29,383 nt of DNA from a virus, in IMG/VR virus record IMGVR_UViG_3300025133_000462, positions 1 to 29,383 of that record. One strand, 5' to 3'. Each line of letters starts with the position of its first letter. Within the stretch, counting starts at the first letter, position 1. Shown here in pieces: positions 1-29,383 of the stretch. The position numbers and the translations under genes were made by a program. The notes below the pieces were generated by a model. The model worked only from the letters and a program-made list of their open reading frames with translations. It had not been told where the DNA came from and did not search any database.

Positions 1-19
1 GATTTATTAATATTTGCCA
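1..19 (-). CDS. Start of a leftward gene cut by the window edge
   Basis: Reading leftward, an ATG at 19-17 follows a strong AAGGAG ribosome binding site with a 7-base spacer, and six codons (MANINK) run off the window edge. The site is as good as those of the neighbouring capsid genes, and the gene lies downstream of the terminator at 84-103, so it may belong to a separate transcript. Nothing can be said about function. Given the order capsid protein then small head protein, a head-completion or tail gene would be normal here, but that is inference from position only. Confidence 0.6.
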
Positions 20-83
20 TTTATTCACTCCTTGAGTCGAGTTTAAAGGTCTGGTAGACCGTGAACACTCTGTTAAATGATTA

Positions 84-103
84 GGGGGGCTTTTTAGCCC
101 CCC
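84..103 (-). terminator. GC-rich hairpin, probable terminator of the capsid transcript
   Basis: An 8-bp perfect stem GGGGGGCT/AGCCCCCC closes a four-base loop. It lies about 70 bases downstream of the last capsid-block gene. On the leftward strand the stem is followed by TAATCATTT rather than a clean T run, so termination may be partial. A second small hairpin (GGTCT-GGT-AGACC, 48-60) lies between it and the next gene start. The rest of 20-173 shows no gene. Confidence 0.6.
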
Positions 104-173
104 CAAACATACTTAAACATCGCTATTTAAGTCAATCTTTATATGGGGCTATTACCTCCCCAATTTTTGATTG

Positions 174-593
174 TTATCTGTATGAAATGTAGACTGTTCC
201 ACCGCCATCTCCATGAGCAGATGATGCAAGAACAAGGTCGTCGTCACCGACAGAAAAGACCGCTTGGTCTTCATCAAGAGTAGCAGTTGCCACCCTTGCT
301 TTATCGGTTGCCATTGACAATGCGCTTGACAGAGCTGTGCTATCGTTTTTGACGGTTAGTGTTTTTGAAGTGACGTTTTCGCCATTTCCAACAACCATTA
401 CAACATCAATAACGGTGAATTTAAACGGAGTGTTTATTGTGACAGTTTCACCGCTACCAAGAGCTGTAAAGTCACAAATAATCATTCCATCCTGTGCTAC
501 ACATTCAGGCACTGTGCCATTTCCACTATGAGTAGCGGATATGTCTAACGCACCACCAGAAGCTCTCCAATTTGCTATGCTTGATTTAGCCAT
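174..593 (-). CDS. Small beta-rich protein next to capsid, possible head decoration or fibre protein
   Basis: This 139-residue protein is rich in Thr, Val, Ser, Gly and Ala, with short alternating hydrophobic stretches (for example FKFTVIDVVMVVG around residues 57-69) and almost no helix-forming runs. It therefore looks like a beta-sandwich. It starts 13 bases after the capsid gene ends, with AGGAGATAAATA before its ATG, so it is translated in the same transcript. Position right after the major capsid gene and size fit a capsid decoration or head fibre protein. No diagnostic motif was recognised, so the role rests on context. Confidence 0.55.
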   Translation of the reverse strand: MAKSSIANWRASGGALDISATHSGNGTVPECVAQDGMIICDFTALGSGETVTINTPFKFTVIDVVMVVGNGENVTSKTLTVKNDSTALSSALSMATDKARVATATLDEDQAVFSVGDDDLVLASSAHGDGGGTVYISYR

Positions 594-606
594 TATTTAT
601 CTCCTG

Positions 607-1881
607 TTAATCACGAGTCGCTAAAATAAGCGAACTTTGGTTAACACAAGACAATGCATCAGCGTCGTGAGCAGCAGATTGGTTCTTGTAGAACGCATCG
701 CCACTTGACTCAAGAGCATCAGTTTCAGCAAAAAAGTCTGCACGGTTGTAACCGTTGATTACAGCACCACCAAGTTCGATAGTGTTCGCATGGTCATCCA
801 CTTCAGAAGTGAAGTGAAGGTCTTCAGCGACAGCTTTACCAACTGAATTCTTACCGAATACAATCGCATTACGAACTCTTGCAGTACCTGAAGCCAATGT
901 TACGGATGAATCGTCAAAACGGGCAGATGTGGTTGAACCAAAAAAGTAACCAGATTCGTCCCATTCACGGATTCCGACAATATCTTCAAATATACAGAAA
1001 CCAGCATAATAACCAGCCATCCCATGAAGTTCAGGCATCTTAGCAGCACCAGAACCCATAAAGGCGTATCTTTGTGCAGATTCGTAATCAGAATCATTTT
1101 GCAATGAAGCAAGCTGAGCTGGGTGCATAACGATGCACCAGAATCTTTTACCATCAGCAGTTTCCATTTGAGGAATTTTAAGAGACATACATTTAACACG
1201 CAGTTCTCGTAAAATATCAGCGGTCATAGCCGTATCACAAGTAGCATCTGCGGAAGCAGTCATACCAATCGCACCATCAAGGTTTGCATTGGTCTTCGTG
1301 TATTTTTCCGTACCGACAGCCGTTAATACAGCACCGTCGTTAATGTACCAGTTTGGGTGGTATCTGCGAGCAAGTCCAAGACCGTCAGATGTTGTACCAG
1401 CGGAAAGATTAGGCGATACACCTTCGTAGAAGGTTTGAAATACCGCTTGATTTTCCCATTTGGTAAACCATCGTGCAAGTTGTGGTCTCGCTTCGTCCAT
1501 CAGTTTAAAGACTTTTTGGCGTTGTTCGCTCATAGAACCAGACTTTTTCATAACCGCTTTACGAGACTGATTACAGTACGCACGCAGCCACTTCATAGCT
1601 TGGTCTTCACCTGTGCCTTTCAGAACTGTATCACCATATACGGGTGAACCAGATAAATCAGAAAGGAAAGGGATGAGCATATTGTCCCGACCCTGAGCGA
1701 CATAGTCGTTCAGAACTTCAATGGGATTCCCAGAAGGAGTGTAAACGGGGTTGCCGTTATCGTCCTGTGAGATGTCCACATTACCAGAGAACTTAGCCCA
1801 GAAAGTATTAAACCAACTTTCTTTGCGGAGCAGAGAGTTTAGAATTTCAACATTTGCAATCCAACTTTGTGTAGATTCCAT
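607..1881 (-). CDS. Major capsid protein, N4 gp56-like family
   Basis: This 424-residue protein would form the capsid shell. The stretch around residues 70-150 resembles the N4 gp56-type capsid family: a GDT...LKGTGEDQ segment, then a helix with SRKAV, then MSEQRQKVFKLMDEARPQL, followed by a long C-terminal region with an MHPAQLASLQ segment and a GIREWDES-type strand. The gene lies between a scaffold-like gene and a small head protein, the standard place for a capsid gene. The start has AGGAG followed by ATTAACAA and ATG. Family assignment is by recalled pattern, not by a search; the capsid role itself is well supported by context. Confidence 0.85.
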   Translation of the reverse strand: MESTQSWIANVEILNSLLRKESWFNTFWAKFSGNVDISQDDNGNPVYTPSGNPIEVLNDYVAQGRDNMLIPFLSDLSGSPVYGDTVLKGTGEDQAMKWLRAYCNQSRKAVMKKSGSMSEQRQKVFKLMDEARPQLARWFTKWENQAVFQTFYEGVSPNLSAGTTSDGLGLARRYHPNWYINDGAVLTAVGTEKYTKTNANLDGAIGMTASADATCDTAMTADILRELRVKCMSLKIPQMETADGKRFWCIVMHPAQLASLQNDSDYESAQRYAFMGSGAAKMPELHGMAGYYAGFCIFEDIVGIREWDESGYFFGSTTSARFDDSSVTLASGTARVRNAIVFGKNSVGKAVAEDLHFTSEVDDHANTIELGGAVINGYNRADFFAETDALESSGDAFYKNQSAAHDADALSCVNQSSLILATRD

Positions 1882-1904
1882 TTGTTAATCTCCTGTGTTT
1901 TTAG

Positions 1905-2876
1905 TTAATTATTAAGCCGTCCATAGAGCTTCTGAAGTTCATCCACTGAAAGATTGTCGAGAGTGCTTTGGAGTTCTTTCCTGTTCATGTCAGCGACACG
2001 AACAAGTTTAGCGTTTTTGCCTGTACCACGAACATCGACCTTTTCAACTTGCTTGGCTGAAGCATTTTGAATGTCTTGTCTGGCTTTACGCTCTCCTGAC
2101 ATCTGGTAGTTTTTGGCTACCTTCTCTACCCCAAACTCATCAATCATAGCTTTGTGGTAGGCACTTTCGGTTAACAGCCCATTTTCAGTGTATCCCTTCG
2201 CTCGCTCACTGACAGCAGTAAACTCATCATCAGATACCTCAATCCCGTCTGTATTAAACCGTTGTTTCATTGTAGAAACAAATGTTTCATTATCACGACC
2301 ATTCAGCCGTGATTCGAGATGTTCCTGCGTCCGTTTATTAATCAGGTCGTTTTCTATTTCTCTTATAACTGAACGCTGTTCGGAAACAGCATCTACATCA
2401 TAAGGGTCAATTTCATCCAATTTAGCCTTTTCCGTAGAAAGGGCATCCTGAACATCGTTAGCAGAGAGTCGTTCCAAAAGTTCAACTTCAGACAAATCTT
2501 CGTCTTCAGCCGTTAACTTTCGAAGTTCACCAATTTCGTTGGACTGGTCGCCAATCATCTTTTGGGCGTTGACTACCATATCAACAAGGTCATCCTTCGA
2601 TTTGTCATGGAACGGTGATGGTTTATTCCCATCGGTGGTGTATTCATCCGATTGTGTTAATTCTTGACTCGATTCTCCCTCTTCAGGGTCTGCATCATTC
2701 ACAACATCATCTGATTCGCTGTTGATATACAGCTCACCGTCTTTTTCAATAAGTTTTACAGAAGGCTCGGTTGCTTCCTGTTCATTTGTCTTCGGTTCAA
2801 ATTTATCTTCAAGTTGCTGAAGCTCTTGTGTAAGAGCAGGGTCTACCTGCACTTCGCTATTTTGGTTTTCTGCCAT
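1905..2876 (-). CDS. Scaffold-like head assembly protein
   Basis: This 323-residue protein has a very acidic N-terminal third (runs of Glu, Asp and Ser), then predicted helical, charged coiled-coil-like segments at about residues 100-190 (for example ELRKLTAEDEDLSEVELLE), and a basic helical C-terminus ending in LSVDELQKLYGRLNN. An acidic, helical protein directly before the capsid gene and after the portal is typical of phage scaffolding proteins, which fill the procapsid and bind capsid through a basic C-terminal helix. The ATG has AAGGA upstream. No protease motif was seen in it. Confidence 0.7.
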   Translation of the reverse strand: MAENQNSEVQVDPALTQELQQLEDKFEPKTNEQEATEPSVKLIEKDGELYINSESDDVVNDADPEEGESSQELTQSDEYTTDGNKPSPFHDKSKDDLVDMVVNAQKMIGDQSNEIGELRKLTAEDEDLSEVELLERLSANDVQDALSTEKAKLDEIDPYDVDAVSEQRSVIREIENDLINKRTQEHLESRLNGRDNETFVSTMKQRFNTDGIEVSDDEFTAVSERAKGYTENGLLTESAYHKAMIDEFGVEKVAKNYQMSGERKARQDIQNASAKQVEKVDVRGTGKNAKLVRVADMNRKELQSTLDNLSVDELQKLYGRLNN

Positions 2877-3030
2877 TTTTCTTTCCTTTATTGATTATAT
2901 TACTTCTCTTTGCTCTATATACATTTCTTAAAGCATCTTGCCTTGTGTATGTAATTTTATCATCATAATCATTTTCAACAACTTTATCAGGTCGAATAAT
3001 AGGTATATCTATAATATTATTGAAAGGCAT
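2857..3030 (-). CDS. Small basic protein of 57 residues, unknown
   Basis: This short frame starts at ATG 3030-3028, sharing one base with the stop of the preceding gene (TAATG), and ends at TAG 2859-2857, overlapping the scaffold-like gene start by 20 bases. It fills what would otherwise be a 150-base gap in a packed operon. The product begins MPFNNIIDIPIIRPDKVV, has an acidic middle (ENDYDD) and a strongly basic tail ending KKNGRKPK. The start-stop overlap and lack of other gap filler support it. No family was recognised. Confidence 0.55.
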   Translation of the reverse strand: MPFNNIIDIPIIRPDKVVENDYDDKITYTRQDALRNVYRAKRSNIINKGKKNGRKPK

Positions 3031-3347
3031 TATTTATTCTTTTTCCTTTTACCCAAACTCAGTGGGTTAATTTTTGTCTCCTTTGGTCTTCTAATATCAG
3101 TACGACCCATTGAGTGCTTTATTCTCATAATAGGTCTGTTCTTCTTCTTAGACCACACTCTTTCATATAGTTTGTGACTATTTCGCCTAACCTTTTCATA
3201 TTCTTCTTCACTCATGTCTTTTGGTTTCTCGTCACCAGCTTTATACGTATACGGTTTCTTCGGCTTTTTCTTCAAAACCTTTGCATAAGGTTTTAATTTG
3301 ACACCTGACGACTTTTTGGTCATTGCTTTCTGTTTGTATTTAGCCAT
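3030..3347 (-). CDS. Lysine-rich basic protein, unknown
   Basis: This 105-residue protein is extremely basic: roughly a third of residues are Lys or Arg, with clusters such as KVLKKKPKKP near residue 24 and a GKRKKNK end. It lies between portal and scaffold in the head operon, with an AAGGGG site before ATG and 19 bases after the portal stop. A basic protein here could bind packaged DNA or the acidic scaffold, but no motif decides this. Compositional bias makes homology calls unreliable. Confidence 0.6.
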   Translation of the reverse strand: MAKYKQKAMTKKSSGVKLKPYAKVLKKKPKKPYTYKAGDEKPKDMSEEEYEKVRRNSHKLYERVWSKKKNRPIMRIKHSMGRTDIRRPKETKINPLSLGKRKKNK

Positions 3348-3366
3348 ATCTGCCCCTTGTTAATTA

Positions 3367-5289
3367 TTACCCGGATTTACCCTGCCCAATTTTCTGAGCA
3401 TCTAATCTTAATTTTTCTTCATCTGTCACCATACCACGTTCTGTTTTCATATTGTCGAGAGTCTGTTTAGTTGTATCCAGCTCTGACTGACGTTGTGCAG
3501 CTTCTGACTGCATCTGCATAGTCTGGTCAATGTATTCGACAAATTTATCTGAACCCACAATTGGGGCATTTTCTACAAGTGTTCTAATATCAACGAGTTG
3601 CGGATTGATTGAACCAATCAGATTCGCCATTGCAACCATACGGTTAAAATTATCTTCTTTCTGGGTGATGTTACTTTCGCCTTCATCAAGTTCTACATAG
3701 AGCGATGGATTTCTCACATCGTTAAATACCTGCGCCCCAACGCTTAGATTCATAATTGTTTCGTTAAATTTACCTTCTTCTTTCACTCGGATAACTCTAT
3801 CCATCTCAGAATAAACGTAATTAAAATTATCCACAAAATCTTTTGCTAAAACCTTTCTTAAGCGACTTAAATTTTTAAAGTACGGGTTAATTGCAGCAGC
3901 AGCTCTCTGAACTTTCTGTTCAAACAGAACTCCAGACTCTCCACTACGGGCTGTTTCTCCTTTCATAGCTTCAGATACCAGAGATACCCGTTGTGCAAAT
4001 GCCACACTGTTTTCCGCATTCAGCATAATGTCTGGCGGCAAAGATGAAGGAGAAAGTCTTTGAGGTACAATGGAAGGGTTGTTCAACTCATAAACCATGT
4101 TTGGCTGGTTTCCTTTCTCCTTCAAAGCCTTAATTGTTTCTTTTTCACGCTTATCAATAAAAACACCGCCCGACAGTATCTGTGTTACATAGTCCCTGAC
4201 TTGGGATTTAGCTTTATTCACATCGTCCTGAATATCAAGAAGGTGGTCAACCAGTGATGTTTGTTCATTTATTTGGACGTTGTAACTATAACTCCAGACG
4301 GGAAAACAATCAAAATTAGACGTTGGCTGTTCCATGTCTTCGTCTTTGACAATTAAATTTTTGAAATAAGGGATAATGGTCGTTGTATGAATCTGGTCTT
4401 TATTAAATTCCCTGACAACCATTAGACTTGGGTTATCCTTTTCAAGTTTTTTAAACTCTTTTCGTGGCATTACCATGTAATCGTTACCATCGAAAACATT
4501 TACCATTTTAATCACGACACGCTCCTGCATCTCAAGGACTCTGTAGCGGTCATTTATTTTATCATAATTCTCAAGATTCGAAGAATAGGTCTTATCTGTC
4601 ATTCTACGAACAGTTTCAGATAGTGACTGATACCATGCCTTTGACCTTTCAACTTTCATGTCGTATGGGTCAATACTGTATTGTTCGCTGATAACGCCTA
4701 AAGACTCCCAGCCTTCCTTGACAAGCCAGCGGCAGTGTGTTAAAGCATAATCATTTGCCCTTGTTTCCGGGTCTACATAAACACGAAAATTATTCAGTAC
4801 ATCGTATTTAAAATCCAGATAACCTTCTTCATTTATTTCCCAACTCCGTTGAATCCAGCCTCCCAGCTTTGTGGATAATGCATCTATAAATGCGATTTGC
4901 AGTTTATCTTCAAGGTCTTGCTCGTCAATAATTGCATTCCATCTGCCTTGTAGAATATCTGTAACTCCTACAGATTCCACTGTTGTCGGTTTAAATTTTG
5001 CTGTTTTGCGGTTTAATTGTTCATTACCGACGAGTGTGCTGATTATCGGTGTTATTATATTGTATTTAAGTAATGGTTTTTTATATTTGGTAGCGTTAGT
5101 TCTTTCGTCAGAAGTGTAAGAATCTCCATTAACGTACCTGACAGCCCTTTCAGAGTCTTTTCTTGCTACTTCGAATGAATCTCTGCTGTACTTCCAACAC
5201 TTTAAAACCTTATCGGCTTGTTTGGATAGTACCCCCGCTGCATATTGCGAACCAGATGGTGAATCGTTGTTGTATGCGTCTTTAGCCAT
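3367..5289 (-). CDS. Portal protein, P22 gp1-like
   Basis: This 640-residue protein would form the dodecameric ring at the DNA entry vertex. The N-terminal part has the pattern of P22-type portals: an R-x-x-R-Y-VNGD segment near residues 46-56, then KPLLKYNIITPIISTLVGNE and NRKTAKF, followed by a long mixed region containing YVDPETR and, after about residue 400, helical crown-like segments. The C-terminal 60 residues are rich in Gln, Glu and Asp and look like a helical barrel. It shares one base with the terminase stop (TAATG), so the two are translationally coupled. Length and neighbours match the family. Confidence 0.88.
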   Translation of the reverse strand: MAKDAYNNDSPSGSQYAAGVLSKQADKVLKCWKYSRDSFEVARKDSERAVRYVNGDSYTSDERTNATKYKKPLLKYNIITPIISTLVGNEQLNRKTAKFKPTTVESVGVTDILQGRWNAIIDEQDLEDKLQIAFIDALSTKLGGWIQRSWEINEEGYLDFKYDVLNNFRVYVDPETRANDYALTHCRWLVKEGWESLGVISEQYSIDPYDMKVERSKAWYQSLSETVRRMTDKTYSSNLENYDKINDRYRVLEMQERVVIKMVNVFDGNDYMVMPRKEFKKLEKDNPSLMVVREFNKDQIHTTTIIPYFKNLIVKDEDMEQPTSNFDCFPVWSYSYNVQINEQTSLVDHLLDIQDDVNKAKSQVRDYVTQILSGGVFIDKREKETIKALKEKGNQPNMVYELNNPSIVPQRLSPSSLPPDIMLNAENSVAFAQRVSLVSEAMKGETARSGESGVLFEQKVQRAAAAINPYFKNLSRLRKVLAKDFVDNFNYVYSEMDRVIRVKEEGKFNETIMNLSVGAQVFNDVRNPSLYVELDEGESNITQKEDNFNRMVAMANLIGSINPQLVDIRTLVENAPIVGSDKFVEYIDQTMQMQSEAAQRQSELDTTKQTLDNMKTERGMVTDEEKLRLDAQKIGQGKSG

Positions 5290-6848
5290 TATGCTGTTTT
5301 CCAGTTAGTGCTGCCATCAGAATCAGACTTTCCTATTCGATAACGCCACCCTTTTTTTCTTTTTTCATATATAGCAAGGCTTGGCAAAACTTTTAATGCG
5401 CCATAGCGCAGAGCATCGTAATGATGGTCATCCGCTTTGGTATCAATGTCTTCGGGGTCATTTTCTGCTGATGGTAAGTTAGGAAAGGTTTCTATACATT
5501 GTAAACAATTATCTGTAAATCTGATACGAGGAACCCCTTCGTCTGGTGCTTCCAGCCCTTCATAGACGATTTTAGCTCCAGATTTACGGTCATTATTGCC
5601 CTTAGATAAAAAGATTCCATCGTCGCCATAGAAGTCTGCAGGTGAGTATAACATACCTTCTTTTTCAGAATGTTTAGTCCAATATGCCGGGTCAGCAATA
5701 TCATCATCGAAGTCTGTCGGTTTTAGTTTATAAGTTTTCCAAGTGTACTCATTGACCTTCTGAACTTGTTTAGACGCAGATAGTCCAGTCTCTGTTATTT
5801 CATCAAATATTACCATATTATCGTCACGGTCAACTGCAGCAAACAAGCAGACAAACGGAGCTTTTGTCCCGTAGTCGTAAAATCTGTAAAACGTATGCGT
5901 ATTCTTTTTGAAATGAACTCCGAATTGAAAATATGCTTTCGGTATCACATGATGCATGGGATTCCAGTTATCAAAATATGTTCCAGCAAAAACATCCCAC
6001 CTACCTTCCAGCCACATAGCTTTCAATACGGGATTAAGGTTTTTCAATTTCCTGACGTAATTCGGGTCATTATCCAGAAGAGTCGGATTATCAAAAACAG
6101 TAGCAGGAATAAAATGGTAGCTAATCCCTTCTTCGTCGATAAAAGGTTTACCCGTTTTTTGATTCTGATAATAAACATCGAACTGTTCGTTATATTTAGG
6201 CTTCCCAGCAACAACAGGTGGGCAACGGTCAATGAACTTACGCTTAAGCCATATATGACCAATATTGCCGGGATTGGATGTTAAACATATCTGCGGCTGA
6301 AGAAGTTCGTTATCCGTCCTTGCAGATGTAGAAAGCTCTTCTATCCAGTCTTCTGGAAATTGATTCGCTTCATCAACCCCAATGAAATTATAGTTACCGC
6401 CAATGTAGTTATCCAACGCCCTTCTATCCTGGCAATGTACCAGATAAATCTTCGCACCGCTGGGAAACACATAACACTTGTTCCTTTCCTGCCAGTTCGC
6501 CCCGTACAGCTTATACAACTTATCACATTCCGGCTTCAAGTTCCTTTCCAACTGCGGAAATGTCCTACGCATCAAGATTCCAATGTAATCGGGGAAATCA
6601 ATCGATACAGCGTCTACAACCGTTTTAACGGACTTACCTTCGGCTTTTAAAACCTTTACCTGTTCTGGCTCTATTCTGCGTCTTAAACGCTCATAATGGT
6701 ATGCCCTCGGTACTAACGCTGCCTTCCATGCCAACATCAAGGATTTTCCACCACCCCTTGCTCCACCATAAAATATCCAATTGGCAGTAGAACCTAAAAA
6801 TTCTGTCTGTTTACCGCTGTGTGGACGAAACTTATATTTACCAACCAC
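5289..6848 (-). CDS. terL: Terminase large subunit
   Basis: This 519-residue DNA-packaging motor has an N-terminal ATPase with a Walker A loop GGARGGGKS at residues 28-36, a Walker B segment FIGVDEANQF at 155-164 (acidic pair DE), and the coupling motif TSNPGN at 190-195. The C-terminal half has the RNase H-like nuclease pattern: FYDYGTKAPF around 320, an acidic segment near IFDEI, and a final DDHHYDALRYG. About 40 residues rich in Lys, Arg and Val are inserted between the Walker A helix and the GILMRRTFPQL strand. The gene overlaps the upstream gene by 11 bases and the portal by one. Confidence 0.95.
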   Translation of the reverse strand: MVGKYKFRPHSGKQTEFLGSTANWIFYGGARGGGKSLMLAWKAALVPRAYHYERLRRRIEPEQVKVLKAEGKSVKTVVDAVSIDFPDYIGILMRRTFPQLERNLKPECDKLYKLYGANWQERNKCYVFPSGAKIYLVHCQDRRALDNYIGGNYNFIGVDEANQFPEDWIEELSTSARTDNELLQPQICLTSNPGNIGHIWLKRKFIDRCPPVVAGKPKYNEQFDVYYQNQKTGKPFIDEEGISYHFIPATVFDNPTLLDNDPNYVRKLKNLNPVLKAMWLEGRWDVFAGTYFDNWNPMHHVIPKAYFQFGVHFKKNTHTFYRFYDYGTKAPFVCLFAAVDRDDNMVIFDEITETGLSASKQVQKVNEYTWKTYKLKPTDFDDDIADPAYWTKHSEKEGMLYSPADFYGDDGIFLSKGNNDRKSGAKIVYEGLEAPDEGVPRIRFTDNCLQCIETFPNLPSAENDPEDIDTKADDHHYDALRYGALKVLPSLAIYEKRKKGWRYRIGKSDSDGSTNWKTA

Positions 6849-7521
6849 GTTTTTTCTTCCTATGTTCGGGTTCTACGAAAACCTTCGTGCTTGCCTTATG
6901 AGTAAAATCATTATTCTCCCAAGTCCTTACGGCTGCCTTCCAGTCTACCATTTTGATTTTCCCTACCATCCAGCCTTTTGATGCATAATGTGCGACAAAT
7001 GCCACAGGATTAATATTATTTTCCCTTTTATCACAATATTCCTTCACTTCCTGCTCTGTTGGAATTTTAAACACCTTTCTTTTTATTTTCTTAGAACTAT
7101 TCTTTATTACTTTATCTTTGTCTTTAGCTGCTTGGATGAAGCTTACATGAAGCTTAGTAGCTTCATCTATGGGGCTAAATAAGTGACTGTACTTTTTAAT
7201 GCGTTCATAGACGGACTTATGCACTCTATTACTTAAATTCAATTCATCAGGATGTGACACCTTATACTGAAATTGTATAAATTTCGGAATGAACCATTTA
7301 CCATTTTCTAAATATTCAATTCTACTTGAAAATGTTTCCATTAAGTCCTTTTCGTTAAGTTCTTCACCTACAAATATACTCATTATGTCTATATCTGGGT
7401 CAAAGAATCCAGCATGGTCACACTGACTTATCAAATACCACCATGAACTCTTATACTTCGGGGATAAACTACGAAACCACTTCTTCTTCCATATATCTGT
7501 ATCAAAGTATCTCTTTGCCAT
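6838..7521 (-). CDS. Replisome-organiser-like replication initiation protein
   Basis: This 227-residue protein has the pattern of phage replication initiators of the O/DnaD-like group. The N-terminal part contains YKSSWWYLISQCDHAGFFD and an ENGKWFIPKFIQFQY segment typical of the winged-helix domain. The C-terminal part has FVAHYASKGW followed by MVDWKAAVRTWEN, the usual tail of these proteins that contacts a helicase loader. The middle is very Lys-rich. The expected partner would be the DnaC-like protein at 19845-20423. Its place directly before the large terminase, overlapping it by 11 bases, is where a small terminase would normally be, but the sequence argues for replication. AGAGG precedes the ATG. 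Confidence 0.7.
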   Translation of the reverse strand: MAKRYFDTDIWKKKWFRSLSPKYKSSWWYLISQCDHAGFFDPDIDIMSIFVGEELNEKDLMETFSSRIEYLENGKWFIPKFIQFQYKVSHPDELNLSNRVHKSVYERIKKYSHLFSPIDEATKLHVSFIQAAKDKDKVIKNSSKKIKRKVFKIPTEQEVKEYCDKRENNINPVAFVAHYASKGWMVGKIKMVDWKAAVRTWENNDFTHKASTKVFVEPEHRKKKRGW

Positions 7522-7678
7522 CTTTATACCTCTCTATTGCTCTTTCTCTGTATGTGTTACTGTCTAACTTAATACGTTCAATCAACTCCTGTCTGGTATT
7601 GCCCTCGGCAATAGTAATATATCTACCAGACTTAGTCCTCTTCTTGGCGTAAAACTTTGGTTCTCTCTTCTTTTCCAT
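7502..7678 (-). CDS. Small basic protein of 58 residues, unknown
   Basis: A frame from ATG 7678 to TGA 7502 fills the gap between the HTH gene and the replisome-organiser-like gene, overlapping the first by 47 bases and the second by 20. The product begins MEKKREPKFYAKKRTKSGRY, continues with a hydrophobic-polar stretch ITIAEGNTRQELIERIKL and ends KDGKEIL. It resembles the style of tiny phage DNA-binding or AP2-like/integrase-arm segments (basic strands followed by a helix), but this is only an impression. The upstream site is weak (GGAG 13 bases away), so translation would depend on coupling. Confidence 0.5.
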   Translation of the reverse strand: MEKKREPKFYAKKRTKSGRYITIAEGNTRQELIERIKLDSNTYRERAIERYKDGKEIL

Positions 7679-7853
7679 TACTGTTTAACCACTCCATTAC
7701 TTGCTTATAATTATACCGAATCGTTTTCCCACCACTACTTGTGTTGTTTATTGCAACAGGAATCGGATTCTCCAACTGACGCCACTTATAGACACATTGC
7801 CTCGTGACACCAAGAAGAGAACATAATTCACTTGTTTTTAATAACTTTTCCAT
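7632..7853 (-). CDS. Small helix-turn-helix protein, AlpA/excisionase-like
   Basis: This 73-residue protein is mostly one MerR/AlpA-type winged HTH: LLKTSELCSLLGVTRQCVYK at residues 4-23 forms the two helices, followed by WRQLENPIPVA and a wing, then IRYNYKQVMEWLN. Such proteins act as excisionases, which steer a tyrosine recombinase, or as small activators. The recombinase at 15575-16162 is a possible partner. The ATG has a strong AAAGGAG site. Target DNA cannot be deduced. The acidic-basic tail after residue 60 overlaps the next frame. Confidence 0.65.
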   Translation of the reverse strand: MEKLLKTSELCSLLGVTRQCVYKWRQLENPIPVAINNTSSGGKTIRYNYKQVMEWLNSNGKEERTKVLRQEED

Positions 7854-7870
7854 TAAATACTCCTTTGTAT

Positions 7871-8266
7871 TTAAAAAAACATTCCTATAGATGCTGCAAC
7901 TTCCTTAATCGGAAGTAATAACATCTCTGACCTATCTCCATCACCACCCATTACCTTTCGTGCCTTACCATTTCTTACCATACCGTTACAGATACTCTTC
8001 AATTCATTGACGGGTAAACATAACATACCTTTTACATTTCCATCCTTTGAAAAAATATGAAACCACCAATCTGCCTTTGTTACTGCAAGACCCGATTTTC
8101 TACCATTGCATTTTATCTCAATAACCATGTTACCAGTATCATACCATTTGTCTCTTTCTGTCTTCACCTCTATCTTTCCTTTCGATTCCAATAGAACTTT
8201 TAAACCCTCTTCATAGATTTGACCATATTGTAAATCTAAATCGAAGTCAGAGTTCTTTTGACCCAT
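7871..8266 (-). CDS. PD-(D/E)xK-like nuclease fold protein
   Basis: This 131-residue protein has an early helix with GQIYEEGLKVLL, then the strand GKIEVKTERDKW with E33-V-K35, and a second strand MVIEIKCNGRKSGLAVTKADWW. Glu in the first helix, the E-x-K strand and the following T-x-ADWW segment match small restriction-endonuclease-fold proteins. Its ATG abuts the methyltransferase stop, so the two are expressed together, which could mean a restriction-modification-like pair or a Holliday-junction or repair nuclease. It is shorter than most type II restriction enzymes. The fold call is by pattern; the substrate is unknown. Confidence 0.5.
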   Translation of the reverse strand: MGQKNSDFDLDLQYGQIYEEGLKVLLESKGKIEVKTERDKWYDTGNMVIEIKCNGRKSGLAVTKADWWFHIFSKDGNVKGMLCLPVNELKSICNGMVRNGKARKVMGGDGDRSEMLLLPIKEVAASIGMFF

Positions 8267-9514
8267 CTATTCTATCTCCTCACCACAATCAAGACAAAAC
8301 CAATAAGTAATATATTCGTGGTCTTCTCTACCATACCTATCCTCACCTTGTTCCAAATTCTCATGTTCACAATCCGTTTCTACCGTACTTAACATCTTTG
8401 CTGCAATAGCCCTTACCACATTCACGGTTACTGCATTACCACACATTCGATACCTCTGTGTGTCACTTATATTCACAACCTTGCCATCTACCATACCCTT
8501 ACTTGTCCAACCATCTTCCCATGTTCCATCCTCATTCCTGGCGCTAAAACCCTGAAGTCTTTCACATTCATTTGGAGTTAATCTTCTTATTCTTGAATTT
8601 TCATATAATCGTAAACTATTATGATGCGGTTCTGTTAATGTTGGAGAAATATCCTGTGCCTTTCTATTATACAAATCCAATGCCTTTACATCATCAGCCT
8701 TCAAATCATTTTTAGCCAATGTTTCATCTAATGCCTTAACCCCATAACTCTTTTCTATAGCCAATGGTGGCATCCAAGAAGGTTCTGTCTCACTTGACTT
8801 TACACTATTTAAACAAGGACTTACGTTATCCTTTCTTATCCTTAATCCCTCATCCGTCCTATAGTCTGCTATCATTGTCCTCTTACCATCTACTCCTTTG
8901 TAGTATGAGGCGTCAATACAGGTGACGACATCCCCTTTTTCTTGCTTACTTCCATCTGTTGCATCGCCTTTTCTGATAGGAAATATTTGTCCTCTACCTC
9001 TGTCTCCAATATATCCCGCAATGTATACTCGCTCTCTGTTCTGTGGGAGGTAATACTTAGTATTTTCCAATGAGCATTCAACATTATAATCAAGGTCGGC
9101 AAGAACTCCATATATTTTAGCAAATGTGGTGTAATCATCGTGACTATATAAGCCTTTAACGTTCTCGAGTAAAAAATAGGGGACTGGGTCTCCTTTATCC
9201 CTGTAATACGAGAGAATCCGTGCGATTTCAAAAAATAAAGTCCCTCTGGCGTCTCGAATATCTCGTTTCCCTGCAATACTGAAACTCTGGCACGGAAAAC
9301 CTCCACAAAGGACTGTAAGCTTATCTGGTAAATCTCTTTCTGGTTGAATAAGTTTAATGTCTCCAAGTTCTACCGCCTCTGGGTATCTATGTCTATAAAC
9401 TGAACTGGCGTGTTTATCAACCTCACTAAAACCAACCCAATCAAATTCCCATCCAGCCTCTTCAAAACCCCTATGGAATCCACCGATTCCACTAAATAAG
9501 TCCAACATCTGCAT
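8267..9514 (-). CDS. C5 cytosine DNA methyltransferase
   Basis: This 415-residue enzyme would transfer methyl from S-adenosylmethionine to carbon 5 of cytosine in a DNA target. The motifs are in order: DLFSGIGG (5-12) for cofactor binding, GFPCQSFS (72-79) with catalytic C75, ENVK (117-120), QNRERVYI (158-165), a target recognition region at about 190-310, RLTPNECERLQGF, and GNAV (359-362). The roughly 45-residue tail has C382, H384, C407 and C410, a possible zinc site not usual for the minimal family. It probably protects phage DNA from host restriction. The target sequence cannot be read from the protein. The gene follows a small membrane protein by one base. Confidence 0.95.
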   Translation of the reverse strand: MQMLDLFSGIGGFHRGFEEAGWEFDWVGFSEVDKHASSVYRHRYPEAVELGDIKLIQPERDLPDKLTVLCGGFPCQSFSIAGKRDIRDARGTLFFEIARILSYYRDKGDPVPYFLLENVKGLYSHDDYTTFAKIYGVLADLDYNVECSLENTKYYLPQNRERVYIAGYIGDRGRGQIFPIRKGDATDGSKQEKGDVVTCIDASYYKGVDGKRTMIADYRTDEGLRIRKDNVSPCLNSVKSSETEPSWMPPLAIEKSYGVKALDETLAKNDLKADDVKALDLYNRKAQDISPTLTEPHHNSLRLYENSRIRRLTPNECERLQGFSARNEDGTWEDGWTSKGMVDGKVVNISDTQRYRMCGNAVTVNVVRAIAAKMLSTVETDCEHENLEQGEDRYGREDHEYITYWFCLDCGEEIE

Positions 9515-9515
9515 A

Positions 9516-9641
9516 TCATCTCTCTCTTGCCTTTTCTTTTAACTCTTTTATACGCCTTTCATCTTGAATGATTAATAGGACGGCTATCACTAAAAACATT
9601 ACTATCGCGCCTATAATGAATCCTACTATCAGTTTTATCAT
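9516..9641 (-). CDS. 41-residue single-span membrane protein
   Basis: A frame from ATG 9641 to TGA 9516 encodes MIKLIVGFIIGAIVMFLVIA then VLLIIQDERRIKELKEKARER. Residues 3-25 form one uninterrupted hydrophobic segment with a glycine pair, followed by a charged helix. It ends one base before the methyltransferase start. There is no Shine-Dalgarno sequence before the ATG, and the candidate promoter at 9647-9676 would start transcription almost at the ATG, so it may be read from a leaderless message. Holin-like or accessory membrane roles are possible; nothing decides between them. Confidence 0.5.
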   Translation of the reverse strand: MIKLIVGFIIGAIVMFLVIAVLLIIQDERRIKELKEKARER

Positions 9642-9646
9642 GGTCG

Positions 9647-9676
9647 AGTCTACTACTAATGTGTAATTTATGTCAA
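9647..9676 (-). promoter_or_regulatory. Candidate leftward sigma70-type promoter
   Basis: Reading leftward, a perfect TTGACA (9676-9671) is followed after 18 bases by TAGACT (9652-9647), four of six matches to TATAAT. Transcription would begin about 6 bases further, at or next to the ATG at 9641. It sits exactly where a promoter for the leftward block should be. The -10 box is imperfect and no experiment supports it. Confidence 0.45.
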
Positions 9677-10200
9677 CTCATTTATAAATACCTAAAATAT
9701 AACAATGGGGACTATATAGATGACCAGGGCGGGCTACCCAAAGTGTGGGTGGTTGGCGACCATTTGTTTTTTTTTGCACATACCCGTGACCATTTCTTTT
9801 TATTGTCGTTTCTCGTCGGTGTATCATGTGGAATATAAGGACAATAACATAACATAATAGGGAATAGGTTATGGGGTTTCTCGAGAGGGATGCACATATA
9901 TTTTAAAATTTCGACCATTTCCACCCATTTGAACTCTTCTTATATAGGAGACCAACCATATTCATAGAAACTTACCAATCATCCCACCAAGTTGCGATGT
10001 TTTGCCATATCGTTACTATTCTCAATAGATTCCATAATTGAATCGTTATAATTATACCTATCTACCGAGAGAGTTGCGACGATTCCAAAAATAATTACAT
10101 AACATAACATTTTAGTATAAAAAAGTCTTTGTATATTATGTAAACTTACGTAAACTAAGGGGTACTCAATAAGGGGTACATCAAAAAAGTGGAGTAACAA
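9677..10200. promoter_or_regulatory. Divergent control region between leftward and rightward blocks
   Basis: No convincing gene lies in these 524 bases. The sequence GACCATTT occurs at 9758, 9788 and 9913; the first two are exactly 30 bp apart, about three helical turns, and each is followed by a T run. GTTGCGA occurs at 9991 and 10073. ACATAACATAA-type repeats lie near 9845 and 10098. A perfect 10-bp palindrome TATAATTATA lies at 10047-10056. Near the rightward gene are TTACGTAA (10146-10153) and two copies of TAAGGGGTAC at 10156 and 10170. These look like operators or an origin, and promoters for the amidoligase operon should lie here, but no strong -35/-10 pair was seen. Confidence 0.5.
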
Positions 10201-11214
10201 ATGAAAGGTCATTTTAATAGTAACAGAGATTTCGGGATTGAGATTGAGTTTCTCATTCCACGAGATAATACACAAGAAACGATTGCCAGTGCATTAAGGG
10301 GAGTTGGTATAGATTGTCGGGTAGAAGGATACAATCACACGACGAGACCTCATTGGAAGATAGTTAGTGACGTTTCTGTCAATGGTAATTCTACCCATAC
10401 GGGGAGTAACGAATTAGTCTCACCTCGTCTAAGTGGTGAGAATGGGTTAAGGCAAGTTGAAAAGGTTTGTGATATTTTGAACCTTCTCGGGTGTGAAGTT
10501 AACAAATCTTGTGGACTTCATGTTCATCAAGATGTTACCGACATTGTCGGAGAGAGTGACAGAACTGCAACCAAGTTTCTCAAGAATCTTGTTTTGTTTT
10601 GTGCAAAATATGAGAATATCATCTACAAACTTATTGCACCATCTCGTCTCGACAATCGACAATATTCAATACCCGTGAGAAGGGTATTTTTTAGAAGTCG
10701 TAACATGAGATTGAACAATGAACTTTCGACCATCAAAAATGCCTTGGATAGGAATGTGAAAATAGTTGTTAACGATAAGTCCGAGAGTAGTGTATCGGGA
10801 TATTTACAAAATCGTCGGTCTTGTGGATTGAATCTCTATAAGATATGGCAACGAGGTTCTGTAGAATTTCGATACCATAATGGTACTCTCAATTTCGAGA
10901 AGATTAAGTCTTGGGTAGTTGTGACAAATGCCATTGTTAACTCTGTAGAAGATACGAATTTTGTTAAACTCTGTAATGTCCCAAATGGTTCAAGAGGTTT
11001 GGCAAGTTTCCGAGGTGCAATTGGTTTTGTCGGTAGAAGTGGAAATCAAGATGGTACACCATACTCAAATGACCAATTAACCAAAGATGCAAATCTTTTC
11101 ATACAGAGAAGATATAGGAATCTGAATGCAAGACAAAATGCATATGCAAGACATCACGATTATAGATTTGTAAGTGATGGAATCTTTAACATCCAAAACA
11201 ACCAAGGAGTTTAA
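10201..11214 (+). CDS. Amidoligase (COOH-NH2 ligase, Amidoligase_2-like)
   Basis: This 337-residue protein belongs to the glutamine-synthetase-fold ligases that use ATP to join a carboxylate to an amine. Motifs in order: FGIEIEF at 11-17, whose glutamates bind metal in the fold; HWKIVSD at 51-57; ELVSPRLSG at 71-79; CGLHVH at 104-109; and VEFRYHNGTLN at 231-241, which supplies the Arg of the active site. A basic, Arg/Tyr-rich tail of about 60 residues follows. It is first in the rightward operon, and its last codons carry the ribosome binding site of the amidotransferase gene two bases downstream. With that gene and the cyclotransferase it suggests peptide or amine ligation; substrate unknown. 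Confidence 0.85.
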   Translation: MKGHFNSNRDFGIEIEFLIPRDNTQETIASALRGVGIDCRVEGYNHTTRPHWKIVSDVSVNGNSTHTGSNELVSPRLSGENGLRQVEKVCDILNLLGCEVNKSCGLHVHQDVTDIVGESDRTATKFLKNLVLFCAKYENIIYKLIAPSRLDNRQYSIPVRRVFFRSRNMRLNNELSTIKNALDRNVKIVVNDKSESSVSGYLQNRRSCGLNLYKIWQRGSVEFRYHNGTLNFEKIKSWVVVTNAIVNSVEDTNFVKLCNVPNGSRGLASFRGAIGFVGRSGNQDGTPYSNDQLTKDANLFIQRRYRNLNARQNAYARHHDYRFVSDGIFNIQNNQGV

Positions 11215-11216
11215 TT

Positions 11217-12218
11217 ATGTGTGGATTAGTGGGAATAATAAATAAAAAAGATGATTCAAGAAGTATGTTCGATGGATTGAAAATACGAGATTCATTCGTG
11301 AAGATGACTAAAACTGCAAATACTCGTGGAGGTCATTCTACGGGTTTTGCAATCATCCAACGTGATGGAGATTACTTACTTTGTAAGAGAAATCAAGATG
11401 CATATTCATTCTTTCTTCAAAGGTCTGTTTTGAGTGCATTGGATTTCATTGACATAAGTGAAACGAGTGCCATAATAGGTCATACTCGATACTCGACACA
11501 AGGGTCACCCGAGAACAATGAAAATAATCATCCCATAAGGGCAAATAACACCATTGGAACTCACAATGGTTCAGTATGGAATGATGACGAACTTTTTGAA
11601 AAGTTTGGTCTCGAGAGATTTGCAGAAGTTGATTCAGAAGTCTTATTCAGACTTTACGAATACTCTGATAATTTCAAAGACTACATCGAAAAGTTAAAAC
11701 TTGTGAAGGGTAACGTCTCGATGGTTTGGCAAGACTTGGAATTTCCCGAGTACGTCTATCTGTTCAAAGGTAATAACCCATTGGAAATTGCCTACATACC
11801 ATCGTTAAAGTGTCTTGCCTATGGTAGTACCCGTGAAATCGTCAAAAGTGGATTCTCGGACGAATTACGATGGTTAAAGGTCAAACCTAATACACTCCTA
11901 AGAGTTAATACCAATACTCTCAAAGTGAATAGAACTGATGCACGAATAAGTAAGAGTGCAAATAGGTACTTTAGATTTGATTCTAAGATTGGTGCAAGTG
12001 TGAGAGTAAAACCGAAATCTTGCAAACCTAAAAGGGTTCCAATCTCGTTAGATGACGAAACCATCAAAAGGTTTGTACCTCGATATAGTTATCGTGATAA
12101 CATCGATGATGTTGTGAATGACATACTCGAGAGAGACGTACCACAACAGAACTTGCCCTTTAATACTCGACAAAGTGTAAAGGCAAATGATGGAAGTACC
12201 ATCAAGAAAGTAAAATAA
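11217..12218 (+). CDS. Stand-alone class II glutamine amidotransferase
   Basis: This 333-residue protein has the N-terminal nucleophile glutaminase fold. Removal of Met1 would expose catalytic Cys2 (MCGLVGII). Further signatures are NTRGGHSTG at 35-43, GHTRYST at 88-94, NENNHP at 101-106, GTHNGSV at 114-120 and VDSEVLF at 138-144. Known members release ammonia from glutamine and pass it to a synthase domain. Here no synthase domain is fused; the last 100 or so residues are basic and of unknown fold. The neighbouring amidoligase is the natural acceptor of the ammonia or the partner in peptide chemistry. It is coupled to that gene by a ribosome site inside the amidoligase end (AAGGAG). Confidence 0.9.
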   Translation: MCGLVGIINKKDDSRSMFDGLKIRDSFVKMTKTANTRGGHSTGFAIIQRDGDYLLCKRNQDAYSFFLQRSVLSALDFIDISETSAIIGHTRYSTQGSPENNENNHPIRANNTIGTHNGSVWNDDELFEKFGLERFAEVDSEVLFRLYEYSDNFKDYIEKLKLVKGNVSMVWQDLEFPEYVYLFKGNNPLEIAYIPSLKCLAYGSTREIVKSGFSDELRWLKVKPNTLLRVNTNTLKVNRTDARISKSANRYFRFDSKIGASVRVKPKSCKPKRVPISLDDETIKRFVPRYSYRDNIDDVVNDILERDVPQQNLPFNTRQSVKANDGSTIKKVK

Positions 12219-12226
12219 CAATAACC

Positions 12227-12263
12227 GAGAGTGGTGACCTTTTTTGAAAAGGTCGCCATTCTC
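12227..12263 (+). promoter_or_regulatory. Perfect 17-bp RNA hairpin after the amidotransferase gene
   Basis: Bases 12227-12243 pair with 12247-12263 over 17 positions around a TTG loop; 15 pairs are Watson-Crick and two are G-U. There is no T run after it, so it is not a classical terminator. The next start-site element begins three bases later. It could be an RNase processing site, a stabiliser of the upstream message, or a regulator of the following start. Confidence 0.65.
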
Positions 12264-12282
12264 ACAAAAGTGGAGAACTGAA

Positions 12283-12438
12283 ATGAAAAAAACAAAATGG
12301 AAAATTAATTGGGATTTAACTAATAAATTTCAAACTTGCATTGAATGTCAATGGTTGTTTAGTGATAAATCACCACTAACAGAACGTAAATGGGTTAGTC
12401 GGGATATGTTACCATTCTATATCGTTGGATACAAATAA
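12283..12438 (+). CDS. 51-residue protein, unknown
   Basis: The start is the ATG placed 7 bases after GTGGAG, giving a 51-residue product rather than a longer upstream frame. It begins MKKTKWKINWDLTNKF, has a Cys pair C-I-E-C near residues 19-22, and ends MLPFYIVGYK. Aromatic residues (Trp, Phe, Tyr) are frequent. It lies just after the hairpin at 12227-12263. No family was recognised. As a short product between an amidoligase and a cyclotransferase it is one candidate substrate of the ligase, which is speculation. Confidence 0.65.
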   Translation: MKKTKWKINWDLTNKFQTCIECQWLFSDKSPLTERKWVSRDMLPFYIVGYK

Positions 12439-12456
12439 ACAAAAGTGGAGAATAAC

Positions 12457-12693
12457 ATGAAAAAAAATAAATGCAAAATATGTAATCGATATGATTGCAA
12501 TATTGAGGAACTCAATGAAAATTGTATGTGTTGTGGTAATTCACTCGTCAACCATAGGGAGTGGATTGAAAAAAAGAATAAGTACGAATTGAACTTAGAT
12601 AAGTATTGCAACCAATGTGAAGAAGAAGTTTCTTCAATCAAAGATGAGAGAATTGTTTGTGATGATGTGTGGAAAGATGAGTGGTATCAGTAA
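12457..12693 (+). CDS. 78-residue Cys-rich protein, possible zinc ribbon
   Basis: The start is the ATG after GTGGAGAATAAC. The product has CKICNRYDC near residues 5-13, CMCCGN near 24-29 and CNQCEEE near 54-60. Repeated C-x2-C pairs are typical of small zinc-binding folds that bind nucleic acid or protein. A charged helix (REWIEKKNKYELNLDKY) lies between the pairs, and the end is acidic and aromatic (VWKDEWYQ). No closer family was recognised. It ends 14 bases before a strong hairpin at 12707-12754. Confidence 0.7.
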   Translation: MKKNKCKICNRYDCNIEELNENCMCCGNSLVNHREWIEKKNKYELNLDKYCNQCEEEVSSIKDERIVCDDVWKDEWYQ

Positions 12694-12706
12694 AAATGAA
12701 GTGGCA

Positions 12707-12754
12707 GCAATTGGGAAGAACCTCGCTGAATCTCAGCGATGTCTTCCTGGTTGC
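12707..12754 (+). ncRNA. Long structured RNA element
   Basis: Bases 12707-12719 pair with 12742-12754 in a 13-bp stem (three G-U pairs), then an ACC/TG internal loop, then a perfect 7-bp stem TCGCTGA/TCAGCGA around the loop ATC. A small palindrome TCAATT-CA-AATTGA follows at 12760-12773. The element is visibly richer in G and C than the genes around it, and the 164-base gap it sits in (12694-12857) has no supported gene. It could be a regulatory or processed RNA. A T run at 12785-12790 is too far away for a classical terminator. Confidence 0.6.
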
Positions 12755-12857
12755 ATCGCTCAATTCAAATTGAAATTAAATAACATTTTTTAATAAAAAG
12801 GTTGCATTGTTTAAATTACTATCGTAATCTATGTCAACCAAAAAGTGGAGAATAACA

Positions 12858-13154
12858 ATGAGTACAAAATACACAATGGAATTAAATCATATTGCCAATT
12901 CTGATATAGGTGGTGGTTATTGGGCAAATACAATAGATAATGAACCAATTATAGAATCGGGTAAAACTCTAAAAGAAATGCAAGATAAATATTTTGATTG
13001 GAGAAACAGAAATGAACTTGGGAGTGGTAATGTCCCTTCCATTTACGTTTATAAGAACAAAGAAATAATTGTCGGTTGGTTTAGTTATAATGGACGATTA
13101 TGGGAAGGTTGTCAATGGAATAGTAACACAAAGGAAATTATTATTAACAAATAA
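12858..13154 (+). CDS. 98-residue protein, unknown
   Basis: The ATG after GTGGAGAATAACA defines the start; an in-frame ATG 27 bases upstream lies before the site and is unlikely. The product begins MSTKYTMELNHIANSDIGGG and contains alternating polar and aromatic segments (YWANTIDNEPI, YVYKNKEIIVGWF), giving the look of a small beta-sheet protein. It has one Cys, no signal peptide and no membrane segment. It follows the RNA hairpin region and precedes another gene of the same type by 14 bases. No family was recognised. Confidence 0.7.
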   Translation: MSTKYTMELNHIANSDIGGGYWANTIDNEPIIESGKTLKEMQDKYFDWRNRNELGSGNVPSIYVYKNKEIIVGWFSYNGRLWEGCQWNSNTKEIIINK

Positions 13155-13168
13155 AAGTGGAGAATAAA

Positions 13169-13624
13169 ATGAAAATAACGAAAAAAATAGTTGAAAACTT
13201 TCTACCACATGATATGTGGTATGGATTTAAATGGATAATTCCATTCGTAACACCATTTATTAAACAAAACAATATCAAACCAAATGACCATTGTTGGTAT
13301 CAGAGTGGTGGTGGTTGTTGTCATTATTTCATTAGAGATGAAAACAACCACGTTTATACATTTCACACCGAAAGTGAAATTGTCGAAAAATCATTCAACA
13401 AGTGGGAAGGTGACAATTGGTCGGATGATTATTTAGATGATGATAAATTCACAAGAGATGATGGATATTATACTTTCGGATGGGAGGTTGATTCACCAAA
13501 TTATTTTCCAAAGTGGTTAATAGATTTGGACTATAAAAACCAACGGGGAAAAGATGGTGAGAGGTGGTGGAGATTTGAAAACATAAATCCTACGGGATAT
13601 AAAAAACTAAATAGTGGAGAATAA
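13169..13624 (+). CDS. 151-residue aromatic-rich acidic protein, unknown
   Basis: The ATG after GTGGAGAATAAA is the start. The product has a mildly hydrophobic N-terminal segment (WYGFKWIIPFVTPFI, about residues 17-31), a CWYQSGGGCCHYFIRDE segment near 42-58, and an acidic middle (DNWSDDYLDDDKF). It is notable for many Trp and Tyr residues. Its last codons, AGT GGA GAA TAA, are at the same time the ribosome-binding element of the next gene, so the C-terminus is constrained by that site. No function can be given; the GGGCC run could bind metal. Confidence 0.7.
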   Translation: MKITKKIVENFLPHDMWYGFKWIIPFVTPFIKQNNIKPNDHCWYQSGGGCCHYFIRDENNHVYTFHTESEIVEKSFNKWEGDNWSDDYLDDDKFTRDDGYYTFGWEVDSPNYFPKWLIDLDYKNQRGKDGERWWRFENINPTGYKKLNSGE

Positions 13625-13625
13625 A

Positions 13626-14216
13626 ATGAAATACTCAAAAGAACATAAAATCGGTAAAAAGATGATTCTCGAATCAGACTTCTCGGTAAAGTCGGTAAAG
13701 ACTTTTATGGGTAGAGAAGGTTATGGTGTAAATGCCAATATTTACTACCAAAATCGGAAGATTGGTCACATCATCGATAGTGGTAATGGTGGGTGTCTTG
13801 ACATTTCTTATTACAAAAAGGTGAATGGCAAAGACAAATGGATGCATAAAAATCGCGATGTGGATAAGTTCGTCACCGAACTACCGAACTATACTTGGAA
13901 GTGGGATAAGAAAGATGAACCCACAAAATCTAAATTCGATGAAGAAGAGATGTGGAATATTCTCATCGATGAATATCTATTTGTGAAAGACTTCAAAAAG
14001 GAAATGAAGAAAATCCAAATTGTTCACAATAACAAGGTCTTTACATTCGTGAAAGATAACAAACCACATTTCTTAGATAAGTTATATCACTATAACGGGA
14101 AAAGTGGTGTATCGTTTCGTGAGATTATCAAAGACAAATACGATGGATGTACCATCTTGAATGATGTATCAAATAACAAGGCAATGAGACTATTTAGAAC
14201 TCATTCCTCTAACTAA
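13626..14216 (+). CDS. 196-residue conserved-type phage protein, unknown
   Basis: The start at ATG 13626 lies one base after the previous stop and uses the element embedded in the previous gene. The N-terminal half contains a pattern I associate with small uncharacterised phage proteins: GYGVNANIYYQNRKIGHIID, then SGNGGCLDISYY, then a basic-charged region and KFDEEEMWNILIDEYLF. The C-terminal half repeats strand-type segments (KVFTFVKDNKPHFL) and ends FRTHSSN. The fold appears mixed alpha-beta and soluble. Function unknown. Confidence 0.7.
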   Translation: MKYSKEHKIGKKMILESDFSVKSVKTFMGREGYGVNANIYYQNRKIGHIIDSGNGGCLDISYYKKVNGKDKWMHKNRDVDKFVTELPNYTWKWDKKDEPTKSKFDEEEMWNILIDEYLFVKDFKKEMKKIQIVHNNKVFTFVKDNKPHFLDKLYHYNGKSGVSFREIIKDKYDGCTILNDVSNNKAMRLFRTHSSN

Positions 14217-14228
14217 GTGGAGAATAAC

Positions 14229-14396
14229 ATGGAAACAATATTAAAACACCTAAGATGGTTACATCAAGATTTAGGAGAGATGATTAGTAGATTAGAACTC
14301 CGAAAATTGGATGTGCAACATATACCGAAGTTTTGGATGGACTACGTTCGCGATTCTATTCAAGAAAACCCCGAAATACATTCGGAAGGAGAGTAA
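14229..14396 (+). CDS. 55-residue helical protein, unknown
   Basis: A frame from ATG 14229 to TAA 14394-14396 is preceded by AAGTGGAGAATAAC and followed after one base by the next ATG. The product begins METILKHLRWLHQDLGEMIS and contains RLELRKLDVQHIPKFW, so it is mainly two amphipathic helices with an acidic end (ENPEIHSEGE). The final GGA GAG TAA codons double as the ribosome site of the next gene. The shared start element makes this a real gene despite its size. Its role is unknown. Confidence 0.7.
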   Translation: METILKHLRWLHQDLGEMISRLELRKLDVQHIPKFWMDYVRDSIQENPEIHSEGE

Positions 14397-14397
14397 G

Positions 14398-14937
14398 ATG
14401 AAAAACATAAAATTAGAATCATTCGGTGTGTTTGGTTTTGATGGTTACACCGAACAATGGTTTGGTTTTAGTGATGGTAATAATTGGAATGGTTTTGAAA
14501 CACCATTATTCACCAAAGAAACACTAATCAAAATAAAGGATTATTGGGACAAGGAGTTTAAGAAAACCAAAGACACCGATATACCAATACTCAATATTGG
14601 GGAAAGTGTTGGTATGTCGTTATACCGAGATGAACCTTGTGAAACAATACGTCCTATTAAAAGCGATTACGGGAATTTATATCGCATAACCGATTTGACT
14701 TGGAAGAGATATGATTACATCTCTCTCGACGGGGATATATTTTTCAAAGAAGATGTGGATTGTGTACCCGATTTAGGATGGGAAGTGACCAAGATTCAAC
14801 CCGAAGATGGAATGGTGAGTCTCGAATTAGTAGATAACGATGGAGAAATGTATTTTGAAAATGATAAATTCAAAATGTGGAGAGATGAGATGTTCACTTA
14901 CAGAACAGATATACACATAACTAACTTAGAATCATAG
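14398..14937 (+). CDS. 179-residue acidic aromatic protein, unknown
   Basis: The start is ATG 14398, six bases after GGAG; a longer frame reaching upstream would overlap the preceding small gene and lacks a site. The product opens MKNIKLESFGVFGFDGYTEQ, has repeated glycine-aromatic strand segments (WFGFSDGNNWNGFETP), a PILNIGESVGMSLYRDE strand pair and an acidic end region (LVDNDGEMYFENDKF). It resembles an all-beta soluble protein. No family was recognised. It ends 11 bases before the cyclotransferase gene. Confidence 0.7.
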   Translation: MKNIKLESFGVFGFDGYTEQWFGFSDGNNWNGFETPLFTKETLIKIKDYWDKEFKKTKDTDIPILNIGESVGMSLYRDEPCETIRPIKSDYGNLYRITDLTWKRYDYISLDGDIFFKEDVDCVPDLGWEVTKIQPEDGMVSLELVDNDGEMYFENDKFKMWRDEMFTYRTDIHITNLES

Positions 14938-14948
14938 AGGAGAGTAAA

Positions 14949-15578
14949 ATGACAAACGTAATAGTGTATGGAACACTTAAAAGGAATGGTCGGTTTTCCG
15001 ACTATTTGAGAGAACAAAAGTATGTCAAACGAGTCAACATAAGTGGATTCAAGATGTACGATAGTGGATACGGATTCCCATTTGTAGTTGAAGGCAAAGA
15101 GACGGATGCAATCTATGGGGAGTTGTATAAGGTCAATGATAGGGTATTAAACATACTTGACCACGTTGAGAATGTTGAGAGTGGATTGTATTCCCGTATT
15201 AATTTGGAAGAAACATATCCATCCATCAAAGTACCGACATATCTCTACGTCAGTAAATTGTCACATTTTGACTCTGCAACACGCGAGATTCCATATGGAT
15301 ATTGGAGTGTAGACAACGATTATCTGCAAATAATGAGAGTGCAAATTCACGAGAAAGTCTACGAAGACATCGCTAAAAAGATTGTTTTTCACATGAGATT
15401 TTTCGATGGAGACAGAACTCCAACCAATAAATCTTATATGAGAATGGTTGAAAAAAGGATGCACACACCAATTAACACAGAAATTGAAGAGATATTCCTA
15501 ACTGATTTAATCCTAATGGGTAGAATCAAGGAGTTGACAGAAGAAGATGCATTTAAACTAAGAGGAGGTAAAAAATGA
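14949..15578 (+). CDS. Gamma-glutamylcyclotransferase-like (AIG2/GGCT fold) protein
   Basis: The first 120 residues carry the GGCT pattern: VYGTLKRN at 6-13 for substrate binding, GELY at 57-60, LDHVENVESGLYSR at 70-83 with the acid region where the catalytic Glu lies (E74 or E77), YLY at 98-100 and YGYW at 116-119. Enzymes of this fold release 5-oxoproline from gamma-glutamyl amines, or act on related isopeptide bonds. The last 90 residues are an unusual helical extension. Together with the amidoligase and amidotransferase, it could remove or edit gamma-glutamyl links made by the system. The next gene overlaps its stop (ATGA). Confidence 0.85.
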   Translation: MTNVIVYGTLKRNGRFSDYLREQKYVKRVNISGFKMYDSGYGFPFVVEGKETDAIYGELYKVNDRVLNILDHVENVESGLYSRINLEETYPSIKVPTYLYVSKLSHFDSATREIPYGYWSVDNDYLQIMRVQIHEKVYEDIAKKIVFHMRFFDGDRTPTNKSYMRMVEKRMHTPINTEIEEIFLTDLILMGRIKELTEEDAFKLRGGKK

Positions 15579-16162
15579 GCGTACAACCGGTAAAAGACCG
15601 CAATAAATTAAATCAGATGATTGAGTTTTTAGAACTGAAAGGAAATAAGAGGGATGTGTTGTTGTTGAAGTTTGGACTCAACACGGGACTTCGTATAAAT
15701 GACATACTAAGACTCAAGGTTAAACATCTTTTCGACTCTAATGGCAATTTAAACGAGTATTTAGACCTATTTGAATCCAAGACCATCAAAAGACGTAACC
15801 GAAAGTTGAAACAAATAAAACTTAATAGTATTATTCGACCAGAGTTAATTTCATATGTGCAATATTATGAACTTGAGTCTGAAGATTGGATTTTCTTTTC
15901 ATTAAGAGAACCATTGAACCCTTTGGACAGAGTTAGGGCATGGACAATACTTAAAGAAGCGGCAACCAGGGTGGGAGTAGCGAAGTTTGGAACTCATTCA
16001 ATGAGAAAAACACTCGCGTATAATGTTTATAGCGAAACAAAAGACCTTGCATTAGTAATGAGACTATTGAATCACAATGACCCCGACCACACTTTGCGAT
16101 ATATTGGTGTGGTTCAACACGATTTGGATACTGCATACGAACAACATGGAATAGGAGGATAG
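15575..16162 (+). CDS. Minimal tyrosine recombinase (phage integrase family)
   Basis: At 195 residues this is only the catalytic domain. The active-site set is visible: R40 in GLRINDIL, K69 in SKTIK, H141 and R144 in HSMRKT, H167 in LLNHNDP, and nucleophile Y176 in TLRYIGV. Usual integrases have a further 100-180 N-terminal residues that bind arm and core DNA; those are missing, with a strong AGGAGG site fixing the start. It could act in integration, genome-dimer resolution, or inversion. The HTH protein at 7632-7853 is a possible directionality factor. No phage repressor gene was seen, so temperate life is not shown. Confidence 0.88.
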   Translation: MSVQPVKDRNKLNQMIEFLELKGNKRDVLLLKFGLNTGLRINDILRLKVKHLFDSNGNLNEYLDLFESKTIKRRNRKLKQIKLNSIIRPELISYVQYYELESEDWIFFSLREPLNPLDRVRAWTILKEAATRVGVAKFGTHSMRKTLAYNVYSETKDLALVMRLLNHNDPDHTLRYIGVVQHDLDTAYEQHGIGG

Positions 16163-16164
16163 TC

Positions 16165-16761
16165 TTGAGTGACAAGTCTGATAAAATAAGAAAGAAAATA
16201 GCGGTGGCAAAAGATGAAAAAGAAGTTGAAGGAATAAAGGAACAAGGTAAAACATTCGGTTTGATGTTGGGGAATATGAAATCTACGGCATTGGATGAAC
16301 CCGTTTTCGAAGGAACTCCGCTACTTGAAAGAAAGAACGGCAAATACAGAATAGACGAACAACACCTTGCCTTGATGTTTCTTGAGGCATTTCAGAATGA
16401 AGATAAAGCATCAGGAGAACTGAAACCTTTGTTTACACGAGTTGAAGAAATGATTGGTATCCCGAAATCAACCTTGATTAGTTGGTGGAACAAAAGGGAC
16501 GATATTATGGCACAAAGGACGACCACTATGACTCAAGGACTTAATTATATCTCAACTGCGATGATGGTCGAAATGATGAGGATGACACAGGCGATGGCAA
16601 CACTTGATTATCGTGAATTATTGAATGGAAAACCTCAAGATATGCATAACTTTATAAGTTTGTTCAATACACTTATCAATAAGTTTCGCTTAATGAACAA
16701 CCAATCTACCAGCAACGTCGCACATCAACACGAAGTTGAGTTGGTGCTGCCGAATGAATAA
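16165..16761 (+). CDS. HTH protein, possible terminase small subunit
   Basis: The start is TTG 16165, preceded by GGAGGA at a normal distance and two bases after the recombinase stop. The N-terminal 50 residues are charged and helical. Residues 91-110 (TRVEEMIGIPKSTLISWWNK) form a helix-turn-helix followed by a long helical region rich in Met, then a short end with HEVELVLPNE. HTH plus helical oligomerisation region plus short tail is the arrangement of small terminases, which bind the packaging site. It lies nearly 10 kb from the large terminase on the other strand, so other DNA-binding roles remain open. Confidence 0.5.
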   Translation: MSDKSDKIRKKIAVAKDEKEVEGIKEQGKTFGLMLGNMKSTALDEPVFEGTPLLERKNGKYRIDEQHLALMFLEAFQNEDKASGELKPLFTRVEEMIGIPKSTLISWWNKRDDIMAQRTTTMTQGLNYISTAMMVEMMRMTQAMATLDYRELLNGKPQDMHNFISLFNTLINKFRLMNNQSTSNVAHQHEVELVLPNE

Positions 16762-16874
16762 ATAGGGTAAAAGGAGACGTAGTCCCAATCCCTACATTGC
16801 CGCCCCCTTTATAACGTATACGAAACGCCTCGTTACGCGATGATTTCACCATTAAACGTAACAATTGCTACATT

Positions 16875-16896
16875 TTTTACGGGATTTCCCGTAAAA
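16875..16896. promoter_or_regulatory. Perfect 22-base palindrome before the exonuclease gene
   Basis: TTTTACGGGA and TCCCGTAAAA flank a two-base TT spacer, a perfect inverted repeat with 10-bp arms. It lies in a 205-base gap (16762-16966) that contains no gene, about 70 bases before the recombination operon start. A GTAACAATTGCTAC near-palindrome precedes it at about 16859. A two-base loop suits a protein-binding DNA operator better than an RNA hairpin; no T run follows on the + strand. Confidence 0.55.
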
Positions 16897-16966
16897 TTTA
16901 GTAAAAAGGAAATAATGTTTGCGATATTATAGTAAATAATTGTAACTTTGGTAAACGGAGATACCC

Positions 16967-17890
16967 ATGAAATATAGAAATGCACCAACCAACTACCAGG
17001 AGTGGCTAAAAGACAGAGAAGCGAACCCATCAATAGGGGCGAGTCAGTCGGCTGCAATCTTAGGTTTAAGTAACTGGGCGACACCTTTTGACGTTTGGCA
17101 TGAACTTGTCAATGGATTTGAAGCTAAGGAAGATAATCTGACCTTCAGGTTGGGAAGAGAATTAGAGCCTATTATTCGTACTTTATTTATGGAAGAGACT
17201 GGACTAAAGGTGGTAAACGATAACAAGATTAGGATTAGTGAGCCCTATCCCTACATTACCACTAACTTAGATGGGATGGTCGTTGGTGAGAAAGTGCCAG
17301 TTGAGTATAAAACCACCGCAATGGGGTGGGACGGAGAGATTCCAGACCAATATTTTATTCAATTACAACATCAAATGTTTGTGACAAACACACCACATTG
17401 TTACTTTGCGATACTATGTTTGGGGTTCAAAAAGGAACTTATCATACAGAGATACGAAAGGGATGATGATTTTATTGACAATATGGTAACGGAGTTAGTA
17501 AGGTTTTGGGAAGAATATGTCGAAACAAAAGAACCACCGCCATTGGTTTCTATATCAGATGCAAGGAAATTGTATTTTAACGAAGAGCCAGACACAATTA
17601 TTCAAGCCGATGAAGAAACTTATAAAATCACTAAATCACTCCAACACTATGGTGTGGAGAAAAAGAGATTGGATGATAAAATCAATCTTGCAAGATTACA
17701 ATTAATGAATGTGTTGGAAAATAAACAAGAACTTCAATACAACGGGACGACACTTGTGACTTGGAAACAGACTAAACCACGCGAATATTTTGACAAAAAT
17801 ACTTTTAAAAAAGAACACCCTAATCTATACTCAGATTATGTGTCGAGTAGGGATGGTTCTCGTAGGTTCACAATAAAAAAGATGGAGTAA
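16967..17890 (+). CDS. YqaJ-type (lambda exonuclease family) recombination exonuclease
   Basis: This 307-residue PD-(D/E)xK nuclease would resect double-strand ends 5' to 3' to leave 3' tails for RecT. The motif order is clear: IGASQSAAILGLSNW at 23-37, GRELEP at 63-68 (E67), TTNLDG at 98-103 (D102), PVEYKT at 111-116 (E113, K115) and IQLQHQM at 131-137. The C-terminal 90 residues are helical and basic and end with a DGSRRF-type segment. Its start is preceded by GGAG. RecT follows after two bases, the standard exonuclease-annealase pairing. Confidence 0.93.
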   Translation: MKYRNAPTNYQEWLKDREANPSIGASQSAAILGLSNWATPFDVWHELVNGFEAKEDNLTFRLGRELEPIIRTLFMEETGLKVVNDNKIRISEPYPYITTNLDGMVVGEKVPVEYKTTAMGWDGEIPDQYFIQLQHQMFVTNTPHCYFAILCLGFKKELIIQRYERDDDFIDNMVTELVRFWEEYVETKEPPPLVSISDARKLYFNEEPDTIIQADEETYKITKSLQHYGVEKKRLDDKINLARLQLMNVLENKQELQYNGTTLVTWKQTKPREYFDKNTFKKEHPNLYSDYVSSRDGSRRFTIKKME

Positions 17891-17892
17891 TA

Positions 17893-18756
17893 ATGACCGA
17901 CATAACAGAAGCAAAAAAGAAATCTGTTTCATTAACAAGTAAACAAACGGATTTGAAGAACACAATTAAGGGGGCAGAATTTTTCGAACAAATCAAAAAT
18001 GCCTTGCCAGAAGGGAATCTGACCACAAAAAGGTACATATCGTCTTGTTTGACAGCTCTCGCAATACAACCAAAATTGTTACAATGTAGACCAGCATCCG
18101 TACTTAAAGCGATGATGGAGAGTGCAAGGTATGGATTAGAACCGAACAGCCCACTCAGTGAAGCTGCTCTTATACCGTATGGTCAAGATGTTAATTTCCT
18201 TATCGAATATCGAGGCATGATGAAACTCGCTTGGAATACGGGTCTGTTGAAGTCACTCGACTTTGATAAAGTATGTGAAAACGATGAGTTTGATTATCGA
18301 AAGAGTCACAAGGGGATTACATTCTCTCACACTCCAAACCTACGGGGAAGTAGGGTCGATGCCTATGCATATTACGCAATTGCAGAGTTGAAGAGTGGTG
18401 GCATTGCGTTTCAAGTCATGTCAAAAGACGATATTGTGAAACACGCCCAACAATTCTCAAAAGGGTTCTCACACAAATCATCTCCCTGGCAAACAGACTT
18501 TGACGCGATGGCATTCAAGACCGTCATCAGACAGTTATGCGACAAGAAACTACCCAAATCAACAACCGAACAGAGTGTTTTAATGAGAGAGGCAGCTCAC
18601 ATAGATGATTTTGTTGAAGATGAACGTCATGTGGTGATGCAAGAAATAGAGTTAGACAACGAATCGACAACAACAACCCTAACACCCGAGTTTGCCGCAG
18701 AAAATAGTAGTAATGATGATGTAAATAATGTAAACTCAGATGTTGTGGAAGGTTAA
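17893..18756 (+). CDS. recT: RecT-family single-strand annealing protein
   Basis: This 287-residue annealase would coat single strands made by the exonuclease and pair them with homologous DNA. Features of the family are a FFEQIKNALPEG start region, a YISSCLTALAIQPKLLQC segment, a GLEPNSPLSEAALIPY segment near residues 77-92, FLIEYRGMMKLAWNTG, and SPWQTDFDAMAFKTVIRQL near 197-215. The acidic, Ser/Asn-rich tail after residue 255 may be flexible. It is two bases after the exonuclease gene, so they share a transcript. This is one of the securest calls in the window. Confidence 0.95.
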   Translation: MTDITEAKKKSVSLTSKQTDLKNTIKGAEFFEQIKNALPEGNLTTKRYISSCLTALAIQPKLLQCRPASVLKAMMESARYGLEPNSPLSEAALIPYGQDVNFLIEYRGMMKLAWNTGLLKSLDFDKVCENDEFDYRKSHKGITFSHTPNLRGSRVDAYAYYAIAELKSGGIAFQVMSKDDIVKHAQQFSKGFSHKSSPWQTDFDAMAFKTVIRQLCDKKLPKSTTEQSVLMREAAHIDDFVEDERHVVMQEIELDNESTTTTLTPEFAAENSSNDDVNNVNSDVVEG

Positions 18757-18771
18757 AATTTATCCATCATG

Positions 18772-18867
18772 TCGAACCACCATCTATCCACAACTACCCA
18801 GATGTGGTTCGATTCTTACCCCGTGTAAGAAGGGGGGGAGGGTTAGCTCCACTTTCCGTCCCCCCTT
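18772..18867 (+). promoter_or_regulatory. Three successive hairpins between RecT and SSB-like genes
   Basis: First, TCGAACCAC (18772-18780) pairs with GTGGTTCGA (18804-18812). Second, TTCTTAC/GTAAGAA (18813-18831) forms a perfect 7-bp stem around CCCGT. Third, AAGGGGGG (18830-18837) pairs with CCCCCCTT (18860-18867). The third overlaps the second by two bases, so they may compete. The gap of 171 bases before the SSB-like gene otherwise holds only a 17-codon frame. A tRNA was considered because of the GGTTCGATTC string but does not fold. Attenuation or message processing is possible. Confidence 0.55.
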
Positions 18868-18881
18868 ATTCGAAGGATTAT

Positions 18882-18935
18882 ATGAAAATTACAACTGAAA
18901 ATGAACGCAAGTTTAAGGAGAGTAAAAATGGCTGA
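18882..18935 (+). CDS. 17-codon leader frame overlapping the SSB-like start
   Basis: ATG 18882 follows AAGGATTAT, and the frame encodes MKITTENERKFKESKNG before TGA 18933-18935, thus ending inside the next gene. Its codons include the GGAG site of that gene. It follows directly on the hairpin trio, which is the arrangement of a translated leader that controls a downstream start by ribosome position. The frame is short and could be chance. Confidence 0.3.
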   Translation: MKITTENERKFKESKNG

Positions 18936-19203
18936 AGAAACAATTTATATCAACAAGTGCAGCATAAAAGAAAAGACTTTTGATAACGGAGGAAGTGTAC
19001 TAAACTGCTCTTTTCATATTGATGAACTAATTATACACAAAAATGAAAATGGTTGGGTCAACCTTACCATCTGTGAACGAAGAGATGTCAGTGACAAAGG
19101 GCATACTCATTATGCGAAACTAAACAACTATACCCCTCCGACAGACGATTCATCAGATGTAAAAGAAAAAAGCAAACCAGACGACGACGATTTACCATTT
19201 TAG
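18928..19203 (+). CDS. SSB-like protein with DDDDLPF tail
   Basis: This 91-residue protein ends in PDDDDLPF, the acidic tip by which single-strand DNA-binding proteins recruit repair and replication partners. The first 65 residues have alternating strand segments (GGSVLNCSFHIDELII, GWVNLTICERRD) fitting a small OB-like fold, with a Pro/Asp linker between. It is shorter than bacterial SSB. The start was chosen at ATG 18928 because AAGGAGAGTAAAA precedes it; an upstream in-frame ATG has no site. It lies between the annealase and resolvase, the usual place for a phage SSB. Confidence 0.8.
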   Translation: MAEETIYINKCSIKEKTFDNGGSVLNCSFHIDELIIHKNENGWVNLTICERRDVSDKGHTHYAKLNNYTPPTDDSSDVKEKSKPDDDDLPF

Positions 19204-19209
19204 GTTTGA

Positions 19210-19303
19210 GGTGCGAGTATGAAAGTGTGGTTGGCGCCAACTTTTCACCTTTTCATCTATGATTACTTGGAAAAAAAATAAGGAAAAAAGTGACTCTCGC
19301 ACC
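19210..19303 (+). promoter_or_regulatory. Nested inverted repeats around a GTG start
   Basis: GGTGCGAG (19210-19217) can pair with CTCGCACC (19296-19303). Inside lies a perfect 12-base palindrome GTTGGCGCCAAC (19230-19241). The distal arm lies only three bases after the GTG start (19290-19292) of the following small gene, so pairing would place its ribosome site in the closed loop. Regulation of that start is inferred; no second copy was found for comparison. Confidence 0.4.
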
Positions 19304-19448
19304 CCAAAACATTAAACTTATTATCCCTAAACCAGATTATATGGATTCTGATGAATATAGAAAACTGATGAAAAAACTTGTGAAATTATTAGAAACACTT
19401 GACATAAAAGTTATAGCAAAAGATTATGAAAACACCAAACCGAATTGA
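19290..19448 (+). CDS. 52-residue protein before RusA, unknown
   Basis: A frame from GTG 19290, with AAGGA five bases upstream, runs to TGA 19446-19448 and overlaps the resolvase start by 23 bases. The product begins MTLAPQNIKLIIPKPDYMDS and continues with a helical charged part (YRKLMKKLVKLLETLDIKV). It fills the gap between the SSB-like gene and the resolvase, and the resolvase has no site of its own, so coupling to this frame would explain its translation. No family was recognised. Confidence 0.55.
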   Translation: MTLAPQNIKLIIPKPDYMDSDEYRKLMKKLVKLLETLDIKVIAKDYENTKPN

Positions 19449-19857
19449 TATAAATTTAAAAGGTAAACCGAAACCTCAACAACGCCATCGGCACACGAAG
19501 AAAGGTTTCACATACGACCCTTCTAAATCAGATAAACAAGACCTATTAACCCTGATACACTCACAAGCCCCAAAAGAGCCGTTTTCTGGTGCTATTAGTT
19601 TATATGTAAGGTTTTCTATGCCTTATGTAAAAAAACACTATAGAACGGGTAAATTCTCAAAAGAACTTAAACCTAATCCACCGGTCGCATATAAGATTAA
19701 ACCAGATATAGACAACCTTCTTAAATTTATCATGGATGCTGGAAACAATGTATTATGGAGAGATGATTCACAAATCTATAGTGTGCAGATGGAAAAGGTG
19801 TATTCAGTAAGTGGCGGCACAAAAATAACAATCATGGAGGACAATTGGGACGAGTAG
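19426..19857 (+). CDS. rusA: RusA-type Holliday junction resolvase
   Basis: This 143-residue enzyme would cut four-way junctions left by recombination or replication before packaging. The family core is present: KGKPKPQQRHRH at 12-23, YDPSKSDKQDL at 30-40, then KPDIDNLLK at 92-100 with metal-binding D94 and D96 and nearby K100, and WRDDSQI at 111-117 supplying the third acid. The length is slightly above the usual 120. The start lacks a ribosome site and overlaps the preceding small frame. Its stop overlaps the next gene by 13 bases. Confidence 0.92.
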   Translation: MKTPNRIDINLKGKPKPQQRHRHTKKGFTYDPSKSDKQDLLTLIHSQAPKEPFSGAISLYVRFSMPYVKKHYRTGKFSKELKPNPPVAYKIKPDIDNLLKFIMDAGNNVLWRDDSQIYSVQMEKVYSVSGGTKITIMEDNWDE

Positions 19858-20423
19858 ATAATTTCGAGAGATGTGAACTACGGTTGGGCGATGAATATGA
19901 AATCGTCAACCCCAACATTATAAATCTTGTAAAAAAAGACCTATCCGAAGGTAACCCATTTCATTATCTGTTTACTGGTATGGTTGGTTCGGGTAAAACA
20001 TATCTTGGACAACAAATAGTCAGGTCTACAATAGAATACAACTCATGGTCGTTGGTAAGTGCCATGCAACACTATAAAAAACATATCAGAATTATCGTTG
20101 GGGACTATGTCGATAAGATGGATGAAGACAGAAAAAATGATAATAAGTTTAGTGACCAATGCCTAATGCTTGATGATTTAGGCGATGAAAAACCATCCAC
20201 ACCAGCATCTCACGATTATTTCGGTGGTTTAATTGAGAAAAGATACTTGACGATAAAACGTAATGAAATGTCCCGAACAATAATAACAACTAATCTAAAT
20301 GCGGAAATGATACGCGAAACATATGGTTCAAGAGTTTTAGATAGATTGATTGAACACTTTGTAATTTGTAAGTTTAAAAGGGTTAGTTTCCGTGAGAAAA
20401 AAGAGAGGATTATAGAAGAATGA
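19845..20423 (+). CDS. DnaC-like AAA+ ATPase, helicase loader
   Basis: This 192-residue protein is read from TTG 19845 with GGAGG four bases upstream. ATPase motifs are Walker A GMVGSGKT at 45-52, Walker B LMLDDLGDE at 107-115, sensor 1 TIITTN at 145-150 and an arginine-finger segment GSRVLDRL at 161-168. It lacks the long N-terminal helicase-binding domain of DnaC, so it is a short version. Its likely job is loading the host replicative helicase together with the replisome-organiser-like protein at 6838-7521. It shares ATGA with the following membrane protein gene. Confidence 0.85.
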   Translation: MGRVDNFERCELRLGDEYEIVNPNIINLVKKDLSEGNPFHYLFTGMVGSGKTYLGQQIVRSTIEYNSWSLVSAMQHYKKHIRIIVGDYVDKMDEDRKNDNKFSDQCLMLDDLGDEKPSTPASHDYFGGLIEKRYLTIKRNEMSRTIITTNLNAEMIRETYGSRVLDRLIEHFVICKFKRVSFREKKERIIEE

Positions 20424-20581
20424 TAGTGCTTAACATATCCGAATGGATTATAAACCTATTAATATTAGGCTGCACGTTTTTAGTGTGGTGTGTGGTATTC
20501 TTTTCAGTATCTTTATTATTTTCGATGTTAAATAAGGTTCGTAAAGATTTGTTTGGCTCAAAAAATAAAAAAGGGGATTAA
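20420..20581 (+). CDS. 53-residue single-span membrane protein
   Basis: ATG 20420 overlaps the stop of the loader gene (ATGA), and TAA is at 20579-20581. After a polar start (MIVLNISEWI) comes one long hydrophobic segment, about residues 10-36, including LLILGCTFLVWCVVFFSVSL, then a basic tail NKVRKDLFGSKNKKGD. This gives one membrane span with a positively charged end. It is the last gene of the rightward operon, and its final codons form part of a terminator stem. A holin-like or other small membrane role is possible; no lysis partner is adjacent. Confidence 0.65.
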   Translation: MIVLNISEWIINLLILGCTFLVWCVVFFSVSLLFSMLNKVRKDLFGSKNKKGD

Positions 20582-20600
20582 ATCAATAACCCCCCTTTTT
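20567..20600. terminator. Bidirectional terminator between converging blocks
   Basis: AAAAAAGGGG (20567-20576) pairs with CCCC plus TTTTT (20590-20600), two extra C bases being loop or bulge. On the + strand the right arm ends in TTTTT. On the - strand the arm ends in TTTTTTATTTTTT, a good T run for the leftward giant gene whose transcript would arrive from the right. Rightward and leftward genes end on either side, as expected for a shared terminator. Confidence 0.75.
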
Positions 20601-20608
20601 CCCGAAGA

Positions 20609-20627
20609 CGTAAGAACGAGCCTTACG
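20609..20627 (+). terminator. Second hairpin, likely rightward terminator
   Basis: CGTAAG and CTTACG pair around the loop AACGAGC, followed on the + strand by AATTATTTTTT. It lies just beyond the bidirectional element and ends three bases before the giant gene's stop, so it may catch read-through of the rightward operon. Confidence 0.5.
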
Positions 20628-20629
20628 AA

Positions 20630-23600
20630 TTATTTTTTCTCATATTCACCAAAGACTTCTGGAAACTGTATCTTACCTTGTTTTAATTTTCCCATAGCTA
20701 TTTTAAATAAGGCTTGTGGCTTCTGTGCAAATTCAGCATTTTTTCTTTTCTCTGCGGCTTTTTTAAAAAGATAAGCCCTGTCAACTGGTCTGGTATTTAT
20801 GTCATTTGCTTTTGCTTCTAATTCATTAGCTTCTCTTAACAACCTTGTTTCTTCAATTCTGTAGTCACTCTTCATACGACCCATTGTGCCTTTTAAAATA
20901 TTAAGACCATTTATCTTGTTCCTGCTACAGCCAATGAATATCTGTCTCATCATTTCCGTATCATTAGCTGCTAATGCAATCTCCATCAGGTCACCAGCTT
21001 TTCTGGCTGTCATTCCTCTGCTGCTCGGAACTGCAATGTTAGAGAACTTCCATTCTTTGGTCTTATCTAAGGCTGCTTGAGTAGAAAATGGAAGTGGTGT
21101 TCTCATCAATGTTTTTGTTAAACCATACAACCACTCTGTCCCCTTCTTATCTTTTAAATCATAATTATCAAAACCACTTGGAGATTTACCTGTGAAAATC
21201 TGAGTTGTTGTCTGTACGATTGGAGCAGTCTTACCACCTACTTTTTTTACAGCAGCCTGTGGAAAATTAAATCCAGTATCATCATAGAATAATTCAATGA
21301 ATTCCCTGAACTGTTTTCCCCAGCGCAAATATTCTTCTGTGCCGTCTGTATACCTGCCCATGAAAAGTTTTGTCTGGCTCCCTATGGTATTTCCAAACAT
21401 TGTATAATCCCAAAAACCATAATCTTCTTTATCTGGATAATAATCTGGATTGTCTTCCATATCCTTTTTACGGTTCAAATAATTTAGAGTATTGATTAAC
21501 GCTCCATAATACAACATGGCTTTTAACCAGAACCGCCTGCCCATCTTGGCTCTCATTTTTTTACCTTCCTTGGTCTTCATTGCAGAACCAAGACCAGTAG
21601 GAGCAAGAGCCTGTCTCATAGTAGATACTGTCCAGTCAGGAGATAATAAGAACCAAGTCATTACCTGTACGGTTTTTGGATTTACCATCAGTACATCCCA
21701 GTTTTGACCACCAAATGTATCGTTCACTAATTGTGCAGCTTCATACTTAAATGTGTCGATATTATCACCCTTATATCTTGAGACAAGAGATTCATAGGCG
21801 AAAAGTTTATAATTGTCATGCAAATAATCCCACAAAGCAAAGTTCCATCTTTCATAAAAACCGCTTGCAAGTTTTGTTGCCTGCTCTGCCACTGGCACGC
21901 CCTTCATTTTAACTTCCAGTGATTTGATTGCGGATGTTATTTTATGCACTGGAATATCAACAGAAACCCCAAGCTGTCCTCGATGAACAAGAAAATCTCT
22001 TGCTAATGGTAGGTTTTTCCAAACATCGCTTTCCATCTTTATGAAACCCTTCCAAGGGGTCTTTAATAAAACACCAAGCATTTTTGGGACATCTCGATAT
22101 GATACTATGGGCATAGCTGTTTCTGTCAATGCCAGATGATGAAATAACGATAATGCTAACTGCATCTGTTTTAAGCCGCCATTCAATGCCTCATAAGCTG
22201 ATAAAACCCTGCCGCCTTCAAATCTTTCCCCCAAAACAACCTTGATTGGACTTACAAGTTCTGGGTGTACCTTGTAATATGTTTGGGTAAAAGGATTCTT
22301 CATAGCTGGATGATGTATCTCAGCCCAACCATCTGGAGCGTGCTGCGGCATGGTAATCAAAGGTTTACCGCCAACATTTAATTTTCTGAGGTTAGCCACA
22401 AATTTTTTGTTTGCCAGTGATTTATTGGCTATACTGGCATATATATTATATATATCATTTATATCAGTGTATTTCGGCTTTAAATCATATTTATCTATAC
22501 CTTCAGTTAGTGTTTCTATGTAACGCTTTTCAGTAAATTTATTGTAGGTGCTAAACCAACGAGCAACATCTGCTTTTTTATTAGTGGCAATATCCCATAT
22601 ATGTGTCACATAATCCATTATTTCTTTGCGAGATAGCTCTGGATTTTCTTTTGCTATTCTATCCCACAATTCTTTAAAACGCTTCCTGAATGACTCCACC
22701 ACTGGCTGTAAATTCTCAACCAGCTTCTTGTCCTGCATTAATTTCTCAAGGTCGGGACGCTTTAATTTTTTAGGTATTGTTGTAGCCTTTTCAAGAAGGA
22801 AAGGTATCAACTCCCTTTGTTCAAGGGTTGTGATTTGTTTAATATCGTTTAAAAAGGAGTTTGTTTCAAGTGATGTGAGCGATAGCTCTGCCCTGAGATT
22901 TTGAATCAGCATAGGGATTTGTTGCCTTACAGCTTCGACACCCTCATCTATCAACTCCGCAAGTTTTCGCTTCTTTTCCTCGCGGAGCTTGCGCTCATCC
23001 GGGGTTATTTTTTTGAGCTGGTAGGTTGGTCTTGTTTTCTTGGGGAGGACACTACGGTTAAATCTCGGTCTGTGAACTGGTAAGCGGTCTCGGAGGACTT
23101 TAGAGTATTGTCCTGTATCCCCTTCGTACTTTCTGATAATTTCGACGTATCGTTTGTCGGCTCTGGCTCGGTTCCCAAAATCTCCAACAAATCTTGCATC
23201 GCCCCTTTGTAATCTGGTCTTGGCATTGAATCTTCTCCTTACTAAGTTGACATAATTTACTAACTGTCCACCTTCATCTACAACAACTAAATCAACTTTG
23301 TTTCCCGTTACTGGCATTGTTTTATATTCAATACCTCTTTTTGTAAGGGACTCAACTATTCTCGGTAAATCCTTCAGGGATACATCCAGATTGATTTTAT
23401 ATAGGTTGTCAACACCTTCTGGATTGACTTCGAAATCAAGAATGGCTTCCTGATTACCCATCAAACCTTTAATTGCTGCAAGGTATTCACGTTTCTCATA
23501 AGAGACTGGTTCTGTAATCGTGGTCATTACTGATGGTTCTGCACCCGTAGCCCATTCACCAAGGGATGCAGTGGTCATTGATTTAATTCCTAATTCAACT

Positions 23601-26600
23601 TCAACTTCTGCAACTGACCTGTGATATTGCTGCAGTTTTTTAGATTTGATTCCTTTGATTGCTTCAGGTAATCCTATCTCTTTTATCTGTGGGCTGGCAA
23701 ACTGGTAGGCTTCTGGCTTAACACCAAATATTGATGCATCACCAGTAGCTGCAAAATCAGATAGCATTTTTACTTGTGGAGATTCTTGATTTAATACTGT
23801 TAGCCAATATTGTTTAGCTGCATAAAATGGATTTGCTACCCTTGAATCCGTTTTGGGCAATGCTTCTACAAAAGTATCAAGGTCAATTGGCTCTGGAAGC
23901 TCCAAGTATTTATCAAAATTGACTTCAATATCATATTCTGGATGCACATTCTTTCTTTCACCGCCTGTCCTGAAATCTTTTATTGTAGCCACAGCAACAA
24001 CTTTTCTTGCTATTTGAGCAAAGTCTGGCACTGCTGTTTCTTTTGCAACTTGAACTGCGCTAATCTTCGCTTCCTTGACCGCTTGAAATATGTCACCAGT
24101 CTTATCTAACAATGATTTAGCTTTACGCTTTCCTACTTTATTTTCTAATTCTCTATATAAAGCATTTAAATAAGCCCTGTTTTTTACCATAGAGCCTTTG
24201 GCATCTACCAGAGACGTAATCCCAACTACATTGTATCCAGCTTTTGTATCATTCAACAACTTGGTGACTGCAGCGGAACTATTCAATGCCCAGCCCTTAT
24301 ATGTCCTTGGATACCTGATACCAAAATCTTCATATTCACCTTTCAAATTAATGTTTACTGGGTCTCCAGTAATAAAGGTCACTCCCCTATTTTTTGACAC
24401 ACTTGGCAGCGTTATCTCTTTAGTCTTCTTAAGACTGTAATTTATCTTCGTTGGTGAAGGCTCTCCCTTAACGTCTTTCATTAATTCAGCATGGATTTGT
24501 TCAGGAGTCCTTAATTTTTCACTGACAGACCTGTCTAAAAAATCTTTTAAATCTTTTGAGACCTTGCCTTGCTTAACGTACTTAGCAAACCTACTGGCAC
24601 TTTTCCTGAGAGCATCGGCATATTCTCTGAACTTCCTGAATATTCGTGTGAGAACATCACCGACCTTCCCTTTTGGTTTCGCACCAATCGCATTGTCTTT
24701 CGCCCTGTCACTGAACCATTCGCCATTGCTTTGTGACGGGTCGTCCTTTTCTCCTGTCCTTTCATGGTATTTCCTTCTTTCTTCGGTTATAGTCTTATCA
24801 AATTTTGGATTCAATTCTTCCTGCTGCCTATACCATAGTTCTGCACGCTCTTCTACAACAGTACCAATGTCTGCCCCCTGATGCAGCTTAACAACATCTA
24901 CTAAAGCACCATCTCTAAGCTCCTGATAGTTCTCTCCTGCTATCTTAATATCTGCAGGTTCAACACCAACAAACTCCTGTCCTGCTGCTTCTATCTGCGC
25001 CAGTGCATTCTCTGGAGTCTCTGGACTCAATGGGTCATCTATATTGTCCTGCAGAGTCCTTAACTCGTCCAACTTGGTCTGATAGTCTACTTCCGGGTCT
25101 AATTCCTTAAATAAATCAACCACTTCCTTGATAGCTTCAGTCTCTGTAATCTTCTTCTCCAAGGTAATACCCTTGGTCTTGGCTTCCAACTCAAGGTCTT
25201 CCAGCCTCTTGGTGGACTGCTCAAAGCTCTGTTCCAACTGCTGTCTCTGCATCCCAGCTAAACCTTCAAGCATTAAGTTCGACTGAGCCGCAGCCTGAGC
25301 ATCTAATAAATTAGTGTACTGTTTGTTTAATGCTATTTCCTTCTCTGCCTTTACTGCTTCTGCTGTGGTTTTTACTGGGACATCGTCAATAGGTTTTACC
25401 ATTTCAATAGTTTCAGAATTATCAAATAAACTTTCTAAATTATTTGTTTTTTCAATTATTTTTCCATTTATTAATGGTTTATATCCTTGTTCTAATAATA
25501 ATTCTGCATCAATTTCATTTACTATTTTTGATTCTTTGAATTTTTGTTTAATTATATCTTGGTTAATAATTACAATATTTTCAGATGTTCTATTTTCTAA
25601 ACCACTATCTAAAAATCTTATAGCCCCATAACCTTTTTCTTTTAATTTTTTATATAATTTTTTTACATTTTTTAATCCAATGTAAGATTCTCCAAATTCT
25701 GCACCTATTTTTTCGTGCAACATATATTCATCAGAAATACCTAAATCTTTTAAGATATTATCAGCTTCTTCTTCGCTTGCAATTTTATTTTCAGGAATTT
25801 CAATTTCATACAGGCTATCACCCTGCCCTCTTTCAGAACCTTGTTCTATGTAGTTAATGGCTTCTTTTTTATTTTCGCTAACATATAAATCTTGAGATGA
25901 AGAGAGTTTTTTTAAATCACCACCATGATAAACTTTTGTTGTTTTTTTGCTTTCTTTTTTTACTTCAGGCGTTATTTTTCTCTGCTCTAATGTTTTCCGT
26001 GCTTCTATCCTTTTTATGTAACCAATAGCATATTGATAATCCATTCCCCCTTCTCCCCATTCCCACTCACCACTCTTTTGATTTTTTTTATACAAACTCC
26101 AACCTAAATTTTCTCCCGTATCATCATCTTTCAATCTTCTAATTCTATATTCTGTACCAGAACCTAATTTTATTGTTTTTATTGGGTCACCATCAGCTTC
26201 TTCAACGACAAAATCTTCATTTTTTATCTTTACATTCGTCATTTCTTTTTTGACCATCTCAGGCGTTATTTCAGGCGATACTGGGGTAACCTCAACTTGA
26301 GTTACGGGCTTTTTGGGTACTTCTACAGGCTCGATTTTCGGCTCTTTTACGATTTCTACGGGTTTTATGGGAATTGTTGGCTCTATACCTGTTTTTGCTG
26401 GTATCTGTTTTGGTTTCGCTTTTGGAATATCAAATACTTCTTTTGGTTTAATTCTTAATTTTTTAAGTATAGCATCTTTTAAAGGCACTTCCATCTTACC
26501 TTCAGTAACTATTTTTCTAAGAGTTTGCACTCCTTCTGGTTTTTGAGTCAGTTCTCTCACATAGGATTCTACTTCAGGTATTTTTTTCCTACCTATAACA

Positions 26601-27571
26601 CCACCAAATTCTTGTCGAATTGCTTCTATTTCAGGCTTTGTAAGTTTAATCTGAACAGGTTTATATAAAGGTGCTTTAGCTTTTGTCTTGTAATATTCAG
26701 CTACGGGCTTAATCTTTTTAGGTAGCTGAGTTGCTTGTTTTGCGGTAGCTTTAAAAATAAAAGGCTGCATAAAATATTCTACTGGATATTGATTAATTTT
26801 ATTAATCATTTTTTTCTTATATGCAATAGCTTCTTTATCACCAAATGCTATCCGTGTCTGTAATACTGGGTCAAGACCTCCTGCTTGAATAAGCTCCCCA
26901 ATCATTTTTGGACTCTCTATCATTAAAAACTTAACAAAGTCCCAAGGATGTTCTGTTATGTCTCTTACTATTTGTACAGGTAGACCTGCTAACTTTGTTG
27001 CCCCCTCTGCAATATTAGCAACTATTTCATCATCCGTAACTTGTTCGTCTTCATCCCTGAATCTATTAAAATATTCAGTCACTGGTTCCCATGCTTCAGC
27101 AGTTGTTGTTCTTCCAGTAACAAGATTATCAATTGATGCACCAAAAGCACTATTAAAATCGTCTACAGACTTATTCCAGTTTTTTACATATGGCTGTATT
27201 TTTTCTGTAAATGAAGGTTCTGGTGGCGGCTCTTCAATAATCGGTTCTTCTGGCTCAGGCTCTCGAACTTTGAATTGCAGCCTGTTATCTATATTAGATA
27301 CTATTTTCTGATTCAAAGCATTAAGCTGCTCGTCCTGATAAGTAATATCAGACTTGATTGTCTTTTGCTCTTCTTGAATTAAACCTTCATTAATTTTATT
27401 ATAAAATGTGGTTGAATCACCAAATTGTTCATTGTCAAGATATAATCTTAACTTTTCTGCGCTGGCAGGGTCTGTTAATTTCTCACTAAATGAATCAAGC
27501 GAACCAAATTGTTTTGGGTTTGGGTCGTTAGTTTGTATATAATCGTATAGTCTTTTAGCATTTTCTGACAT
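20630..27571 (-). CDS. Giant polyvalent virion protein with ADP-ribosyltransferase-like domain
   Basis: At 2313 residues this single frame resembles the large polyvalent proteins carried in phage particles and injected with DNA. Residues 1-60 match a common phage N-terminal pattern (AKRLYDYIQTNDPNPKQFG). A Pro/Lys/Val-rich linker spans about 384-432. About 545-680 resembles an ADP-ribosyltransferase: KVYHGGDLKKL, LYVSENKKEAINYIE, then GYGAIRFLDSG and SENIVIIN. A coiled coil lies near 770-813, and a helical LHQGADIGTVVEERAELWY region near 890 lacks a full HExxH metal site. The last 850 residues are like internal virion or ejection proteins (YVTHIWDIA near 1650, hydrophobic LKAMLYYGALINTL near 2015). 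It shares TAATG with the gene upstream. Domain names are by recalled pattern. Confidence 0.8.
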   Translation of the reverse strand: MSENAKRLYDYIQTNDPNPKQFGSLDSFSEKLTDPASAEKLRLYLDNEQFGDSTTFYNKINEGLIQEEQKTIKSDITYQDEQLNALNQKIVSNIDNRLQFKVREPEPEEPIIEEPPPEPSFTEKIQPYVKNWNKSVDDFNSAFGASIDNLVTGRTTTAEAWEPVTEYFNRFRDEDEQVTDDEIVANIAEGATKLAGLPVQIVRDITEHPWDFVKFLMIESPKMIGELIQAGGLDPVLQTRIAFGDKEAIAYKKKMINKINQYPVEYFMQPFIFKATAKQATQLPKKIKPVAEYYKTKAKAPLYKPVQIKLTKPEIEAIRQEFGGVIGRKKIPEVESYVRELTQKPEGVQTLRKIVTEGKMEVPLKDAILKKLRIKPKEVFDIPKAKPKQIPAKTGIEPTIPIKPVEIVKEPKIEPVEVPKKPVTQVEVTPVSPEITPEMVKKEMTNVKIKNEDFVVEEADGDPIKTIKLGSGTEYRIRRLKDDDTGENLGWSLYKKNQKSGEWEWGEGGMDYQYAIGYIKRIEARKTLEQRKITPEVKKESKKTTKVYHGGDLKKLSSSQDLYVSENKKEAINYIEQGSERGQGDSLYEIEIPENKIASEEEADNILKDLGISDEYMLHEKIGAEFGESYIGLKNVKKLYKKLKEKGYGAIRFLDSGLENRTSENIVIINQDIIKQKFKESKIVNEIDAELLLEQGYKPLINGKIIEKTNNLESLFDNSETIEMVKPIDDVPVKTTAEAVKAEKEIALNKQYTNLLDAQAAAQSNLMLEGLAGMQRQQLEQSFEQSTKRLEDLELEAKTKGITLEKKITETEAIKEVVDLFKELDPEVDYQTKLDELRTLQDNIDDPLSPETPENALAQIEAAGQEFVGVEPADIKIAGENYQELRDGALVDVVKLHQGADIGTVVEERAELWYRQQEELNPKFDKTITEERRKYHERTGEKDDPSQSNGEWFSDRAKDNAIGAKPKGKVGDVLTRIFRKFREYADALRKSASRFAKYVKQGKVSKDLKDFLDRSVSEKLRTPEQIHAELMKDVKGEPSPTKINYSLKKTKEITLPSVSKNRGVTFITGDPVNINLKGEYEDFGIRYPRTYKGWALNSSAAVTKLLNDTKAGYNVVGITSLVDAKGSMVKNRAYLNALYRELENKVGKRKAKSLLDKTGDIFQAVKEAKISAVQVAKETAVPDFAQIARKVVAVATIKDFRTGGERKNVHPEYDIEVNFDKYLELPEPIDLDTFVEALPKTDSRVANPFYAAKQYWLTVLNQESPQVKMLSDFAATGDASIFGVKPEAYQFASPQIKEIGLPEAIKGIKSKKLQQYHRSVAEVEVELGIKSMTTASLGEWATGAEPSVMTTITEPVSYEKREYLAAIKGLMGNQEAILDFEVNPEGVDNLYKINLDVSLKDLPRIVESLTKRGIEYKTMPVTGNKVDLVVVDEGGQLVNYVNLVRRRFNAKTRLQRGDARFVGDFGNRARADKRYVEIIRKYEGDTGQYSKVLRDRLPVHRPRFNRSVLPKKTRPTYQLKKITPDERKLREEKKRKLAELIDEGVEAVRQQIPMLIQNLRAELSLTSLETNSFLNDIKQITTLEQRELIPFLLEKATTIPKKLKRPDLEKLMQDKKLVENLQPVVESFRKRFKELWDRIAKENPELSRKEIMDYVTHIWDIATNKKADVARWFSTYNKFTEKRYIETLTEGIDKYDLKPKYTDINDIYNIYASIANKSLANKKFVANLRKLNVGGKPLITMPQHAPDGWAEIHHPAMKNPFTQTYYKVHPELVSPIKVVLGERFEGGRVLSAYEALNGGLKQMQLALSLFHHLALTETAMPIVSYRDVPKMLGVLLKTPWKGFIKMESDVWKNLPLARDFLVHRGQLGVSVDIPVHKITSAIKSLEVKMKGVPVAEQATKLASGFYERWNFALWDYLHDNYKLFAYESLVSRYKGDNIDTFKYEAAQLVNDTFGGQNWDVLMVNPKTVQVMTWFLLSPDWTVSTMRQALAPTGLGSAMKTKEGKKMRAKMGRRFWLKAMLYYGALINTLNYLNRKKDMEDNPDYYPDKEDYGFWDYTMFGNTIGSQTKLFMGRYTDGTEEYLRWGKQFREFIELFYDDTGFNFPQAAVKKVGGKTAPIVQTTTQIFTGKSPSGFDNYDLKDKKGTEWLYGLTKTLMRTPLPFSTQAALDKTKEWKFSNIAVPSSRGMTARKAGDLMEIALAANDTEMMRQIFIGCSRNKINGLNILKGTMGRMKSDYRIEETRLLREANELEAKANDINTRPVDRAYLFKKAAEKRKNAEFAQKPQALFKIAMGKLKQGKIQFPEVFGEYEKK

Positions 27572-28521
27572 TAATTATCCCAAAAACTTCCTATCATATA
27601 CTCAGATTGTTCACCACCACCTTCTGCTGGTGCTTCTTCTGTTGGCTGTTGTGGTTCAAAATATTCCTTTACAGCATTAGTGTGATTCTTTGCCATAACA
27701 ACTCTATTAATTAATTCTTTTGCCCAAAGATGCCGTAAGGTTGCATCATCAAAATCTTCTTTAAAAGTAGGTATAAATTCACCATCTATATGGAAACCCT
27801 TTCTTCCTTTTAAAACCCTTATAGGAAGTTCATTTGCTATTTTATTAATCGTTCTATTCATTTCTAATTGGTCAGCTCTGGATGCTTTTATATCTGGATT
27901 CAAATCTTGTTTTACATAATTGATAAAATCATTATAATACTTATTGAATTTTTCTGTCACACCATCAGCACCAAATGCTTCCCCAGCTCTTTCAAGTTCT
28001 GTTTGTACTGTTATATAATCAGTTCTTGCATTACTAAAATGAACTTTATTGTCTACAAAATTTTGATGTCTTTTCTTAGCTTCTGTAGAAATGTTTTTAC
28101 TTCTCTGTATTCTTTGATTCTCTGCTTTTGTTTCTCTACTGTCAAGTGCATTATAATGACTTAACCAAAGATTCCTTTCTCTTTTAGACCATGAGTTTTT
28201 CATTGTTTCTTTCAATGGTAACATACTTGCAGCAGTTGCTCCTTCTTTGAAGAAAGCAGCATCCAGAGATTTCATATTAGGAGTTAACTCTTGCTTAGAA
28301 CGATTGATTGCATCTGCAATTGTCATTTCTCCTGTTTCTACTGAGCCTAATAAATCAGCACCCCTAACACTACCAACATTTCTGTATATCTCTCTTCTAC
28401 CAGCACGCTTTTGGACATTACTTTTCAATTGCAAAAGTTGTTGTGGGTTCAAACTTCCCAGTGCTTGATATAAATTTGTGGGTTGTTGTGGTTGAGTTAC
28501 CGCTTGTTGTTCGTTAGTCAT
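27571..28521 (-). CDS. Virion-block protein of 316 residues, unknown
   Basis: The protein begins with a Gln-rich stretch (MTNEQQAVTQPQQPTNLYQ), has a helical, strongly charged middle with many Lys, Arg, Asn and Asp residues, and ends in a Gln/Pro/Glu/Gly-rich tail (PQQPTEEAPAEGGGEQSEY). Such low-complexity ends around a helical core are common in phage internal virion proteins. It sits between the giant polyvalent gene and a possible lysozyme-type virion gene, and shares TAATG with the former, so it probably enters the particle with them. No enzyme motif was found. AAGGAAACAA precedes its ATG. Confidence 0.6.
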   Translation of the reverse strand: MTNEQQAVTQPQQPTNLYQALGSLNPQQLLQLKSNVQKRAGRREIYRNVGSVRGADLLGSVETGEMTIADAINRSKQELTPNMKSLDAAFFKEGATAASMLPLKETMKNSWSKRERNLWLSHYNALDSRETKAENQRIQRSKNISTEAKKRHQNFVDNKVHFSNARTDYITVQTELERAGEAFGADGVTEKFNKYYNDFINYVKQDLNPDIKASRADQLEMNRTINKIANELPIRVLKGRKGFHIDGEFIPTFKEDFDDATLRHLWAKELINRVVMAKNHTNAVKEYFEPQQPTEEAPAEGGGEQSEYMIGSFWDN

Positions 28522-28523
28522 AA

Positions 28524-29383
28524 TTATTGTTTCCTTGTTGAGATGACAAAGTTCTTAACGGTTTCACTCTCTTCAGGTAATCCTGACCATCGTGAATAAA
28601 ATGCGGAAGTATCACCATTTGCTTCTACAAACATTTTAAACATAATTGTTTTGTTGATTCTGTCACCAGTTTCTTTATCTGGAAATTTTGCAGTATATCT
28701 TGTTGTTCCACCCTTATCTTTAAAAGAATCACCTTTTTCCATTTCAGGATATTGTTTTTGTAATTTAGAAGACCAAACTATTGCACCTGGATTATTATGC
28801 CTATCAGCTCTACTTCCATTCTCAAATTTTTTCACTTTTGAAAAAATTGTTTCTATGTTGTTGTTGTAGAATGCCAAACGATACTTATTAAACGTATCAA
28901 GACTTGTTGTATGCTCTTTATTGCTAACTGTGTCACGAAGGGTAACTTTTTCATTTTTTTCATCTACGTTTGTTACAATAACATTATAATTTTTACCCCG
29001 TCGTTTCAATTTATGCCTCCCACCTTTTTTTGGTGGGTTTAACGATGTAGTATCAATCTTTTCAACAACAGGTGCGGCTTCTTCTTCAGCAGCTTTAGCT
29101 TTGCCTGCTGTTAAATATTTATCTCTCACAGTGGTCTCCCAATTGTCCTCCCCGACATTACTTTCTCTTTCTCCATTATTATTTAATGAATCATATGCTT
29201 CTTCAATTAAATCATCATAACCTTTGTAACCCTCTTGTTGCCATTTTAATAAATCCTCAAAGGTTGTATCTTTTGTTATAGTATATTTTTTAGCTTTTTC
29301 AGCAGGTGCGTCTTCAGTAGGTGCGTCTTCAACAACAGGTGCGGCTTCAACAACAGGTGCTTCAACTGGAGCTTCTTCAGTAG
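28524..29383 (-). CDS. Partial virion-associated protein with NNPGAI motif
   Basis: The frame stays open from TAA 28524 to the window edge, so it is the end of a longer gene; a GTG at 29129 is not a reliable start since in-frame coding continues upstream with no site. The upstream part is an Ala/Pro/Val/Glu repeat (for example EDAPTEDAPAEKAKK), then a KYTITKDTTFEDLLKWQQ segment. About 110 residues from the end comes ADRHNNPGAIVW, resembling the NNPG motif in phage virion lysozyme or transglycosylase-like domains, followed by FPDKETGDRIN and an FYSRWSG segment. It probably cuts or opens the cell wall during DNA entry. Catalytic residues cannot be fixed from this part. Confidence 0.6.
   Translation of the reverse strand, partial: TEEAPVEAPVVEAAPVVEDAPTEDAPAEKAKKYTITKDTTFEDLLKWQQEGYKGYDDLIEEAYDSLNNNGERESNVGEDNWETTVRDKYLTAGKAKAAEEEAAPVVEKIDTTSLNPPKKGGRHKLKRRGKNYNVIVTNVDEKNEKVTLRDTVSNKEHTTSLDTFNKYRLAFYNNNIETIFSKVKKFENGSRADRHNNPGAIVWSSKLQKQYPEMEKGDSFKDKGGTTRYTAKFPDKETGDRINKTIMFKMFVEANGDTSAFYSRWSGLPEESETVKNFVISTRKQ
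29061..29360 (-). repeat. Dispersed Ala-Pro-Val-Glu coding repeat
   Basis: A 21-base string beginning TTCAACAACAGGTGCGG is present at 29061-29081 and again at 29328-29348, and its first 15 bases recur at 29346-29360. All copies lie in the partial virion gene and encode the same Glu-Ala-Ala-Pro-Val-Val-Glu pattern. Tandem near-copies fill the last 85 bases. Such repeats form flexible linkers and can vary in copy number. Confidence 0.7.

Follow-up and report, generated by a model that had tools for sequence, protein, structure and literature searches.

An amidoligase, amidotransferase and cyclotransferase gene cassette in a virus genome, and a small domain found beside its enzymes

The window, by which we mean the whole stretch of DNA analysed here, is the IMG/VR virus record IMGVR_UViG_3300025133_000462 with a length of 29,383 bases. 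It encodes P22-like portal, capsid and terminase genes together with a RecT/YqaJ/RusA set, and three enzyme genes are located on its + strand, with a cytosine methyltransferase gene upstream of them. The first one (10201..11214) encodes an amidoligase of 337 aa, which is a COOH-NH2 ligase of the glutamine synthetase fold belonging to Amidoligase_2 (PF12224, E=3e-30). The second one (11217..12218) starts 2 bp after the ligase stop and encodes a class II glutamine amidotransferase of 333 aa, an Ntn glutaminase with Cys2 (PF13522, GATase_6, E=1e-13). The third one (14949-15578) encodes a protein of 209 aa, in which residues 1-120 (14949..15308) compose a gamma-glutamyl cyclotransferase (GGCT) domain of the YGTL type (PF06094, GGACT, E=9e-17), and residues ~133-203 (15345..15557) compose a small uncatalogued domain, here called SM. 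At its stop this gene shares 4 bp with a short tyrosine recombinase gene. All three Pfam matches exceed the curated cut-offs, and the identities of the three enzymes, with their strand, positions and order, were borne out as the sequence-only reading of this DNA had proposed them. A scan for promoters and terminators gave nothing useful, promoter-like sites being fewer than in shuffles.

Between the amidotransferase and GGCT genes, six small ORFs of 59-208 aa were found on the + strand (12445..14937 as a whole), at 12445-12693, 12831-13154, 13157-13624, 13614-14216, 14217-14396 and 14311-14937; one of them is distantly similar to a PHROG of unknown function. The earlier reading had counted seven unknown genes here and taken them into a defined candidate system with the enzymes. 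We counted six plausible ORFs and not a firm seven. In the closest relative, L008, of which the TerL is 87% identical, only two of the six have homologues (76% for 13614-14216 and 75% for 14217-14396), and in most loci of the window clade the GGCT start directly adjoins the amidotransferase stop or overlaps it, with nothing between. Because two of six ORFs persist in L008 and most relatives have none, the intervening ORFs were rejected as a system, and we regard them as insertions rather than cassette members.

The PF12224 match covers ligase residues 8-246, with 106 bits against a cut-off of 22. Among 32 homologues, residues E14, E16, D57, E71, H107, H109, R149, E222 and R224 (window numbering) are invariant. 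For structure prediction, some rows that came from phage records were left out. The AlphaFold2 model of the ligase has a pLDDT of 89.7; compared through VIA, it gave Z 13.3 to 1tt4 (a YbdK-type gamma-glutamyl ligase), ~12.5 to glutamine synthetases (GS) and 11.7 to Dop, and its superposition on YbdK and GS gave an rmsd of about 4-5 A over ~230 residues. In plain Foldseek, GmaS, YbdK, GS and PafA led the matches with weak E-values near 1e-3. Missing active-site acids had been named beforehand as what would speak against the sequence-only reading; the predicted structure is GS/YbdK-like and the acids are invariant. Judging from the model, the ligase is predicted to have an intact GS/YbdK-like fold with its active-site acids; as a member of its family it would form amide bonds in an ATP-dependent manner.

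The amidotransferase was aligned to the GlmS glutaminase 1xff; it begins with Met-Cys2, and C2, R91, N117, G118 and D139 are all kept. The PDB match of the GGCT domain is YtfP (1xhs), and the YGTLKR motif, E74, Y81 and R83 are conserved in the cyclotransferase, with E74, which we take to be the counterpart of E82 in human GGACT, invariant in the alignment. Against L008, dN/dS was 0.18 for the ligase, 0.08 for the amidotransferase (0.04 over residues 1-215) and 0.13 for the GGCT domain, all of them rough values with high dS. The three enzymes keep the expected active-site residues, and the dN/dS values place them under purifying selection.

Amidoligase loci were gathered from viral contigs, through a scan with a 6-member alignment, and from genomes; after removal of near-copies and truncated loci, 52 viral and 58 genome loci were counted, and the GGCT counts took in both YGTL-type and YGSN-type cyclotransferase models. 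At least one partner lay no more than 4 kb from the ligase in 51 of the 52 non-redundant viral loci and in 53 of the 58 genome loci, mostly as the next gene, with a median gap of 1 bp (viral) or 8 bp (genome). The controls, 120 random viral loci (1.07 Mb) drawn with an arbitrary 15-mer, contained one amidotransferase and no ligase, cyclotransferase or SM. When same-strand neighbours were clustered without regard to family, the top ranks were taken by the cyclotransferase, a small protein (SM) and the amidotransferase. These data confirmed that the association between the ligase and its partners is real and far above chance. That the three genes never co-occur in related phages had been set as the opposing outcome; the trio was found to recur in relatives.

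The gene orders in the non-redundant viral loci included amidoligase>amidotransferase>GGCT-SM (16 loci), amidoligase>SM>GGCT (8), amidoligase>SM (12) and amidoligase>GGCT (10), and all 18 window-clade loci long enough to show the order have ligase, amidotransferase and GGCT in succession. At L032, L033, L038 and L041 the trio is oriented opposite to most neighbours, as a mobile unit would be. The amidotransferase was not detected in 33 of the 52 viral loci, and no GGCT was detected within 4 kb in 15 of the 52, so that a full write/erase cycle is not obligatory, although a missing gene could sit elsewhere in the genome. For none of the three enzymes, nor for SM, did PADLOC give a match, and on this ground a reading as anti-phage defence was rejected. 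The sequence-only reading as a whole stood in its enzymes, their association and the ligase active site, and fell in treating the intervening genes as a system.

The C-terminal second domain of the GGCT protein, a fourth component of the cassette, had been missed in that reading. It is conserved throughout the window clade and showed no significant Pfam or PHROG match, though this small protein may already be mentioned in Iyer et al. 2009. Through profile search, we found SM also as a stand-alone protein of ~80 aa in loci of Bacteroidota, Verrucomicrobiota and others; its gene almost always follows that of the ligase immediately. The fused and stand-alone profiles matched in hhalign with 97.8% probability and E 6.7e-13, and SM was present in 30 of the 58 genome loci, none of which had been used in profile building. 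Among 22,330 ORFs there were 96 matches to the SM profiles, all in amidoligase loci; 94 belong to a GGCT fusion or lie immediately behind the ligase, and the remaining two, in L086 and L220, sit farther down their loci.

A reciprocal search was carried out with three SM alignments alone against 2.9 million viral contigs; its patterns reach relatives that keep short motifs, and more distant SM proteins could exist elsewhere. It returned 58 SM loci, 50 of them with the ligase. For the remaining eight, the available stretch stops short of the ligase position, and three of these eight are close relatives of the window with a 3-kb insertion. Previously unseen contigs accounted for 25 of the 58 loci, and 21 of the 25 contained the ligase. 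No locus of this search speaks against the linkage of SM to the cassette, and throughout the phage and bacterial stretches covered by our searches SM was seen only beside cassette enzymes. On the ligase tree the GGCT-SM fusion forms one clade (SH-aLRT 98), so the fusion of the window clade has one origin; SM is absent from several ligase clades.

SM is predicted to be well folded (pLDDT 93), with a beta hairpin and three helices. Met42 and Phe65 are constant and Arg48 is nearly so (numbering of the L049 protein), and among the stand-alone SMs neither an invariant Lys, Ser or Cys nor a conserved C-terminal tail was seen. Such a pattern suits docking better than a carrier function. The conserved surface of SM carries the motifs Y-M-x5-R and F-x2-D-L. 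No significant match to SM was found in the PDB; the best VIA Z, 3.8 to AcrIIA15, is too low to mean anything, and fold novelty is not implied by this. In BFVD, SM had one significant and a few near-significant matches, all to unnamed or uncharacterised viral models.

The combination of ligase, amidotransferase and GGCT is already described in podophages and is not new. In PMC5498523, which cites Iyer et al. and Hardies et al. 2013, a predicted "peptidoglycan modification cassette" made up of amidoligases, amidotransferase, ATP-grasp and GGCT is described for several podophages, namely Pseudoalteromonas HP1/RIO-1, LUZ24 and phiEco32 relatives, and a role in superinfection is hypothesised. This prediction is repeated or varied in work on OM43 phages, on a set of Clostridium prophages and on a planctomycete phage (PMC10945688). 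The ligase, amidotransferase and GGCT genes of the window are clustered as in that cassette, for which a change of wall peptides is a prediction of the literature. Like the window, these podophages have clustered amidoligase, class II amidotransferase and GGCT genes, but they carry two ligases and a RimK-like ATP-grasp enzyme and SM was not detected in them, whereas in the cassette of the window one ligase was found and SM is fused to GGCT. No Pfam match to a second ligase or an ATP-grasp enzyme was found among the window cassette ORFs scanned, in a record that may be incomplete.

The same three enzymes lie within 3 kb in Arthrobacter phages Waltz and Ottawa, with ligase and amidotransferase 27-32% identical to those of the window; there GGCT is located upstream of the ligase and SM was not detected. 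In Porphyromonas, Bacteroides and Verrucomicrobiota loci, the ligase is about 28-40% identical in the matched part and SM is homologous, but SM is separate, directly after the ligase, and the amidotransferase was usually not detected. The PafA/Dop-Pup system has a ligase fold from the same superfamily as the window ligase; between SM and Pup, a small disordered tag with a conserved C-terminal Glu/Gln, no likeness of sequence or structure was found, and SM does not qualify as such a tag. We found no biochemical test or proven substrate of a phage Amidoligase_2 in the literature.

In phage C75C1 the amidotransferase and GGCT are fused in one protein, and this fusion together with the GGCT-SM fusion of the window clade links the cassette parts. 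What was computed here comprises the gene identities, the predicted ligase and SM folds, the conserved catalytic residues, purifying selection, the cassette association and the strict linkage of SM; the chemistry of the window phage we infer from the enzyme families. We consider it somewhat probable that the genes are a mobile phage cassette by which an amide of gamma-glutamyl type is written and erased in a cycle, SM being the docking subunit. The amidoligase would activate a carboxylate by ATP as acyl phosphate and then join it to an amine. The Cys2 of the amidotransferase may hydrolyse glutamine or a gamma-glutamyl amide, by which ammonia would be supplied or the amide removed, and the cyclotransferase would close the gamma-glutamyl amide to 5-oxoproline and free the amine. 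The most likely role of SM is docking, either between eraser and ligase or of both to a substrate that they share. As a first guess, the target might be host peptidoglycan peptides or another surface peptide, which would be altered for superinfection exclusion as predicted in the literature.

Other readings have to be weighed against this one. The ligase could serve auxiliary nitrogen or glutathione metabolism, making free gamma-glutamyl amino acids or amines, with GGCT and the amidotransferase returning glutamate and ammonia to the infected cell. YbdK, the nearest fold of the ligase model, is indeed a gamma-glutamyl ligase, and a planctomycete phage that has these gene types and a glutathione synthase is reported, in a passage of PMC10945688, to help growth on nitrate or ammonium; yet that passage assigns the effect to these genes by inference only, and a dedicated module fused to the eraser, in genes so closely coupled, points to a targeted system more than to loose metabolism, so that we hold a metabolic role to be unlikely but still a reading to reckon with, as is SM as a substrate. 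SM itself might be an acceptor or tag, attached to a target by the ligase as PafA attaches Pup and released by the cyclotransferase. It is small, its gene directly follows the ligase, it is found only with the cassette, and the fold of the ligase has PafA and Dop among its neighbours. The fold predicted with confidence (unlike Pup), the residue pattern and missing tail of the stand-alone SMs, and the fusion to an enzyme in the window argue against it, and we give the tag reading a low probability. The same low weight goes to SM as the cassette's own substrate or carrier, on which the ligase would build a gamma-glutamyl product for release by the cyclotransferase; if true, it would be an unrecognised peptide-carrier or tagging system common to phages and bacteria.

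Bases carrying amino compounds occur in some phages. A ligase system modifying phage DNA bases or nucleotides, as in the phage thymines that bear amino compounds, would be in line with the upstream cytosine methyltransferase gene, but this neighbour occurs in only 4 of 19 clade loci and the scan of cassette genes turned up no enzyme of base hypermodification, which makes it very improbable here. That the genes are chance neighbours, cargo with no functional connection, might be suggested by the unrelated small genes that stand between the second and third enzyme genes of the window; it is contradicted because the locus survey shows the partners retained in nearly all viral and genome loci against a single partner match in the random viral DNA, and there are two different fusions, so we give it almost no credence.

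The write/erase cassette with a docking subunit is the reading we carry forward. Amidoligase cassettes recur in phages and prophages, and SM marks those that annotation pipelines list as hypothetical genes. SM also gives a handle on the cassette, usable for pull-down, deletion or as a bait, and the compact three-gene version is small enough for reconstitution in one experiment.

The cassette of the window is flanked downstream by a short tyrosine recombinase gene (15575-16162, 195 aa), which overlaps the stop of the gamma-glutamyl cyclotransferase (GGCT) gene by 4 bp; its counterpart in the close relative L008 is 89% identical and lies about 200 bp downstream instead. On the other side, a cytosine DNA methyltransferase gene (8267-9514) is divergent relative to the cassette, and its product showed likeness to type II/orphan enzymes in PADLOC-DB. 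This methyltransferase was present in 4 of the 19 loci of the window's own clade. Elsewhere, the minus strand encodes a 2313-aa protein (20630-27571), for which the Pfam search gave no match at E 0.001.

Some ligases in the surveyed loci were extended N-terminally by 60-80 aa (L011:5794-6000, L012:5815-6000 and L014:5758-6000), and by eye these extensions resembled a helix-turn-helix; in Pfam scans of other ligases extended in this way, Amidoligase_2 was the sole match.

Among the random viral controls, the single partner homologue was a class II amidotransferase (L129:213-1265), and the stretch examined around it contained no ligase. Two cyclotransferase branches pair with the ligase, the YGTL type and the AYGSN type (L042-L047, L053-L065 and L272-L299); the clostridial loci share neighbours that, by eye, resemble a conjugative element. 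In phage C75C1, the gene annotated as gamma-glutamyl cyclotransferase (L015:7711-8607) encodes a fused protein, with a class II amidotransferase in its N-terminal part followed by GGCT at the C-terminus.
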